Source: an uncultured Alphaproteobacteria bacterium (GTDB taxonomy: Bacteria; Pseudomonadota; Alphaproteobacteria; Rs-D84). From it: DNA of 64,000 nucleotides. The notes under the pieces are model-generated. The model made no database searches. It had not been told where the DNA came from and was given only the letters and a program-made list of their open reading frames with translations. Position numbers and translations under genes: made by a program. This document shows, in pieces, positions 1 to 64,000 of the stretch (positions are counted from its first letter, which is position 1; every line of letters begins with the position of its first letter). The stretch spans positions 1-64,000 of the forward strand of contig CALXMR010000003.1 in NCBI GenBank assembly GCA_944389525.1, read 5' to 3'.

Positions 1-116
1 CAGTTTTGTCTGGAATTATCTTCTGCGATCAGTTCAGCCGACTTAACCTGTGGGGCTACTTCTCGTAAAAAGGTATCAGGATAATTCAGTTGGGCTGGTG
101 ATGACAGTGATGCCAT
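1..116 (-). CDS. possible overlapping CDS, cut by window edge
   Basis: A minus-strand frame opens with ATG at 116-114, inside the 3' end of the membrane-protein gene that ends at 76, and stays open to base 1 (38 codons, beginning MASLSSPAQLNY). The overlap of about 41 bases would fit translational coupling, but no clear ribosome binding site is visible and the product is not recognisable from this fragment. It could equally be chance. The sequence beyond the window edge would decide. Confidence 0.3.
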   Translation of the reverse strand, partial: MASLSSPAQLNYPDTFLREVAPQVKSAELIAEDNSRQN

Positions 117-1059
117 CCTGGCGCCATTGCGCGCGGCGTGCGTCCAGATCCAAGATGTTCGTTTGGGCCAGATACAGCACAGGACGCACGCCGCGCGCCG
201 CGGAGAGTGATAAAACTGCATCTGCGGGTGATGGTTTTTGTCTGCCGGCCGCAAACCATGTTTCGTTATCTGCAATCCAAAAATCTGGATCGGCATGTGT
301 TATAATTGCATCTGTATCTGTAATCACTATACCGTTTTCAATCGTGAATTTCTGGCCGTGTTGAGTCAGATATTCTGTGATTGCGGTGTTTTTATCCAGG
401 GTGTTCGATTCGGTTTCGGGAGACGGGGCATCAAAATCTAGGTCTTGGAATACGGGGGTAAAATTTGGTCCGGGTATGATATAATCGTCATCTTCGGTGT
501 CAATATCAAAGCTGCTAGGTGGTGGCAATCCGTTCGTGTTTTGTTGTGGCTGATGCATAACAGGCGGAATCTGGGGTGTTGTTGGTTGGCTAGAAAAGGT
601 ACTTTGATAAAAAGATGATTGCTGGCCGGGGCCTATGTTACTGCGGGCGCGCATATATGGTACACGCATTTCGTCGGGTAAATTTGGTGGCAATTCGTTA
701 CCGGTTTTTTCAGATTCTTGCGTGTTTTCGGGTGTGTGTGTGGTTGTTTGTGGTTTTGGTTCTTCCAGGGGGGTGGGCTGTAAAAATTTTGGTATCTGTA
801 TTTTGAACAGTGGTGCACGTTTGCGTACAATGATGGTTGTTGTTGCAATGTACATTGGTATCGCCGCCAGCATCAAAATACCGAACACAAATCCAGGAAA
901 GCCACGCAACTTGGAATGAAACAGCCGCGACCAGTTAGCAGATGAGAGCATATCAAAGTTAAAGAAAAACTGCAAAATGGCCCACATGACCAGTATGTAA
1001 CATATGGTCCATATAATTACATAGCGATGTTGTTTACAAAAATCTGTGATCCGTTTCAT
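76..1059 (-). CDS. two-helix membrane protein with a C-terminal globular domain
   Basis: The protein has 327 residues. Two hydrophobic helices lie at about residues 13-34 and 52-76. A Pro/Thr/Gln-rich linker (about 95-215) follows, containing an acidic DTEDDDY stretch, and then a compact C-terminal domain of about 100 residues. That domain alternates short hydrophobic strands (GIVITDTDAIITHAD, VRPVLYLAQ, GITVITSPTEL). The last two resemble the closing strands of the restriction-endonuclease-like (Mrr/NERD) fold, but no complete D-(E/Q)xK motif is seen, so this is only a hint. The start is the only ATG before the first helix. A good promoter lies so close upstream that the transcript may be almost leaderless. 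Function unknown. Confidence 0.75.
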   Translation of the reverse strand: MKRITDFCKQHRYVIIWTICYILVMWAILQFFFNFDMLSSANWSRLFHSKLRGFPGFVFGILMLAAIPMYIATTTIIVRKRAPLFKIQIPKFLQPTPLEEPKPQTTTHTPENTQESEKTGNELPPNLPDEMRVPYMRARSNIGPGQQSSFYQSTFSSQPTTPQIPPVMHQPQQNTNGLPPPSSFDIDTEDDDYIIPGPNFTPVFQDLDFDAPSPETESNTLDKNTAITEYLTQHGQKFTIENGIVITDTDAIITHADPDFWIADNETWFAAGRQKPSPADAVLSLSAARGVRPVLYLAQTNILDLDARRAQWRQDGITVITSPTELS

Positions 1060-1067
1060 CTGTTTTT

Positions 1068-1095
1068 ATAATAGACAATTTATGATATTTGTCAA
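1068..1095 (-). promoter_or_regulatory. sigma70-type promoter, nearly leaderless gene
   Basis: Read on the minus strand: TTGACA (1095-1090), a 16-base spacer, then TATTAT (1073-1068). The predicted start of transcription is near 1062, only about 2-3 bases before the ATG at 1059, so the mRNA of the membrane-protein gene may lack a leader. Confidence 0.6.
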
Positions 1096-1193
1096 TATTA
1101 TTCTATGAATATATGTATTTTTTGTCTAAAAAGTACTTTTTTTTAACATCGGTTTAAGGTATAATTACAGGGATAGACAAGGGGGAGTTTTGT

Positions 1194-3251
1194 ATGGCAA
1201 GGCTTAAAATGATTGGCGCATCTGTTATGGTGTTGATTGCGGTGGCGTTCGTTTCGGACGCGTTGGCCGCCAGTGCATCTGGCCGTGCGGGTTATAATGT
1301 TACACAGCTAAATCGTGCGGGCGTTAGCCAGGCGGGCTCATCACAGCGTATGCCAACAATGCCGACCTTGCCAGGGAATTCGGTCGGAAATTTATCGCCA
1401 AATTTACCCAGTGGCGGTAATGGCAGCGGCGGTGGTGGCGGCGGTGATGTACCAGATAATCCGGATAATCCTGACCCCCAGCCAGAACCAGAATGTCCAG
1501 ATGGTGGCGTCAAGGATTCTGACTACACAATTGAAAACTGTATGAATGATATATTGATGTGTATCAACAGTGGGGCTTTGCCAGGCGGACTGAACGATAT
1601 GTTTGACGAAGATGTTCGTAATTCAATCGTAAATGGTATGGGATTGTGCAGAATCCAGGTGGAAAAATGCATCACGGATGTTCGGCGTGACTGTAAGAAT
1701 ATTTATCATACATCGTCTGATGTTTGGATTGATTTTAATGCCCGCAGGGTTCAGCCAGAATATTATAACTTTGTATTGCGTAAAACAGGTTTGACGCCAA
1801 ACCAAGCAGAAAATACTTGTTTGTTGCTGGACAGAAATACGTATGGGGCGTCGTTTAATGCGGTGTCGAATGTTGGGGCGGTGACCGCAGAATATAACCA
1901 AACGGTTGGTGCGTATAATGGGCGAAATGGAAATATATTAATTAAAACGCGACCGTTGGGGGTTGATGTTAATGATAATGGGGTGACCGATGGACAACGC
2001 GGACATTATGCACGTTGGGATCCGAAGACCGCAGAATGCTGGGTACGGGTGGCGGCCTATAACAAGGATACGCATATCAAAAATAGTTGGTTGTTTGGTG
2101 CGGCCGGTGATGACCAGCCTGCTGAAGTGTGGCGCGCCGCGGGTGATACATTTACATGTAATCGTGATCTGTTTGGGTTCTCGCTGATGAACCAAACCAG
2201 TACGGCTGCTGTTGTTGGTATTGGTGGTGGTACCGTATTGGGGGCAAGTATCGGGGCAATTGCCGGGCACGGTGCGCGGGCGTTTAACTGTGATATCGAC
2301 AGCCACAGAAAAATGCTGACCGAAGAATTGCGCGCGGATGCCAGTATCGGAACAATTAACAAGTATATGGACAATGATATAAGTGTTAATGTCGAAACCA
2401 TGACTGTGGCGCAATGTCAAGAGGTCGTAAAACTGTATGATACATACGAAACATATGAATCGGCCGTTGACAGATGCGGATTGATGGAAACAAATCCAAC
2501 AGAAGAGATTATTGTTGTTTCAACATCTGATGCACAGTGTGTAACGGATTTGGGATGTGTGGCACTGGGTGGTGGCAGTTTTTCGTGTACGGACGACATT
2601 CTCTTGACGGATTGTGATGTCGAGATTATTGACGAAGATTTGTCAGACAGTGAATTTTATAATGCAAATTGCAGTTTCTATTCACTGGACAGAACCTTAA
2701 AGTATGGTGGTGGGCCGTATTGTGAATCGACATCTGGTGATTGTCGCACTTTGAATCAGATAAAGGTTGAATTGACAGAATTGGACAAGGTTTTTAATAC
2801 CGCAATCAAAGATTTGATAAGAGAAGGCGAGGCGTCTAATATGGGCAAAAGTATCGGTATTGGTGCTGGAATCGGTGCAGGGGCCGGCGGATTGGCCACG
2901 GCCATAACCGCATTTGTCGAACGCAGCAATATTAATTGCCGTGTTGGCGATGATTTGGCCCAGGTCGGGTACGGAAAATCTTATTCGATTGAATCGTTGC
3001 GTGATTTCTATGTCAAATGGGGGTTGCGTTTGCCAGATACTATTTCGCCAACGGGCACGGCCGTTGATTGTGATTCTTGGCGGCGTACATGTGCCACTTT
3101 GACAGATGTGGAGCAATGTAAAAATGCCCAATTGAATTACAAGCCAGCAGATGCGTCAACAGTAACATTAATCGATTCGGCGTGCACCGTGTCGGGCAGT
3201 GCGTGCATTGAAAACTATCCCGTGGCGCGGTCATATGGTGCATGCGAATAA
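1194..3251 (+). CDS. exported Cys-rich protein with glycine-zipper segments
   Basis: The protein has 685 residues, with a cleavable signal peptide (about 1-26, ending ALAA), a Gly-rich spacer (about 70-85) and a Pro/Asp-rich spacer, then a body with many cysteines. The N-terminal RMPTMPTL stretch recurs in the proteins at 9582 and 41991. A segment FTCNRDLFG followed by a glycine-zipper hydrophobic stretch (about residues 340-360) matches one in the protein at 9582, and a second zipper lies near 560-575. Pairs of cysteines six apart (CMNDILMC, CRIQVEKC) echo the family pattern. It is probably periplasmic or surface-bound with disulfides. A GGGGGAG ribosome binding site precedes the ATG. No enzymatic motif was recognised. 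Confidence 0.8.
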   Translation: MARLKMIGASVMVLIAVAFVSDALAASASGRAGYNVTQLNRAGVSQAGSSQRMPTMPTLPGNSVGNLSPNLPSGGNGSGGGGGGDVPDNPDNPDPQPEPECPDGGVKDSDYTIENCMNDILMCINSGALPGGLNDMFDEDVRNSIVNGMGLCRIQVEKCITDVRRDCKNIYHTSSDVWIDFNARRVQPEYYNFVLRKTGLTPNQAENTCLLLDRNTYGASFNAVSNVGAVTAEYNQTVGAYNGRNGNILIKTRPLGVDVNDNGVTDGQRGHYARWDPKTAECWVRVAAYNKDTHIKNSWLFGAAGDDQPAEVWRAAGDTFTCNRDLFGFSLMNQTSTAAVVGIGGGTVLGASIGAIAGHGARAFNCDIDSHRKMLTEELRADASIGTINKYMDNDISVNVETMTVAQCQEVVKLYDTYETYESAVDRCGLMETNPTEEIIVVSTSDAQCVTDLGCVALGGGSFSCTDDILLTDCDVEIIDEDLSDSEFYNANCSFYSLDRTLKYGGGPYCESTSGDCRTLNQIKVELTELDKVFNTAIKDLIREGEASNMGKSIGIGAGIGAGAGGLATAITAFVERSNINCRVGDDLAQVGYGKSYSIESLRDFYVKWGLRLPDTISPTGTAVDCDSWRRTCATLTDVEQCKNAQLNYKPADASTVTLIDSACTVSGSACIENYPVARSYGACE

Positions 3252-3270
3252 GGTTTTGTCAAGGTGTTAA

Positions 3271-3296
3271 AAATCCCACCAGTTGGTGGGATTTTT
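3271..3296. terminator. bidirectional rho-independent terminator
   Basis: Hairpin AATCCCACC-agtt-GGTGGGATT with an A run on the left and a T run on the right. It serves the Cys-rich gene on the plus strand and lpxI on the minus strand, whose stop codon lies in the T run. Confidence 0.85.
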
Positions 3297-4122
3297 ATTT
3301 CTGGTCAACCGCAATTATAAAGATACCCAGTTTGTTTGCGGTTTTTATCACTGCGTCTTTGTTCACAACAAAGCAGGTTTTTGTATTTACCACAATTCCA
3401 CGCAGGTGGGCCGCCGCAACGGCGTTTACTGTATCAACACCAATTGCTGGGATATCAATGCGCAAGTCCTGGCCGGGTTTGGTCATTTTGGCAAATACGC
3501 CACTGGATTTTTTGCGTCCGTGGCGCATATCAACAACGCGTTCTAACATTTTGGCGGTGCCTTCGGCTGCCTCGACTGCGATGACCTGTTTGTCGACAAC
3601 AACAGATGCCCCAATGTCTGCCGCCCCAATAGTATGTGAAACATCAATTGCGCGTTCAATGTCACGACGATCACGGGCGGTTGGTTTTGTCTTTGTTTGA
3701 ACGCCCGGTGTTTGGAATGTTAAATCTGGTGCGACATCTTGGGCCGCAACAATTTCAAATCCGCGTTTTTCCAGTGCCTTGTTTAATGCAACCGCCATAG
3801 AATCATACCCCCGTTGATGTTTTAATATGCTGAACAATAATCCGATTGACCACCAGTCGGGCCGCATATCCGCCAGGTTTGGGTGACCCAATGCCCCGAC
3901 AAAGGTCAGTTTCTTTATCCCGCGGCGGCGAAATTCCCGTACCGCCGGCCATCCTGCCGCCGGGCGCACCGCGATATCAGGATTCAGTCGCGGATCATAA
4001 AAGTTTTTTAATCCCACAACATATACATCCCACCCCGCACGGCGCAGTGCGTCACGCGTGAAAAACGGTAAATCCAGTGCGCCTGCAATCAGCGCAATTT
4101 TTTTGTCTTTATTTTTCTGCAT
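3295..4122 (-). CDS. lpxI: UDP-2,3-diacylglucosamine pyrophosphatase LpxI
   Basis: The protein has 275 residues, the usual LpxI length. It hydrolyses UDP-2,3-diacylglucosamine to lipid X and UMP, the fourth step of lipid A synthesis at the inner membrane; LpxI replaces LpxH in most alphaproteobacteria. Evidence is the N-terminal nucleotide-binding-like start (IALIAGALDLP), the central SHTIGAADIGASVVVDKQ region, and the C-terminal signature PAIGVDTVNAVAAAHLRGIV followed by a short closing strand. No other lipid A genes adjoin it, but an MsbA-like exporter begins at the far end of the window. It implies the cell makes lipid A. Confidence 0.93.
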   Translation of the reverse strand: MQKNKDKKIALIAGALDLPFFTRDALRRAGWDVYVVGLKNFYDPRLNPDIAVRPAAGWPAVREFRRRGIKKLTFVGALGHPNLADMRPDWWSIGLLFSILKHQRGYDSMAVALNKALEKRGFEIVAAQDVAPDLTFQTPGVQTKTKPTARDRRDIERAIDVSHTIGAADIGASVVVDKQVIAVEAAEGTAKMLERVVDMRHGRKKSSGVFAKMTKPGQDLRIDIPAIGVDTVNAVAAAHLRGIVVNTKTCFVVNKDAVIKTANKLGIFIIAVDQK

Positions 4123-4210
4123 GTTTTAAATGGTACGAATAAATCAGGCTGGAATCAAGTCGCAATTTATGTTATCATTTCTGTAACAACAGATTTTGGG
4201 TGAACAAGAC

Positions 4211-4975
4211 ATGAAAAAAATATCATATTCTATGATTGCCGTGATGTTGGGGATAACCCCGGCAATGGCTGAATATTCTGATGCGCGCTTTCGTGACGAG
4301 ATTAGCGAAGGGTTGGATTTAGTCGCCGCGCGCGAAAACATTGATGTGCCGGATGCGGCGCCAGGGGAACTGGGGCTGGATGTGTATCAGACTGTTGGCG
4401 TGGCGGACAATGATGATATTCAGATGTTCATTCCAACATCAATGTATATGCGTGCCGGGGCGGGGTTAAACCTGGGGTTTGCGACAGACTATGCACATGT
4501 GGGTGATGCCGGGTACGAGAGTTCGGGCAGTTGGACCACACAAATCGGATTGGGGTGGAACCTGTCGTCATATGTTCGCACAGAAATTGACTTCCAAGAA
4601 TCTACATTTGAATTTTCTGATTTGAAAGATGCCCAGGCAACATATCAAACAGTTGGTGGCATGTTATACTTTGACTTTGCGCGCCGATATGTCCAGACGG
4701 GTGACATTACCCGCCGCCGGCACTTTGTACCGTTTATGGGAATTGGCGCCGGGGCAGGGGCATATAAATTTGATGGCCCAGGTGGGGCAGACGGATTTGT
4801 TATCGCCGCACCACGGGCGGTGGTTGGATTTAACATAATGCTGACAGATTTGATTGGTGTTGACATTATGTACCAATACCAGATGATGATCGGCAACGGT
4901 TTTGGGTGGAATGTGCGCGCCGGTGGTGTTGATAACATCAGCAATCTGATGGCGTCATTCCGTGTGAATTTCTAA
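4211..4975 (+). CDS. outer-membrane beta-barrel protein
   Basis: The protein has 254 residues when started at the ATG at 4211, which is directly followed by a signal peptide (MKKISYSMIAVMLGITPAMA); the frame extends to a TTG at 4196, but that would put charged residues before the signal. Alternating amphipathic strands rich in Gly, Tyr and Phe fill the C-terminal two thirds, and the chain ends with a strand closing on Phe (ASFRVNF), the usual BAM recognition signal. The overall look is that of OmpA-transmembrane/Opa-type eight-strand barrels. It lies 17 bases before a second barrel gene, probably the same transcript. Ligand unknown. Confidence 0.8.
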   Translation: MKKISYSMIAVMLGITPAMAEYSDARFRDEISEGLDLVAARENIDVPDAAPGELGLDVYQTVGVADNDDIQMFIPTSMYMRAGAGLNLGFATDYAHVGDAGYESSGSWTTQIGLGWNLSSYVRTEIDFQESTFEFSDLKDAQATYQTVGGMLYFDFARRYVQTGDITRRRHFVPFMGIGAGAGAYKFDGPGGADGFVIAAPRAVVGFNIMLTDLIGVDIMYQYQMMIGNGFGWNVRAGGVDNISNLMASFRVNF

Positions 4976-4992
4976 GGTGATGTGGGGACAAA

Positions 4993-5640
4993 ATGAAAAA
5001 ATTATTTTTTATGACCGTGTTAACAGTAATGCCAATGATGGCAAATGCGGCAATTCCGTACCGGGTAGAGCAGGTAAATACCCCGGTTGTGGAATCTGAA
5101 TCTGGTCATGATGCCCAGGCATTTGCCCGTGTGCGGCGTTTCTATGTTGGTGGGGCGTATAACTTTTCAATGTGGGCAAATGGCGCGGATGATGTGGTTC
5201 ATATCGATGGAAAAAATACTTCTTCGTTCGAAGTTGTTGCCGGCGTGCGTCCGTTCGACATTTTCCGGATAGAGGCGAACTATATTCGTACATCTGCGAA
5301 ATGGAATGCGTTTGATTTAACTGGTGATACGGCGATGTTGAATTTTATACTGGATGCGCGTATTGATAATATTTACAGACTATTTTACAGCCAGCGTCTG
5401 GTTCCATATGTTGGCATTGGTGGTGGTGTGTCGTGGAATTCGGTCGATGGCACATCTGTGCAAGACAAGATATCCCCAGTTGTATCGGCAATGGCGGGCC
5501 TGGGGATTGAACTGGGCGACAGATTTACACTGGATTTTGGTTACAGATACATGTATATGTTTTCGCCGAAGTTTGAATATATTGCGGACTTTGCGCCAAC
5601 CGCGCACCAGTTTCGTATCGGCGCGCGCGTGAATTTTTAA
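4993..5640 (+). CDS. outer-membrane beta-barrel protein
   Basis: The protein has 215 residues. The signal peptide (MKKLFFMTVLTVMPMMANA) is followed by a mature part of alternating strands with features of small porin-like barrels (FYVGGAYNFSMW, VPYVGIGGGVSWN, FGYRYMYMF). It ends FRIGARVNF, with the terminal Phe needed for BAM insertion. It is related in style to the barrel just upstream and probably co-transcribed with it; the methyltransferase gene begins only 3 bases after its stop, so all three may be one operon. No transport substrate can be inferred. Confidence 0.8.
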   Translation: MKKLFFMTVLTVMPMMANAAIPYRVEQVNTPVVESESGHDAQAFARVRRFYVGGAYNFSMWANGADDVVHIDGKNTSSFEVVAGVRPFDIFRIEANYIRTSAKWNAFDLTGDTAMLNFILDARIDNIYRLFYSQRLVPYVGIGGGVSWNSVDGTSVQDKISPVVSAMAGLGIELGDRFTLDFGYRYMYMFSPKFEYIADFAPTAHQFRIGARVNF

Positions 5641-5643
5641 GTT

Positions 5644-6561
5644 ATGAAGATGTGTCCGTTCTTTGGAATTTGTGGTGGGTGTAAATATGATTTTACATCG
5701 CCGGATTATCGTGCACAGAAAATTTCAGAACTGGCCAGATTGCCCATTACTGAGGATGCGGTTTGGATTGATGCCGGGACGCGCCGGCGTGCGGAGTTTG
5801 CATTTGCAGATGGGGTGTTTGGATTTTATCAACACCGATCCAAGGCTATTGTTCCAGTGCGGTGTTGCCCACTGTGTTGTGCGGCGATAAATGATGTGTT
5901 GCCGGCGGTGGCGTCTTTGCCGTGGGGCGGGGCGGGTGCGGTGCTGGTGACGGCGTGCGATAATGGGATTGATATTGCGGTCACATCAGCCGTGCCGTAT
6001 TTTAGTTCTGAATTTAAGAATGCGGCGGCGCGATTGGATGTGCTGCGTGTGACATGGAATGGGCGCGTTGTGGTTCAAAACGCAACGCCAATTGTTAAAT
6101 TTGGTGATGTCAGTGTAGAGTATCCCCCGGGTGCGTTTTTACAGCCAACAATTGTTGGTGCAGATATTTTGCGCGATATGGTCGTTGCCGCGGCGGCGGG
6201 CGCACACAGATGCGCAGACTTGTTTTGCGGACTGGGGAATTTTACATATGCGCTGGGGGCGGATGGGTTTGATATTGCCGGCGCGGGGGTGCGGCGTGAC
6301 CTGTTTCGTAATCCATTGACAGTTGGGATGTTGAATAAATACGATTGTGTTGTGATGGATCCACCACGCGCGGGTGCAATTGCCCAGTGCACAGAATTGG
6401 TAAAATCGAATGTTGGGCGCGTGATATATATTTCTTGTAATCCGCAAACATGGGTGCGCGATGCGAAAATTTTACAGCAGAAATACAGTTTAGTATCGTT
6501 GGCTCCGGTTGATCAATTCGTGGGCAGTGCGCATTGGGAACTGTTTTCCCTGTTCGCGTGA
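5644..6561 (+). CDS. short RlmD/TrmA-family 23S rRNA (uracil-5-) methyltransferase
   Basis: The protein has 305 residues. Family signatures: an iron-sulfur cysteine cluster right at the N terminus (C4-x5-C10-x2-C13, plus later cysteines in VRCCPLC), the SAM-binding loop DLFCGLGNFTYAL, the DPPRAGA motif, the catalytic nucleophile in YISCNPQTW, and the general base Glu in HWELFSLF. Known members methylate uridine to m5U in 23S rRNA or tRNA. It is far shorter than E. coli RlmD (about 430 residues): the N-terminal TRAM RNA-binding domain is absent, and the stretch between the SAM loop and DPPRAGA is reduced. RlmD-like (U1939) specificity is the best guess but unproven. Confidence 0.85.
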   Translation: MKMCPFFGICGGCKYDFTSPDYRAQKISELARLPITEDAVWIDAGTRRRAEFAFADGVFGFYQHRSKAIVPVRCCPLCCAAINDVLPAVASLPWGGAGAVLVTACDNGIDIAVTSAVPYFSSEFKNAAARLDVLRVTWNGRVVVQNATPIVKFGDVSVEYPPGAFLQPTIVGADILRDMVVAAAAGAHRCADLFCGLGNFTYALGADGFDIAGAGVRRDLFRNPLTVGMLNKYDCVVMDPPRAGAIAQCTELVKSNVGRVIYISCNPQTWVRDAKILQQKYSLVSLAPVDQFVGSAHWELFSLFA

Positions 6562-6613
6562 TGTGCTACGGTGCCGGTGGTGTGCACTATATCATATTTT
6601 GCAATCTGTACCA

Positions 6614-6645
6614 TAAAAAAACGGGGCGCGCGCCCCGTTTTTTTA
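6614..6645. terminator. bidirectional rho-independent terminator
   Basis: GC-rich hairpin ACGGGGCGCGCGCCCCGT flanked by an A run and a T run, between the methyltransferase gene and the convergent three-gene Cys-rich operon. Confidence 0.85.
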
Positions 6646-9573
6646 TTGGCATTTATTTGGTGAAAAACTGATCACAACCTTGCGACACGATTCGTTTGGC
6701 TTGGTATCAGGTGTATTGCATTCGGTTGATCCGACGCCAGACGTCTGTATGTTTGCAGATGGCAGTCCGGCCTGGATTAAGGCATCACCAACAGCCTTGG
6801 CCCGATTCTGTGATAATGGCATATTTATCTTGTCTGTTCCAGATCTGTCCGTGTGACCGACAACAGTTATACAATAGTTTGTATCACTGCCTTGGGTCGT
6901 CTTTACCTGGGTTGCAAATGTCTTTATTGTTGTTTGGGCCTGTTGTGTTAAATCCGATTTGCCCAGTTCAAATAGGTTTTGTGCAGGCAATATCAGTTGT
7001 TCCGGTTCTGGTTGAGATGGTACAGTCAATTTCTCTAGTGCGCTTTGTATCATGCTTACTTTTACTTCTACACATATACCCTGATCGTTAATTTCATATT
7101 TATTAGAAGGACATGTGCATTTGTTGTTAACCATATGATATCCATTTATGCATGAACAGGCACCAGTACTGGTATTAACTGTTACATTTGGATCTGTTTG
7201 ATCGCACTGCACTGTTACATTGGGCGACAACGTATTGCATGTATTATTTTCCCCAGGTGCCGTTCCTGATGGACATTCACATCCGTTGCCTGTTGTATTT
7301 GCAACCTTGGCACCGGGGCATTGTTCACAGGCGTTTGAATTAGTATTGTATGCATATTTGCTGTTTGTGCAACGGCAATTTGGGAATGTCCCAGTGGAAC
7401 CAGATGGACAACGAGCACCAGTTTCGCTGCTGGGCAGTTTCGCCGTATTGTCGCGTAATTTCTTTAGCGGTTCATACTTTGCAATAATTTCATCCGATTG
7501 TTCTTTTGGTGCCTTGTTATTTATAATTAAATTACCAACCATACCACCAACAGCACCAACGCCTGCAATGATTGCTCCAGTTTTTAGTTGTGATGATGTG
7601 TCTGCACGCTGTTGCGCCCATTCGGCGGCATCGGCACCCGTTGGATCAGACAACGCGCGCGACAGTGATGTATATGCACCATCTGTTCGGCCCAGTGATA
7701 CATCGTCATACAGACCCATGGTCGCACTGTCCATTACAACTTCGGATTCTATACCTGGGGCCAGCCCCAAGGCCTCTTTACGCGTTTTTACATCTGTGGA
7801 CAGGGCAAAAAAGTCTTGACGAAATTGCAATAGGGTTGCACTAACTGGTAATTGCACATCTGTTTCGCCACCCGCGATATTGCGGCCCGCACCATAGTCA
7901 CAGCGGAATGTTGCCAGATATGCCGCCATATCGCGTTCGGCGGCATCATCGGCGCGATTTTCTGCCACCGCAGACGCCAGTTGCATCCCCCCGATACCAG
8001 TGGCACCAATCGACAGTCCGCCCAATAATTTATTTGCGGTGGATTGTTCTTTCGCTTTCATCGCATCTGCATTCTTTTGCAGTTCGTCTATTTTTTTCTG
8101 TGATTCTTCTTCGGATAGTGTGGGACGAATACAGCTGCGTTGGTCATCGCTGGGGCGATATTCACCACTGCATTTTTCAATTATGCAAATTTCAGTATTT
8201 GTCGTTTCGTCCCATTTACGATGCGCTACGGTTGCATGTTCGGGCATAGGATCGCAATCGCCAGAAATTGGGATACATTTGCCATCAGAAGGATTATATC
8301 CATCGTCACAGTCTGTGGCATGGCAAACACCTTTTTTCAATTCGCCTGCCGTTGCGTGTTCAATTGCTGATACCTGTTCGCTGGTACATGGGCCCTCGCT
8401 TTTTTTACATGCAGAACGATTGTCGTTTGGCAGATAGCCCTTTTGGCATGTTTTGATAACACAAACTAATTCATTGTTTATCCATTCGTATTTAGACTTT
8501 TTTGCATTTGTATCGCCAGATGTGCATTCTTTACCAACCTGGTCTTCACACGCATCGCCAATGGTGATTGTTTCGCATTTATCAGTGACTTCACAAAAAT
8601 CTTCACATGAGCCATCTTCACCGGTGGAACCAATACATATTTCTTGCGCGTCTTTTCTGGATTGAACAGAACGTGGATTTGTTAATTTATACCGGTCTGA
8701 TACACATTGTATTGGATAGCATTTTTTACTGACGATATCATATGCAAGTGATTTTGAATTAGAGCCCTTTTCTGCAGTGCATACAGTGACAGTCACTTCG
8801 TCTATTTGCAGATCGGCTTCTGCTAATTTTATATCGCCCATGTTGTTATTAGCAGGCACATCAAAAGTCTGTGTTTTATAACCTGTTCGGGAAATTTTTA
8901 TTTGTGACACAGAACCTGGAACCGTTAATGAAAAATTTCCATCTATGTCAGCGGTTATCCCTTTATCTGTGCCCAGGGCAAACACGGCGGCAAATTCAAT
9001 GGGTTTTTTTGTGACAGAACTAATAATACGCCCTGTAATTGTTTTTTCTGTTGTTTCAGATTGATTGTTGGATGTTTCAAGATTTGCGTCTTTTTCTGTT
9101 GTAGAAACAGTGTTTGATTGTGTAGAAGGGGTGCCAGATGTGTTGTTGGTGGTATTACCGCATTCTTCTGCAATTTTTTTGTTTATAAACTGTTCCTCTG
9201 CATGGAATGCAATAAACTTGTCATCCATTTTACCACATACTAGATCCCAGCATTGTTCAGAAACGCATTCACGTAGCGTTTGCCCTTTTTTACATTCATA
9301 TGTAGTACGAGCATAACCAATGGGTTTGCAAGTGCCTTTTGTGTCTCCTGGAAGTGGTGTGTCTAGTTTTTGTTCACATTCTTCATCCTGCTTCTGTTTT
9401 AATTCATTATATATTTTTTGATAATCTTGATCTTCATCAAAATCGTAAAGAAGATTATACTGGAATCTTATGTCTGATACGCAGTTTTCGTATTCTGAAG
9501 ATGTTGCTGCCAATGCGGGCAGGGTGAATAAAACGGCAAAGATTGTTATTATATAATTTCTTATGCTATTCAT
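6643..9573 (-). CDS. exported multidomain protein: CarboxypepD_reg-like, Cys-rich, glycine zipper, OmpA
   Basis: The protein has 976 residues from the ATG at 9573, chosen because GAGAAG precedes it and a signal peptide (MNSIRNYIITIFAVLFTLPALA) follows; an in-frame ATG at 9585 overlaps the upstream stop. Order: Cys-rich N-terminal part; a beta-sandwich at about 180-250 (ITGRIISSVTKKPIEFAAV, ISRTGYKTQTFDV) typical of carboxypeptidase-regulatory-like domains common in Bacteroidetes; a long Cys-rich region with EGF-like spacing; two hydrophobic Gly-rich stretches; Cys-rich repeats; and a C-terminal OmpA/Pal peptidoglycan-binding domain (VVGHTDRSGT, SQNRAKAVGDAL). It is probably anchored to peptidoglycan. 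It is the third gene of the operon, after two other Cys-rich proteins. Confidence 0.85.
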   Translation of the reverse strand: MNSIRNYIITIFAVLFTLPALAATSSEYENCVSDIRFQYNLLYDFDEDQDYQKIYNELKQKQDEECEQKLDTPLPGDTKGTCKPIGYARTTYECKKGQTLRECVSEQCWDLVCGKMDDKFIAFHAEEQFINKKIAEECGNTTNNTSGTPSTQSNTVSTTEKDANLETSNNQSETTEKTITGRIISSVTKKPIEFAAVFALGTDKGITADIDGNFSLTVPGSVSQIKISRTGYKTQTFDVPANNNMGDIKLAEADLQIDEVTVTVCTAEKGSNSKSLAYDIVSKKCYPIQCVSDRYKLTNPRSVQSRKDAQEICIGSTGEDGSCEDFCEVTDKCETITIGDACEDQVGKECTSGDTNAKKSKYEWINNELVCVIKTCQKGYLPNDNRSACKKSEGPCTSEQVSAIEHATAGELKKGVCHATDCDDGYNPSDGKCIPISGDCDPMPEHATVAHRKWDETTNTEICIIEKCSGEYRPSDDQRSCIRPTLSEEESQKKIDELQKNADAMKAKEQSTANKLLGGLSIGATGIGGMQLASAVAENRADDAAERDMAAYLATFRCDYGAGRNIAGGETDVQLPVSATLLQFRQDFFALSTDVKTRKEALGLAPGIESEVVMDSATMGLYDDVSLGRTDGAYTSLSRALSDPTGADAAEWAQQRADTSSQLKTGAIIAGVGAVGGMVGNLIINNKAPKEQSDEIIAKYEPLKKLRDNTAKLPSSETGARCPSGSTGTFPNCRCTNSKYAYNTNSNACEQCPGAKVANTTGNGCECPSGTAPGENNTCNTLSPNVTVQCDQTDPNVTVNTSTGACSCINGYHMVNNKCTCPSNKYEINDQGICVEVKVSMIQSALEKLTVPSQPEPEQLILPAQNLFELGKSDLTQQAQTTIKTFATQVKTTQGSDTNYCITVVGHTDRSGTDKINMPLSQNRAKAVGDALIQAGLPSANIQTSGVGSTECNTPDTKPNESCRKVVISFSPNKCQ

Positions 9574-9581
9574 TTGTCTTC

Positions 9582-11309
9582 TCATCTAGATGATACGCCA
9601 CGAGTTGTTGTGCCAAGTAAACTTGAGGTTGGTCGGCTGAGCCCCGAGGGTGGTGTTAATGTTCCCATGTTAGTTGGTAATGATGTGTCCAGATTCAACG
9701 CTGGCGCCGCCCCACATGTGCCGCTGGCTGAATCCCAACTGCCACCGTTTTTACAAATACAATCGTCCCCAGACCACGTATTCCCCAGCGCAGTACACAT
9801 TTTTTCTTGCTCACTTAGTGGTTTTGGGCTTGTTTTAGGATTGCGTTCTATGCAACGACCACTGAAATCATCCCAAATTTGGTCGTCATCACATTCTGGA
9901 TCTTTACAGATGCCGTTTTGCCAGCTGCCACCGTTGGATTCACATTCTTTTTGGCGGGCATCTTCGACTGGTCGTGATGAAGAAGTTTTTTCGGCTTCTG
10001 ATTTTGCGTTTTTATCCGTTTTGCTATCGGATTTTTCGTCTTTGGATTCCGATTTGTCACCAAAATTCTCTTCGTGTTCTTTTTTAGCGTCTTTTACGGC
10101 GTCCTCTGCCTTTTGCCGGTCAATTGCGCGGCTAATTGCTCCAGATGTAAGCGCACCTGTGGCCACACCAAGTCCAGAACCCATCAGGGCCGCAGACGCA
10201 GATGTCTGGCTGCGTGTCAAGCGATATGCGTTTTCCATAAATGTTGTGACATCAATTCCAAACCAATCAGGTGTGCAATCAAAAACGCCGCCGGCATATG
10301 CCTTTTTCGATGCGAACAGTGTGGAATCATCGCCTGCATAGAATTCAACCGTGAATACGCAATCTAGACTGCGGTCGTCCAATGTCGCGCCCAGCATGCG
10401 GCACTGTTCGCGCATCTGATCGCGCAAGTCGTACAGACGCTGTTCATCGCGTTGGACCAAAACCTCGGCATCTTGGCGCAGGGCACCAAACACGGACATT
10501 GTGCGTGATGCCAGACCACTGTCTTGCTGGACACAGTTATCGGCAATTGTTTTACATTTTGCAATTGCGGCGTCCCCGGCGGATTTGCCTAGGCACTTGC
10601 TGAATGTGGTGCCACATTCGGTGATGATGCAATCGTTGTACTGGTTACCACAATCAATTACCGCATTATATGATGCCAGACGTGCATTCATGTCACGGTC
10701 GGCCTTTATCTCGGCCGCGAACAGGCGGTATTCTTCACCTGTGCACTGGGCGTCGATGTCGTTGCGGCATGCGTCCATTTTGTTGCCCCATATGGTATCT
10801 GTATCACCACGGCAATCATAAAAATTATTCCCGCACCGTTCTGTCATACATTGGCGCAGGCCGATGTCACATGCGTTTTGACCGCTGGCCACCGATGTGG
10901 TGGCGGTGGAAATGGCGTCATCTGCATCCAGTGCCGCACGCTGGGCCGCGATTGCATCAGCCAATGCGCGGGCCGAAGTGTCAGCGGTGCTGTTTTCTGT
11001 ATTAACATCTGCCAGGTATTCATCAAACTGTGACGATTTATTTTCGATAATAATTTCTTCGTCTGGTTCAGAATCTGGTTCAGTTGTTTTCGTGGTTGAC
11101 GTTTGTGTTGTTGATGGTGCCGTCATTGTTGGCATGCGCCCTGTGACATTTACGCGCGTTGATGTTGTTGGACGCGCGGATGTGCCACGCTGGACCACGG
11201 CGGCATCGGCCATCGGTGTAAACAGTGCGATTATTGCCACAAACGCGGCCAGACCAATTGTGTTGGTCTGGGTGATTTTCTGGTAAAGATTTTCAAACCG
11301 GTTTGTCAT
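9582..11309 (-). CDS. exported Cys-rich protein, middle gene of operon
   Basis: The protein has 575 residues from the ATG at 11309, placed 19 bases after the preceding gene. A longer frame exists, but it overlaps that gene and adds a Cys-rich non-signal leader. The signal segment (TIGLAAFVAIIALFTPMADA) is followed by the TGRMPTMTAP stretch seen in relatives, an Ala-rich helix, then paired-cysteine boxes CDIGLRQCMTERCGNNFYDC and CGNQYNDCIITECGTTFSKC. Next come a FDCTPDWFG segment with a glycine-zipper hydrophobic stretch as in the 1194 gene, a Lys/Glu/Asp-rich linker, and a Cys-rich tail with CESNGGSW-type repeats. It is probably a disulfide-bonded envelope protein. Function unknown. Confidence 0.8.
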   Translation of the reverse strand: MTNRFENLYQKITQTNTIGLAAFVAIIALFTPMADAAVVQRGTSARPTTSTRVNVTGRMPTMTAPSTTQTSTTKTTEPDSEPDEEIIIENKSSQFDEYLADVNTENSTADTSARALADAIAAQRAALDADDAISTATTSVASGQNACDIGLRQCMTERCGNNFYDCRGDTDTIWGNKMDACRNDIDAQCTGEEYRLFAAEIKADRDMNARLASYNAVIDCGNQYNDCIITECGTTFSKCLGKSAGDAAIAKCKTIADNCVQQDSGLASRTMSVFGALRQDAEVLVQRDEQRLYDLRDQMREQCRMLGATLDDRSLDCVFTVEFYAGDDSTLFASKKAYAGGVFDCTPDWFGIDVTTFMENAYRLTRSQTSASAALMGSGLGVATGALTSGAISRAIDRQKAEDAVKDAKKEHEENFGDKSESKDEKSDSKTDKNAKSEAEKTSSSRPVEDARQKECESNGGSWQNGICKDPECDDDQIWDDFSGRCIERNPKTSPKPLSEQEKMCTALGNTWSGDDCICKNGGSWDSASGTCGAAPALNLDTSLPTNMGTLTPPSGLSRPTSSLLGTTTRGVSSR

Positions 11310-11328
11310 GTTTATGTGTATCCATTCG

Positions 11329-12195
11329 TTAATCCAGTAAATCACATGCGATGTCATAGAATTCACACAGTTGGGTCGCACTGGCGCGTTCTGATTCGTA
11401 TCCGTCACCGCATTTGTTTGGCATGTTGCGTTCGCACACGGTTTCAATGCATGCGTTGCGTGCCGAATCGTTTTTGCACCCGTCTTGTGCGCTGGTTAAT
11501 TTCTGCGCGCGCGCCGTTTGGTAATTTTTAACAATCGTGGCCAGCATAGTGTCCGCACTTTCTATTGCAGAATCACGCGCGGCAATTAAATCTGTGCGGA
11601 TATCAGATACATAGTCGTCACAGCCGGCGGCCTCTACACTGCATGCGGCGAAAAATCTGTCAAAATCTGAATCGTTTTCGCATGCGCTGTAATCCGGGCC
11701 ACAGCGATTGGCCGCGACCAGACATGCGCGAATATTTGTCATGCATGTCGATTGGCTGACCGTTTGGGCGCGTTCCGACAGGGTGGTTGCCAGTTGTGCA
11801 CTGACCCCCGCGGCGCGACATGATTGTTCGATTAATTCATCGTATGCGTCTGATACATCGTCCGGGGTACATCCATCGATCTTTTTAATACACTGTGCCG
11901 TTGCCCATGCATAGCGTTGGCCAGGGTCGGTTGGCGCATCTTCCAGTTCATCTTCGCTGAGTGTATAGCGGGCAGATGCCCCCAACGATAAACTGCGCAT
12001 GCCGGTCTTGGTCGGTGGGGTGCCGGCACTGGATGTGCCACAATATTGACAGCGCGCCGCCGGATTAGACGATACATTTATCGCACACACAGAATCCAGG
12101 CACCGCGTCAGGTTCGCAACCGAACAGGTCGCCGCCGATGCCACCGCAGGGCACATAAATACCGCCAGTATGAAAAATATGTTTGTTGATTTCAT
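11329..12195 (-). CDS. exported Cys-rich protein, first gene of operon
   Basis: The protein has 288 residues with a clear signal peptide (MKSTNIFFILAVFMCPAVASAA). The mature part carries about 22 cysteines, including CLDSVCAI near the N terminus and the family box CMTNIRACLVAANRCGPDY..C. The C-terminal half has a further cluster (CIETVCERNMPNKCGDGY). It is the smallest member of the family in this window and heads the minus-strand run with the genes ending at 9582 and 6643. Paired cysteines suggest oxidative folding in the periplasm. No known fold was recognised by eye. Confidence 0.8.
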   Translation of the reverse strand: MKSTNIFFILAVFMCPAVASAATCSVANLTRCLDSVCAINVSSNPAARCQYCGTSSAGTPPTKTGMRSLSLGASARYTLSEDELEDAPTDPGQRYAWATAQCIKKIDGCTPDDVSDAYDELIEQSCRAAGVSAQLATTLSERAQTVSQSTCMTNIRACLVAANRCGPDYSACENDSDFDRFFAACSVEAAGCDDYVSDIRTDLIAARDSAIESADTMLATIVKNYQTARAQKLTSAQDGCKNDSARNACIETVCERNMPNKCGDGYESERASATQLCEFYDIACDLLD

Positions 12196-12270
12196 TTCTC
12201 TCTGTATAGAAAAAGTATATCAAAAAATACTGGGGCATAAAAGCGAAAAAATAAAATATTATTTTAATAC

Positions 12271-12299
12271 TTGACAAAACGTTTGTGTTTGTCTATATT
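12271..12299 (+). promoter_or_regulatory. near-consensus sigma70 promoter
   Basis: TTGACA (12271-12276), a 17-base spacer, TATATT (12294-12299); start of transcription expected near 12306. It drives the coiled-coil protein gene at 12329 and is the best promoter in the window. Confidence 0.8.
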
Positions 12300-12328
12300 T
12301 TGTACGAACAATAAAAAAGGAAAACAAA

Positions 12329-12979
12329 ATGGCCTTTAATAAAAAAGTTTTTTGTCATGTCAGTGCGGGTGTTGCGGCGGCAATACTGGTTGCTGTTTGC
12401 GTTACACAGTGTAATAATCAACAGAATCTGGTGAAAGATCTGGATGTTTATGACAAAGAAATCAAAGAAGCAAAAGAAACAATAAAAAAGGCAGCAAAAA
12501 TTGTTAATATTTTGACAGAAGAAAATCAAATCCAGGCGGATTCGATAGTAGTGTTGAATGATTCTATTGCAGTGTTAAACGATTCGTTAGATGTGGTAAG
12601 CGAACGTCTGGCGGATTGCCAAAAGGGCAAGTCGCGGCGCAAGCTACCAGCCAAGCCACAGCCAGTACCAGTCAAGCCACAGCCAGTACCAGCCAAGCCA
12701 CAGCCAGTACCAGCCAAGCCACAGCCAGCGTCAGAAAATACGACTGTCATTAACATTGATGATGGGGGGCAAAATCATGGTAATATAATTGTTGTGCCCG
12801 ATGGCGCTGGTAGTAGTAATACGGCTATTTCGATTGGGGATAATGCTGTTAATACTGGTGATATTACCGTGAATAACGGTGGTGTTATCAATAATTACTA
12901 TGGTGATACAGCACAGAAAAAAGAAAAGTGCAAGGTGCTGATTATCAGACGCGCAAATGTTAAATATAACGTGCGATAA
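12329..12979 (+). CDS. membrane-anchored coiled-coil protein with KPQPVPA repeats
   Basis: The protein has 216 residues. An N-terminal hydrophobic segment (about 11-26, AGVAAAILVAVCVTQC) could be a signal anchor. A charged heptad-like helix follows (about 33-100, with the tandem phrases VVLNDSIAVLND and SLDVV), then a proline repeat KPQPVPA/V in nearly four copies, and an Asn/Gly/Ile-rich segment (ISIGDNAVNTGDITVNNGG) that looks like a short beta-helix or fibre tip. The tail is basic. The proline repeat is probably a stiff spacer through peptidoglycan. It is transcribed alone, from a strong promoter to its own terminator, so the product may be abundant. No homologue was recognised. Confidence 0.75.
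   Translation: MAFNKKVFCHVSAGVAAAILVAVCVTQCNNQQNLVKDLDVYDKEIKEAKETIKKAAKIVNILTEENQIQADSIVVLNDSIAVLNDSLDVVSERLADCQKGKSRRKLPAKPQPVPVKPQPVPAKPQPVPAKPQPASENTTVINIDDGGQNHGNIIVVPDGAGSSNTAISIGDNAVNTGDITVNNGGVINNYYGDTAQKKEKCKVLIIRRANVKYNVR
12653..12730 (+). repeat. in-frame 21-base tandem repeat (3.7 copies)
   Basis: The unit AAGCCACAGCCAGTACCAGCC is repeated three times with one T/C difference in the first copy (12653-12673, 12674-12694, 12695-12715) and then partially at 12716-12730. Because the unit is 21 bases, copy-number change would keep the reading frame and only lengthen or shorten the KPQPVPA spacer. Confidence 0.9.
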
Positions 12980-13002
12980 AATCATATTCGCATCGGTTGT
13001 GT

Positions 13003-13036
13003 ACAGTCCGTCCAGTGTTGGCGGACTGTTTTTTTT
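13003..13036 (+). terminator. rho-independent terminator
   Basis: Stem ACAGTCCG / CGGACTGT with an 11-base loop followed by eight T; it ends the coiled-coil gene. Confidence 0.8.
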
Positions 13037-13037
13037 C

Positions 13038-13067
13038 TAGACATATAATTTAAATGTGTGTTAAGAT
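13038..13067 (+). promoter_or_regulatory. probable sigma70 promoter of the large barrel protein
   Basis: TAGACA (13038-13043), an 18-base spacer, TAAGAT (13062-13067), directly after the preceding terminator. The same TAGACA -35 form occurs before the gene at 46839. Confidence 0.5.
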
Positions 13068-13094
13068 ATTTTCTGTACAGACGAGAGAATGGTA

Positions 13095-16000
13095 ATGAAG
13101 AAATTTATTCAGGCGTTTTTATTTGCATTGTTTTTGATTCCGTCAACTGCGTTTGTGGCATCGGCGGCGACTGTGAATAATGAATTTATGGTGGCGGCAC
13201 AGTTATTGTCGGCGGCAAAAAATGCCGATATTCAACAGGTCCAGGCACTGATTAACAACGGGGCAAATGTTAACTATGTGGACAGCACGGGGCTGTCGCT
13301 GGTCTGTACGGCGCTGATGAATAATGATTTGCGGGCGGCACAAATTTTACAGATGTATGGGGCAGATGCGTCCCAGTGCGACCGCCAGATAAAACAGTAC
13401 CAGTCGCGAAATTCCCCCAATACGGACAGTGGGGGACTGTTCAGCGGACTGTCTTCCGCCCAGAATATTGCATTGGCGGCGGCGGGGGCCGCCGTTGTTG
13501 TAGGGGGGCTGTTTTTGCTGACCGATTGGCTGGATCCGGGAAATGAAAATGACAACGGCGGCAGTGGCAGTGGCGGTAACAGACCCGGCCAGGGTGAAAA
13601 CGGCGGCGGCAGCAGTGGGGGCGAAGGTTGGGCCAAGGGCGCGTTGCCGTATGGGCCGGCAATGCCAAATGCCACAGAAGAAAGTGCGAAATATTATACC
13701 GAACTGGATTATTACAGCCCAGATATCACCGTTGATCCTGATGAGCCCAGTGGTGAAGAGTTAGCGGGTGCCGCCATCAGGCAGGAAGTTTTTGATTTGA
13801 TGACGGATGCGTATAAACAAAATTATCTGTTGATGATGCGTGGGTATTCTGCGCTGGCGCGTGGATATATGGGGCAACGGACATTGCGCCGTACGGATAA
13901 TGCGCCGTTTTCCAGTGCGGAATTATCACATTACAATATCGGTGATATTGCCGTGACGGGTGGGCGACCAGTGACAGTTGCGCTGATTACAGAAAATGGT
14001 ATAAATGCCGCGCCAAAGCCGGCCGGTGAAGATACGGCGCAAATAAACTCGCTGGATGACGAATTGCTGGGGTGGACAACGACAAATGGTAATAATGGGC
14101 TAAGCACGGCGCAGAACAATATGTTGTCCAGCAAATATTATAACAATGTGGTTCAGCTGGGTACGGGCGAAGCAAACCAGATATCTGGCGCGTACACATA
14201 CGAAGATGGCAGTTTGGTAAATAATTTTGATTTGTCAGGATTTGGGACGGCGGTAAACAATACATATGCGACAGATGATGATGACTTGTTGGCGAAAATA
14301 TTGGGCGGCAGTTTGTCAGGATTTGGAACGGCGGACTTTATCGGATTTATGCCGAATGGCCAGATGCTGGTCTATCGCACAGGTGGTGGTACAGGGCTGG
14401 TGCAATTGAAAGAACCATCAAATGCAGGCACATATGTTATGAACAATGAAGAAAGCCTGGCCACTGGGGATACATTGAATTTGTTTGGTAAAACATTAAC
14501 TGTCACCAGAACTGGAAATCAAATAACCGCGGTCGCAGATGATGAAACAAAATATACGGGCTATATCGGGGCAGACGGATTACTGTATATCGACAGCGCG
14601 GCAGATGGTGTTATTAACCAGGCATATCAGATGACGGACAATAATCTGATACTGACCAAAGAAACAGGAAAATTGGATTATTTGAATTACAGTGCGCTGA
14701 ATGATGCTGCATTGCGGTTTACATCGGGCGATCTGGCTGGTGGCCGATCCCAGCCGTTTATACTGGCTAATGCGTCTGTGATTGACCCGTTGTATGATCG
14801 TGGCGCGGCAACGATTAATGATGTGTTGAATTTCAGTACCCAAGAAACGCAACAGGCGGGGTTCGCGCTGTACATAAATCAATACTATAATCAAAACAAG
14901 GATGATACGACAAATCCGGCATCTGATGCGGCAAAGTTCTTTGGCGGGTTGGGGTCCAGTTATTCGCCGTTGGTGATATTTTCAACCGGTGCGTCAGAAA
15001 CGGACAGTCTGTACAGTGGTGCAAATTTAACCGCGACATTTGAAAATTCTGCGCCGTTGGTTTATGACAATTTGGAACGCCTGTTCATGTCAATTGTGCC
15101 GGTAATTCAATCTGGGAATGGTACCAGTGGTACAGACACGGTCAGTGGATATTCCCAGGAAAATAAATATGTCGTTTCGCAGTGGCAAAATACAAATAAT
15201 ACATCTGATACAACGAATGATGATACATATTACAAGGGGCGCGTATGTGGCATCGCGGGTACGGGTGCAAATGGTGTTGATCCATGGTGCTTTGCGGCGG
15301 CCGGTGTGACCGATGAACAGGCTGTGTCTGCGGCGGCTGGGGCGGCCGGGTCGTTAAAGTCGGCGTTCAGTTATATGACGAACAAGGAAATTTTCACCCT
15401 GTTGGCGTTGACGGCGGACGGCGCGTATTTGGCAACGGATTCCAGTGGTAATGCGTTTTCCGAAGATGGATTGGTTTCGTACTTGCAGTCTATGTACCAG
15501 ATGCCGAACGAGTATGAAATGCGCTGGAAAGTGGGCGGTGAAAATTACCTGGATGTGTTCAAGGAAGTCTTTGGATACGGGGTTATAAATCTGGAACGCG
15601 CAACAACGCCGGGTAAAACAATTTATTTCTTTGACGGCAGTGGTAATATCGTATCTGACAGTGGTAATGCATATTGGCGTGCGGCATCAAATACATTGTT
15701 CCGGCCGTCTGCGGTGTTTGGTTCGGGGACATCAACTATCAGTGCGCCGTTCTATGATGTCCTGGAAAGTTTTGATGGGTCGATGCGTCTGCCGCGTGTG
15801 TGGGAAAACGAATTCGCGCTGGGCGCCACGGGGGAACGCGGACTGTATATGGGCGATGTGTTGGGTGAATTTAAAACGCGTGATACAGAACCCCAGCGGG
15901 TCGAGTTTGGTAACTTTGGTTTTTCTATGGCTGTGTCTGAAAAGCCGTATGCAGATAATCTGAATGGGCTGGATAATATGCGTTTGGATTATGCGCACGG

Positions 16001-16847
16001 CGATTGGAATTTTGCCGCCGGTTTCCAACGGCACTTTACAGATGGCGCATCGCGATTTGATGGGATGACAAATCCGATATTGGGGCTGGCGTCTAATGCA
16101 ATTATTACGGATGTAGCGTATAATTCTGGGGCATGGTCGTTTGGGGCGCGCACATTTTCTGGTGCAATCACAGATGAAACCATGCTGGACAGTGACCCGA
16201 CATTATCGGCGCAATATACGCCGGCACAGTTGGGATTGGTCCAGGGGGCACAATCTGATATCGCATGGAACGGTACGCAGTTTGGATTTACTACATCGGT
16301 TGGTATGATGCATGAAACAAATACATTGTTGGGGGCAATGTCGGGCGGATTGTTGGATATGGGCAATGGCGACACGATGTATGTTGATACGGAATTGCGC
16401 TGGGCGCCGACAGATTTGCTGGCGTTTAAGTTACGGTCAACATTTGCGCGTACAACGGCGGATGCATCGGGGCAATTTATATTGGGAATGACCGATATTG
16501 ATTCAAATGCCTTTGCGTTTGGGGTGGATGCCGGTAATTTCAGTTTTGCTGTTGCGGCACCGTTGGCAATCAGCAGCGGTTCAATACAATATCCACATGC
16601 AAATTACCAGGTTGTGGAAACAGATGATGGGCAGTATGATTTGAATGTGACAGATATGTATGTCGCGGATTTAAATTTGCGCCCTGATACGCGTGAGGTT
16701 CGATTTACTGGCACATATCGGCATAATTTTGGCGAATTTACCGATGGGGCGGTTGGGTTTATATATCGGGTAAATCCAAACAATACATCTGAATTTGGCA
16801 ATGAATCCATATTTATGATGAAGTTAACGCATCGGTTGGGAATCTAG
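13095..16847 (+). CDS. giant ankyrin / degenerate subtilase / beta-barrel surface protein
   Basis: The protein has 1250 residues from the ATG at 13095; GAGAGA is well spaced for it, while the in-frame ATG at 13089 lies too close. Order: signal peptide; about two ankyrin-like repeats (about 33-100, DIQQVQALINNGANVNYVD); a hydrophobic Ala/Val helix (about 124-146); a Gly/Asn linker; a large central region; and a C-terminal barrel of about 300 residues. The centre follows the layout of subtilisin-like (S8) autotransporter passengers (VTVALITENGIN at the Asp site, WCFAAAG before the Ser site, FGYGVINLERATTPG at the end). However, the catalytic Asp is not in place and no GTS-x-A-x-P serine box is found. 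It is probably an inactive subtilase used as an adhesin or scaffold. It ends THRLGI, without the usual terminal Phe. Confidence 0.75.
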   Translation: MKKFIQAFLFALFLIPSTAFVASAATVNNEFMVAAQLLSAAKNADIQQVQALINNGANVNYVDSTGLSLVCTALMNNDLRAAQILQMYGADASQCDRQIKQYQSRNSPNTDSGGLFSGLSSAQNIALAAAGAAVVVGGLFLLTDWLDPGNENDNGGSGSGGNRPGQGENGGGSSGGEGWAKGALPYGPAMPNATEESAKYYTELDYYSPDITVDPDEPSGEELAGAAIRQEVFDLMTDAYKQNYLLMMRGYSALARGYMGQRTLRRTDNAPFSSAELSHYNIGDIAVTGGRPVTVALITENGINAAPKPAGEDTAQINSLDDELLGWTTTNGNNGLSTAQNNMLSSKYYNNVVQLGTGEANQISGAYTYEDGSLVNNFDLSGFGTAVNNTYATDDDDLLAKILGGSLSGFGTADFIGFMPNGQMLVYRTGGGTGLVQLKEPSNAGTYVMNNEESLATGDTLNLFGKTLTVTRTGNQITAVADDETKYTGYIGADGLLYIDSAADGVINQAYQMTDNNLILTKETGKLDYLNYSALNDAALRFTSGDLAGGRSQPFILANASVIDPLYDRGAATINDVLNFSTQETQQAGFALYINQYYNQNKDDTTNPASDAAKFFGGLGSSYSPLVIFSTGASETDSLYSGANLTATFENSAPLVYDNLERLFMSIVPVIQSGNGTSGTDTVSGYSQENKYVVSQWQNTNNTSDTTNDDTYYKGRVCGIAGTGANGVDPWCFAAAGVTDEQAVSAAAGAAGSLKSAFSYMTNKEIFTLLALTADGAYLATDSSGNAFSEDGLVSYLQSMYQMPNEYEMRWKVGGENYLDVFKEVFGYGVINLERATTPGKTIYFFDGSGNIVSDSGNAYWRAASNTLFRPSAVFGSGTSTISAPFYDVLESFDGSMRLPRVWENEFALGATGERGLYMGDVLGEFKTRDTEPQRVEFGNFGFSMAVSEKPYADNLNGLDNMRLDYAHGDWNFAAGFQRHFTDGASRFDGMTNPILGLASNAIITDVAYNSGAWSFGARTFSGAITDETMLDSDPTLSAQYTPAQLGLVQGAQSDIAWNGTQFGFTTSVGMMHETNTLLGAMSGGLLDMGNGDTMYVDTELRWAPTDLLAFKLRSTFARTTADASGQFILGMTDIDSNAFAFGVDAGNFSFAVAAPLAISSGSIQYPHANYQVVETDDGQYDLNVTDMYVADLNLRPDTREVRFTGTYRHNFGEFTDGAVGFIYRVNPNNTSEFGNESIFMMKLTHRLGI

Positions 16848-16861
16848 AATAATCGTCCGGC

Positions 16862-16901
16862 AAAACGGCCCAGCAATTCGAATTTGCGCGGGTCGTTTTT
16901 T
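16862..16901 (+). terminator. rho-independent terminator
   Basis: Stem AAAACGGCCC / GGGTCGTTTT with one G-T pair and an AT-rich inner arm, then six T; it follows the giant barrel gene. Confidence 0.65.
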
Positions 16902-16916
16902 GTGATTTATTTCTGC

Positions 16917-16944
16917 TTGACGAAAAGTTTTTTTGGTATACAAT
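16917..16944 (+). promoter_or_regulatory. sigma70-type promoter
   Basis: TTGACG (16917-16922), a 16-base spacer, TACAAT (16939-16944); it lies before the small gene at 16977, which also has AAAAAGGA as ribosome binding site. Confidence 0.65.
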
Positions 16945-16976
16945 TTTTTTGAGACAAGATAAAAAAGGACATTATA

Positions 16977-17387
16977 ATGAATTTGTATAAAGCAGTGGAG
17001 ATTGTGAAAGATTTTTTTACCCCGCGGGGAAAATCTTTTGATGAAAATGCAAAACAAGATGCGTTGTTGTTATCGCAAATTGCATCCCATGCCCAGTTTA
17101 TCCGTGCACGTAACGGGGTTACTTATTTTTATTTTTTCCCAACTTATGATCGGGATTTGCCAGTGGCCCAGTTTTTGTTTCGCAGAAATGGTATAAAGGT
17201 CAGATTTCACAACAGTTCATTCTTTTACGATAAACGACCGGCATTGCGTGCGTTGCGTAGCGACATTGTAAGAGACGAAGGACGGCGTGCGTTTGTTGAG
17301 TCTGTTAAACCAATGGATTATAATGCAGAGTATGAACAGAAGATGAACGAAGTCCGTGGATATACCACACCAGTAAAGACGCGTTAA
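16977..17387 (+). CDS. small basic cytosolic protein of unknown function
   Basis: The protein has 136 residues with no signal peptide or membrane helix. The N-terminal half has amphipathic helices (MNLYKAVEIVKDFFTPRGK), then an aromatic stretch (VTYFYFFPTYDRDLPVAQF), and a basic C-terminal half (RPALRALRSDIVRDEGRR). It has its own promoter, ribosome binding site and terminator, so it is a real single-gene unit. No family was recognised; the mix of basic and aromatic residues would suit an RNA- or DNA-binding protein, but this is a guess. Confidence 0.7.
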   Translation: MNLYKAVEIVKDFFTPRGKSFDENAKQDALLLSQIASHAQFIRARNGVTYFYFFPTYDRDLPVAQFLFRRNGIKVRFHNSSFFYDKRPALRALRSDIVRDEGRRAFVESVKPMDYNAEYEQKMNEVRGYTTPVKTR

Positions 17388-17389
17388 AA

Positions 17390-17416
17390 AAAAAGCCCCC
17401 ATCGGGGGCATTTTTA
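17390..17416. terminator. bidirectional rho-independent terminator
   Basis: Hairpin GCCCCC-atc-GGGGGC between an A run and a T run, shared by the small gene at 16977 and grpE on the other strand. Confidence 0.8.
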
Positions 17417-17962
17417 TTTGGATACAACAACCATTGCGGTGCGTAATACTGTATCGCCAAACATGTATCCGGGTTGTAATTCTTCGATAATTGTGTTTGG
17501 TTCTGGGGCAGGGGTTGCGTCCGCAGGGGCGGGGACAACCTGGACCGCGTTATGAAAGATTGGATTTAATTTTTGGCCAAGTGATTCTATTCTTGTAATG
17601 CCAATTTGGGCAAATGCACCGTCCATTGCCATTGCCATAGATTGTATCCCTGCATCATCAGGGTTATGTTTTTGCGCGGCATCAATTGCATCCATCACGG
17701 GCAAGAATTTCTTTGCAATTGCCATTGACCGATTGCGTGCGGCAGATTCAATATCCAGTGCCGCGCGCCGGCGTGTGTTTTCCAATTCTGCGGCCGTGCG
17801 TAGATATTTATCGGTTATTTCAGTCAATTGCGCAGTCAGTTTTTCGATTTCTTCACCCGGGTCTGGGGTGACACCTGGGGCCAGGGTGGGTGCAGTATCT
17901 GTTTTTTCTGGTGCGTCATTTATTGAAACAGTATCTATTTTTACAGATTTTTTATCATCCAT
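17414..17962 (-). CDS. grpE: nucleotide exchange factor GrpE
   Basis: The protein has 182 residues. GrpE releases ADP from DnaK and sets the pace of the DnaK-DnaJ refolding cycle in the cytosol. An acidic, disordered N terminus is followed by the long dimer helix (about 36-80, TAQLTEITDKYLRTAAELEN) and the RRRA stretch, then the C-terminal beta-wing domain with NPIFHNAVQVV, IIEELQPGYMFGDTVLRTAMVVVSK. The loop around the NPIFHNAV motif is slightly extended with Pro/Ala. It lies 63 bases downstream of tpiA on the same strand, away from dnaK and dnaJ, which are not in this window. Confidence 0.93.
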   Translation of the reverse strand: MDDKKSVKIDTVSINDAPEKTDTAPTLAPGVTPDPGEEIEKLTAQLTEITDKYLRTAAELENTRRRAALDIESAARNRSMAIAKKFLPVMDAIDAAQKHNPDDAGIQSMAMAMDGAFAQIGITRIESLGQKLNPIFHNAVQVVPAPADATPAPEPNTIIEELQPGYMFGDTVLRTAMVVVSK

Positions 17963-18025
17963 GTCTGAATACCTATGTTAGTTTATTGGGGGTGGCGGAT
18001 ATGCACCCCCGTTTGTACTATATAT

Positions 18026-18730
18026 TTATTTAACACTGGTTATTATAGGTATGAAGTCATCCGGTTTCAAGGATGCGCCGCCAACCAATACACCGTCTAC
18101 ATTTGGAATAGACATAATTTGCGCGGCGTTTGTACCCTTGACACTGGCGCCATACAGCACCGGTGTGTCGCCCAGTCCCATCGATGTCAATGTGTCCGCA
18201 ATCAGTTTGTGGGCATCGGCGATTTCGCTGTCCGTTGGGGTCAGACCCGCGCCAATCGCCCAGCGTGGTTCGTATGCAACAATCACATTATTATTTGCAT
18301 CGTTCGGAACAGATTCCCGCACGCCTGATTCTATAATCGCCATTGTTTTTCCGGCCTGTTTTTCGTCCATCGTTTCGCCAACACAAATGATAGGGGTCAG
18401 CCCCGCCGCAATTACAGCCGCGGCCTTGGCCCGGACGATATCGTTTGTTTCGCCGTGGTATTGGCGGCGTTCGCTGTGCCCGACAATTACATATTTTGCG
18501 CCAGTCGCCGCAATCATATTGGCCGAAACTTCACCAGTGTATGCACCGTGATCGTGTGCGCTGGCATCTTGGGCACCGATGGCAACGCGCCCGCCATCAA
18601 CCCCCAGCATAGTATACGGTACGCACAAGATAACAGTGTTTTTTGAATCAATATCTTGCAATGCGGTCACCATGTGAACCAGACTGTCGCGTGAACCGTT
18701 CATTTTCCAATTTCCGGCAATAATTTTCAT
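18026..18730 (-). CDS. tpiA: triosephosphate isomerase
   Basis: The protein has 234 residues. It interconverts dihydroxyacetone phosphate and glyceraldehyde 3-phosphate in glycolysis. The start at 18730 is fixed by MKIIAGNWKMNG and an AGGGG ribosome binding site; a longer open frame upstream is not part of the gene. Catalytic residues are visible: Asn and Lys in GNWKMNG, His in VIVGHSERR, Glu in VAYEPRWAIG, then the flexible loop and the phosphate site LVGGASLKPDDF. It is slightly shorter than E. coli TpiA (255). Pgk is also in this window (51419), so at least lower glycolysis is present. Confidence 0.95.
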   Translation of the reverse strand: MKIIAGNWKMNGSRDSLVHMVTALQDIDSKNTVILCVPYTMLGVDGGRVAIGAQDASAHDHGAYTGEVSANMIAATGAKYVIVGHSERRQYHGETNDIVRAKAAAVIAAGLTPIICVGETMDEKQAGKTMAIIESGVRESVPNDANNNVIVAYEPRWAIGAGLTPTDSEIADAHKLIADTLTSMGLGDTPVLYGASVKGTNAAQIMSIPNVDGVLVGGASLKPDDFIPIITSVK

Positions 18731-18750
18731 ACATTTTCCCCTTTTTTTCG

Positions 18751-18780
18751 TTGATTTTCTTGATATCGTTTTGCTATGGT
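18751..18780 (+). promoter_or_regulatory. probable promoter of the PpiD-like gene
   Basis: TTGATT (18751-18756), an 18-base spacer, TATGGT (18775-18780), inside the short divergent gap between tpiA and the PpiD-like gene. Confidence 0.45.
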
Positions 18781-18798
18781 ATCGCAAAAGGGGATTAA

Positions 18799-20211
18799 AT
18801 GCTAGAATATTTACGCAATGCGGCGGATAAACCGTTGGCAAAGATTTTAATTGGTATATTGGCGTTTTCTTTTGTTGGGTGGGGTGTTGCCGAATGGATT
18901 TTTGGTGGCACGGCCAGTGATACAACATTGGTAAATGTCGGTCGGTCGGATGTAACAATCCAAGAATTTAGCCTGGAAAAAACACGCCAGTTGTCGGCCA
19001 TGACACGGAACCAGCAACGCGAAACATATTCTGATGCGGCGCGTATGGGGGCGTTGGATCAACAGGTGTTGGGCGCATTGGCAACCCAGGCGATGGTTGA
19101 AAATCGTGCGGCGGATATGGGGTTTGTTGTTTCAGATGCCCAGGTTGCCCGCGAAATCAGCCTGTTTCCAGAATTTCAAATGAATGGCCAGTTTTCGACA
19201 TTCTTGTTCGATACTGTCCTGGCCAACAGTGGTTATAGCGAGGCGGCATTCGCAGATGTCTTGCGCCGCCAGATATTGCGCGGTTATGTTTTGGCGCCGG
19301 TGTCTGTGCCAGTACAGTTGCCAGAATTTGCCGTGCGCGCCGCATATGATGCACGGTATGCAACACGCCAGATTGAATATTCAACGATAAAATATTCTGA
19401 TTTTGATGTTGCAAACCCCAGCGCAGAAGAATTACAGGCGTTCTATGAACAAAATCCGCATACCGTTCCAGAACAACGAACGGTGTCATATGTGTTGGTT
19501 CCGGCCGATATGGACAAGCCTGATGATTATGATGCGGCGTATCAAAATGCCATCTTGGTCGAAGATGATATTATCGCCGGTGAATCTATGTCTGATACCG
19601 CGAAAAAGCATGATGCAAAATTTGTTGAATTGGGGACTTTTGATGCAGCGCATCGACCAGTGGATGTTATTCTGACAGATGCGATGATGAATAATATTTT
19701 TGATATGGAAGAGGGCACAGAAAGTGAACTGATTGAAACAAAACAGGGCTTTGTTATCGTTCGCGTTGAACGCGTTATTCCTGAACATAACGCGGAATTT
19801 GAATCAATCAAAGATGAACTGGTTACCGCGTGGCGGCGCGCGCAACAGCGTAAACAGGCATATGTTCGTGCAAATGAAATCTTGGTCGATTTGAACAACG
19901 GCACAGATATGACAAATGCGCGTGCGGCGACTGTGTCGCGGGCCAATGGCGCGCCAGTGGATGTTTTGGCGGCGGCATTTAATTCGGAAATTGGATCAAG
20001 TTCAATTGTTGATGGTGCAGATGCGTTCTATGTATTGCATATCGAAAAAGAAGTTATGCCAGAGGCGGATGATAAAAAAATGGCAGACATTCGAACAGAG
20101 TTGGAAAATTTATCTGCCCAGCAAATTACAGATGATTATAACGCATTTCTAAAGCGCCAATATCCCATAGAGATAAACGATAAAGTGTATAATCGTTTCT
20201 TTGCAAAGTAA
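18799..20211 (+). CDS. PpiD/SurA-like membrane-anchored periplasmic chaperone (peptidyl-prolyl isomerase family)
   Basis: The protein has 470 residues. A single N-terminal membrane helix (about 15-34, AKILIGILAFSFVGWGVAEW) is followed by the SurA-N/PpiD-type helical chaperone region (DVTIQEFSLEKTRQLSAMTR, FSTFLFDTVLANSGYSEAAF), a parvulin-like segment (about 225-345, beginning RTVSYVLVPADMD, with FVELGTF) and a C-terminal helical part. PpiD works near the Sec translocon and helps new outer-membrane and periplasmic proteins fold. The protein is shorter than E. coli PpiD (623), and the parvulin domain looks degenerate, so isomerase activity is doubtful. Such a chaperone fits the many exported proteins encoded nearby. 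Confidence 0.85.
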   Translation: MLEYLRNAADKPLAKILIGILAFSFVGWGVAEWIFGGTASDTTLVNVGRSDVTIQEFSLEKTRQLSAMTRNQQRETYSDAARMGALDQQVLGALATQAMVENRAADMGFVVSDAQVAREISLFPEFQMNGQFSTFLFDTVLANSGYSEAAFADVLRRQILRGYVLAPVSVPVQLPEFAVRAAYDARYATRQIEYSTIKYSDFDVANPSAEELQAFYEQNPHTVPEQRTVSYVLVPADMDKPDDYDAAYQNAILVEDDIIAGESMSDTAKKHDAKFVELGTFDAAHRPVDVILTDAMMNNIFDMEEGTESELIETKQGFVIVRVERVIPEHNAEFESIKDELVTAWRRAQQRKQAYVRANEILVDLNNGTDMTNARAATVSRANGAPVDVLAAAFNSEIGSSSIVDGADAFYVLHIEKEVMPEADDKKMADIRTELENLSAQQITDDYNAFLKRQYPIEINDKVYNRFFAK

Positions 20212-20239
20212 AAAAAACGGGGCATACGCCCCGTTTTTT
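20211..20239. terminator. bidirectional rho-independent terminator
   Basis: Hairpin ACGGGGC-atac-GCCCCGT with flanking A and T runs, between the PpiD-like gene and the convergent DUF1015 gene. Confidence 0.85.
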
Positions 20240-21476
20240 ATGACAGTTTGTGTATTACCAAACCACTGCGCAGTTTTGGTTCAAACCATGTTGTTTTGGG
20301 TGGCATGATATTGCCAGTGTCGGCAATGTCAATAATTTGTTGCATTGTAACAGGGTACATTGCAAATGCCGCCACCATTTCACCAGAATCAACGCGTTTT
20401 TGTAACTCGCCCAGACCGCGTATCCCACCAACAAAATCAATCCGTTTACTGGTGCGCAGGTCACCCAAGTTTAATATTTTATCAAACACCAGGTTAGACA
20501 GCACTGTCACATCCAATACACCAATTGGGTCGCTGTCGTTGTATGTGCCAGGTTTTGCCGTCAGTGAATACCACCGACCATTCAGGTACATTCCAAAGTT
20601 ATGCAACTGATTCGGTTTGTAAATATCTGGTCCCATGTCAACAACATCAAACGATTCGCGCAATTTTTCCAAGAACTGGCCTGGGGTTAATCCATTCAGG
20701 TCGCGCACCACACGGTTATAGTCGATTACGTGCAGTTGGCTGGCCGGGAAAATTACCGCCAAGAAATAGTTGTATTCTTCATCGCCAGTGTGATTGGGAT
20801 TTTGTTCGCGTTTTTCGGCACCAACACGCGCCGCCGCCGCAGTTCTGTGGTGGCCATCGGCAACATACAGTGCCGGGATATCACGAAAGATTTCTGTTAT
20901 GCGATTGATAATATTATCGTCATCGATTTTCCAGAATGTGTGTCCAAACCCATCGGGCGCAACAAAATCGTATTCAGGGTCGTGTGATGCGACATATTCG
21001 GATATAATTTTGTTCATTTCATCCACATCTGGATACGCAAAGAATACTGGTTCCAAATTTGCGTTTTGGATACGCACATGAATCATGCGGTCGTCTTCTT
21101 TATCCTTGCGTGTTAATTCATGCTTTTTGATTTTTCCGGTCATATAGTCATCTACATTTGCCGCCGCCACCAGGCCATATTGTGTGCGACCGTTCATTGT
21201 TTGGGCGTAAATATAGTACATTTCTTTTTCGTCCGGAACCAGCCAGCCGCGTTCTTGCCATTTTTGAAAGTTTTCAACGGCCCGGTCGTATACTGGTTGG
21301 GAATGTTCATCGGCAATCGGGTCAAAATCGATTTCTGGTTTAATGATATGCAACAGTGATTTTTCACCGGCCTCGTTCTTAGCCTCGACAGAATTCAAGA
21401 CATCGTATGGGCGGGATGCGACCTGGTCTGCGATTTCACGCGGTGGGCGAATGCCGGCAAATGGTTTAATTTTCAT
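20238..21476 (-). CDS. DUF1015-family protein
   Basis: The protein has 412 residues, the full family length. Family marks are the N-terminal KPFAGIRPPREIADQVASRPYDV, the histidine-rich ALYVADGHHRTAAAAR motif near the middle, and a RIDFVGGIRG segment. DUF1015 proteins are soluble and widespread, and the DGHHR motif recalls ParB/Srx-fold nucleotide-binding enzymes such as free serine kinases. A kinase role is a family-level suggestion only. The ATG is preceded by AAGGGGAA. It is convergent with the PpiD-like gene and transcribed in the same direction as the choloylglycine hydrolase gene upstream. Confidence 0.85.
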   Translation of the reverse strand: MKIKPFAGIRPPREIADQVASRPYDVLNSVEAKNEAGEKSLLHIIKPEIDFDPIADEHSQPVYDRAVENFQKWQERGWLVPDEKEMYYIYAQTMNGRTQYGLVAAANVDDYMTGKIKKHELTRKDKEDDRMIHVRIQNANLEPVFFAYPDVDEMNKIISEYVASHDPEYDFVAPDGFGHTFWKIDDDNIINRITEIFRDIPALYVADGHHRTAAAARVGAEKREQNPNHTGDEEYNYFLAVIFPASQLHVIDYNRVVRDLNGLTPGQFLEKLRESFDVVDMGPDIYKPNQLHNFGMYLNGRWYSLTAKPGTYNDSDPIGVLDVTVLSNLVFDKILNLGDLRTSKRIDFVGGIRGLGELQKRVDSGEMVAAFAMYPVTMQQIIDIADTGNIMPPKTTWFEPKLRSGLVIHKLS

Positions 21477-21552
21477 GATATTCCCCTTTTGGTTATATAT
21501 GCGAAATTATATCACATAAAATAAAAAGGCAAATGGGGACCGAAAAATATTT

Positions 21553-22656
21553 TTACCGATTTGTTGGTGCGCCGTTTATCTGGACTGGGATGATAGTTTC
21601 TGCGCGTACGGTATCCAGTGGGTGTGATTGGAATGCGATATTTGCAAAATCAATCTTGTTCAAATCAATCGAACGCAATGTGCGGTTATACATCGTGTTA
21701 TAGTACACAACCTTGTCATGCATGTCGGTGGCAATCGTCCATTGGGTTGCCGATGGCATATTAACTGGTGCGCGGCCAGGCGCGTATTCTGTCCCCAGTG
21801 GCACATCAAAATTATTCAATATATGAAACGCCTGCATTGCCGAATCGTATGAAGTGTCTTGTTGAATAGAATAGTTCTGTAAAAATGCCGCGCGAACGAA
21901 TCGCGATGGTGGTGTAAAATCGCCTGGCAATCCCAAAAATCCAGATCCTGCGCCAAATGCGCGCAGCGTGATTGGCCCAAATTGAACCGGGCCGGCGGTG
22001 CCGGGAATCAAATTGACATAGTTATTCAGATTTCGCAATTGCCATGGATAATCTGGCGAATTGGTCAGCACGCCCAGTTTGCTGTCATATACATTGGCGC
22101 GACCGTTTGTGATTTCGATTATAATCTGGGCACCAGATGCATCTGTCACGCGCCAGTGCGCCGTTGATGCGCGTGGGTCGATACTGGTAACACGAATGTT
22201 GTTGATTGCGGCGCGTACTTGGTCCACCGTAGAAAAACGAGACAGTATCCACGACACCAATTGAAAGTCAGAAATTGTTCGGGCGGCATCGGACGGATTG
22301 TATTCTGGATATTGGCCATAGCCGGGGAAATAAAACAATCCTGCGGACAGGCCGGCTTCGTTCATGCCGTCAACCACCCATCCTGGTTGCACCACTGCCA
22401 ATCCGACATAGCCATACATGCTGGAAAAAGTCAGGCCACCTGTATCACCATTGGGCAGCATTGATTGCTGGATATATCCGCGTGGGACGATGGTGTACAT
22501 GTTTTCCATTTCTGATTCGCCCCATTCAATGGTGCGGGCGGTGACAACGCCGTTGTCTTTGGATTTCAGGGTTATGCCTGTACAGGCGTATGCCCCGTTG
22601 GCGCACACGATGCCGATTAACGCGGCCAGTGCGGAAAATTTTTTTCTGCTCTCCAT
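21553..22656 (-). CDS. secreted choloylglycine hydrolase family protein (bile salt hydrolase / penicillin V acylase)
   Basis: The protein has 367 residues from the ATG at 22656. The signal peptide (MESRKKFSALAALIGIVCANGAYA, given as one peptide ending GAYA) is cleaved just before Cys, leaving CTGITLK as the N-terminal nucleophile; longer in-frame starts (22674, 22692) would only lengthen the leader. Counting that Cys as 1, Arg17 and Glu20 (ARTIEW) sit at the active-site positions, with LTNSPDYPWQ carrying the conserved Asn and SRFVRAAF the conserved Arg. These Ntn-hydrolases cut the amide of conjugated bile salts or penicillin V, and the Glu form is typical of Gram-negative members. The periplasmic location and the gut-like context favour bile salts, but the substrate cannot be settled by sequence. 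Confidence 0.88.
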   Translation of the reverse strand: MESRKKFSALAALIGIVCANGAYACTGITLKSKDNGVVTARTIEWGESEMENMYTIVPRGYIQQSMLPNGDTGGLTFSSMYGYVGLAVVQPGWVVDGMNEAGLSAGLFYFPGYGQYPEYNPSDAARTISDFQLVSWILSRFSTVDQVRAAINNIRVTSIDPRASTAHWRVTDASGAQIIIEITNGRANVYDSKLGVLTNSPDYPWQLRNLNNYVNLIPGTAGPVQFGPITLRAFGAGSGFLGLPGDFTPPSRFVRAAFLQNYSIQQDTSYDSAMQAFHILNNFDVPLGTEYAPGRAPVNMPSATQWTIATDMHDKVVYYNTMYNRTLRSIDLNKIDFANIAFQSHPLDTVRAETIIPVQINGAPTNR

Positions 22657-22729
22657 GTCTGTATTGTGGTGCATTTGTTTGACTTTTACCACAGGAAAGA
22701 TATCGGGTCCGCGCCCTAAGATGAATGTG

Positions 22730-23488
22730 CTAGAACAATGCTTTTAGTCCGACAGATAAACTGTGTATATAAAAGCCTCCCGCCACCCAGAATCTATCAT
22801 CGGATCCGATATCGGTGTAATACGAATATTCTGTGTACAGATTCAGCCAATCAAATGTCCGGAATTCCAATCCGACACCAACTTTTGTCCATGTTGATGC
22901 TTGGGAACTTTCATATCCAAAATCTAGTCTGGAAATAGTATCAGATGCCTGGTATTCAGAAAGCAGCAGTGCTGCGGTGGCATATGCATTGAACCGTTTA
23001 TAGATATTATAGCCCAGATTATATGACACTGTATATGCCATTGCGTCAAAAGTCATAGTTTTATCATACAGGGCAAACCGTGTTGCCAGGTTGTTAAACT
23101 TTGCAATTCCTAGTTCTATATCTTGGAACCATGAACCTGGCTTTGATATTCTGATGCCAAATCCGGCGGAATAGCCTGTATCTGTATCAAATGTGTTTGT
23201 TTGATATTTTGGCTGGTCCCAGTTCATATATGAAGATGAAATGGTGTATGATTTAATTGCCTGGCGGTTCATTGGGCTGATGCCCACACGCAACAGTATT
23301 CGTATGTCGGTATCAACAAAATCCGAAGCGATGTCGGCGTTTGCATTATTTTCAGAATAGTGAATAGTGTTATCGCATTCATATTCAACCAGGTTAAAGT
23401 CTTCATCAAAATCCATACAGGTTCCTGCTTGCACCAAACCGGGCGCAAGCAGCCCCAGACATACCACAGGGATTTTTATTTTGTTCAT
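22730..23488 (-). CDS. outer-membrane beta-barrel protein
   Basis: The protein has 252 residues with a signal peptide (MNKIKIPVVCLGLLAPGLVQAG) and a short Cys-containing, acidic N-terminal part, then alternating amphipathic strands rich in Tyr, Phe and Gly (SAGFGIRISKPGSWF, LYTEYSYYTDIG, HSLSVGLKALF). It ends on Phe. AAAGGAT precedes the ATG. It lies just upstream of the choloylglycine hydrolase on the same strand and just downstream of a lipoprotein gene, so the three may be expressed together. Substrate unknown. Confidence 0.78.
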   Translation of the reverse strand: MNKIKIPVVCLGLLAPGLVQAGTCMDFDEDFNLVEYECDNTIHYSENNANADIASDFVDTDIRILLRVGISPMNRQAIKSYTISSSYMNWDQPKYQTNTFDTDTGYSAGFGIRISKPGSWFQDIELGIAKFNNLATRFALYDKTMTFDAMAYTVSYNLGYNIYKRFNAYATAALLLSEYQASDTISRLDFGYESSQASTWTKVGVGLEFRTFDWLNLYTEYSYYTDIGSDDRFWVAGGFYIHSLSVGLKALF

Positions 23489-23513
23489 TACAAAATATCC
23501 TTTCTGTCCATTA

Positions 23514-23969
23514 TTATTTGGCCGATGTTGCTTTGTCTTTTATAGATGTGATGGAACCAGCATAACCGCTGACAATGACATGGGTTGTGCCATATAAACA
23601 TCTGTTTTTAAAACACAACAGACCTTGTTGTGCGACCGTATATTGCGGTGCAACGATAATGTCTGCATTAGATTTGCTCATAGCATCGTATAATGCGCCG
23701 GCCACACACTCATCTGGTGCGATGTTACCATCGTTTGTTTGCAATTCTGGACCATATGTTTGGCGCACCGGTGTGCTGTTGAATGCCCATAACACAGAAG
23801 TACATTTTGCACTGCCTGATATTTTGTTTTGTGCGTCAATGTTCACATTTACCTGTTTTGGGGCAAATTCAATTTCTGGATTTGTAAAGTTCATACCCAT
23901 TTTTCCATTATGGTATGTCGTACAACCAGTTAATGCCAATATGCCGGCCAAGATTGCGTATTTTTTCAT
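23514..23969 (-). CDS. small lipoprotein of unknown function
   Basis: The protein has 151 residues with a textbook lipobox (LALTGC, Cys16) after a short basic and hydrophobic leader, so it is lipid-modified. The mature part contains NADIIVAPQYTV and four further cysteines (CTSV, ECVAG, LLCFKNRC) that could form two disulfides. The fold recalls small TRL/DUF-type surface lipoproteins (unique Cys plus alternating strands), but no family was firmly recognised. It lies 25 bases upstream of the barrel gene on the same strand, and a partnership at the outer membrane is plausible. Confidence 0.75.
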   Translation of the reverse strand: MKKYAILAGILALTGCTTYHNGKMGMNFTNPEIEFAPKQVNVNIDAQNKISGSAKCTSVLWAFNSTPVRQTYGPELQTNDGNIAPDECVAGALYDAMSKSNADIIVAPQYTVAQQGLLCFKNRCLYGTTHVIVSGYAGSITSIKDKATSAK

Positions 23970-24182
23970 GCTTGTTTTCCTTTGGTTATGTTATTGGTTT
24001 GTTTAGTGATGTATTTTCCCAGTTGATGTGGATTGACAACGGTTCTGAACCATAGTTCCACAGTTATGACAAAAATCATAAACTGTTTTGGGCAGATATT
24101 ACAAGCAATTTTTTGCGCCATTGTGTGGTGGCGGGGTATCTAAATCACGGGATGACAAGAGAAAGTCCCGGTGTTTTATTAT

Positions 24183-25766
24183 TTACACAAATTTTTCAGG
24201 AACCAGGTTTGTGATTATTTTTAACGCCCGCCGGAATATTGATGTGTCTGGGCTGTGATGATATACGCGTGGTTCGGTATCGCCCGGGCGACTGCCTGTC
24301 CAGACAGGGTCGCCATTTTCGTCCAATGTCACCCGCCATGATGTTTTTGTGTCACGAATAATCATCTCGCGCAGTTTGTCGGCAAAATCACGGCTTTCAA
24401 AAATGGCGACATTTTCTGTGTTGTAATACGCGCTGCGCGGGTCCAGGTTAAAACTGCCTATCCATGAAATATCGTCATCGAACACAATTGTTTTGCTGTG
24501 CAGTACAGAAAAACTAGATTGCTTGCGTTCGCGGTCATGTTCTTTGCCGCGCAGATTTTCCGCCGACAGCATGAATTCATACACATCTGCCCCAGATTCA
24601 ATCAGTTGCCGTCTGTATTTTTCCCACTTTGCGTACACGGTCGGCGCGTTTGTTGACGCCAGTGAATTTGTAACGATTGTCATATGCACGCCAGATTTTT
24701 CTTCGCGCAGCATGTGTTCCAGCCCCCCCTGGCCCGGGACAAAGTACGCCGCCGACATGTATACAGAATCTGTTGTTTCGCCCCACAGGTGTTGCAATGC
24801 CTGGATAATATCGCCACGATATTTTTCTTTTTCATCCATGGTCATTTCCACCTTGGCCGGTGGGTCAGCCAGAAATTTACCGTGTCCCCAACTGAAATCG
24901 AATTTTTTGTTTTTATATTCGCGTTGCGCGCGCGCAATGATTTTTTGATATTCTTTGATTGCGTCTGCGCTTTTTTGTTCAATATCGGCGAACTTTTTTT
25001 CCAGTTTGCGCATTGCGCGTTCTGACTTTGCCTTTGGAAATACAGATGCCGGAATTGACAAGTGATAATTCCAATATTCATCAAAACTGGCGGTTGCATA
25101 CTTGGTCATGTCGCCGATAAACAACACATCGGTATCAGAAAAGTTAGACGCCGTTTCTGGATAGAAATAATTACTGCCCACATTGCGGCCGCCAGTGATG
25201 TATGCAATGTTGTCGACAATAAATAACTTGTTATGCATTCTGGAATTCAGGCGATTAAAGTCCAGCAAGAATTGCGGATAGTACAACAAACGCGACCGAT
25301 TGGCGACCGGGTTAAAAACCTTGACCTCTATATTCGGGTGTTGGTTCAGCAGCATAACATCCGCAATATCAGATTTTGTTCCATAATCGTCCAGCAGTAT
25401 TCTGACCTTGACCCCGCGGTCGGCGGCGTTTTTCAGTTCACCAATTAACACCTTGGACGAGAAGTCGTTACTGTAAATATATGTTTGTAAATCAATTGTC
25501 TTGGTTGCCATGCGTGCAAACGCGGCGCGGATAACAAACGCCGACAGACCATCTTCGATTAATGTAGCACCACTGATATCATCGCCCGCCGCCAATTCGT
25601 TTGCATAGCACTGTGCAATTGGTGTCTGCATCGGGTCATATTTGAAATCTGTTGCAGTGACCTTGGGTGTATAGTTCGCCAGCCGTTCATCTGTTGTCGA
25701 TGTTGGTATGGTCGTGCACCCCACCAGTGGCAGTGTCAGAATAAACATAGAAACTTTCTTTAACAT
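24183..25766 (-). CDS. phospholipase D superfamily lipoprotein, ClsC-like
   Basis: The protein has 527 residues from the ATG at 25766. It starts with a lipoprotein signal (LTLPLVGC). Two HKD motifs define a complete phospholipase D/cardiolipin synthase active site: MHNKLFIVDNIAYITGGRN at about 180 and LHSKTIVFDDDISWIGSFN at about 430. This layout, with two HKD boxes, a short lipoprotein leader and the GGRN/GSFN endings, matches ClsC (YmdC) of enterobacteria, which makes cardiolipin from phosphatidylethanolamine and phosphatidylglycerol. A Lys/Glu-rich insertion (about 245-310) between the halves is unusual. It probably acts in the periplasm on membrane lipids. No YmdB partner is adjacent. Confidence 0.88.
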   Translation of the reverse strand: MLKKVSMFILTLPLVGCTTIPTSTTDERLANYTPKVTATDFKYDPMQTPIAQCYANELAAGDDISGATLIEDGLSAFVIRAAFARMATKTIDLQTYIYSNDFSSKVLIGELKNAADRGVKVRILLDDYGTKSDIADVMLLNQHPNIEVKVFNPVANRSRLLYYPQFLLDFNRLNSRMHNKLFIVDNIAYITGGRNVGSNYFYPETASNFSDTDVLFIGDMTKYATASFDEYWNYHLSIPASVFPKAKSERAMRKLEKKFADIEQKSADAIKEYQKIIARAQREYKNKKFDFSWGHGKFLADPPAKVEMTMDEKEKYRGDIIQALQHLWGETTDSVYMSAAYFVPGQGGLEHMLREEKSGVHMTIVTNSLASTNAPTVYAKWEKYRRQLIESGADVYEFMLSAENLRGKEHDRERKQSSFSVLHSKTIVFDDDISWIGSFNLDPRSAYYNTENVAIFESRDFADKLREMIIRDTKTSWRVTLDENGDPVWTGSRPGDTEPRVYHHSPDTSIFRRALKIITNLVPEKFV

Positions 25767-25909
25767 CCTCAATTTATGTTAGCCTTTTGTTGTTGCGGGC
25801 GTAGTATACAGTATACATTATACATATGTCAAATTCATTAAAAAATATAATAATCAGGAATACAAACCCAGAAGCGTGAAATATTGGAGAATGGCAGTGT
25901 ACTTTTTGT

Positions 25910-25938
25910 TTGCGTGATTTTGTGTAATGTGATAAAAT
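25910..25938 (+). promoter_or_regulatory. sigma70-type promoter
   Basis: TTGCGT (25910-25915), a 17-base spacer, TAAAAT (25933-25938); it precedes the Cys-rich gene starting at 25965. The -35 hexamer equals that of the candidate RNA promoter at 32112. Confidence 0.6.
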
Positions 25939-25964
25939 CATATGTAATAGGAAGGATTTTTTAT

Positions 25965-28349
25965 ATGAAAAGACTTGTTGCCGTAATTAGTGGATTGTTG
26001 GTTTTACCCGCATTTGCAGAGGTTGCGCCCGAATATTTCTATCAGGAAATGATGGCGCAATATGCAGCAGAAAATCCAGAGATGGAATTTGTGACAGATT
26101 CTGCCACGGACGAAGTGGCGGATGTGTCAGAGCAGTCTGCAGACACTCAGCCGGTTGTTCCAGTTGTTCCAACCGCGGTCAGTCCGCGTAACACATCTGG
26201 TCGTGCGGCAGCGTCTCGTGCGGTCGCGTCATCAACAACCACATCTGCGCGTAATGTTGCAAATCGCGCAACGGCGGCGACAACGGCGCGTACTGTCTCT
26301 GCGCGGCCGGCGGCGGTGAACACGAAAACAACATCTTCGCGTGCGGCGGTAACGACACCGTCACGTGCGGCGGCATCGCGCACGGCACGGTCTGCATCAA
26401 ATACGGTGGCCAATCGGCCGACAACAACGGTGCGTTCGACAACTGCGTCTGTGCCGGGTGTAACAACGCGTACGGCATCGGCGCAAAAGAATAATTCAAA
26501 TACGGCACGTGCATCAATTGTTCAAACAGATACGGTCAATACCCCATTGTATATCAGTGGTGATACCACCGCACGGGTCAGCACTCGGTCCACGAATGTC
26601 AGTGCGCGTGTTCCGACAATACGCGTGGGGTCAACAACATCAACTGGGACATCTGAAACCAGTACATCGTCAACAATATCTATGGATGAATTGGCCCAGT
26701 TAACCGATTATTGCAAGGCCCAGTATGTTGCGTGTATGGATAATTTCTGCAATGTTCTGGATGACAGCCAGGGGCGTTGCAGTTGCAGTGCGAACCTGGA
26801 TAATTATGCTGAAACCGAAGCGGCGTTGAAGCAGGCAACTGCTGATTTGCAGGAGGTTGCCCAACAGATTCAATACATCGGCCTGACCGCAGAAGAAGTG
26901 GAAACATTATTCACCCAGACCGAGGCGGAATTGCAAATGCAATCCAGCACGGATAACAGCCAGTTAAAGAATGATTTGGACAAGATAAAAAGTCTGATTG
27001 TTGATGTTGAATCTGGTCGCGCATCATCATCTTCGTCTGGGGGGGTAAGTTTTGATTTGTCGGGTTTGTTGGACTTTACAATCGACAGTACTGGATTTGA
27101 TTTAGGATCCTTGCTGGGGATGAGTACCACGGACACCAGCAGTATCAGCAACCAACGTGGTGAAAAATTATATGATACCGCGGCGGCGCGTTGTCGTGCA
27201 TCTGTATTGAACAGTTGCCAGGCCCAAGGGGTGGATATAACTGTTATCACAAACGCGTATGATTTGGAAATTGACAAGGCATGTATCGCGTACGAACGTG
27301 CCCTGACAGAATCTAATGATCAAATGGCATCAACGGTTCGCAACGCGAAAAGTGTGTTGCAGCGCGCGCGTCTGTTGGTGGCCCAGCAAAAGAATCAATA
27401 CGATTTGCGTGGGTGTGTGACAGAATTAGACAACTGCATGCAAGATGATTTTGTTTGTGGCGATGATTACGAAAACTGTCTGGACCCCAGTGGTAAATTC
27501 ATTGTTAACGGCGAAATTGTCGTGGGCAGTGAACCGGGCGCCCCGGGTGATGCTCTTGCGGCGATATATGACGCATGGGAATATACCAAGTCGAGCGGCG
27601 CTGGTTCCACAATATATAATGCATGGGGGTTAAGTTCTTCGGATACGGACAACAAAGTATCTGCGGGTACGCTGGCGGACTATATTGCAGAAACGGTTAC
27701 CAGTTCTGTGCCATCGGGAACCTCGACCGACATGTCAAAGTTCTTGCAGAACAAAATCGGTTATCATGATGATGGGGACGGCAAAAACTATGGTATGTGC
27801 ATCGCGGTGCTGAATCGTTGCCAGGATCTGACATACGAAGGTACCGGCCAAAACAAGAAATATATACCAAACAATAATGTTATCAAAGAATACCTGAACC
27901 GTACATTAGTGCAAATCAAATCTGCCCAGGATACAATTCTGGCCGATTATGCAGAAGACTGTATTACGGATGTGGCATCGTGTCTGACCCAGAATAACTA
28001 TGATCCAGATGGGGGGGCTGGACAGATAGAATGGATTTATAACGGTGACTTGTGGTTCGAAACTGAAGGTGGGAGGTGTGGCCCGTTGTCATCACAGCAG
28101 ACATTATTTGAACATTTAGGCAATGCTGGTTTTGGGCTGTATAGTGCCGAAGGATGCCCGGAAGAAAAAGAGGTTAAGCTAAACGATGTTATACGGGTAT
28201 CAACTGTGTCTGCGGCTAATATGGTTGCGATGCGCGCATGTAACCCAGTAATAACAACTTGTATGAGTGTTAATGGTGTTGAAAAGTCTGACGATTTTGA
28301 TACATCGTTAACCCAGGCTGTCTGGATTCAACAGGTAATGGGAAATTAA
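25965..28349 (+). CDS. exported Cys-rich protein with Ala/Thr/Arg-rich N-terminal region
   Basis: The protein has 794 residues from the ATG at 25965 (ribosome binding site GGAAGGA; signal peptide MKRLVAVISGLLVLPAFA); the open frame upstream is not coding. About residues 65-200 are a low-complexity Ala/Thr/Ser/Arg stretch, followed by ARVPTIRVG. Family box A (CKAQYVACMDNFC, then CSCS) is encoded at about 26714-26790, followed by coiled-coil helices with Gln/Glu. Box B (CVTELDNCMQDDFVCGDDY) is encoded at about 27415-27480. Further cysteine pairs fill the C-terminal third. It resembles the proteins at 38975, 41991 and 44176 most closely and is probably a surface or periplasmic structural protein. 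Function unknown. Confidence 0.82.
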   Translation: MKRLVAVISGLLVLPAFAEVAPEYFYQEMMAQYAAENPEMEFVTDSATDEVADVSEQSADTQPVVPVVPTAVSPRNTSGRAAASRAVASSTTTSARNVANRATAATTARTVSARPAAVNTKTTSSRAAVTTPSRAAASRTARSASNTVANRPTTTVRSTTASVPGVTTRTASAQKNNSNTARASIVQTDTVNTPLYISGDTTARVSTRSTNVSARVPTIRVGSTTSTGTSETSTSSTISMDELAQLTDYCKAQYVACMDNFCNVLDDSQGRCSCSANLDNYAETEAALKQATADLQEVAQQIQYIGLTAEEVETLFTQTEAELQMQSSTDNSQLKNDLDKIKSLIVDVESGRASSSSSGGVSFDLSGLLDFTIDSTGFDLGSLLGMSTTDTSSISNQRGEKLYDTAAARCRASVLNSCQAQGVDITVITNAYDLEIDKACIAYERALTESNDQMASTVRNAKSVLQRARLLVAQQKNQYDLRGCVTELDNCMQDDFVCGDDYENCLDPSGKFIVNGEIVVGSEPGAPGDALAAIYDAWEYTKSSGAGSTIYNAWGLSSSDTDNKVSAGTLADYIAETVTSSVPSGTSTDMSKFLQNKIGYHDDGDGKNYGMCIAVLNRCQDLTYEGTGQNKKYIPNNNVIKEYLNRTLVQIKSAQDTILADYAEDCITDVASCLTQNNYDPDGGAGQIEWIYNGDLWFETEGGRCGPLSSQQTLFEHLGNAGFGLYSAEGCPEEKEVKLNDVIRVSTVSAANMVAMRACNPVITTCMSVNGVEKSDDFDTSLTQAVWIQQVMGN

Positions 28350-28375
28350 AAAATGCCCCACGTGGGGCATTTTTA
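28348..28375 (+). terminator. rho-independent terminator
   Basis: Hairpin AATGCCCCA-cg-TGGGGCATT followed by T; it ends the Cys-rich gene at 25965. Confidence 0.85.
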
Positions 28376-28453
28376 TTGCTGGTAAATTTTGTTCGATGTA
28401 TTTTGTCACACTTGTGGTGTGGTTTGTTGGTTTTGGTGTAATATCTAGTTCAG

Positions 28454-28786
28454 TCAATTGTGGGCCGTACACCAGTGTAATATCACACTGATAATAAAAA
28501 TAATCGTAATTGCCATCAATATGACTTTCTGTATGCGATGATTCTGATTACCATGACAATGGTCGCAATCACAGTGGCAATCGCGCAGCACCAAATACCA
28601 TGACAGTGCCAACATTAACCCAGAAAACACGAACAGCCACGGTTCAATCCAGTGTGGAATAAATTCTGCGTGCGCGAATTCAGGCGCAAATAAACTGATA
28701 ACAGATAGCGCAATTGGCAGCACACAGCAAAACAAATGCGGCAAAATACTGGCAATTATTCCGATTTTAATGGCTTTGTTTTTCAT
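28454..28786 (-). CDS. small four-helix membrane protein, possibly metal-related
   Basis: The protein has 110 residues with three to four hydrophobic helices (about 8-34, 48-65, 88-104). Metal-ligand candidates stand out: PHLFCCVLP in the first helix, which resembles the Cys-Cys pair of MerT/MerC-type mercury transporters, and a Cys/His-rich loop CHCDCDHCHGNQNH between the last two helices. A final HWC lies near the C terminus. A role in heavy-metal movement or sensing is a reasonable inference, but the match to a named family is weak. It stands alone between a terminator and tRNA-Arg. Confidence 0.65.
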   Translation of the reverse strand: MKNKAIKIGIIASILPHLFCCVLPIALSVISLFAPEFAHAEFIPHWIEPWLFVFSGLMLALSWYLVLRDCHCDCDHCHGNQNHRIQKVILMAITIIFIISVILHWCTAHN

Positions 28787-28803
28787 ATTCTATCTCTGTT
28801 ATA

Positions 28804-28944
28804 TGGCGTCCCCAACAGGATTACTGCGCCACCTGGCAAAATTGCGCACTTGCGCAACCGGCGTACTGTCGTCCGCCTTTTTGCGGCGGTTCGAACCTTT
28901 GCCACATGTTCGATTCCTGTTGGCGTCCCCAACAGGAATCGAAC
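28804..28944. repeat. palindromic mini-element at the 3' end of tRNA-Arg
   Basis: The last 17 bases of the tRNA region (TGGCGTCCCCAACAGGA, 28921-28937 as read on the plus strand) recur at 28804-28820. The 112-base piece 28812-28923 has inverted ends CCAACAGGA/TCCTGTTGG and a second inner inverted match TGGCAAA/TTTGCCA, and is flanked by CGTCC on both sides like a target duplication. The right end also forms a 16-base perfect palindrome arm pair with the tRNA T-arm (28908-28923 against 28929-28944). It may be a non-autonomous element that inserted in or next to the tRNA end. Confidence 0.6.
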
Positions 28945-28996
28945 CTGTATCAAGGGTTTAGGAAACCCCCGTTCTATCCAGTTGAACTATGGGGAC
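28921..28996 (-). tRNA. tRNA-Arg (CCT)
   Basis: On the minus strand the molecule starts GTCCCCA at 28996 and ends with an encoded CCA at 28921. The acceptor stem pairs GTCCCCA with TGGGGAC. The anticodon loop TTCCTAA holds CCT, so it reads AGG. The T-arm GGTTCGATTCC is normal. Confidence 0.93.
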
Positions 28997-29028
28997 AGCA
29001 GACTATATTTTATTCACAGATTTTAATA

Positions 29029-29057
29029 TTGCAAGTTGTATTCGCGACATGTATAAT
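29029..29057 (+). promoter_or_regulatory. near-consensus sigma70 promoter of fabH
   Basis: TTGCAA (29029-29034), a 17-base spacer, TATAAT (29052-29057), ending 35 bases before the fabH start. Confidence 0.75.
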
Positions 29058-29092
29058 ACCCCAGGTTTAAGACGCAGGAAAGGGATAAGTAT

Positions 29093-30031
29093 ATGGGAAA
29101 CAGACTGATTGGATATGGATCTTATCTGCCGGAACGCATTGTCACGAATTTCGATCTGGAAAAAATGGTCGATACATCTGATGAATGGATTGTTCAACGC
29201 ACAGGCATGCGGGAACGGCACTTTGCGCGTGATGACGAAACAGTTGTCGATATGGCGACCATTGCCGCCACGCGTGCGCTGGAAAATGCAAATTTAACAA
29301 TAAACGATATTGATATGGTGATTGTCGCAACAACGACCCCAGAACTGGACTTTCCATCTGTGGGTGTACAAGTATTGGGTCGCATGGGCGCAACAAACAG
29401 TGCGCCGGCCTTTGATGTGCGCGGTGCATGTACCGGATATATATACGCGTTGCATTGCGCGCGTGCGTTCTTTGCGGCGGGCATTCACAATCGCATAATG
29501 GTAATCGGTGCGGAAAAGATGTCACGCTTTATCGATTGGTCTGATCGCAGCACGGCGGTATTATTTGGCGATGGGGCTGGGGCGTTAATATTTGAACATT
29601 CTTCGTCCAGTTATTCTGGGATTATTGACACGGTTGTTATGTCTGATGGTGGCGAATTTGAAATGCTGCATGGCACGCCCGATCATCATATAATAATGAA
29701 CGGCCCAGAAACTTATAAAAAGGCCGTGACATTAATGCCGGACGCCGCCAGTTATATCATGGAACACGCCGGCATTACGGCGGAAAATGTTGACTGGATT
29801 GTCCCGCACCAGGCGAATTTGCGTATTATTCAAAGTGGGGCCGCACGTCTGGGCTTTCCATTGGAAAAGATTTTGGTGACGGTGGACAAACATGCGAATA
29901 CCAGTGGGGCATCTGGGGTACTTGCATTATCGTACGCATTTGATAATAATATAATAAAGCGCGGGCAACTGGTTCTGTACCCGGCATTTGGCAGTGGGCT
30001 GACATGGGGGGCCGCGTTAATCAGGGTGTAA
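29093..30031 (+). CDS. fabH: beta-ketoacyl-ACP synthase III (FabH)
   Basis: The protein has 312 residues. It condenses acetyl-CoA with malonyl-ACP to start fatty acid synthesis. The catalytic triad is visible: Cys in VRGACTGYIYAL, His in VPHQANLRI, Asn in HANTSGAS. The N-terminal DEWIVQRTGMRERH and the closing GSGLTWGAALIRV are standard. ihfA follows after 3 bases, the normal alphaproteobacterial order, but plsX, which usually precedes fabH, is missing; tRNA-Arg takes its place. It has its own strong promoter. Confidence 0.96.
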   Translation: MGNRLIGYGSYLPERIVTNFDLEKMVDTSDEWIVQRTGMRERHFARDDETVVDMATIAATRALENANLTINDIDMVIVATTTPELDFPSVGVQVLGRMGATNSAPAFDVRGACTGYIYALHCARAFFAAGIHNRIMVIGAEKMSRFIDWSDRSTAVLFGDGAGALIFEHSSSSYSGIIDTVVMSDGGEFEMLHGTPDHHIIMNGPETYKKAVTLMPDAASYIMEHAGITAENVDWIVPHQANLRIIQSGAARLGFPLEKILVTVDKHANTSGASGVLALSYAFDNNIIKRGQLVLYPAFGSGLTWGAALIRV

Positions 30032-30034
30032 AAA

Positions 30035-30322
30035 ATGGCAACAATAACCAGAAATGACTTTGCAAACAGATTGCGTGAACGATTTGGTCTGACGACCGCG
30101 GACGCGTTCAAGTTAGTAGATATCGTATTTGACGAAATTCGTGAATCGCTGATTCATGGCGAAGAGGTTAAGTTCGCCGGCTTTGGCACATTTAAAATAT
30201 TGGCAAAGCCCCAGCGTATGGGACGTAATCCAAAAACAGGCGAATCGGCGGTAATATCGGCGCGCCGTGTGGCGTCATTCCGCCCCAGCAATGAATTCAG
30301 ACGCCGTGTTGCGAAAAAGTAA
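30035..30322 (+). CDS. ihfA: integration host factor alpha subunit
   Basis: The protein has 95 residues. It bends DNA as a heterodimer with IHF beta and helps replication, recombination and transcription. The HU/IHF fold shows the N-terminal helices (TITRNDFANRLRERFGLTTADA), the FAGFGTFKILAKPQRMGRNP arm carrying the conserved intercalating Pro, and TGESAVISARRVASFRPS, which is typical of the alpha subunit rather than HU. It sits 3 bases after fabH, as in many alphaproteobacteria. Confidence 0.92.
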   Translation: MATITRNDFANRLRERFGLTTADAFKLVDIVFDEIRESLIHGEEVKFAGFGTFKILAKPQRMGRNPKTGESAVISARRVASFRPSNEFRRRVAKK

Positions 30323-30323
30323 T

Positions 30324-30352
30324 AAAACGCCGGCCTGTGCCGGTGTTTTTAT
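30324..30352 (+). terminator. rho-independent terminator
   Basis: Hairpin AAAACGCCGGC-ctgt-GCCGGTGTTTT followed by T, after ihfA. Confidence 0.8.
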
Positions 30353-30355
30353 TTA

Positions 30356-30384
30356 TTGCACCAATCCGATTTCAGTAATAATAT
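30356..30384 (+). promoter_or_regulatory. sigma70-type promoter of guaC
   Basis: TTGCAC (30356-30361), a 17-base spacer, TAATAT (30379-30384). The ribosome binding site AAAAGGA follows before the ATG at 30413. Confidence 0.7.
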
Positions 30385-30412
30385 GAATTGCGAAAATTAA
30401 AAAGGATTGGGT

Positions 30413-31498
30413 ATGAAAATTTACGAACAAACAGAATTGGATTTCAAAGATGTATTGGTAAAGCCAAAGCGGTCTTTTATTAATTCGCGGTCCGAAGTGG
30501 ATGTAACCCGCGAATATAAATTCAAGTGGTGTCCGCGGACAATTGTGGGCACTGGCATTATATCTGCGAATATGGCAACGGTTGGCACATTCGAAGTTGC
30601 GCGGCATATGATACAGAATAAAATGTTCTGCTGTTTACACAAACACTATCCGGTGGACGATTTAATAAAATTTATCACAGAAAATGATTGTCGCGAATAT
30701 GTATTCTTGTCCATGGGGCTGCGTGACGAAGACAGGGAAAAAATTGAAAAAATCTTGACCGAATATCCAGATTGTTGTCGCAACATTTGCATTGATGTGC
30801 CGAACGCATATATCCCGCGGGTCAAAGAACTGGTGGTGAAAATGCGCGAACAGTTCCCAGATATTTTGCTGATGGTTGGTAATGCGGTGACCGCGGAACT
30901 GGTCGAAGATTTAATATTGTCGGGCGCCGACATTGTAAAATGTGGCATCGGCAGTGGCAGTGCATGTATCACCCGCCGCATAACTGGGGTTGGGCGTCCA
31001 CAGTTATCAACAATATTTGAATGTGCCGATACCGCGCATGGCATTGGCGGCATGATTTGCAGCGATGGTGGCGTGGTCTATATCGGCGACATATGCAAGG
31101 CATTTGGTGCCGGTGCAGACTTTGTAATGATGGGCGGGTTTTACGCCGGCTGTGCCGAGGCCGCAGGCGATATTATCGAAAAGAAATTCATCACGAATCA
31201 GATCGATGAAAAAACCGGCGAACGCATAATAGAAACAAAACAGTTCAAAGTGTTTTATGGTATGTCGTCTGAATACGCCCAGAACAAACATTACCACGGC
31301 ATGCCTAAATATCGCGCCAGCGAAGGCCGTGTTGTCGAAGTTCCATTGCGTGGTTCCATTGATAAAATGAACCAAGATATTTTGGGTGGTCTGCGTTCGT
31401 ATATGACCTATATCGGTGCGCGCCGGTTAAAAGATGTTTCAAAGTGTACAACATTCTATCGTGTGAACACACAGTTAAACACGGTGTTCGGGGAATAA
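30413..31498 (+). CDS. guaC: GMP reductase
   Basis: The protein has 361 residues from the ATG at 30413; an upstream TTG in frame lacks spacing to the ribosome binding site. It reduces GMP to IMP with NADPH in purine salvage. IMPDH/GMPR barrel signatures: LDFKDVLVKPKRS, IVGTGIISANMATVG, the active-site loop KCGIGSGSACITRRITGVG with the catalytic Cys, CSDGGVVYIGDICKAFGAGADFVMMGG, and the mobile FYGMSSEYAQNKHYHG segment. The CBS domains of IMP dehydrogenase are absent, which together with length separates it from GuaB. Confidence 0.95.
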   Translation: MKIYEQTELDFKDVLVKPKRSFINSRSEVDVTREYKFKWCPRTIVGTGIISANMATVGTFEVARHMIQNKMFCCLHKHYPVDDLIKFITENDCREYVFLSMGLRDEDREKIEKILTEYPDCCRNICIDVPNAYIPRVKELVVKMREQFPDILLMVGNAVTAELVEDLILSGADIVKCGIGSGSACITRRITGVGRPQLSTIFECADTAHGIGGMICSDGGVVYIGDICKAFGAGADFVMMGGFYAGCAEAAGDIIEKKFITNQIDEKTGERIIETKQFKVFYGMSSEYAQNKHYHGMPKYRASEGRVVEVPLRGSIDKMNQDILGGLRSYMTYIGARRLKDVSKCTTFYRVNTQLNTVFGE

Positions 31499-31550
31499 GT
31501 CCGGCCGGACTGCCTGGGGTAATATAAGAACTGTGTCACCATGGCGCAGC

Positions 31551-31703
31551 GGATACCCTCGGCTGGCGCCTGCGGGGAAACCGTGACGATTTGACTGCGC
31601 GTGCGCTTGTCAAATCTACTTGTTTTCGAACCAGGCGATGTTCATCGCATGATTGAACCATCGCCACGACCCAAAAACAAAAACGCCACCAGGGCATTTT
31701 AAT
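31551..31703. repeat. direct repeat, copy 1 (153 bases)
   Basis: This copy matches 31830-31982 with four single-base differences by eye. It contains a hairpin (ATTTGAC / GTCAAAT around a GC-alternating loop), a GGCGAT / ATCGCC hairpin and a decayed terminator stem. The bases just before it (ATGGCGCAGC) look like a worn copy of the tRNA-Gln 3' end that precedes copy 2. Confidence 0.9.
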
Positions 31704-31816
31704 AATGTTTAATATCAAGTGCGTCTGCCACACTTCGTTAAAACTTCGTGTGGCACTCCTTCGCGTGAACTGTTCCGCTCCGGCTTGCCACCCGAAGCGT
31801 CACAGACGCGAAGGGT
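31704..31816. other. spacer between the direct repeats, with a strong hairpin
   Basis: This stretch has no convincing gene. It holds the palindrome CCACCC-GAA-GCGTC-ACA-GACGC-GAA-GGGTGG (31788-31818) with symmetric internal loops, and ACTTCGT repeated directly at 31733 and 31743 within a CCACAC / GTGTGG frame. It could be a small REP-like unit lodged between the repeat copies. Confidence 0.5.
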
Positions 31817-31829
31817 GGTTGGGGCAGCT

Positions 31830-31982
31830 GGATACCCTCGGCTGGCGCCTGCGGGGAAACCGTGACGATTTGACTGCGCGCGCGCTTGTCAAATCTACTT
31901 GTTTTCGAACCAGGCGATATTCATCGCATGATTGAACCATCGCCACGAACCAAAAACAAAAACGCCACCAGGGCGTTTTAAT
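31830..31982. repeat. direct repeat, copy 2 (153 bases), next to tRNA-Gln
   Basis: The partner copy at 31551 differs at four positions. It is bracketed by 17-base copies of the tRNA-Gln 3' end (GGTTGGGGCAGCTGGAT at 31817-31833 and inside the tRNA at 31987-32003), the pattern left by integration at a tRNA gene or by duplication of its 3' flank. It contains the working tRNA terminator. Confidence 0.85.
31948..31979 (-). terminator. terminator of tRNA-Gln
   Basis: Read on the minus strand: hairpin AAAACGCC-ctggt-GGCGTTTT followed by a T-rich tract, 7 bases after the tRNA CCA end. Confidence 0.7.
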
Positions 31983-31985
31983 TTT

Positions 31986-32059
31986 TGGTTGGGGCAGCTG
32001 GATTCGAACCAACACTGACGGAGTCAGAGTCCGGAGTTCTACCGTTAAACTATGCCCCA
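31986..32059 (-). tRNA. tRNA-Gln (CTG)
   Basis: The minus-strand molecule starts TGGGGCA at 32059 and ends with an encoded CCA at 31986; the acceptor strands TGGGGCA and TGCCCCA pair. The anticodon loop CTCTGAC carries CTG, reading CAG. The top pair of the anticodon stem is a mismatch (C-T), otherwise the cloverleaf is normal. Confidence 0.88.
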
Positions 32060-32111
32060 ATGCGGGGGTATTATATATTGTATTATGCGTGTTTGCAATC
32101 TATTTTTTTAT

Positions 32112-32140
32112 TTGCGTTTTAGCAGATGGTTGCGTATAAT
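32112..32140 (+). promoter_or_regulatory. sigma70-type promoter of a candidate RNA gene
   Basis: TTGCGT (32112-32117), a 17-base spacer, TATAAT (32135-32140), with transcription expected to start near 32147, right at the base of a perfect hairpin and far from any open frame. Confidence 0.65.
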
Positions 32141-32146
32141 GTTTCC

Positions 32147-32262
32147 TGAATCCAAAGGGATTTGGATTCGGGTTCGTAAGAAAACCTTTACCAAATCGGC
32201 ATATTAATATATGTCGTAATCCGCATGGGGATAGTATGCGGCGCAAAGGTTGCGCCTTTTAT
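32147..32262 (+). ncRNA. candidate structured small RNA
   Basis: About 115 bases between a strong promoter and a terminator-like hairpin. Visible elements in order: GAATCCAAA-ggga-TTTGGATTC (32148-32169, perfect 9-base stem), GGTT/AACC (32171-32186), CGGCATAT-taat-ATATGTCG (one G-T pair), CCGCAT/ATGCGG, and GGCGCAA-agg-TTGCGCC followed by TTTTATT (32240-32262). There is no long open frame. No match to 6S, 4.5S, RNase P or tmRNA core motifs was seen. It could instead be the first part of a long leader for the autotransporter at 32525. Confidence 0.5.
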
Positions 32263-32447
32263 TATCCACAACCCCGCACAGGTCGGGGGGCCGTCAGTTA
32301 TACAACAGGGACGCAAGCGGACCTGATTCAGGTTTCCCAAAGGCTGGCGGGGTCAAATTTGGTTGATTTTCTTAACCCACCCGACCGCCAAATCCGATTT
32401 GGATTGGCGGTGTTTTATAACCAGGAAATTTTTCACAATAATTTATG
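32263..32447. other. structured intergenic stretch before the first autotransporter
   Basis: No gene is supported. There are several inverted repeats: CCCCG/CGGGG (around 32271-32287) and CCGCCAA-x12-TTGGCGG with an inner CCAAAT-ccg-ATTTGG, ending in GTTTT near 32416. The stretch could be a second RNA, read-through structure, or a regulatory leader. Confidence 0.4.
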
Positions 32448-32475
32448 TTGAAAGTTTTTTTGGTTATGCTACGCT
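32448..32475 (+). promoter_or_regulatory. probable promoter of the first autotransporter
   Basis: TTGAAA (32448-32453), a 16-base spacer, TACGCT (32470-32475), 50 bases before the ATG, with AAAAGGAG as ribosome binding site. Confidence 0.5.
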
Positions 32476-32524
32476 GAGAGAACAGAAGGGTATCAAATTT
32501 CAAAAACAGCAAAAGGAGAACGGT

Positions 32525-35440
32525 ATGGCGACATACAAGCATTTAACAGATTTATTAAAGATCTGTTCCGTGCTGCCTGCGTTGGCGATTATGCCCGCAA
32601 TGGCAGAAGAACCAAACGTAAATATAAATAACAATAACTTGGCGCAGGACAATCGCGTATATAACGGCACAATAGCAGGCCAGCGTGCTGATAACGTACA
32701 ACGTGGTGGTGCGGTAACTATTGGCTATGGTGTATCGGGTGTATCTGTGGCAGATGGCACCAGTTTCATAGGTAACAAGCATCTTGCCGCCACTGGTGGT
32801 GGTGCGATCAAGGCACTGAATGGATTTACAATTGGTAATAATGTAACATTTGATGGCAATACCGCAGATAATAATGGGTGGGCCGGTGCACTGTATATAA
32901 AGCTGGCTGACAAGGCGAACCCTTCTGAAAATACGACTGTAAAGATTGGTGAAAACAGCGTATTTAAAAATAACAGTGGGTTGTTTGGTGGTGCAATTGG
33001 TCTGGAATATGGTAACCTGGAAATTGCCAACGGTGCGCAGTTTATTGGAAATCATGCGAATGGTACGGCAGATACCTTTGGTGGTGGTGCAATTATCGTT
33101 TGGCAGGACCAAAAAGATCGTCCAGAACTGCATTCAACATTGAAATTGAATAACGCAACGTTTGAAGAAAACACGGCGAAGAAGTATGGTGCGGCGATTG
33201 CGGTATTTGATACAGGTGCAGAAACAACCATAAACGGTGGTTCGTTTAAGAAGAATTCAGTGGCAGAATCCGATGCAAAGAACCCAAGTGGTGGTGCGAT
33301 TTATAATGTTGGCATCATGAACATAGATGGTGTTGAGTTTAAAGAGAATAACGGAAATTACTCCGGTGGTGCGATTTACAATGCAAATAGCGGTGTTACA
33401 ACGGTTAAAAATTCTCTGTTTAGTTCCAACACAGCTGCACAAGGTGGTGCGATTAATAATGCGGCCACAGCTGCGGATGAAGCCGGGGAATTAACCGTTG
33501 TTGATTCGGTGTTTGAAAATAATTATGCGTGGAATGGTGGCGCAATTAGAAACCAGGGGAAGGCAGACATACAGATAGCAAATATTGTTGGTGGTGATTT
33601 TGTCAACAATAGCTCGGCAAATGGCGGTGCTATTTGGAATGGTACTTGGGGAAAAATGACCATCTCTGGTGCCGAATTTAAAGGCAATTCGGTATCAAAG
33701 ACATCCGAGGTTTATAATACAGATAAGACGTCTGATGGTCAAGGTGGTGCGATTACTAATGCAGGTGTGTTAGAAATCACCAATGCCACATTTACTGGTA
33801 ATAGTGCTGCTGGTATTGGTGGTGCGATTGCGAATGTTACACCACAGACGAAAGACTCAGAGATAGTTTCGAAAATTGTGTTCGATACAGTTGCATTTGA
33901 AAATAATCATGCAGATGAAAAAGGTGGTGCTATTTACAATGTCGCACGTGGTGAAATTGTTCTGAACGGTGAAAACACATTCAGTGGCAATATGGCGGGT
34001 GACGTTGCAAACGACATCCACAATGATGGTAAATTTTCCATCGCGTCTGGCACAACAACGCTGGGTGGCGGTATTACCGGTGACGGTACACTGACCATTG
34101 AGGATGGTGCAACACTGAATATCGGTACAACAACCGTAAAACAGTCTGAGGTTACACTGGATGGTACACTGACTGCACAAATCTTGAACCAGGGTTCGTG
34201 TGGTCGTGTCGAAACAGGTAAGATCACCGTTGGCGATAAAGGACTGTTGAACCTGATGTTCGGATCTGTGGGTACATATAACTTTGGTGTGACAGTACCA
34301 GAAGATAAGATTGTGTATAACAATGCAATCTATGACGCCACATTCGGTGAAACAGGTGAAATCACTGTTGCAACCAAATCAGTGGAAGAAATTGCCCAGG
34401 GTACAAACCTGTCGATGGGTGCGGCAAACGCGATCAGCATCATGGCCAACACAAAGGACGATGTGTTGAATACGATTTCGCTGATGGCGCAACAAGACCT
34501 GGTCGCGGGCAAGACTGGCAATGCTGAAAAAGAACTGGCAAAACTGAACCCAGATGACAAGCCGGTCGCACAATCGGTCGCATCGTCTGTCCAGAACCAG
34601 GTGATGTCGCTGGCTGCGGGTCGTATGTCCGGTGCATCGGTCGGCCGCAGTGGTGGTGATTTAACATCTGCGGATTATGGCCTGTGGGTCCAGGGTCTGT
34701 ACAACCATTCGAAATATAATGGCAAGTTCAGCGGCGATACATGGGGTATTTCTGTCGGTGCAGATACACTGATTGACGGTAAATATACTCTGGGTATCGG
34801 TTATGCATACAATGACACTGATGTCGATTCGAATTCGCGTGATACAGGTATCGAATCGAACAGCTTGTTCCTGTATGGCCAGTACAAGCCAAACGAATGG
34901 TATGTCAATGCAGCATTGAACTATACAATGGCTAACTATGACGAATCTGCGGATCCATATGGATTCAAACGCAAGACAGAATATGATGTCGATTCGTTCG
35001 GTGGTCAAATCATGACGGGTTATGACTTTGCAGCCGGTTTCACACCAGAAGTTGGTATGCGTTACCTGCATATCAGCCAGGATGCATATCAGAGCTGGTT
35101 GGGCGAAGTTGACGCGTTGGATACAGACTATCTGACCGGTGTCGCGGGCGTAAAGTATGCGTTCGAAATCGAATCGGCGTCTGAACTGAAATTCCGTCCG
35201 GAACTGCGTGCGGCGGCAACATATGACTTTATGTCTGATGCAGCCGTGGCAACAGTGACCGCGCCGGGTAATGTTGCATATGTCATCGATGCGGATCGTC
35301 TGTCACGGTTCGGTGGTGAATTCGGTATCGGATTGACCGCACAGTATCGTGGGCTGGATGTATCGTTGAACTATGAACTGGATCTGCACGAAGATTACAC
35401 TTCACAGACCGGTATGTTAAAGTTCAGATATGATTTCTAA
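32525..35440 (+). CDS. Pmp-like autotransporter adhesin
   Basis: The protein has 971 residues from the ATG at 32525 (AAAAGGAG just upstream); the longer open frame upstream lacks a signal. A signal peptide is followed by a passenger of repeated GGAI and FxxN motifs (eleven GGAI, plus GALY and GAAI variants), the mark of chlamydial polymorphic membrane proteins. These fold as a right-handed beta-helix. After a SLAAGRMSGASVGRSGGD linker comes a C-terminal autotransporter barrel of about 260 residues (YGLWVQGLYNHSKYNG, YAYNDTDVDSNSRDTG) ending LKFRYDF. It is probably a surface adhesin. The gene at 35760 is a tandem paralogue. Confidence 0.9.
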   Translation: MATYKHLTDLLKICSVLPALAIMPAMAEEPNVNINNNNLAQDNRVYNGTIAGQRADNVQRGGAVTIGYGVSGVSVADGTSFIGNKHLAATGGGAIKALNGFTIGNNVTFDGNTADNNGWAGALYIKLADKANPSENTTVKIGENSVFKNNSGLFGGAIGLEYGNLEIANGAQFIGNHANGTADTFGGGAIIVWQDQKDRPELHSTLKLNNATFEENTAKKYGAAIAVFDTGAETTINGGSFKKNSVAESDAKNPSGGAIYNVGIMNIDGVEFKENNGNYSGGAIYNANSGVTTVKNSLFSSNTAAQGGAINNAATAADEAGELTVVDSVFENNYAWNGGAIRNQGKADIQIANIVGGDFVNNSSANGGAIWNGTWGKMTISGAEFKGNSVSKTSEVYNTDKTSDGQGGAITNAGVLEITNATFTGNSAAGIGGAIANVTPQTKDSEIVSKIVFDTVAFENNHADEKGGAIYNVARGEIVLNGENTFSGNMAGDVANDIHNDGKFSIASGTTTLGGGITGDGTLTIEDGATLNIGTTTVKQSEVTLDGTLTAQILNQGSCGRVETGKITVGDKGLLNLMFGSVGTYNFGVTVPEDKIVYNNAIYDATFGETGEITVATKSVEEIAQGTNLSMGAANAISIMANTKDDVLNTISLMAQQDLVAGKTGNAEKELAKLNPDDKPVAQSVASSVQNQVMSLAAGRMSGASVGRSGGDLTSADYGLWVQGLYNHSKYNGKFSGDTWGISVGADTLIDGKYTLGIGYAYNDTDVDSNSRDTGIESNSLFLYGQYKPNEWYVNAALNYTMANYDESADPYGFKRKTEYDVDSFGGQIMTGYDFAAGFTPEVGMRYLHISQDAYQSWLGEVDALDTDYLTGVAGVKYAFEIESASELKFRPELRAAATYDFMSDAAVATVTAPGNVAYVIDADRLSRFGGEFGIGLTAQYRGLDVSLNYELDLHEDYTSQTGMLKFRYDF

Positions 35441-35457
35441 AAAAAACAGTCTGACTG

Positions 35458-35486
35458 AAAAAAATCCCCCAATTGGGGGATTTTTT
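35458..35486 (+). terminator. rho-independent terminator
   Basis: Hairpin AATCCCCC-aatt-GGGGGATT with T run, after the first autotransporter. Confidence 0.85.
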
Positions 35487-35510
35487 GTTGGATGTGAATT
35501 ATTGCGCGTT

Positions 35511-35647
35511 GTCATCCTGGGGCCTTCTTCTTGTCACCCCGTGGCGCGGGGCCCCGCGCACTTTCTTGTCATCCTGGGGTCAAGCCCCAGGATGACAAAG
35601 AAAAGAAAGCCCCAGGATGATAAAGAAAAGAAAGCCACGGGGTGACA
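35511..35647. repeat. nested palindromic repeats
   Basis: The centre is a 14-base perfect stem TTGTCATCCTGGGG (35566-35579) / CCCCAGGATGACAA (35585-35598). Outside it, GTCATCCTGGGGC (35511) and GTCACCCCGTGGC (35533) are mirrored by GCCCCAGGATGA (35609-35620) and GCCACGGGGTGAC (35633-35645), separated by AAAGAAAAGAAA spacers. Repeats built on GTCATCCTGGG are known as dispersed palindromes in several alphaproteobacteria. This intergenic stretch holds nothing else that looks coding. Confidence 0.75.
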
Positions 35648-35759
35648 AAAAATAAGGGGCAGGGAAATCACACATCGGGATTGTACAGGTGGAATACAAA
35701 TTTATTGCAAGGGGTGGGGGTTTGTTTTTATGATATGCTTGTTGGAAAAGGGGATGTGT

Positions 35760-38132
35760 ATGATTTTGCGTTTTTATAATATCTGTATAACTGGGGCGAT
35801 TGTAATGATGGTGGTGATGCCCGCGGCTGGGGCCGACCGAATCGTTGTTGATGCCGGCGGGGAATTTACACTGGATGCACCAAAATATACTCAATATGTT
35901 ACCGAGACTGAAAATGGGGGACTGGTTTTTAATGCCGGAACATTGGAATTAAATTCTGGGGTTGTGGTGACCGAAAATTCGGGGGTATTTGGTGGTGCAA
36001 TCTGGAACCAGGGAACAATAACGCAAAATCTGAATTCGGGGGCAGGACAGTTATCTTTTTTCAGAAATAAATCGACAAATGCCGGTGGCGCAATCTATAA
36101 CAGCGAAACAGGGGTTATAAAAAGTCTGAGTCATGTTTTATTCCAAGAAAATACTGCGGCAATGGGGGGCGCAATCAATAATTCCAAGGTGAATGCCGCG
36201 GCACATGGTGGTGTTATAGAATTGATTTCTAATACCAGTTTTATTGGTAATTCTGCGGGCGCGTCCCAGGGCGGGGCGATTCGTAACCAGGGAAAAATTA
36301 ACGATATTGTCGATTCGTTGTTTATGCAAAATACGGCTGGGAATGGTGGCGCAATCAATAACGGATCGTGGGGCAGTGTTGTTAATGGTATTACAAATAC
36401 ACAATTCGTGAATAATACGGCACTGGCTGGCGATTGGCAACAGGGTGGCGCAATCGTAAATGCCGGTGTGATTAATCGCATAGAAGCGTCTGAATTCAGC
36501 GGAAACCAGGCTGGAAAAAATGGGGGCGCAATCGCAAATGTTATAAATACGGCCGGAACCCAGCCTGTTATTTCATTGAAAGATGTTCAATTCTTGAATA
36601 ATCGCGCGGGTGTTGCCGGGGGTGCAATTTATAACGAAGTGGGCGCTGTGGTCAATCTGGATGGTGATAATATTTTTTCAGGAAATACCGCGGGCGATGA
36701 TACAAATGATATTCATAACCTGGGCCAGGTTGTAATTAATTCTGGGGTTACAAAGTTTGGTGGCGGTATTACGGGAACAGGTGAATTGACCATAAAATCA
36801 GATGCCACAATGGATATTGGCGCAACAACCGTGACCCAGGGGATTATAAACCTGGATGGGACGGTGTCGATGTCGGTGCTGAACGCGGATTCGTATGGAC
36901 AGTTAATGGCGGATACATACAATATCGCCGATGGTGGCGTTGTGCGGATATCATTGGGGACGGCGGGAACATATGAACTGTTTTCGGATGGTTGGGATGG
37001 AAAACTGGAATACAACGATTCGATGTATAATATGTCACTTGATGGTGGCCATGTGACATTCAGTACAAAATCTGTGGATGAAATCGCAGATAAAAATAAT
37101 CTGACTACGGCCGCCGCCACGGTGATGGCGGGACTGGCCAATGTGGGGGATTATTCTGTGGCGGTTGCATCGTTGAACGCGCAACAGGCACTGGCCAGCG
37201 GTAATACAGAATATATTGAACAAGAATCAAAAAAACTGGGGGCGTATGATGTGCCAGTTGTGCAATCGGTCGCCGCGTCTGTCCAGGGCCAGGCGTTGTC
37301 ACTGGCCGCGGGTCGTATGTCCGGCGCATCGGTCGGCCGCAGTGGTGGTGACGCGATTGCAACAGAATACGGTGTCTGGGGGCGCGGAATGTTTAATCAT
37401 ACCCAGTATTCAGATGTATTTACCGGAAATATGCGCGGTATTGCCGTTGGAATAGATGGGCAGATAAATAAAAAATATACCGTTGGACTGGGGTATTCTT
37501 ATAACAGGGCGGATCTGGATGCCAACGCGCGGGATACAAATGTCGAAAATAATACACTGTTTGTCTATGGCCAGTATCAACCAAACAAGTGGTATATTAA
37601 CGCAACAGCAAACTATACGATGTCAAAGTATATGGATACGGCAAATGTGTTCGGAATCATGATTGAATCGGAATACGATACCACTGCGTTTGGTGGTGCC
37701 ATCATGACAGGATATGATTTTGCGTTTGGTTTGGCACCGATGGCAGGGGTCAGATATTTGCACATAGATTCTGATGAATATGATAATGGTATATTGACAA
37801 TTAATGCCGATGCAACAAATTATCTGACGGGCGTTGTTGGGGCGCAATACGATTTTGTGATTGGGTCTGATTGGACGGTTAAATTCCGCCCAGAATTGCA
37901 CGCGGTGGCAACATATGATTTCTTGTCGGATTCGGCGTTGGCCACAGTAACAGGAATCGATTCTGTGGCATATGTTGTTGATGGGGGACGGCTGTCGCGA
38001 TTTGGGGGCGAATTCGGAATCGGACTGGCGATGATGTATGATGGATGGGATATTTCTGTGAATTACGCGTTGAATTTGCACAGTGACTATACATCACAGA
38101 CAGGTATGTTAAAATTTAGATATGATTTCTGA
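35760..38132 (+). CDS. Pmp-like autotransporter adhesin, tandem paralogue
   Basis: The protein has 790 residues from the ATG at 35760, which has the best spacing to AAAAGGGG; ATGs at 35730 and 35754 are in frame. Signal peptide (ITGAIVMMVVMPAAGA), passenger with eight GGAI boxes (GGAIWNQGT, GGAINNGSW) and FxxN partners, then the same SLAAGRMSGASVGRSGGD linker and a barrel ending LKFRYDF. The barrel matches its neighbour closely in protein sequence, while the passenger is shorter. About 50 bases around the linker are nearly identical in DNA to the upstream copy (34608-34660 against 37299-37350). No clear promoter of its own is visible. Confidence 0.88.
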   Translation: MILRFYNICITGAIVMMVVMPAAGADRIVVDAGGEFTLDAPKYTQYVTETENGGLVFNAGTLELNSGVVVTENSGVFGGAIWNQGTITQNLNSGAGQLSFFRNKSTNAGGAIYNSETGVIKSLSHVLFQENTAAMGGAINNSKVNAAAHGGVIELISNTSFIGNSAGASQGGAIRNQGKINDIVDSLFMQNTAGNGGAINNGSWGSVVNGITNTQFVNNTALAGDWQQGGAIVNAGVINRIEASEFSGNQAGKNGGAIANVINTAGTQPVISLKDVQFLNNRAGVAGGAIYNEVGAVVNLDGDNIFSGNTAGDDTNDIHNLGQVVINSGVTKFGGGITGTGELTIKSDATMDIGATTVTQGIINLDGTVSMSVLNADSYGQLMADTYNIADGGVVRISLGTAGTYELFSDGWDGKLEYNDSMYNMSLDGGHVTFSTKSVDEIADKNNLTTAAATVMAGLANVGDYSVAVASLNAQQALASGNTEYIEQESKKLGAYDVPVVQSVAASVQGQALSLAAGRMSGASVGRSGGDAIATEYGVWGRGMFNHTQYSDVFTGNMRGIAVGIDGQINKKYTVGLGYSYNRADLDANARDTNVENNTLFVYGQYQPNKWYINATANYTMSKYMDTANVFGIMIESEYDTTAFGGAIMTGYDFAFGLAPMAGVRYLHIDSDEYDNGILTINADATNYLTGVVGAQYDFVIGSDWTVKFRPELHAVATYDFLSDSALATVTGIDSVAYVVDGGRLSRFGGEFGIGLAMMYDGWDISVNYALNLHSDYTSQTGMLKFRYDF

Positions 38133-38140
38133 TGCCAGAA

Positions 38141-38167
38141 AAAATCCCCCAAACGGGGGATTTTTTA
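38141..38167. terminator. bidirectional rho-independent terminator
   Basis: Hairpin AATCCCCC-aaac-GGGGGATT between A and T runs, shared by the second autotransporter and the minus-strand gene ending at 38165. Confidence 0.85.
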
Positions 38168-38881
38168 ATTGTCTTTGAAATATTTTGAACGCTGGGTCTG
38201 GGATACGGATTCCATCTTGTCGAATATATCGTTCGCCGCGTCAATATCCACCGGCGCATCGCCTGATGGCATGGTGTAATCCGCACCATTTAATACAATT
38301 ATCCGTTCGGGCAGTAAATCACCTGGGCCACATTGGATATAGTATTTATATGGATCATAATATTTGCCATAGCATTTACCAACCTGGATTGCGACATATC
38401 CATCCAATGCCAATTCAGCACATGTTGGTTGTGCACCCGATGTAACAATCATGCCGTTTGGCAGTTGTTCTATTTCATCGGCATATAATGGAACAGTGTT
38501 GCACCACACCGGTACATATTCATCACCAACAGATGCCATCGCACCATTCGATGTTGTTCGCCGCACACCAAAGCAATCGCCGTTTAATTCATCTGTATCA
38601 AAATCAGCCTTGATTTTATCGCCGCGTGCAATATCTGTTTTTCCCATCGGGACCGGTATGTAATCGTCATTGTTTACCAATGCGTCCGGACAAATCAGTT
38701 TCATTCCCCAACATTGACTGGATGCGTCCCACATTTCACGATCGTATCCCGTGCCCATGCTGGGATAGCATGTGGTTGTGTCCAGGCGACATACAGTTTC
38801 TTGGCGCCACCAATCAACCGCGTCACATGTCATCGGCGCAAACATCAACCCGAATACAGAAAATGCAAATATTTTTTTCAT
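38165..38881 (-). CDS. exported protein with conserved cysteines, function unknown
   Basis: The protein has 238 residues from the ATG at 38881, which is followed directly by a signal peptide (MKKIFAFSVFGLMFAPMTCDA). The mature chain begins VDWWRQETVCRLDTTTCY and carries about ten cysteines, aromatic residues and two acidic stretches. The spacing of the cysteines differs from the large Cys-rich family, so kinship is uncertain. It follows the large gene that ends at 38975 on the same strand after about 90 bases, and the two may be co-expressed. No domain was recognised. Confidence 0.7.
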   Translation of the reverse strand: MKKIFAFSVFGLMFAPMTCDAVDWWRQETVCRLDTTTCYPSMGTGYDREMWDASSQCWGMKLICPDALVNNDDYIPVPMGKTDIARGDKIKADFDTDELNGDCFGVRRTTSNGAMASVGDEYVPVWCNTVPLYADEIEQLPNGMIVTSGAQPTCAELALDGYVAIQVGKCYGKYYDPYKYYIQCGPGDLLPERIIVLNGADYTMPSGDAPVDIDAANDIFDKMESVSQTQRSKYFKDN

Positions 38882-38974
38882 CGTTTCTTTGCCTTTTATT
38901 TTATCAAAATTTTTTATGCGTGGCAATATTGTATTTATGATAACCCCATTGTTGTGCTAGTCCCTGTGTCGTCA

Positions 38975-41488
38975 TCAACCACTGGTGGACGGGTTTTCTG
39001 TATCAGAATCATCTTTTTCTGCGCAATATCCCCACTTTGTATTTGCCCCCGTTTCATCATAGAAGTATTTATATAAAGTACCTGTGCTGGAACCGTCAGA
39101 TTTCCATTGCGTGTCAAACCATGTCCCGCCCAGCCTCTCGCATTCAGTCGACAAGACTTTTGCCATTTCTACCTTGACCGAGTCCATGACCGAATTGACA
39201 TCCCCCATAACTTCTGCTGGAATTTCTATTTCCCCATTGGTAATTTTTTCTGAATCCGATGGACGAACACAAACCTGGGTTGCATAGCGTACTACTTTTT
39301 GATATAAACTGCCGGCATAATCTGGCCCACAGTCAAATTCTGGTTCTGTTATAAGCGGGGCAGATGTTCCGCCAGGGCAATTTGCATCGGCCAGCCCCGA
39401 GACTGCATCACATTTCAGACACATATTGTTAAACTTGCCGGCTGCTTCGGCACCTAAAAGAATTTTTGCGTTTCCATCCGCTGTGTTTTCATCTTTGTAT
39501 GCCAGAACATATCCTTGTTTGCATTCATAATAGGCGCGTATTTTTGGTTCGCAATAGTAACCATTGCTTGTGGGATATTGTGTGTTGTCAATATTGATGT
39601 CAGATGTGTTGAATGTCATAGACAATGCATTACATTGCCAGCGGTCAGCATATATTTGATCGCCAGGGGCGTATACACGGCATCCATATGGGTATGCGTG
39701 CAGACTGTCATTACTGGGGACTTTGCAAGTGTCTTGGACAAAGCTTTCCAATAATGTGTGGCATTCTTTGACAATTTTTTGATCGGTGATTTCATGCATC
39801 GCTGCTATTAATAAGTCCAGACCACTGCCATTCGGGTCGCCGTACAAATTGCTGCAGGCGTACAATTTTTCCTCACATAATTCTTCGGATAATTCCAGAC
39901 GCGATCCCGTCAGTAATTCTTCTTTGATATTACTAAAATCTTTCAGTGATTCATTTTGTTCATCGTAACAGGTGTTAACGACAGCCAGACATTCATTTTT
40001 GACATCGCGAATTTTTTCTTGTTGGCCCTGGTATATTTCGACAATTGCCTGGCGAACAAATTCATCCCATACCTCGTCTGCGATATCGCGACATGTTTCC
40101 AGACCGCGCGCGGCATAAATTCGTTTGTTGTTTAATTCAGAAACAATTAAACGGTTGGTGGCGTTTGTTAAAACATCGCCATCTAATGATATCTGGTATT
40201 CCAGTTGATAAAAGTCTGGGGAATAAATCGGTTCGCCAGTATCACGATTTAAGTATCTGCCGGTTACATCCAGGCAATGAACATAGTTGGGCCCACATGC
40301 CGTTTCGGCGGTTATGTCGGTGCGAACCTGGGCAATACAGTCATTAATTGATGTTGAATTGTGGGCATTATAATTTTCCAGACGCGCCACATTCATTTCG
40401 CGTTCGGTATCACGGATAGAACTGTTGGCCTGGACCAGTTGGGAATCCAGTGCGTTCAACAGGGTTGTGCAATCATTTTCAATATACATCCCATATGCAG
40501 ATATTACCATGTTTAATGTGGATTGTGATGGGCAGTTAGATGCGATTAAATCCACACACTGTGAATGAACCGCATTGTACAATGATTCGCCGGTCAGGTT
40601 CGCGATGTTTTCACCCGATGCTAAATTCGTTGTTGCCCATATTTGGTTTATGTCGCCCGCGATATCTAATGTCCCCAGTGTTGATAACGCCTGGGATTTA
40701 GTGGAAGACAAAACCGCGCTGATGCCGGCCAATGTTTGTGCCGATTGTGAATCGTCTTCGGTTATGGCCAGTTCACCTTCGCTGGCGGATAGCATGGCAT
40801 TAACCTCGGTCGCGGTTTTGGGGATAACTTCGATATTTAAATTTTTAAAGTCGGTTAACTGATCGGCGGTTTGCCCCAGTGCGCGTTCACGATTTTGGAC
40901 ATCGGTCAGACGTGATGAACATATGCAACGGCGATAAGAATCATTCATGGTCGCACAAAACTGATCCATACATGTAAAGTATGCATCACGACAAATGTTA
41001 TATTCTGTGCCGAATGTGTTTGTGACAGATGCCGGTGCAACGGTTGTGGCGCGTGGTGAACGTGCCACGCGCGCAGATGACACAGATTGGCGTGGGGCCG
41101 CACTGCGAACAACCGACTTGTTTGTGGTACCCCGTGATTTTGTGGTATTCCCCGTTATGCCGGTGCGCGACGATGTGATTGCATTCGCACTGCGGGCAGA
41201 TGTCGGGGGGGCAGATGTAGACGTGTTGGTTGCATTGTGTGCAGATATTCCACTGCGTGCAACGGTTGTGCGCGCGTTGCGCGATGATGATGTATCAGAT
41301 TGCGAAATAGATGTTCGGTTTGATGATACGCTGCGTACAGGTGGGGTGGTTGTGCCACGTGAAACCACGGATGTGGTATTAGTGCTACCAGACTGATTTC
41401 GGGATATGGATTTTGAATCACGAACAGCAGCATCGGCATGCATGATGCCAATGCAACACATCAGTGTAAAAAGTAAAATCCTTTTCAT
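38975..41488 (-). CDS. exported Cys-rich protein with Thr/Ser/Arg-rich N-terminal region
   Basis: The protein has 837 residues from the ATG at 41488 (ribosome binding site AAAGGA; signal MKRILLFTLMCCIGIMHADA). About 150 residues of low-complexity Ser/Thr/Arg/Ala follow. Family box A (CRDAYFTCMDQFC, then CICS) is encoded at about 40916-40990 and box B (CIAQVRTD..ACGPNYVHC) at about 40270-40340. Long helical, Gln/Glu-rich parts separate cysteine clusters. The C-terminal third contains CKCDAVSG-like pairs (CLKCDAV). Together with 25965 it forms the subgroup with a basic low-complexity N terminus. Probably envelope-located; function unknown. Confidence 0.82.
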   Translation of the reverse strand: MKRILLFTLMCCIGIMHADAAVRDSKSISRNQSGSTNTTSVVSRGTTTPPVRSVSSNRTSISQSDTSSSRNARTTVARSGISAHNATNTSTSAPPTSARSANAITSSRTGITGNTTKSRGTTNKSVVRSAAPRQSVSSARVARSPRATTVAPASVTNTFGTEYNICRDAYFTCMDQFCATMNDSYRRCICSSRLTDVQNRERALGQTADQLTDFKNLNIEVIPKTATEVNAMLSASEGELAITEDDSQSAQTLAGISAVLSSTKSQALSTLGTLDIAGDINQIWATTNLASGENIANLTGESLYNAVHSQCVDLIASNCPSQSTLNMVISAYGMYIENDCTTLLNALDSQLVQANSSIRDTEREMNVARLENYNAHNSTSINDCIAQVRTDITAETACGPNYVHCLDVTGRYLNRDTGEPIYSPDFYQLEYQISLDGDVLTNATNRLIVSELNNKRIYAARGLETCRDIADEVWDEFVRQAIVEIYQGQQEKIRDVKNECLAVVNTCYDEQNESLKDFSNIKEELLTGSRLELSEELCEEKLYACSNLYGDPNGSGLDLLIAAMHEITDQKIVKECHTLLESFVQDTCKVPSNDSLHAYPYGCRVYAPGDQIYADRWQCNALSMTFNTSDINIDNTQYPTSNGYYCEPKIRAYYECKQGYVLAYKDENTADGNAKILLGAEAAGKFNNMCLKCDAVSGLADANCPGGTSAPLITEPEFDCGPDYAGSLYQKVVRYATQVCVRPSDSEKITNGEIEIPAEVMGDVNSVMDSVKVEMAKVLSTECERLGGTWFDTQWKSDGSSTGTLYKYFYDETGANTKWGYCAEKDDSDTENPSTSG

Positions 41489-41570
41489 TCCTTTATATAT
41501 GTAGAATGATAACAAAAATATATTTTTATGGAAAGCGATTATTTGTTCACATGTTTATTTTTTTTCCAAG

Positions 41571-41600
41571 AAAAAATCCCGCAATGGCGGGACCTTTTTA
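41571..41600 (-). terminator. terminator of infA
   Basis: Read on the minus strand: stem TCCCGC-catt-GCGGGA followed by six T, overlapping the infA stop region. Confidence 0.75.
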
Positions 41601-41849
41601 TTTCGTGTTTTGTTCGGTGGTACTTGGGCGATTTCGTTCAACAAATGTTATGCGGCCCTTGTCCAAATCGTACGGTGTCATTTCAACGCGAACATGTTCA
41701 CCAACATTGACCCATATGCGCAACTTGCGCATTTTGCCACATACCGTTGCCAAAATTTCGTGCCCATTTTCCAGTCTTACCCGGAACATAGTATTGGGTA
41801 ATTTGTCTTCTACGACACCAGAAAAAACAATCACATCGTCTTTTGCCAT
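41598..41849 (-). CDS. infA: translation initiation factor IF-1
   Basis: The protein has 83 residues forming a single OB-fold domain: [62 protein letters not shown]-1 binds the 30S A site and helps IF-2 and IF-3 choose the initiator tRNA. A short polar C-terminal tail ([10 protein letters not shown]) exceeds the 72-residue E. coli protein, as is common in alphaproteobacteria. It is flanked by surface protein genes rather than by its usual neighbours. Confidence 0.96.
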
Positions 41850-41932
41850 TATTATCCTCTGTATTTACTGCGAAAAAATTCTAGGCTAATGATATTATTT
41901 TGTAAAATGTAAAGCAAGTTGTTTTTATGTGC

Positions 41933-41961
41933 TTGCACATGTTGGTGGGTTTTGATAGAAT
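41933..41961 (+). promoter_or_regulatory. sigma70-type promoter of the Cys-rich pair
   Basis: TTGCAC (41933-41938), a 17-base spacer, TAGAAT (41956-41961), 30 bases before the ATG at 41991. Confidence 0.7.
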
Positions 41962-41990
41962 TATAGGTAAATATATGTAGGGTGGGCGTT

Positions 41991-44138
41991 ATGAAATTAC
42001 ATGTTGTTTTAGCAATATTGATGTCGTTACCAATGACTGCCATGGCAGTCAGTCGGGATGGTGCGGTGGTACGTGTTGGCGCCAGTCGCGCAAACCAGGT
42101 TGGGGCCCGTATGCCCAGTATGGTCGCGGGTACAACCCAAATGGTGGTAAACACACCAACAACGGTAAATCCTACATTGTCAACAAACCCCAGTGGTGCT
42201 GGAACGTCGGGTGGTGGATCAGATGCGGGTGGCGACAGTGGTGGCGCGACAACATCGGAAAGTTGTCGTGATGCGTATCGTGCATGTATGGATGAATTTT
42301 GTTTGCTGGATGAATCCGAAGGGTACAGATGTGCATGTTCGTCTAATATAGAGCAATCAAAATCATTGATTCAGGAAATCCAAGAAATCCAAGAAAAAGC
42401 GGATCTGTTATATACCGAAGGGGTGGAACGCGAACAATTGGGGGCCCAGGCAAAATTAGTCTTTGGCGAGAGTGAGGCCGCGCAAAAAAGTTCGCGTATA
42501 TCTGGTATTAGTTTTTCAGCTTGGATAAACAGTGATTCTAGTGATGTAGATGCTGGTTTGGGGGCCGATGCAGATATTGGTGATGGTTTGTATGCAATGG
42601 CGGCGGAATTTTGTGCCAACCGTCTGGATGCGTGTGGTGATGATGCCGAAATGGAAGAAATGCTGTATGCACGTCAAATTGTTCAGGATTGTAAATCTTA
42701 TGAAACATATTTAAAAGATCAAAAATCAATTGCGGAATCTAATAAACGCACGGCCGAGGCTGCGGTACGCCAGGCGCGTTTGCAAATGTTGGACACGACA
42801 AACAAATATAATCGTGGCGAATGTTTGTTGGCGTATCGTTCGTGTATCGCGGACAAGGGTGGTTGCGGCGTAAATTTTGAAAACTGTTTGGATGCTGATT
42901 TGTTGCAACGCCGCGCAAATGCGTGCGAAAATGTTCTGGACCAGTGTATGGCGGTGCGTGAATATGTTCTGGCTGACTGGGCCGAAGAATCAGAAAGTAT
43001 TTTGGCCGAAGCGGCCAAATATGCCGACAGAAATGCGCGTGCAACGTGTCTGGCGCGGATTCAGTTGTGTCTGGAAGACAGTTGTTCTACGGAAACAAAT
43101 TCGGCATGCTTGACCGATGTTAATGTTGCGGCGGGAATTTGTCCGGTTATTACAGAATGCGAAGAAATGATTCCAGGTATTCAGGCTGTTGTAAATGACA
43201 AGTTGGGATATTTGCGGACACAGTTTTGTCAGAATGATGTCGATGCCTGTTTGCGCGACAGATGTGGTGAAAACTTTACCGCGCCGGAATGTCTTGGTAA
43301 AAGTGCGCTGGAAATAGCGGCCATGTGTCCCCAGAGTATGTTCCCATCGTGCAAAACCGAAACACAATTTGATATTATTGTCCAGGCGGCCATGCTGCAA
43401 ATGGATTATCAAATGTTACAGGGATGCCTGAACTATTTCGGTGAAAGATTGGGTGCGGTTTGCGGAACGGATATGTCGTGTTTGCCCACGGATACATTGA
43501 CCGCATCATTGGTTGAAATCCCCGAAGACCAGGCGGAGCTGGCGACATTGCGTGAAACGGTTCGTGCAAATACAGAAAATGCGGTTAATGAATTCTTTGA
43601 ACAGTTTGAGCAGGATAAAACCGTTGCCGCATGTCAGGACAGTCAAAAGCCATCTGATCGTGAAAGTCTGGGTGATAGTGTGTTTAACACTGCAAAGATG
43701 ATTGCACAAATCGGGGCGGAAAATCGTGCCATGCGCGAACTGGAAACCAAGATTGCAGAATTATCACGCCAGCAAGATCTGGAAGAGGCAGAACAAAACT
43801 GTTATAACACATACCAGGTTGAAACCCCAGACGAATCCAGCAAGAATTATAGTTATATCCGCAGTGTGTCATGGGAGCCGTCATTGCGTAACTGCCATGT
43901 GTGCCGCATGCAACAGGTGTGCGAAACAGGTGGCCAGTCCAAGGGTGCGGCCGGTGTCCAGGGCTTGGCCGGTGGTTTGTCGGCGGGGGCCGCGGCTGGT
44001 ACCATGGTAACCCCGGGTTGGGGTACTGCGATTGGTGCGGTCGTCGGCGGAATTGGCGGATTCATTGCGGGCCAGTCCGCGGGCGGTGAAGAGGAATTCT
44101 GTCAGGAAATTGAATCTTGCGAAGATATTAATATGTAA
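41991..44138 (+). CDS. exported Cys-rich protein, first of a tandem pair
   Basis: The protein has 715 residues from the ATG at 41991; a GTG at 41982 is in frame but breaks the signal peptide (MKLHVVLAILMSLPMTAMA). N-terminal GARMPSMVAG and a Gly/Ser spacer precede box A (CRDAYRACMDEFC, then CACS). A long glutamate-rich coiled coil follows, then box B copies CLLAYRSCIADKGGCGVNF and CQNDVDACLRDRCGENF, more cysteine pairs, CHVCRMQQVC and a glycine-zipper hydrophobic region near the end, which closes CEDINM. The following gene starts 37 bases on and has the same plan, so this is a tandem duplication. Confidence 0.85.
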   Translation: MKLHVVLAILMSLPMTAMAVSRDGAVVRVGASRANQVGARMPSMVAGTTQMVVNTPTTVNPTLSTNPSGAGTSGGGSDAGGDSGGATTSESCRDAYRACMDEFCLLDESEGYRCACSSNIEQSKSLIQEIQEIQEKADLLYTEGVEREQLGAQAKLVFGESEAAQKSSRISGISFSAWINSDSSDVDAGLGADADIGDGLYAMAAEFCANRLDACGDDAEMEEMLYARQIVQDCKSYETYLKDQKSIAESNKRTAEAAVRQARLQMLDTTNKYNRGECLLAYRSCIADKGGCGVNFENCLDADLLQRRANACENVLDQCMAVREYVLADWAEESESILAEAAKYADRNARATCLARIQLCLEDSCSTETNSACLTDVNVAAGICPVITECEEMIPGIQAVVNDKLGYLRTQFCQNDVDACLRDRCGENFTAPECLGKSALEIAAMCPQSMFPSCKTETQFDIIVQAAMLQMDYQMLQGCLNYFGERLGAVCGTDMSCLPTDTLTASLVEIPEDQAELATLRETVRANTENAVNEFFEQFEQDKTVAACQDSQKPSDRESLGDSVFNTAKMIAQIGAENRAMRELETKIAELSRQQDLEEAEQNCYNTYQVETPDESSKNYSYIRSVSWEPSLRNCHVCRMQQVCETGGQSKGAAGVQGLAGGLSAGAAAGTMVTPGWGTAIGAVVGGIGGFIAGQSAGGEEEFCQEIESCEDINM

Positions 44139-44175
44139 ACCTGGGGACAGTGGCATATTGACACAGGGGGAGGGG

Positions 44176-46731
44176 ATGAAATATAAACTGATTTTTGGAA
44201 CAGTCGTTTGTGGGGTCGCGTTGATTGCGGCGGCGGATTTGTACGGCGCGGCCAGCACCAAACGCCAGTCTGCAATTCAACAGGGAACAACCGTTCGTAC
44301 GAAAATAGAAGCGGCCGGACTGTACGACCAGGCGTGTTATGATGCGTACTTTGGTTGTATGGATCAGTTTTGTATAACTGATAACGCCAGTGGTGGGGCA
44401 TGCACATGCAGTGATAATATTGCCGAATATGACAAAGAGTATGATGCAATCCAAGATATCTTGGCACAGGCGAATATTTTGCGTACCGAAGAAGTGGAAC
44501 GGGTCAAGGCTGGCGCGGATGCGGATATTATATTCACAGGTGAACGCCGTTATGATGCAGATGGAAATATCTTGGATGAAGGTGAATTAACGGAAGAAGA
44601 AGAAAAAGAACAGCGGCGTGCAAGTTTGCTGGCCATGTTTAACACCAGTATTTATGATGACGATGATGAACTGGAATCGTCTGTTACCAGTATGGCGGAT
44701 ATGATGGGTGACGAATTATATCAGGCGGCCGACGAAATGTGCACTAACCAAATTCCTGATTCGTGTTCAGAAGATTTAGCATTCTTGCGTCAGTTATACA
44801 CCCGGCAAATAACGTCCGACTGTTTGGGTTATAAAAACTCTCTGGCTCAGCAACGCGCCACTGCCGAAGCGGATCTGGCCGCGGCTGAATCCGAAGTGCG
44901 TGCGGCACTGCAAGAAAGTTTGGAAAGCGCGAATAAGTATGATTTAGGTCAGTGCATGGTCGAATTTAGAAAATGTATGCAGACCACTGACGCGTGTGGT
45001 GAAAATTGGGAAAATTGTGTTGCGACAATCGCGTCAGAAAATATGCAAAATAATGTTGCGGTCAGTACGGCGGGAACAACCGCGGAATCTGTGGATACAT
45101 ATGACATAACTGCGTCAACAATGGAAATCTTGAATAGCAAGAGACCGATTTGTGAAAACATTTTGGATCAGTGTGTTGCGGTGCGGGACCAGGTGTGGCC
45201 AAATTTCCTGCGCGAGGCGGCGCCAACAATTCGTGTCGCAGAATCCCAGGCGGAATCAAAATTCCGGCAGTCGTGTTTGGGGGATATTTCTGATTGTATT
45301 CAGACCGCGTGTCGTGATGATATCGCCGGCAAAGGGGTCGCAACAATGGATGCCTGTTTGGCACGGCCCGATATGGCGCGCAGTTTTTGCAAGGTCGAAA
45401 TCGATCCGTGCGAAAGAATGGAACCACAAATTTGGGACTATGTCGTAGACAAGTTGGCGGCAATGCGTGTTGATGCATGTACCCAAGAAGTCAAAGATTG
45501 CTTTACCGCGGATACACGCTGTGGGCCGAATTTTGAAAACTGTATCGGTATGGATTATGACTATATCCACGATATTTGTCCGATTGACACATTGGTTGTT
45601 TGTAAACAGGATAATCCTAATTTCTCGATGGATGATCTGGACAGCATGTTAATGGGCCTGTATTTGAATATCGATAACGCAATGATGACCCAGTGTCAAA
45701 ATCTGGTTGATACAAAGATGGCAGAAATTTGTGGCAGTACATCTGATTGTAATCGTTTCGCAGCAGATGATACAATTGGTACAGGATCTGTGCGTAGCCA
45801 AAAGGATGGTGATGTCTATCGTGTAACGGGAATGATTTCGTTTGGCAGTATTAAGATGGGCAGTGCGTCTGGGACCGATCGTACAATCGACAGCGAAGGC
45901 AAGACGGTAACATTGGCACCTGGTGAAATTGGGGTCGAAGAGTATTTGGCCAAGATACGTGAAAATAATGCGTCTGTTCCGAACGCAGAAGCGATTATTT
46001 CTTCGATAGAAGAAGAATTGAATAATATCGCTGGTACGATTAATCGCACAATAGAAATGATAGAAAGTGACCCAGAAATTCAATATTGTGTTACTGGGCG
46101 CAGTCTGGAACAAATTACCGGTGAAAAAGGGGCGTCAACCGAAGGGCGGTTCCCGAATCTGTTGAACCAGGTTAAAATGCAAATCGCGGTGGCGGCATTG
46201 CGCCAGGCTCAGGATAATTATAATAATAAGTTAAACCAGGCTATTGCCGATGCAACAAAGGATGCATCAGCCGATTTGGCACAGTATATGTGTCAAATGT
46301 TGCCAGTTACAGGTGGAGCTGTTCTGGGGGGCTTGGATGTAGATACGCCTTTGACGGCACCGTATGCAATCAGTTACGATGTTGGAACTGGTTTGGATAA
46401 TACTTTGTTGGCCCAAGGTGGCCGAGGTGGTGGTGCGGTTAGTGGTAATGCAACCATGGATACGACTGCGGGAACCAGTCAGGCTGCTGAAATCATAAAT
46501 TCGTTTACTGGTTTGGGTTCAAATCGTGTCAAGATAGATTTGCCCAGTGGTACGCGTGAAATGTGGTCTTTGTTTAATCGGGAAACACGTACATGCCATT
46601 ATTGTACGTCTACGATTACAAAATCATGTGAATCAATCAGTAAAAAAGGATTCTTGGGCATTGGGGCAAAAAACGAATTGAAATGTACAGAATCCGAGCC
46701 TGTGGAAAAGTGTGAAGATATTGTGATGTAG
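44176..46731 (+). CDS. exported Cys-rich protein, second of a tandem pair
   Basis: The protein has 851 residues from the ATG at 44176, preceded by GGGGGAGGGG, one of the strongest ribosome binding sites in the window; the open frame back into the previous gene is not used. Signal peptide (IFGTVVCGVALIAAADLYGA), box A (CYDAYFGCMDQFC, then CTCS), acidic coiled coil, box B twice (CMVEFRKCMQTTDACGENW, CTQEVKDCFTADTRCGPNF), a beta-rich insert, and a C-terminal CHYC cluster closing CEDIVM, like CEDINM in the upstream gene. Unlike the first copy it lacks the terminal glycine zipper. Probably co-transcribed with 41991. Confidence 0.85.
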   Translation: MKYKLIFGTVVCGVALIAAADLYGAASTKRQSAIQQGTTVRTKIEAAGLYDQACYDAYFGCMDQFCITDNASGGACTCSDNIAEYDKEYDAIQDILAQANILRTEEVERVKAGADADIIFTGERRYDADGNILDEGELTEEEEKEQRRASLLAMFNTSIYDDDDELESSVTSMADMMGDELYQAADEMCTNQIPDSCSEDLAFLRQLYTRQITSDCLGYKNSLAQQRATAEADLAAAESEVRAALQESLESANKYDLGQCMVEFRKCMQTTDACGENWENCVATIASENMQNNVAVSTAGTTAESVDTYDITASTMEILNSKRPICENILDQCVAVRDQVWPNFLREAAPTIRVAESQAESKFRQSCLGDISDCIQTACRDDIAGKGVATMDACLARPDMARSFCKVEIDPCERMEPQIWDYVVDKLAAMRVDACTQEVKDCFTADTRCGPNFENCIGMDYDYIHDICPIDTLVVCKQDNPNFSMDDLDSMLMGLYLNIDNAMMTQCQNLVDTKMAEICGSTSDCNRFAADDTIGTGSVRSQKDGDVYRVTGMISFGSIKMGSASGTDRTIDSEGKTVTLAPGEIGVEEYLAKIRENNASVPNAEAIISSIEEELNNIAGTINRTIEMIESDPEIQYCVTGRSLEQITGEKGASTEGRFPNLLNQVKMQIAVAALRQAQDNYNNKLNQAIADATKDASADLAQYMCQMLPVTGGAVLGGLDVDTPLTAPYAISYDVGTGLDNTLLAQGGRGGGAVSGNATMDTTAGTSQAAEIINSFTGLGSNRVKIDLPSGTREMWSLFNRETRTCHYCTSTITKSCESISKKGFLGIGAKNELKCTESEPVEKCEDIVM

Positions 46732-46735
46732 TATA

Positions 46736-46763
46736 TAAAACCCACGTAATGTGGGTTTTTTGT
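46736..46763 (+). terminator. rho-independent terminator
   Basis: Hairpin AAAACCCAC / GTGGGTTTTTT after the second tandem Cys-rich gene. Confidence 0.75.
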
Positions 46764-46777
46764 TAAAAATAAATTCC

Positions 46778-46806
46778 TAGACAATTTATTAAATAAATGT
46801 GATATT
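46778..46806 (+). promoter_or_regulatory. probable promoter of the YgiW-like gene
   Basis: TAGACA (46778-46783), a 17-base spacer, GATATT (46801-46806). Confidence 0.45.
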
Positions 46807-46838
46807 ATATAAAGGCAAACGAACAAAAGGGGTAATGT

Positions 46839-47216
46839 ATGAAAAAAATATCAATCTTGACGGTTGTTTGTGCAATGACATCTGGTGCGGCATTTGCTGA
46901 TTTCCAGCCAAATACACCACAACCAACATCGCCAATGGGCGGATTTGTCGGTGGAACTGAAAATGTTGTCACGGTCAGCCAGGCCAAAGAAATGCGCGAT
47001 GATACACCTGTTATTGTCCAGGGGCATATTGTCCAGCGCATGGGCGATGAAGACTATTTATTCGAAGATGCTACGGGCTCAATCACGGTTGAAATTGATC
47101 GCAAAGATTGGCGTGGTCAAACGGTTTCACCAACTGATACAGTGAAACTGTATGGCGAAGTAGATGCCGGTTTGTTCCATACAGATATCGATGTTGATTA
47201 TGTGGAAAAACTGTAA
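46839..47216 (+). CDS. YgiW/YdeI-family periplasmic OB-fold stress protein
   Basis: The protein has 125 residues: signal peptide (MKKISILTVVCAMTSGAAFA), then the BOF (bacterial OB-fold) domain with GGFVGGTENVVTVSQAKEM, VIVQGHIVQRMGDEDYLFED, VEIDRKDWRGQTVSPTDTV and LYGEVDAG. Family members (YgiW, YdeI, VisP) are small periplasmic proteins linked to tolerance of peroxide, metals and antimicrobial peptides. A small hairpin CGCC/GGCG follows the stop, and the strong terminator at 47256 comes next. It is a single-gene unit. Confidence 0.9.
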   Translation: MKKISILTVVCAMTSGAAFADFQPNTPQPTSPMGGFVGGTENVVTVSQAKEMRDDTPVIVQGHIVQRMGDEDYLFEDATGSITVEIDRKDWRGQTVSPTDTVKLYGEVDAGLFHTDIDVDYVEKL

Positions 47217-47255
47217 AAAATCGCCCAGATAGGCGGTTCTTTCGTAACCGGTTGT

Positions 47256-47285
47256 TAAAAAAACGGGGCGTGTGCCCCGTTTTTA
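47256..47285. terminator. bidirectional rho-independent terminator
   Basis: Hairpin ACGGGGC-gtgt-GCCCCGT with A and T runs, between the YgiW-like gene and the convergent MotB-like gene. Confidence 0.85.
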
Positions 47286-48395
47286 TCGATTCGTTAACTG
47301 TAATTCAATACGGCGATTTTGCTGCATGCTGGCCGCATCGCGACCCAATGCAATCGGGTGCAGGTCGCCAAACCCACTGGGGACCAGGCGCCGGCGTGAT
47401 ACACCATCGCGCGCCAGTTCATCAACCACCGCGTTCGCACGCAGCAATGATAATTCCATATTGTTTGAATATCCACGTGTGCCGGGCACAACCTGTTGAC
47501 GATCTGTGTGGCCATCGACACGAATAATCCAATCAATATTTGTGGGTAGTTTGTTTTCTAAGTCTTTGATTACTGTTGCAATCAGGCGCAGTTGATTTTT
47601 TCCTTCGGCTGATAGTGTATATGAACCACTGCTGAACAAAATATCACTGGCAACGATAAAGCGGTCACCCGTGGTTTTAATAAAGTTGGTATCACCCAAT
47701 GCGTCTTTGATTGCCTTGTAAAACACAGATTGATATTTTGCAACATTGTTCAGTTCCGCAACCTTGTCCGCCAATGCCTTGTTCAGGCGGTTCGACATTT
47801 CGACATACTGGATATCTTTTTGATGTGCGGCATCTTCGGCCGCGGCCAGTGCATCTTGTAATTTTTGCAGTTGCGCGGCCAAATCGGCGCGTTGCTGGGT
47901 CATTTCGTCTTGCAATTTGCGGCGTTCTTGTTCCAGTTCGGCCGTCCGCTGTTTGTCCAGGGTTGCCTGGTTCAATTGTGTGGTCAAGGACGCAACCTGG
48001 GCCTGTAAATCTGCGCCTTGGGATTGTAATTCTGCAACGCGCTGTTCGTATTCAGCGACCAATTCGTCAAAACTGATATCAACCTGGGCCAATTCGGCGG
48101 ACAATTCATCATTATTCGCCGCCAAATTTTCCAGTTCGTTACGCGCCAGTATTAACAGACGCTTTGCCTCGGCCTCGTCCGCGGTCATCTGGACGATTTT
48201 CTGGGCCTGTTCTTCGTTGGCGCGGCGCAGGTCGGCCACCGTTTTCGCGCCAGTGTCCTTGTTAAACACGCTGGTCGTGGTCCACAGAAATACAAATACA
48301 ATTAATAAAAATATCAATATGATAACCAGATTGGAAAACAAGTCCACAAATGCCGGCCATGTATTTATTTTATCACGAAAGCGAAAATTCATCAT
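47283..48395 (-). CDS. MotB-like peptidoglycan-binding stator protein
   Basis: The protein has 370 residues. One membrane helix near the N terminus (about 16-40) begins FVDLFSNLVIILIFLLIV, with the Asp that carries protons in MotB/ExbD-type proteins. A long coiled coil (about 55-205) follows, and then an OmpA-type peptidoglycan-binding domain (DILFSSGSYTLSAEG, IRVDGHTDRQQV, LSLLRANAVVDELAR). Paired with the MotA/TolQ-like gene just upstream (32 bases away), it should form a proton-driven unit fixed to the cell wall. There are no flagellar genes here, so the driven partner is unknown. The coiled coil is longer than in flagellar MotB. Confidence 0.88.
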   Translation of the reverse strand: MMNFRFRDKINTWPAFVDLFSNLVIILIFLLIVFVFLWTTTSVFNKDTGAKTVADLRRANEEQAQKIVQMTADEAEAKRLLILARNELENLAANNDELSAELAQVDISFDELVAEYEQRVAELQSQGADLQAQVASLTTQLNQATLDKQRTAELEQERRKLQDEMTQQRADLAAQLQKLQDALAAAEDAAHQKDIQYVEMSNRLNKALADKVAELNNVAKYQSVFYKAIKDALGDTNFIKTTGDRFIVASDILFSSGSYTLSAEGKNQLRLIATVIKDLENKLPTNIDWIIRVDGHTDRQQVVPGTRGYSNNMELSLLRANAVVDELARDGVSRRRLVPSGFGDLHPIALGRDAASMQQNRRIELQLTNR

Positions 48396-48427
48396 TTTTT
48401 GGCTCCTCTCTCTCTGGTGACATTGGG

Positions 48428-49192
48428 CTAGGTCAGTTCAGAAAATGTTTGTTTCAATTCTTGGACACTTTTGTTTAATTCTTGGGCGGCGTTGCATACA
48501 ACAGATGCGTCATCTGTGGGGACAACGCTGGTATGCGCGGCCAGATAATCTTCGACATCGCGGAATATGCCGTTTTGCGCCAGTTGTACTTGCAAGCCCA
48601 AGAATCCGGTTATCAGGCTGCCCGCCAGACCCATCAGCGAACTGGTAAACGCGGTGGCCATTCCAGATAGTGGTCGCGACAGGCCCGTTTGCATCGCAGT
48701 TAAAACGGAATCGTCTGAAAAATCCAGGTTCGTAATTAAATCGGCAAAACCGCCAACCGTGATAATTAATCCCCAAAATGTCCCCAGCAATCCCAAGAAT
48801 ATTAATGTGTTTGTTATGTACCGCACCGATTCGCGCGAATCGTCAAAACGCATTTGAATCATGTCCAGCATGCCATTTAATGTCGATGCCTGTATCCGCA
48901 GGGGACGTGCCCGTAACATCAATGCCACTGGCCGCAACAGCCGCGGGGGCAGGGGGGCATTTTTGCGCCCGGCAAAATATGCGCGCGCCCATTTATATTC
49001 TGGCAATAATTTAAACATTTCGACAAAGCACAATCCAATTCCAAACAATGTTGTGCCGATAATAATCCCATTCAGCACAATGTTTGCCGATGCAACCCGC
49101 AGGAATGGCGCGTAAAACAGTATTAACCCCGCCGCCAACAGTGCGGTGAAAAATGCCATTCTGTTCAGTGCGCGGTGAAATTGGTTGGTCAT
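48428..49192 (-). CDS. MotA/TolQ/ExbB-family proton channel protein
   Basis: The protein has 254 residues with three to four membrane helices (about 11-30, 38-58, 130-152, 172-198). The last two form the conserved channel region: NTLIFLGLLGTFWGLIITVGG and RPLSGMATAFTSSLMGLAGSLI. MotA, TolQ and ExbB proteins surround the single helix of MotB-, TolR- or ExbD-like partners and turn proton flow into movement. The partner here is the next gene. The short cytosolic tail argues against the ZorA defence variant, which has a long tail. A housekeeping envelope role is likeliest. Confidence 0.87.
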   Translation of the reverse strand: MTNQFHRALNRMAFFTALLAAGLILFYAPFLRVASANIVLNGIIIGTTLFGIGLCFVEMFKLLPEYKWARAYFAGRKNAPLPPRLLRPVALMLRARPLRIQASTLNGMLDMIQMRFDDSRESVRYITNTLIFLGLLGTFWGLIITVGGFADLITNLDFSDDSVLTAMQTGLSRPLSGMATAFTSSLMGLAGSLITGFLGLQVQLAQNGIFRDVEDYLAAHTSVVPTDDASVVCNAAQELNKSVQELKQTFSELT

Positions 49193-49288
49193 GCAATCTC
49201 TCTTTACTATATCTATGTTTTGATAATAGTAAATTTTGTGAATCTAAGTCAATAGGCATTATATAAAATGAATCTGGTTTATTTTTAC

Positions 49289-49316
49289 TTGATTTTATTT
49301 GAAAAAACGGCATAAT
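49289..49316 (+). promoter_or_regulatory. probable promoter of rpsF-rpsR
   Basis: TTGATT (49289-49294), a 16-base spacer, CATAAT (49311-49316). A second candidate lies upstream (TTGTGA at 49236 with TATATA at 49260, spacer 18). Confidence 0.5.
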
Positions 49317-49374
49317 GTGCGGTGTTCCTGCTGGCAATATGGGATTGTCGGCTGTACAAACCAAAGGAAATAAA

Positions 49375-49713
49375 ATGGCTTTTTATGAAAGTGTTCTGGT
49401 TTTCCGCCAGGATCTGACCGAGGCGCAGGTCAAAGAAAAGGCGTCAAAATACACAGATGTTATCAAAGAATTGGGCGGGGATGTTAAATCCACAGAATTT
49501 TGGGGATTGAAAAATCTGGCCTATGTTATTCGTAAAAATCGCAAGGCGCACTATGTCATGTTGAACATTGAAATGCCGGGCGAACAGATTGCGGAATATG
49601 AACGCCGTATGCGCATTGACGAAGATATTATTCGTTTCTTGAATGTGCGTGTTCACGCTTTATCAACTACACCGTCAATCATGATGAAAAAAAATAACGA
49701 AGAGGCAGAATAA
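49375..49713 (+). CDS. rpsF: 30S ribosomal protein S6
   Basis: The protein has 112 residues from the ATG at 49375, with AAAGGAAA as ribosome binding site; the open frame upstream is not coding. S6 signatures are [38 protein letters not shown] and [14 protein letters not shown]. It pairs with S18 on the central domain of 16S rRNA. The stop codon overlaps the rpsR start by one base (TAATG), giving translational coupling with its binding partner. Confidence 0.96.
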
Positions 49714-49940
49714 TGGCAGTTCGTGCAGCAATTTATCGTAAAAAATCAAACCCATTAAAGGGCAAGGTTATCGATTACAAGGATATCAAGACTTTGTCGC
49801 ACTATATCACCGAACGCGGCAAAATCGTTCCATCGCGTATCAGTGGTGTTTCCCAAAAGGACCAGCGTGAATTGGCAACCGCCATCAAGCGCGCGCGGCA
49901 TTTGGGGTTAATGCCATTCGTTCGCAACAATCTTGGTTAA
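49713..49940 (+). CDS. rpsR: 30S ribosomal protein S18
   Basis: The protein has 75 residues, typical length. The helix-rich core [40 protein letters not shown] and [10 protein letters not shown] is diagnostic. It follows rpsF with a one-base overlap. A 105-base palindromic element separates it from rplI. Confidence 0.96.
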
Positions 49941-50042
49941 ATTGTATCATAACACCGCATTTGCTGGTTGTTGGCGCGCTCATGTAACTATTGTACACTA
50001 CGCTTGCCAACAACGGCGCAACTGCAATATTCTGATACAATT
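49938..50042. repeat. 105-base imperfect palindrome between rpsR and rplI
   Basis: Outer arms AAATTGTATCA (49938-49948) and TGATACAATTT (50032-50042) pair perfectly, as do inner arms TTGTTGGC and GCCAACAA around a 30-base centre. The left arm begins on the last codon of rpsR. The arms align over most of their length as inverted copies. It resembles a miniature inverted-repeat element, or a large RNA hairpin that could lower read-through into rplI. ATTGTATCATAA recurs at 61035 in the clpB leader region. Confidence 0.7.
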
Positions 50043-50097
50043 TCAATAAGTTAAATATTTGGGATTTATCCCTAACTTTGAATAAAGGACAGATAAA

Positions 50098-50709
50098 ATG
50101 AAAGTTATTTTAACAGAAAAAATTACAAAACTGGGCAATATTGGCGATACGGTCGAAGTAAAGACTGGGTTTGCGCGTAACTATCTGTTGCCAAATGGCA
50201 AGGCAATGCGCTGGACCCGCGAAAATGTCGCGTTGTTCGAAGCGAAAAAGGCAGAATTACAGGCACGCCAAGATGCCGCGCGTAAATCTGCGGAATCTAA
50301 TGTTGATGCGGTAAAGAATGCAAAACTGCATATGATCCGCCAGGCGGGTGATACAGGTCAATTGTATGGATCCGTATCAACACGCGATATTGCGCGTATG
50401 TTGAAAGAATTGACCGGGATTAATATCGAATCGGCCCAGGTGTTGTTGGGTGCACCGATTAAATCCATTGGTGCGTTTGATACACAAATCGCACTGCACC
50501 CGGATGTTATTGTGCCGGTCAAGATTTATGTCGCCCAGACCCAAGATGAAATTGACGCCTTGGTCGCGGGCAAGGTTCTGACATTCGGCACCAAGAAAGT
50601 CGAAGAAGAAGCGGATGCCGGAACAGCAGCAGATGTATCTGATGCATCAGCACAGCCGGCCAAAGAACCAGCAGAAGAACCAGCAGAAAAAACTGGTGAT
50701 GCAGAATAA
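50098..50709 (+). CDS. rplI: 50S ribosomal protein L9
   Basis: The protein has 203 residues. The N-terminal domain MKVILTEKITKLGNIGDTVE, KTGFARNYLLPNGKAMRWT and the C-terminal domain (GSVSTRDIARML, PIKSIGAFDTQIALHPDVIV) are both complete. A 30-residue tail rich in Ala, Glu and Pro, with EEPAEEPAEK-like repeats, extends beyond the E. coli length (149), as in many alphaproteobacteria. L9 helps keep the reading frame. The usual rpsF-rpsR-rplI order holds, broken only by the palindrome. Confidence 0.96.
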   Translation: MKVILTEKITKLGNIGDTVEVKTGFARNYLLPNGKAMRWTRENVALFEAKKAELQARQDAARKSAESNVDAVKNAKLHMIRQAGDTGQLYGSVSTRDIARMLKELTGINIESAQVLLGAPIKSIGAFDTQIALHPDVIVPVKIYVAQTQDEIDALVAGKVLTFGTKKVEEEADAGTAADVSDASAQPAKEPAEEPAEKTGDAE

Positions 50710-50735
50710 AAAACGCCCCGTTGGGGCGTTTTTTT
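50708..50735 (+). terminator. rho-independent terminator
   Basis: Hairpin AACGCCCC-gtt-GGGGCGTT with long T run, after rplI. Confidence 0.88.
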
Positions 50736-50814
50736 ATGGGGCGAACCGGAATGATGAATTGTCGTTCTGTGAAAAATTTTCCATTTATCATAAAATTGTG
50801 ATATCGTTGTTGAT

Positions 50815-51438
50815 ATGAAAGAAAGCCCAACATTTGATATAGAAAACAATTATGGATTTGAATTAATCGCCGGCGTGGACGAGGCTGGACGCGGCCCCCT
50901 GTGCGGGCCGGTGGTTGCGGCGGCAGTTGTCTTTCCGCGGCGCGATATTGAAATTCCGGTTATTATTCGGGATTCTAAACAAATGACATCGCATATGCGC
51001 GGTGCGGCATATGATTGGATTGTGCATAATACAATTTGGGCGGTGGCACAATGCAGCGCGGCCGAAATTGACCAGATGAATATTTTAAATGCGTCATTGG
51101 TCGCAATGGCACGGGCAGTGCAAAAATTGACCCAGGTGCCCCAGTTTTGTTTAATTGACGGGAACAAGTTGCCGCCAGATTTGAATGGCCTGGCGGTTGT
51201 AAAGGGTGATGCAAAATCACTGTCGATTGCGGCGGCGTCAATTATTGCCAAGGAAACGCGTGATAAAATTATGCATGAATTGGCGGTGCAATATCCAATG
51301 TATGCATGGGATAAAAATGCGGGATATCCAACCCCAGAACATTTGCGCGCGATTGAAAAATATGGTATAAACCAACATTATCGAAAAAGTTTTAAACCGA
51401 TCAAGGAAAGGATAAAAAATGAAACTGCGTGGGATTGA
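50815..51438 (+). CDS. rnhB: ribonuclease HII
   Basis: The protein has 207 residues. It cuts the RNA strand of RNA-DNA hybrids and removes single ribonucleotides from DNA. Acidic catalytic residues appear in IAGVDEAGRGPLCGPVVAAAV and CLIDGN; the signature DAKSLSIAAASIIAKETRD and YGINQHYRKSFKP are also present. It overlaps pgk by 20 bases, so the two are coupled. Confidence 0.95.
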   Translation: MKESPTFDIENNYGFELIAGVDEAGRGPLCGPVVAAAVVFPRRDIEIPVIIRDSKQMTSHMRGAAYDWIVHNTIWAVAQCSAAEIDQMNILNASLVAMARAVQKLTQVPQFCLIDGNKLPPDLNGLAVVKGDAKSLSIAAASIIAKETRDKIMHELAVQYPMYAWDKNAGYPTPEHLRAIEKYGINQHYRKSFKPIKERIKNETAWD

Positions 51439-52588
51439 AAACCTGGATGTGCGCGGAAAGTATGTTTTGCTGCGCGATGATTTTAATGTCCAGATTGTTG
51501 ATGGAAAAATTACAGATGCGTTCAGAATTCAGCAAAGTATGCCGACAATTAATGCACTGTGTGCGGCGGGGGCGCGGGTCGCGATTTGCGCCCATCTGGG
51601 GCGGCCAAAGGGTGCGCGTAATATGGCGTATACATTGGCACCGGTCGCAGAATATATGAATGTGCCACTGGTTGCGGATTGTTTGGACAAAGATTTTATG
51701 GCAAAAATGCACGATGGTGATGTTGTGTTATTGGAAAATGTACGCTTTTACCCCGGGGAAGAAGCAAATGATCCTGGGTTTGCTGCAAAATTGGCCGATG
51801 GTTTTGATATATTTGTAAATGACGCATTTGCCGTGTCGCATCGCGCACATGCCAGTACGGTTGGTGTGGCAGAAATATTGCCGGCGTATGCAGGAAAGTT
51901 ACTGGCGTCAGAAATTGAACATTTGTCCGCTGTTATGGAAAATCCGCGCCGGCCATTGTTATCGATTGTCGCCGGCAGCAAGGTGTCTACGAAAATCGGT
52001 GTATTAAAGGCGTTGGCGAAACTGTCGGATAAACTGATTATTGGTGGCGCGTTAGGGACGACTTTTAATTACGCCATGGGTGGACGGGTTGGTAATTCGC
52101 TGTACGAAGCAGACCAGAAAGATACTGCGTTGGATATTCTGGATTATGCGAAACAGAATAATTGCGAAGTATTGTTGCCACTGGACAAAGGTGTTGCCAA
52201 GGAATTTGTCCCGAACGCCACCCGTACGAATAAAGATTTCACAGAAATCGAAGATGACGATATTATAATTGATGCTGGCGAAAAAACAACGCAGCGCGAT
52301 GTGGCGGCGATTCGTTCGGCGGCAACAGTTATATGGAATGGCACGGTTGGTATGGCGGAATGGCAACCCACATGGTCGTACGGTTCGTTTGCAATTGCGC
52401 GTGCCATTGCGGAACAGACGCGTGCCGGAAAATTGGAAAGCATTGTTGGTGGTGGGGATACCGTTGCCGCATTAGAGGCATGTGGTGTGAAATCTGATAT
52501 TACATATGTTTCAACGGGTGGTGGCGCGTTCTTGGAATTTATTGAGGGACGCGTTTTGCCAGGAATTGCAATATTGGAAAGCAAGTAA
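51419..52588 (+). CDS. pgk: phosphoglycerate kinase
   Basis: The protein has 389 residues. It moves phosphate from 1,3-bisphosphoglycerate to ADP in glycolysis. Signatures: YVLLRDDFNVQ, CAHLGRPKG, VVLLENVRFYPGEE, FVNDAFAVSHRAHAST, the nucleotide-site loop WNGTVGMAEW (usually WNGPMGVFE) and GGGDTVAALEACG. VAGSKVSTKIGVL replaces the usual LGGAKVSDKI, a divergent but recognisable substrate/ADP loop. It starts inside rnhB (20-base overlap). Confidence 0.94.
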   Translation: MKLRGIENLDVRGKYVLLRDDFNVQIVDGKITDAFRIQQSMPTINALCAAGARVAICAHLGRPKGARNMAYTLAPVAEYMNVPLVADCLDKDFMAKMHDGDVVLLENVRFYPGEEANDPGFAAKLADGFDIFVNDAFAVSHRAHASTVGVAEILPAYAGKLLASEIEHLSAVMENPRRPLLSIVAGSKVSTKIGVLKALAKLSDKLIIGGALGTTFNYAMGGRVGNSLYEADQKDTALDILDYAKQNNCEVLLPLDKGVAKEFVPNATRTNKDFTEIEDDDIIIDAGEKTTQRDVAAIRSAATVIWNGTVGMAEWQPTWSYGSFAIARAIAEQTRAGKLESIVGGGDTVAALEACGVKSDITYVSTGGGAFLEFIEGRVLPGIAILESK

Positions 52589-52613
52589 AAATGGGGCATT
52601 TGCCCCATTTTTT
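52586..52613 (+). terminator. rho-independent terminator
   Basis: Hairpin AAATGGGGCA / TGCCCCATTT with T run, after pgk. Confidence 0.85.
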
Positions 52614-52649
52614 ATGTTGGCTTTATGTCATGAAAGGCATGTCATAGAA

Positions 52650-52682
52650 TAAAAAATCCCACCGGTTGGTGGGATTTTTATT
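52650..52682 (-). terminator. rho-independent terminator
   Basis: Hairpin AATCCCACC / GGTGGGATT with T run in both senses; it stands downstream of the minus-strand DsbA-like gene, facing the pgk terminator. Confidence 0.8.
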
Positions 52683-52696
52683 ATACGGGCAAACGA

Positions 52697-53530
52697 TTAT
52701 TCCGCTTCGTCCAGTGCAGATTCAATTTGATCCGCCGGGATTGCGCCAGGGAATGCCTGTTCGCCGATAATCAAGAACGGTGTGCCGCTGATTTCAAAGC
52801 GCTGTGCCAGGTCACGCACATTTCTTAATTCACGCGCAACAACTTCGCCGTTCATGTCTTCTTTCAGTTTGTCTGTATCCAGACCAACTTCTTTGGCCAT
52901 TTTCATAACGTTTGCTTCGACTTTATCGGCCAATGTTGATTGATCTTGCAAATCTTTGGAAGAATAGAATTCGCGGGTCATCAACATGTTGGTCAGTTCT
53001 GCTGCCTTTTCTTTGTCTTGCAGATTCGCTGCAATAACAGCCTTGGCCGGTGCATCAGACAATGGACCGTGGATAGAGAAGTTCTTTATCACGACACGGG
53101 TGTCGTCACGATCTGCTAATACGCGTTCCAATTCACCGTGTACGCGGCGGCAATATGGGCAAGAGAAGTCAGTCCAGACATAAATTGTCTTTTTCGCATC
53201 GCGATTACCCAAAACTGGTGCATCACGCATCATCTGTTTACCTTCGGAACGAACATATTTACGAATTTGTTTGTTCTTTTCGGCCTGTTGCTGTTCTTGC
53301 ATACCGTTGACCATTTCTTGAACGATTAACGGATTTACCGCCGTCAAGTAATATGGCATATACAGGCGGCACACACTGCCCGTAATCAGGATGATGGCAA
53401 TCAGGTTAATACATTTGCCCATCACAATATTCCCAGCCGATGGTTTTTTATTGTCTGTTTTTGGCAGTAACATGCCACCAAACAAGAACAACAGAATACC
53501 AACAACCAGTACCAAGATTGTCCAAGTCAT
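52697..53530 (-). CDS. DsbA-family membrane-anchored thiol oxidoreductase
   Basis: The protein has 277 residues. Two N-terminal helices (about 4-22, 40-60) anchor a thioredoxin-fold domain with the active site FSCPYCRRVH and the cis-Pro loop ISGTPFLIIG; the helical insertion lies between them. Members of this group (Com1/ScoA-like, DsbA-type) make or reshuffle disulfides in the periplasm. AAAGGAGAA gives a good ribosome binding site. It is the only visible oxidase in the window and may serve the many Cys-rich exported proteins, which is inference. Confidence 0.88.
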   Translation of the reverse strand: MTWTILVLVVGILLFLFGGMLLPKTDNKKPSAGNIVMGKCINLIAIILITGSVCRLYMPYYLTAVNPLIVQEMVNGMQEQQQAEKNKQIRKYVRSEGKQMMRDAPVLGNRDAKKTIYVWTDFSCPYCRRVHGELERVLADRDDTRVVIKNFSIHGPLSDAPAKAVIAANLQDKEKAAELTNMLMTREFYSSKDLQDQSTLADKVEANVMKMAKEVGLDTDKLKEDMNGEVVARELRNVRDLAQRFEISGTPFLIIGEQAFPGAIPADQIESALDEAE

Positions 53531-53610
53531 AGTTTTCTCCTTTGTCTGTTGAACATGCCTAGAATAGTCAAAAAAAATAATATTGGCAAGGAAAATAAAT
53601 CGCGTTTTTT

Positions 53611-54264
53611 TTATGCGCGCATAATCAGTCGGCGTTGAAACGGTAATTCTGTGCCCTGGGTCGCGGCGGCGCGTTCGATAAATTTATATGTTGTGTTCAA
53701 ATCCAGTGGCATTTTGTATAACCGGTCTGCGTACGGTGCACCACAATTTTTACATATTGCACGGCCCGTGCGCGGGGATATATACATTAAATCGTCATGC
53801 GTTCCGCATGCGCCGCACAGACCCAAATTTAACCCGTATCCTAATTCGCGCAGTAATTCTGTTTCCCACTGTAAATATGCCGCATCCCCAGATTCTGTCG
53901 GTAATTGTTCCAGTAATTTTATCGTCTGGGTGTACAGATGTTTGTATTGTTCGCGTTCCGGAACCAGCGCAGAAATTAATGCAAATGCACTGTTCATCAT
54001 GTCCAGCAAAACAGGACGACACATTATTGGTGATGACAGATTTTTTTCTGGTTCCCAATGAAATGTGCCCAGTTGTGAATCCAGGCGCGCGTTCCAGGCC
54101 ACAGCACCCATTTGACCGACCAGTGGGCGATTCTTGCGTGCAATTTGTCCTGCACGCATTACACCGCACATCACGCCAAAATCGTATGTGAAAATGCGTG
54201 CCACCGAATCGCGTTCGCCAATAGGGCGCAGATTGATTAAAATACCAACTGATTCCAATTTCAT
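53611..54264 (-). CDS. recO: DNA repair protein RecO
   Basis: The protein has 217 residues from the ATG at 54264 (MKLESVGILINLRPIGERDS), the usual RecO opening; an in-frame ATG at 54282 adds six residues, and neither has a clear ribosome binding site. RecO loads RecA with RecF/RecR. The N-terminal OB fold, the helical part and the zinc site (CGACGTHDD, ICKNCGAPYAD) are present. It is the last gene of the nrdR-slt-recO run. Confidence 0.9.
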   Translation of the reverse strand: MKLESVGILINLRPIGERDSVARIFTYDFGVMCGVMRAGQIARKNRPLVGQMGAVAWNARLDSQLGTFHWEPEKNLSSPIMCRPVLLDMMNSAFALISALVPEREQYKHLYTQTIKLLEQLPTESGDAAYLQWETELLRELGYGLNLGLCGACGTHDDLMYISPRTGRAICKNCGAPYADRLYKMPLDLNTTYKFIERAAATQGTELPFQRRLIMRA

Positions 54265-54321
54265 GTTATTGGAATTATACATTTTATGGTCTGAAATGTT
54301 TATGAAAAAATGTGTTCTGGC

Positions 54322-56052
54322 CTATATTGACATACGATTAGCAATTTGCTGTTGCACATATTCATCTTCGCTGTTGTACAGTGGCCATTGCGATTCCGCC
54401 AATTCACGCATAGTGGTCAATGGTTGGTCCAGACGCGCCCGGTACAGCCACATATTTGACATAACGCGTTTTATATAACTGCGTGTTTCGTATGTTGGAA
54501 AACTTTCTATGTACAGCAGCGGGTCGTATGTTTGGAACATTTTTTCGAAATCTAGCATGGTGCCCATCCCGGCGTTATACGCCGCCAGCATTTTTATAAT
54601 ATTATTGTTTATGTTCGGATGTGCCAATAAATCGACAATGTATTGTTGCCCCAGAAACATATTGTGTTCAGGATTTGACATATCGATATCTGATATATCA
54701 ACGCTGTTTTCACGGGCAACGCGTTTTGCAGTGCCTGGCATAATTTGCATCAGTCCATTTGCCCCCGCGCCAGATGTTGCCGTGGTGCGGAATCCGCTTT
54801 CCTGTTTTGTTATCGCCAGCAATAGCGCACGGTCAATTGACCAACCGCCCATCGGTTCCCAATCGGGTAACGGATATTGCGCGGAATATATAATATCATC
54901 ATCAATTTCCAGAATACCGCGATCTTGGATTAAACTGGACGCCTGGATTGATGTGCGGGCCAGACCGTATGCGGTTGCCACAGAATTGATGGCGTGCAGT
55001 GTGCGGTCAGAAACCTTGGGTGTTATCATATATTTCAGGTATTGTTCCGCGCGTTCTTTTTGTCCAACCTGTAACAAGCCCAATGCAATTTTTCCGTACT
55101 TGGTTTCGCGCAGTTCGTCAATATCTTCGTCTGTTATATCTTGTTCAAAGAATTCGTATTTTGGGGTGTGGCCCAACATAACAGACGCCAATGCACCATA
55201 AAACGCCATCGGGTGCGCCGCCGCAATCTGCCAGTATTTTTTTGCCGCACTGCGGTCGCCATTTGCATCGGCCGCACGACCAGCCCAGAATGCTGCCTCG
55301 GTCTTGCGGGCGTTATTAATTTGGTTTAAATCCAGTATCGCGCTGAAATATTTTTCACTTTCGTCAAATTTTTCTTCTTTGTAATACAACAGCCCCATTG
55401 CCCACAGACCGTATTCAGATTTTGCATCAGATGCAACAAAACCCCACTTTTTCGCCAGTTCAAATTCGCCGTTGGTATAATATATGAATGACAGACGACC
55501 CGCCAGACGACCATAATCCGATTCGGTCAGTTTGCGTTTGAACGAAGAATCTTCTAGGATCAGGCGCGCACGCTTGGTTGAACCACTGCGTATGGCGCGT
55601 TTGAATTGGGTGATTTTTTTGTTGGTGTCCCCGGTGTATTTTTTTGCCGTCCATGTTTCAGACTGGGCCGTTTCGATTGATGCGCCACCGCTGATTATGC
55701 GCGGAACATATGCACTGCGTACGGTTGCCTGTTTGATTTTGGCCAATTTTACCATGCGTTCAGCACCCGGCATGTCATAGTATTTTTCCATCCATGCCGC
55801 CAGTTCTTTGCCGCGCGTGCGATATGTGTCAGATATATAGCGTTGGTATAAAACCTCGTTCATTAGCAGTGGGTCATTTAATTGTTCTTGCAGTTTTTGT
55901 GCCGCACTGATTTCTTCGGCATCTTGTAACAAGAATATTTGTTCATACAGACTGGCATCGCCGTCAGATAATATGTCCAGATCGGGCGCATCATACGCCA
56001 ATGCCCCCAACGGCAAGAATATTGCAATTAAAAATGTAAATATTTTTTTCAT
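54322..56052 (-). CDS. slt: soluble lytic murein transglycosylase
   Basis: The protein has 576 residues from the ATG at 56052 (signal peptide MKKIFTFLIAIFLPLGALA). A long superhelical array of helical pairs (about 40-410) precedes the C-terminal lysozyme-like domain with the catalytic Glu in AITKQESGF, then SGAGANGLMQIMPGTA and LAAYNAGMG. It cleaves peptidoglycan glycan strands in the periplasm to 1,6-anhydromuropeptides. It starts 8 bases after nrdR, so it is probably co-transcribed with it. Confidence 0.93.
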   Translation of the reverse strand: MKKIFTFLIAIFLPLGALAYDAPDLDILSDGDASLYEQIFLLQDAEEISAAQKLQEQLNDPLLMNEVLYQRYISDTYRTRGKELAAWMEKYYDMPGAERMVKLAKIKQATVRSAYVPRIISGGASIETAQSETWTAKKYTGDTNKKITQFKRAIRSGSTKRARLILEDSSFKRKLTESDYGRLAGRLSFIYYTNGEFELAKKWGFVASDAKSEYGLWAMGLLYYKEEKFDESEKYFSAILDLNQINNARKTEAAFWAGRAADANGDRSAAKKYWQIAAAHPMAFYGALASVMLGHTPKYEFFEQDITDEDIDELRETKYGKIALGLLQVGQKERAEQYLKYMITPKVSDRTLHAINSVATAYGLARTSIQASSLIQDRGILEIDDDIIYSAQYPLPDWEPMGGWSIDRALLLAITKQESGFRTTATSGAGANGLMQIMPGTAKRVARENSVDISDIDMSNPEHNMFLGQQYIVDLLAHPNINNNIIKMLAAYNAGMGTMLDFEKMFQTYDPLLYIESFPTYETRSYIKRVMSNMWLYRARLDQPLTTMRELAESQWPLYNSEDEYVQQQIANRMSI

Positions 56053-56060
56053 GGATTTGT

Positions 56061-56561
56061 TCAAAATAGTGATGTTTTCGGCAACGGACATACCGCAGCG
56101 TTGTCGTCAGCCTGGGGTATTTGATCCAGAATCTTTTTAAAATCTGATATGCGCGAAAACTTACGATATACGGATACAAAGCGCACAAATGCAACCGGAT
56201 CAAGATTTAATAATGAATCGGAAACCATTTGACCAACCTGGGCGCTGGTGACCGTATCATCAGCGGTTTCGGTTTCCAATCTGCGGTGTATAGATGTCAC
56301 CAGTTTTTCAATCTGTTCGTCACCGACATCGCGGTTGCGACATGCCAGTTTTATACTGCGCCGCAATTTTTCACGGTCAAATGCCTCCAGCTTGCCGCTG
56401 TTCTTGCGAACCATCAGATCGCGCATTTGAACGCGTTCAACCGTTGTGAATTTGGCCCCGCATTGATTGCATACACGGCGGCGCCGAATAATGGCGTCTT
56501 CGGTATCTGGGCGGGAATCGGTCACCCGGCTGTCAGTTGAATTACAGTACGGACATCTCAT
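56061..56561 (-). CDS. nrdR: transcriptional repressor NrdR
   Basis: The protein has 166 residues. The zinc ribbon MRCPYCNSTDSRVTDSR with CNQCGAKFTTVE is followed by the ATP-cone domain (VRKNSGKLEAFDREKLRRSI). NrdR senses ATP/dATP and represses ribonucleotide reductase genes. The C terminus (LPKTSLF) is slightly longer than usual. slt and recO follow on the same strand. Confidence 0.95.
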   Translation of the reverse strand: MRCPYCNSTDSRVTDSRPDTEDAIIRRRRVCNQCGAKFTTVERVQMRDLMVRKNSGKLEAFDREKLRRSIKLACRNRDVGDEQIEKLVTSIHRRLETETADDTVTSAQVGQMVSDSLLNLDPVAFVRFVSVYRKFSRISDFKKILDQIPQADDNAAVCPLPKTSLF

Positions 56562-56740
56562 AGTTATATACGGTAGCAGTCAAAATTCCAACTGTAAAGC
56601 AGAATTTGCAAATGGGCATCGGGGTAAAAAAATTGCTTTTTTATAAAAATCAAGTGTTTTATTTGCATCGTATGTTGGCCTGGCGGCTTTTTAACAGGGG
56701 CAATTTATGATAAAATGTATATTGAGACTGACAGAGAGAG

Positions 56741-57841
56741 ATGGAAAAATTTCTGAACCAGATTTTGACCGGTGACTGCATAGAAGTTATGCGCGAAATC
56801 CCAACGGCATCAGTGGACGCGGTGTTCGCAGATAGTCCATATAACTTGCAATTGGGGGCAAAAACACTGTATAGACCCGAAGATCAGACCGCCGCGCGTG
56901 CCGTGCGTGATGCGTGGGATGCGTTTGACAGCCCGGCCGCCTATGATGAATTTACGCGCCAATGGTTGTCCGAATGCCGGCGGATTTTGAAACCAGATGG
57001 TGCAATGTGGGTCATCGGCAGTTATCATAATATTTTCCGTGTTGGCGCAATTTTACAAGATTTGGGTTTTTGGATACTGAATGATGTTGTTTGGGTCAAG
57101 ACTAATCCAATGCCGAATTTTCGTGGCACGCGATTTACCAATGCGCATGAAACACTGATTTGGGCGACCCCGCGCAAGACGGGTAAATATACATTTAATT
57201 ATGAAACAATGAAAAAACTGAACGGTGGTAAACAGATGCGTTCAGATTGGAATATAAATATTTGCCTGGGCGAAGAACGGGTCAAGGATGCCGCCGGGAA
57301 AAGTTTGCACAACACACAAAAACCAATGGATTTGCTGCGGCGCGTTATCTTGGCATCGACCAAGGCGGGTGATGTTATTCTGGACCCGTTTTTGGGCAGT
57401 GGTACAACCGCCGCCGCCGCCAAAGAATTGGGACGTAATTTTATCGGTATCGAACGCGAAGAATCATATGTTGCGGCTGCGCGGGCGCGTGTCGATGCCG
57501 TGCAACCAATTGATTTGTCGGAAATAGAGGTTGCAACCCCAAAACGGGACGAAGTTCGTGTTGCGTTCAAGGAATTGATAGAGGCAGGATTGCTGTATGT
57601 CGGACAGACATTGGTCAGTCCGCGTGGCGAACGCGTTATGATTACCCGCGATGGATTGTTGGCGCATTCATTGCATGGCAAGGCGTCTATTCATGTCATG
57701 GCGGCCCGGTTACAGCATTGTGCCAGTTTTAACGGTTGGGATTATTGGTCAGCCCAGCGGCGCGATGGGTCGTTGGTGCCAATTGATGAACTGCGTAAAT
57801 ATATACGCGGGGTAAAACGCGATATGAAAAAAGTTGCATAA
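56741..57841 (+). CDS. ccrM: CcrM-type adenine-N6 DNA methyltransferase
   Basis: The protein has 366 residues, matching Caulobacter CcrM in length and order. It methylates adenine in GANTC and times cell-cycle genes in alphaproteobacteria. Evidence: motif IV DSPYNLQLG near residue 33, WVIGSYHNIFRVG, FWILNDVVWVKTNPMPNF, GTRFTNAHETLIWA, TQKPMDLLRRVILA, the SAM motif DPFLGSGTTAAAA, and the CcrM-specific C-terminal domain (SIHVMAARLQHCASFNGWDYW). The catalytic tetrad reads DSPY, where CcrM normally has DPPY. No restriction partner is near. Confidence 0.95.
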   Translation: MEKFLNQILTGDCIEVMREIPTASVDAVFADSPYNLQLGAKTLYRPEDQTAARAVRDAWDAFDSPAAYDEFTRQWLSECRRILKPDGAMWVIGSYHNIFRVGAILQDLGFWILNDVVWVKTNPMPNFRGTRFTNAHETLIWATPRKTGKYTFNYETMKKLNGGKQMRSDWNINICLGEERVKDAAGKSLHNTQKPMDLLRRVILASTKAGDVILDPFLGSGTTAAAAKELGRNFIGIEREESYVAAARARVDAVQPIDLSEIEVATPKRDEVRVAFKELIEAGLLYVGQTLVSPRGERVMITRDGLLAHSLHGKASIHVMAARLQHCASFNGWDYWSAQRRDGSLVPIDELRKYIRGVKRDMKKVA

Positions 57842-57867
57842 AAAAAGCCCCCATGTGGGGATTTTTT
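57841..57867 (+). terminator. rho-independent terminator
   Basis: Stem CCCC-atgt-GGGG with A and T runs after ccrM. Confidence 0.75.
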
Positions 57868-57868
57868 G

Positions 57869-58255
57869 TTATCTGGTTTTTTGAAATAGTGCGGCAATAT
57901 GTGCGCGTATTCTGTCGCAGATACACATGTTTTGGCGGTTTAATCGTGTGTATGCGATATTTTCAGCGATATCGATAATCTGGTTTATTTCGTTATAATA
58001 ACAATCATTATTTTCGCGCAAATCATCCCAAATTTCACAAAAACCATGTATTATGTGGTCTGCGTGTATTTGATCTTTTTTGATTTCAGAGAGAATGCGA
58101 TTGTACATATATGGCCGTTGGTTATATTTTATCAATAGCTTTAACACATGTTGTTTGTATTCAATTCTTTTCAATATAGATTTGTATAGCAACATTGTTG
58201 CCTGCATATTATCAGTTATTCGTTTATGCTGGATAAGATAAAATCCTGGGGTCAT
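57869..58255 (-). CDS. small cytosolic protein of unknown function
   Basis: It has 128 residues from the ATG at 58255, or 136 from the ATG at 58279; no good ribosome binding site marks either. All-helical, with no signal or membrane segment. It is rich in Ile, Asn, His and Tyr, with a Cys-Ile-Cys near the C terminus (NMCICDRIRAHIAALF). It lies alone between ccrM and clpP, and its higher AT codon use differs from its neighbours, so recent acquisition is possible. No family was recognised. Confidence 0.6.
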   Translation of the reverse strand: MTPGFYLIQHKRITDNMQATMLLYKSILKRIEYKQHVLKLLIKYNQRPYMYNRILSEIKKDQIHADHIIHGFCEIWDDLRENNDCYYNEINQIIDIAENIAYTRLNRQNMCICDRIRAHIAALFQKTR

Positions 58256-58402
58256 AGTGGCGTTACCATAACACATCATTTGAATTTGTCAATTATGTTT
58301 TAGGCTTGTATTTTATTTGCACATATCTATATATATGATAAATTCGCGAATCGGGCATTTGTGTGATATAGTTCTAGGTGTAAAAAAGTAAGGATTTAAA
58401 TT

Positions 58403-58984
58403 ATGGCATTAATACCAATGGTTATCGAGGAATCGCCACGTGGGGAACGGTCCTTTGATATTTATTCCAGATTGTTGCGTGACAGAATTGTTATGGTAAA
58501 TGGTCAAATCGAACCAAATATGGCCAATTCGATTGTTGCGCAATTGTTGTTCTTGGAATCTGAAAATCCAAATGCGGATATTTCTATGTATATTAATTCG
58601 CCGGGCGGGGATGTATCGGCCGGTTGGGCAATTATGGACACGATGCAATATATTAAATCGCCGGTGTCGACAATTGGTATGGGACTGGTTGCATCAATGG
58701 GGTCTGTGTTGCTGGCGGCGGGGACGCATGGGAAACGCTTTGTCTTGCCCAACACCCAGATTATGATACACCAGCCGATGGCCGGCGCCGAAGGGCAAAT
58801 TACCGATATGGAAATTCGTATGGCACAATATCAAAAGAATAAAAAGACATTGATAAAACAGATGTCTGAATTCACCGGGCGTAAAGAAAAAGAATTGTTT
58901 GATGCAATGGAACGCGATAACTGGATGAGTCCGGACGAGGCGAAAAAATTCGGCCTGATTGATGAAGTGCTGAAACGCAAATAA
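58403..58984 (+). CDS. clpP: ATP-dependent Clp protease proteolytic subunit
   Basis: The protein has 193 residues. The serine protease triad is visible: Ser in [14 protein letters not shown], His in [10 protein letters not shown], Asp in the [13 protein letters not shown] region. [19 protein letters not shown] starts the mature subunit, and [12 protein letters not shown] is the substrate strand. ClpP rings pair with ClpX, whose gene follows after 36 bases. Ribosome binding site AAGTAAGGA. Confidence 0.97.
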
Positions 58985-59020
58985 TATTTACCATGGTTTT
59001 TTCGTGGGGGATAATTGGAC

Positions 59021-60295
59021 ATGAGTGACGATAAAATAAAATCTTCGAATACATCACAGGCAAACGCGGAAACACAATTTTGCAGTTTTTGTGGCAAGGC
59101 CGTGTACGAAGTAAAAAAACTGGTCAGTGGACGCAATGTATGCATTTGTGATGAATGTATAAATCTGTGCAATGACATTATGGCGGATGATATGCGGCGT
59201 AATGTTGCCACGGCGCATGCAAAATTGCCAACGCCACGCCAGATTTATGATTTCTTGAATGAATATATTATCGGCCAAGACGATGCAAAACGCACGCTGT
59301 CAGTGGCGGTATATAATCATTACAAGCGGCACAGTGTAACTGACACGACCCAGGTTGAAATACAAAAATCAAATGTTTTGCTGATTGGGCCAACAGGAAC
59401 CGGCAAGACGCTGTTTGCACAAACTTTGGCACGGGTTTTGGATGTGCCGTTCGCAATTGCCGATGCCACCACATTGACCGAGGCTGGATATGTCGGTGAC
59501 GATGTGGAAAGTGTTTTGACGCGTCTGTTACAGAATGCAAATTTTGATGTTGAACGCGCCGGGCGCGGAATCATATATATTGACGAAATCGATAAAATCG
59601 CACGCAAGTCTGAAAATCCATCATTGACGCGCGATGTTTCCGGCGAAGGTGTGCAACAGGCATTATTGAAACTGGTCGAAGGTACGGTTGCGAATGTCCC
59701 GGCCGGCGGGGCAGGGCGCAAGCACCCGGGCGAGGCCACAGTCCAACTGGATACATCCAAGATTTTGTTTATTTGTGGCGGGGCGTTTGATGGATTGAAT
59801 AAAATTATTGGGGCGCGAACAAATGCCCGGGCTGGCATCGGGTTTGGCGCGCATGTCGAATCAAAAAAAGAACGCGAATCCAAAAATTATCTGGACGATG
59901 TGCAACCCGAAGATTTAGTGAAATTCGGTATTATTCCAGAATTGGTTGGCCGTTTGCCAGTAATTACCACATTACAGGATTTGGATGAAGATGCGCTGGT
60001 AAAAATTCTGACGGAACCAAAAAATGCAATCGTGCGTCAGTATGCGGCAATGTTGGAATTGGATGGGGTGAAATTAACAATTACCGATGACGGATTGCGC
60101 GAAATTGCGAAAATGGCGGCCGCACGCAAGACGGGCGCACGTGGCCTGCGCAGTATATTGGAAAAACTGTTACTGGGGCCGATGTTTAATGCGCCAGATA
60201 ATGACGATTTGGTTGAAATTGTTATTGATAAAGATGTTGTGGCCGGGAAAAAGCCACCAGTTGAAATACTGCGTGATGCGAAGAATGTTGCATAA
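59021..60295 (+). CDS. clpX: ATP-dependent Clp protease ATP-binding subunit ClpX
   Basis: The protein has 424 residues from the ATG at 59021; a TTG at 59015 is in frame. The N-terminal zinc-binding domain ([16 protein letters not shown]) and the AAA+ core ([40 protein letters not shown]) are complete, including the [13 protein letters not shown] and [11 protein letters not shown] segments. It unfolds ssrA-tagged and other substrates for ClpP. clpP precedes it; lon does not follow. Confidence 0.97.
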
Positions 60296-60321
60296 AAAAC
60301 GTGGCATTTGCCACGTTTTTT
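60295..60321 (+). terminator. rho-independent terminator
   Basis: Hairpin AACGTGGCA / TGCCACGTT with T run, after clpX. Confidence 0.8.
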
Positions 60322-60416
60322 ATGCATGCTGATGTTCCTTTGTTCTTGTGCAAAAAATAGCTGGTGTAAGAATTTATTAATACATATCTTGTCCGACCGG
60401 GATATACAAATGTTAA

Positions 60417-60450
60417 ATGAAAAAAATACCCCAAAATGGAGCATTTTTTA
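60417..60450 (-). terminator. terminator of the rpmB-tRNA-Leu unit
   Basis: Read on the minus strand: AAAATGCTCC-attt-TGGGGTATTTT stem with G-T pairs and a T run, 8 bases past the tRNA CCA. Confidence 0.6.
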
Positions 60451-60457
60451 TTTATTC

Positions 60458-60542
60458 TGGTGGCCCTGGTCGGACTCGAACCGACACTCCTTGCAGAACT
60501 TGATTTTGAGTCAAGCGCGTCTACCAATTCCGCCACGGGGCC
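60458..60542 (-). tRNA. tRNA-Leu (CAA)
   Basis: The minus-strand molecule of 85 bases starts GGCCCCG at 60542 and ends with an encoded CCA at 60458. The long variable arm typical of Leu is present. The anticodon loop CTCAAAA in the CTTGA/TCAAG stem carries CAA, reading UUG. It lies 21 bases after rpmB. Confidence 0.93.
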
Positions 60543-60563
60543 AAAATGCAATACGGTCGGGTT

Positions 60564-60938
60564 TTATTTCGCCGCTGCTTTCTTGGCATCAACCTTTTTC
60601 ACCAGGCGTGCACTGCGATTTGCCTTGTGCACTGGTTTCTTTGCTGGTTTTTCCTGGGTGCCAATTTTTTTGTTAATCGCCTTTTTAATTGCGGCCATTT
60701 CTGGGGTTAAACGGGACGGTGATTTTGACATCACATATGCGTCCAGACCACCATGCTTGGTCAATGTGCGCAGACCCGCCGTTGAAATACGCAACGAAAA
60801 ATCGCGATTTAAAATATCACTGTGAAACTTTAATTTTTGCAGATTAGGCAGAAAAGTACGCTTTGTATGGCGTTCCGAATGGGAAACGTTCATCCCAACT
60901 TGTGTTTTCTTGCCTGTAACTTTACATACACGTGGCAT
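60564..60938 (-). CDS. rpmB: 50S ribosomal protein L28
   Basis: The protein has 124 residues from the ATG at 60938 (ribosome binding site AAAGGAT). The standard L28 core is present: MPRVCKVTGKKTQVGMNVSH, SERHTKRTFLPNLQKLKFHS, ISTAGLRTLTKHGGLDAYV. A C-terminal Lys/Ala-rich extension of roughly 30-45 residues (KPVHKANRSARLVKKVDAKK) exceeds the bacterial norm (about 78-100) and may bind rRNA. tRNA-Leu follows on the same strand. Confidence 0.94.
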   Translation of the reverse strand: MPRVCKVTGKKTQVGMNVSHSERHTKRTFLPNLQKLKFHSDILNRDFSLRISTAGLRTLTKHGGLDAYVMSKSPSRLTPEMAAIKKAINKKIGTQEKPAKKPVHKANRSARLVKKVDAKKAAAK

Positions 60939-61100
60939 ATTATAATCCTTTGATAACCGGGGCATAATTTATAATAAAAATCCATGAAAGTCAAGGATTG
61001 TTTTATTTTTGCACATTTTTTAGTGCATCTGCGCAATTGTATCATAAAAAACACAAAAATTAAAGCGTATATAATAAATCAATGTTTTGATTCCTGTACC

Positions 61101-61129
61101 TTGAAAAAGCATATTTTGATACTATATAT
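61101..61129 (+). promoter_or_regulatory. promoter of clpB, possibly heat-shock type
   Basis: CTTGAAA (TTGAAA at 61101-61106), a 17-base spacer, TATATA (61124-61129). The CTTG core fits both sigma70 and the alphaproteobacterial sigma32 form, which would suit a disaggregase gene. Confidence 0.5.
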
Positions 61130-61165
61130 AGGAAAAATTAAATTTAACAAGGGGGATTTTTAAAC

Positions 61166-63223
61166 ATGAATCCAGATGAAATGCAAGAAACGCCAGAGCA
61201 GGCGATTGCAAAATACACAACTGATTTTACAAAACTGGCGGCCGATGGAAAATTGGACCCGGTTATCGGGCGTGATGAAGAAATTCGCCGTACTATCCAG
61301 GTGTTGTCCCGCCGGACAAAAAATAATCCGGTGTTAATCGGTAATCCGGGGGTTGGTAAAACCGCAATTGTCGAAGGTCTGGCCCGGCGTATCGTGTCGG
61401 GTGATGTGCCGGAAAATCTGTTAAAGAAAAAACTGTTATCGCTGGATATGGGGGCGTTGATGGCGGGCGCGATGTTTCGCGGTCAATTCGAAGGACGATT
61501 AAAGGCGATATTAAAGGCGGTCAAAGATTCAGATGGGCAAATTATTTTGTTCATTGATGAACTGCACACATTGGTTGGCGCCGGTAAAGGCGAGGGCAGC
61601 ATGGATGCGGGTAATTTGTTAAAGCCCATGTTGGCGCGCGGTGAATTACACTGTTTGGGGGCGACAACACTGGACGAGTATCGTCAATATATTGAAAAAG
61701 ATCCCGCGTTGGCACGCCGGTTCCAGCCGGTCTATGTCGATGAACCAACAGTTGATGATACAATATCAATTTTGCGCGGATTAAAAGAAAAATACGAGGG
61801 TCATCATGGTGTGCGTATTTCTGATGCGGCGTTGGTGTCGGCGGTGCGGTTATCGAATCGATATATCACAGACAGATTCTTGCCAGACAAGGCGATTGAC
61901 TTGATTGACGAAGCAGCCGCCCGTGTTCGTATCGAAATTGCGTCAAAGCCAGAAAAACTGGATGAAGTTGATCGGCACTTGATGCAATTAAAAATCGAAC
62001 AACAGGCATTAAAGAAAGAAAAAGACGAAGATTCAAAAAAACGGTTAAAAGAACTGGACGCTGTTATCAAAGAAACCCAGGCGGAATCAGAAAAATTAAC
62101 CGCGGCGTGGCGCGCAGAACAGTCAAAGATGCGGGCGTTGTCGGATGCGATGGCGGCACTGGATGCGGCCAAGGCCGAAGTTGCCACCGCAATGCGTAAT
62201 GGTGATTATGAAAAGGCGTCTGCATTGCAATATGGTAAAATCCCAGAACTGGAAGAAGAAATTCGCAAAATGAATGCGGACGCGCGCGAATATAAAACAG
62301 TGTTGCCAGAACATATCGCCGCCGTGGTCAGTAAATGGACCGGTGTGCCGGCGGACAAGTTAAGTGTTGAAGAACAATCAAAACTGTTGAATATCGAAGA
62401 TGAATTGCGCCGGCGCGTTGTTGGCCAAGATCATGCGTTGTCTGTGGTGGCGCGTGCAATTCGCCGCAGTCGGGCGGGGCTGTCTGATCCGCATCGCCCA
62501 GCAGGCAGTTTTATGTTCTTGGGGCCGACCGGTGTCGGTAAAACCGAAGTAGCCAAGGCATTGGCAGAATATCTGTTTAATGACGATACCGCAATGACCC
62601 GTATTGATATGAGTGAATATATGGAACCACATTCGGTGTCGCGTCTGATTGGCAGTCCCCCGGGATATGTTGGTTATGAACAGGGTGGGGTGTTGACCGA
62701 AAGTGTGCGGCGCCGGCCGTATCAAGTGTTGCTGTTCGATGAAATTGAAAAGGCCAATCCAGATGTGTTCAATGTTTTCTTGCAAATATTGGATGATGGT
62801 CGTCTGACCGATGGCCAGGGTCATGTTGTGAACTTTACAAATACAATCATAATAATGACCAGCAATTTGCCAGATATGGATGCGGTAAAGAAACAATTCC
62901 GTCCTGAATTCATCAATCGTATTGATGAAATTGTGTTCTTTGATCCGTTGGGCAAAGATGTCATGGCGGGTATCGTGAAAATCCAATTGCGTAATTTGGA
63001 ACAGCGTTTGGCCGAACGCCGTATTAACATAGAGGTGTCGGACAAGGCAATCAAATGGCTGGGGGATAATGGATATGACCCAGTGTTTGGTGCGCGCCCG
63101 TTAAAGCGTCTGATTACATCGGCGGTCGAAGACAAAATTGCAGATTTGATTTTGTCTGGGCAAGTTGGTGAAGGCAGTACCATATATGTCGATGTTCATG
63201 GCAAGGAATTAACGGTAAAATAA
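61166..63223 (+). CDS. clpB: ClpB disaggregase lacking the N-terminal domain
   Basis: The protein has 685 residues against about 860 in E. coli ClpB. With DnaK it dissolves protein aggregates. AAA1 ([31 protein letters not shown]), the coiled-coil M domain (about 255-380) and AAA2 ([47 protein letters not shown]) are intact. The 150-residue N domain is absent, and the upstream 200 bases contain a promoter instead of it. About 20 residues are also missing before [15 protein letters not shown] precedes the ATG. It corresponds to the short isoform that other bacteria make by internal initiation. Confidence 0.92.
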
Positions 63224-63250
63224 AAATCCCCCAAACGGGGGATTTTTTTT
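63222..63250. terminator. bidirectional rho-independent terminator
   Basis: Hairpin AATCCCCC-aaac-GGGGGATT between clpB and the convergent rpsU. The same stem occurs at 38141. Confidence 0.85.
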
Positions 63251-63455
63251 AGAAACCGAAAACCATTCTTTGTTTCGATTGCCGTTTCTTTTCGTTGCGA
63301 ACGGCTTCTTCTTTCATACGCTTGCGTTTTGTGGTTGGTTTTTCATAACGCTGGCGTTCTTTCATTTCGCGGTACAGACCTTCTTTTTGCGATTTGCGTT
63401 TTGCAACGCGCAGTGCCTGTTCCACATTGTTATCGCGAACCAGAACCTTTACCAT
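63249..63455 (-). CDS. rpsU: 30S ribosomal protein S21
   Basis: The protein has 68 residues, all-helical and very basic: [56 protein letters not shown]. It has a strong ribosome binding site (AAGGGGGTGA). It lies 41 bases downstream of tRNA-Ala and may share its transcript. Confidence 0.95.
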
Positions 63456-63496
63456 ATGTTATTCACCCCCTTTGGCGTATTTCATAATTATTTTTT

Positions 63497-63572
63497 TGGT
63501 GGAGCCAATCAGACTCGAACTGACGACCCCCTGCTTGCAAAGCAGGTGCTCTACCAACTGAGCTATGACCCC
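63497..63572 (-). tRNA. tRNA-Ala (TGC)
   Basis: The minus-strand molecule starts GGGGTCA at 63572 and ends with an encoded CCA at 63497. The anticodon stem CCTGC/GCAGG frames loop TTTGCAA with anticodon TGC. The acceptor stem contains G-T pairs. Confidence 0.95.
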
Positions 63573-63709
63573 AAAACTTTGCCTGGTTTTACCTATTAGA
63601 GCCCACGAATTTTATACATATTTAATGATATTGTCAAATTAAAAATGAAAATACAGGTTTAAAATCTTTCGCTGGACAGTTTTTAGTATTCGGCATATAA
63701 TGCATTGCT

Positions 63710-64000
63710 ATGTTAAAGAAAATTAAAAAACAAATCAGAAACATAATCAAGGGTGACGAAACGAATATTCGCATCAAATGGTCGTTGTACGCGCGTGTGT
63801 GGCGCGAAATTGGACGGCCACAGTTAAAATGGCTGTTGATGGGGGTCGCGGCAACAATCTGTGCCGCCGGGGCCGAAGCGTATACGATTACCCTGGTGCA
63901 ACAGGTTGTGGACAAGGCCTTTATTCAAAAAAGTATGGCGCATATATACTTTTTTGGGTTGCAGGTTATTGCCGCATTCGGGTTCAAGGGCGTATTTAAT
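63710..64000 (+). CDS. ABC exporter of the MsbA type, 5' part only
   Basis: 97 codons up to the window edge, starting at the ATG at 63710. A basic amphipathic N terminus (MLKKIKKQIRNIIKGDE) is followed by SLYARVWREIGRPQLKWLLM and the first membrane helix, then EAYTITLVQQVVDKAFIQKS, which fits the elbow helix and first two transmembrane segments of MsbA-type lipid flippases (LLKPLLDxxF in E. coli). The ATP-binding part would lie beyond the window. Lipid A export is likely but unproven. Confidence 0.7.
   Translation, partial: MLKKIKKQIRNIIKGDETNIRIKWSLYARVWREIGRPQLKWLLMGVAATICAAGAEAYTITLVQQVVDKAFIQKSMAHIYFFGLQVIAAFGFKGVFN

Follow-up and report, generated by a model that had tools for sequence, protein, structure and literature searches.

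The window analyzed here is a 64,000-nucleotide stretch of DNA from a Candidatus Enterousia-type bacterium (Alphaproteobacteria, order Rs-D84), whose named relatives are recorded as uncultured Alphaproteobacteria and Candidatus Enterousia. Enterousia has been placed in the GTDB order Rs-D84, which comprises gut bacteria with genomes of approximately 1 Mb that lack standard sugar, amino acid, or peptide transporters and are thought to depend on partners (PMC12306168). Positions 13095 to 16847 of the forward strand form an open, unbroken frame of 1,250 residues. The frame could open at 13089, and the orthologs begin at the second methionine, at 13095; residues are numbered here with Met1 at 13089, such that the ortholog start is Met3. 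The following features were located on the frame and are listed in the order in which they occur.

13095..13169 (+), Sec signal peptide MKKFIQAFLFALFLIPSTAFVASAA, residues 3-27, identified by inspection and the same in orthologs, with cleavage at approximately ASA/AT read by eye
13185..13388 (+), two ankyrin repeats, residues 33-100, including Cys73 and Cys97 (Pfam, profile, and fold matches)
13467..13523 (+), hydrophobic helix IALAAAGAAVVVGGLFLLT, residues 127-145 (hydrophobicity)
13533..13634 (+), Gly/Ser/Asn-rich linker, residues 149-182 (sequence)
13641..15683 (+), pseudo-subtilase region, residues 185-865, predicted S8 fold without the catalytic residues (AF2, fold search, hhalign)
13989..13991 (+), equivalent of the Asp site, Thr301 (alignment)
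14289..14291 (+), equivalent of the His site, Leu401, with LAKI... in place of HGTH... (alignment)
14391..14663 (+), variable beta-rich insertion, approximately residues 435-525 (ortholog matches; strands in the model)
14991..14993 (+), equivalent of the oxyanion Asn site, Ala635 (alignment)
15315..15317 (+), equivalent of the Ser site, Glu743 (alignment)
15729..16844 (+), C-terminal outer-membrane beta-barrel, residues 881-1252 (AF2, fold search, hhalign)

The sequence landmarks on which the initial annotation had based its comparison with S8-type autotransporters are all present, with VTVALITENGIN at residues 295-306, WCFAAAG at 733-739, and GYGVINLERA at 829-838.

Two secreted Cys-rich proteins without Pfam matches are encoded divergently upstream (11329-12195 and 9582-11312, both on the minus strand). 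Both genes adjoin the pseudo-subtilase gene in 53/54 related contigs, and their products are possible functional partners; the downstream grpE/tpiA/ppiD block is nearby in only about half of the related contigs. Just upstream of the frame, 12329-12979 (+) encodes a coiled-coil-like protein of 216 residues that has a single hydrophobic segment at its N-terminus and was matched in 22/54 related contigs. Farther away are a secreted Cys-rich protein of 980 residues that combines a carboxypeptidase-regulatory-like domain with an OmpA domain at its C-terminus (6646-9585, minus strand) and a choloylglycine (bile salt) hydrolase family protein (21556-22692, minus strand; PF02275, E = 9e-64). Outside the window, the host genome encodes a compact, 616-residue S8 autotransporter (L155 4692-6542, minus strand; approximately 88.7-90.5 kb of G000:C3) that keeps the Ser and Asn and in which the Asp and the HG motif are only about 8 residues apart (LDAGMDSWHGK). 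The same compaction recurs in compact S8 autotransporters across the genus.

The ankyrin-like repeats proposed to follow the signal peptide are detectable with Pfam, in which Ank_4 passes its cut-off of 22.7 bits with a score of 23.2. A profile of the ortholog family matched designed ankyrin proteins in the PDB at an E value of 4e-24, and the N-terminus of the AF2 model likewise returned DARPins as fold matches. This region is also the sole Ank_2 match in the host genome. Cys73 and Cys97 are invariant throughout the genus, and the pair is retained in distant relatives with an active-looking or intact protease domain; the two residues probably form a disulfide. The conserved pair, together with a DsbA gene in the host genome, is consistent with an exported, oxidized ankyrin domain. 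Ankyrin repeats that are secreted and contain a conserved Cys pair have themselves received little study.

A hydrophobic helix had also been claimed between the ankyrin repeats and the protease-like region, and on the central-position biological hydrophobicity scale the stretch at residues 127-145 has a value of -0.65; over the helix, 76 of 77 orthologs fall below 2 on the same scale. AF2 confidence is low at this position. By inspection, the Sec signal peptide is conserved in orthologs, and an Omp85 protein is encoded in the host genome. A helix inserted in the inner membrane should halt translocation, which is at odds with a translocated barrel; the helix could instead slip through Sec or anchor the N-terminus later. 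In ankyrin-free S8 autotransporters, a Gly-run follows a lipobox-like sequence (e.g., LTGCGGGGG), and in the ankyrin forms the Gly-run follows the hydrophobic helix. Given this shared position, the helix may have replaced a lipobox-type N-terminal membrane anchor or may be what is left of one.

The region between the linker and the barrel was assigned to a fold by structure prediction. An AF2 model of residues 27-905, built from 76 Enterousia-group sequences that included no intact S8 sequence, reached a mean pLDDT of 85, with most of the pseudo-protease region above 90. Its ten best PDB fold matches were all subtilases, among them mirolase, fusolisin, the Serratia autotransporter Ssp, MycP1, and a subtilisin-derived ligase, and S8 proteins were also at the top of a search of a viral fold library. 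The TM-scores of the ten best matches were low, at 0.12-0.23 by query and 0.25-0.47 by target, probably as a result of the long insertions, so that sequence evidence carries weight for the assignment. Here, hhalign aligned the protein with intact S8 domains at an E value of 5e-13 over the C-terminal half; mismatched domains, used as a control, were unrelated (E of approximately 0.5). The Pfam scan returned no PF00082 match in the window protein itself. PF00082 was nonetheless the most frequent Pfam family among 69 orthologs (5/69 at E ≤ 0.01), and orthologs in two genomes, G124 and G087, exceed its curated cut-off. Homologs from other families of the order (L031, L131, and L032) score 86, 77, and 58 bits, respectively, and share the ankyrin pair and barrel, thereby bridging the Enterousia proteins and the PF00082 subtilases. 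The beta-rich insertion at approximately residues 435-525 is missing from shorter orthologs, which match residues 3-433 and approximately 526-1250. Taken with the model, these results show the passenger to have an S8 fold. A coincidental likeness of a passenger with an unrelated fold, as might be read from the missing PF00082 match and the low TM-scores, is very improbable, since the profile comparison and the fold search agree with the intermediate sequences and with the order of the domains.

The final barrel is well supported. The C-terminal 390 residues were predicted as a barrel (AF2 pLDDT, 84; pTM, 0.82) with fold matches to porins, which were best, and to the EstA autotransporter. The homology of the barrel to S8 autotransporter barrels of Alphaproteobacteria is evident from profile comparison (hhalign E = 1e-24), which also links it to barrels of the L031 type (E = 1e-14). 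Across 66 orthologous barrels, there was no match to the PF03797 autotransporter beta-domain at E ≤ 1 and no real match to other Pfam barrel families, and a sequence search of the PDB with the barrel gave no match.

The loss of catalytic residues was assessed in an alignment of 77 nonredundant orthologs. The Asp site is Thr in 76/77 (Thr301 here), and His is present at the His site in 0/77 (Leu401 here). The Ser site is Glu in 68/77 (Glu743 here) and aligns without gaps through to the invariant Gly751. The oxyanion Asn site is variable, with Asn in one ortholog of the 77 (Ala635 here), and Lys403 is kept in 76/77. Thus, the Asp and the GTS-x-A-x-P box reported as missing are absent from their expected places both in this protein and across the orthologs, and no intact triad is present elsewhere in the chain. 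The dead-enzyme reading is well supported, with all four sites (Asp, His, Ser, and oxyanion Asn) lost in the Enterousia family. The replacements (Thr301, Lys403, and Glu743) are specific rather than random. Their strong conservation would also suit an enzyme that remains active through a new site centered on these three residues. The variable oxyanion position argues against that reading, as does the fact that we know of no S8 subgroup using a Thr/Lys/Glu set, and we regard it as improbable.

The gene is widespread and maintained. Within the genus Candidatus Enterousia there is approximately one ortholog per genome, at roughly 40-73% identity; an ortholog was found in 33/34 of the other genus genomes searched first, in one of them only as an N-terminal piece located at the end of a contig. 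The barrel profile matched in 175/201 genomes of the order and in 111/126 of those at least 90% complete, and nearly all members of the Enterousia family carry the dead form. The gene is missing from at least two near-complete Enterousia genomes (G145 and G070) and is therefore not essential everywhere; a plasmid collection gave no match to it. For close pairs, most dN/dS values for the pseudo-protease lay between 0.03 and 0.22; the barrel gave 0.03-0.19, and values for the ankyrin region were equally low. Values this far below 1 rule out pseudogene decay and indicate long-term purifying selection on a gene that is maintained. In combination with the identity range and the presence of about one ortholog per genus genome, they show that the architecture is not a product of chance.

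The initial annotation considered a secreted ankyrin joined to a pseudo-protease autotransporter unusual. The architecture is not unique: a search of related genomes recovered it in both intact and dead forms, and other alphaproteobacterial families carry the ankyrin-helix-S8-barrel arrangement with an intact triad (L140/G490, L147/G365, L184/G238, L185/G289, L199/G550, and L201/G417). In L199, an unmistakable ankyrin pair and a Gly-rich linker are followed by VLDSGID, EHGSNVA, AAGNEG, and GTSFAAP. Approximately 7 of 385 class-wide genomes contain an N-terminal ankyrin-region match or motif together with an S8 domain. Two further families of the order (f3 and f6) have intermediate dead forms. 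L031 and L131 retain the Asp and the oxyanion Asn and have lost the His and Ser, with SFATQAAG instead of HGTHVAG and GSAAATA instead of GTSMATP; in L032, the Asp is lost as well. All three carry a long insert ahead of the dead Ser site with DxNxDG loops resembling calcium-binding sites. The family f6 homologs (L031 8570-9205 and L131 1267-1956 loci) lie between what we take to be tatD-like and metal-dependent-hydrolase-like genes, a neighborhood that differs from that of the Enterousia gene.

In a tree of the S8 C-terminus and barrel, all ankyrin-S8 and Rs-D84 proteins fall on one side (82/89). The tree favors two losses of catalysis, but a single clade is not rejected (AU p = 0.104). Together, the intact forms in other families and the intermediate dead forms in f3 and f6 indicate that the ankyrin-subtilase autotransporter was inherited and that one or two losses of catalysis followed within the order. 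The result is an evolutionary series in which a secreted protease would turn into a binding protein: other families have the intact protein, sister families have partly dead forms, and in the Enterousia family the catalytic residues are entirely lost.

We favor, with a probability of roughly 0.62, the interpretation that the protein is a catalytically dead ankyrin-subtilase autotransporter that is tethered at the cell surface and acts as a binding protein (adhesin or receptor). Under the envelope topology that we infer, the protein would be exported by Sec and have its Cys pairs oxidized in the periplasm; the Bam machinery would insert the barrel, and the pseudo-subtilase would be on display outside the cell. 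The ankyrin pair, which precedes the helix, would most likely be periplasmic and would anchor or dock the N-terminus. As self-cleavage would not be possible, the passenger would remain tethered and work as a binding protein; binding to an extracellular target is probably what has preserved the dead enzyme in evolution. The ligand that we infer could be a partner cell, mucus, or a peptide or nutrient, with contacts in the remodeled cleft that once held the active site or on the variable beta-rich insertion. A more specific proposal, which we put forward only tentatively, is that the site respecified with Thr, Lys, and Glu forms a pocket for a host or partner ligand in a near family-wide receptor, while the disulfide-bonded periplasmic ankyrin pair docks, passing a signal or linking the outer membrane to envelope proteins such as the adjacent Cys-rich proteins. 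For the question of how small-genome, transporter-poor Rs-D84 bacteria live with their partners, a large conserved nonenzymatic surface protein is a strong candidate contact molecule.

Unlikely in our estimate is a reading in which the function resides in the barrel, acting as a nutrient channel or in uptake, and the pseudo-subtilase and ankyrin pair serve it as a plug, lid, or folding aid, perhaps in the periplasm. Such a role would suit an order without standard uptake systems (PMC12306168), and it draws on the porins among the barrel fold matches and on a helix that is hard to reconcile with full export. The closest sequence relatives of the barrel are nevertheless those of S8 autotransporters, the passenger is constrained about as much as the barrel, and large variable insertions fit a surface domain better than a plug. 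Less probable again is a role as partner of the compact S8 autotransporter, with the pseudo-protease regulating it or presenting substrate in the manner of CspC/CspA with CspB. The compact protein of the host genome does keep its Ser, Asn, Asp, and HG motif, and a counterpart was present in most relatives inspected, but the two genes are about 73 kb apart. Furthermore, among genomes at least 90% complete, the 111/126 with the pseudo-protease barrel compare with 73/126 with any PF00082 match. Many genomes thus have the dead protein without a PF00082 match, which makes a regulatory role for the compact paralog less likely.

The preferred reading, a surface-tethered binding protein, can be set beside several known systems, although no description of an ankyrin-subtilase autotransporter, dead or otherwise, was found in the open-licence literature. 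Dead serine protease homologs are common in bacteria, accounting for 42 of 966 in one survey (PMC2605481). Plasmodium PIMMS2 is likewise reported to be a subtilisin-like pseudo-enzyme that promotes host-tissue invasion, but it is a eukaryotic parasite protein of unrelated architecture (PMC5520436). CspC and CspA of Clostridioides difficile are bacterial subtilases that have lost catalytic residues and act as sensors or regulators, and CspC provides a precedent for ligand sensing by a dead subtilase (PMC6636752). Both differ from the protein described here in being soluble spore proteins with a prodomain and a jelly-roll insertion, in having no barrel or ankyrin repeats, and in having two catalytic sites changed rather than all (PMC6636752); no prodomain was seen in the window protein, either in the sequence or with Pfam. 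Ssp of Serratia marcescens (PDB 8e7f) has an S8 passenger on an autotransporter, is a fold match, and is matched by the homolog L031 by sequence at an E value of 1.5e-12. It differs in its annotation as an extracellular serine protease and, to our knowledge, has no ankyrin repeats or internal helix. The intact alphaproteobacterial ankyrin-S8 autotransporters have the same signal peptide, Cys-pair ankyrin, helix, Gly/Ser linker, S8 domain, and homologous barrel. They keep the Asp, His, Asn, and Ser; in the Enterousia protein, all four are gone and long insertions are present.
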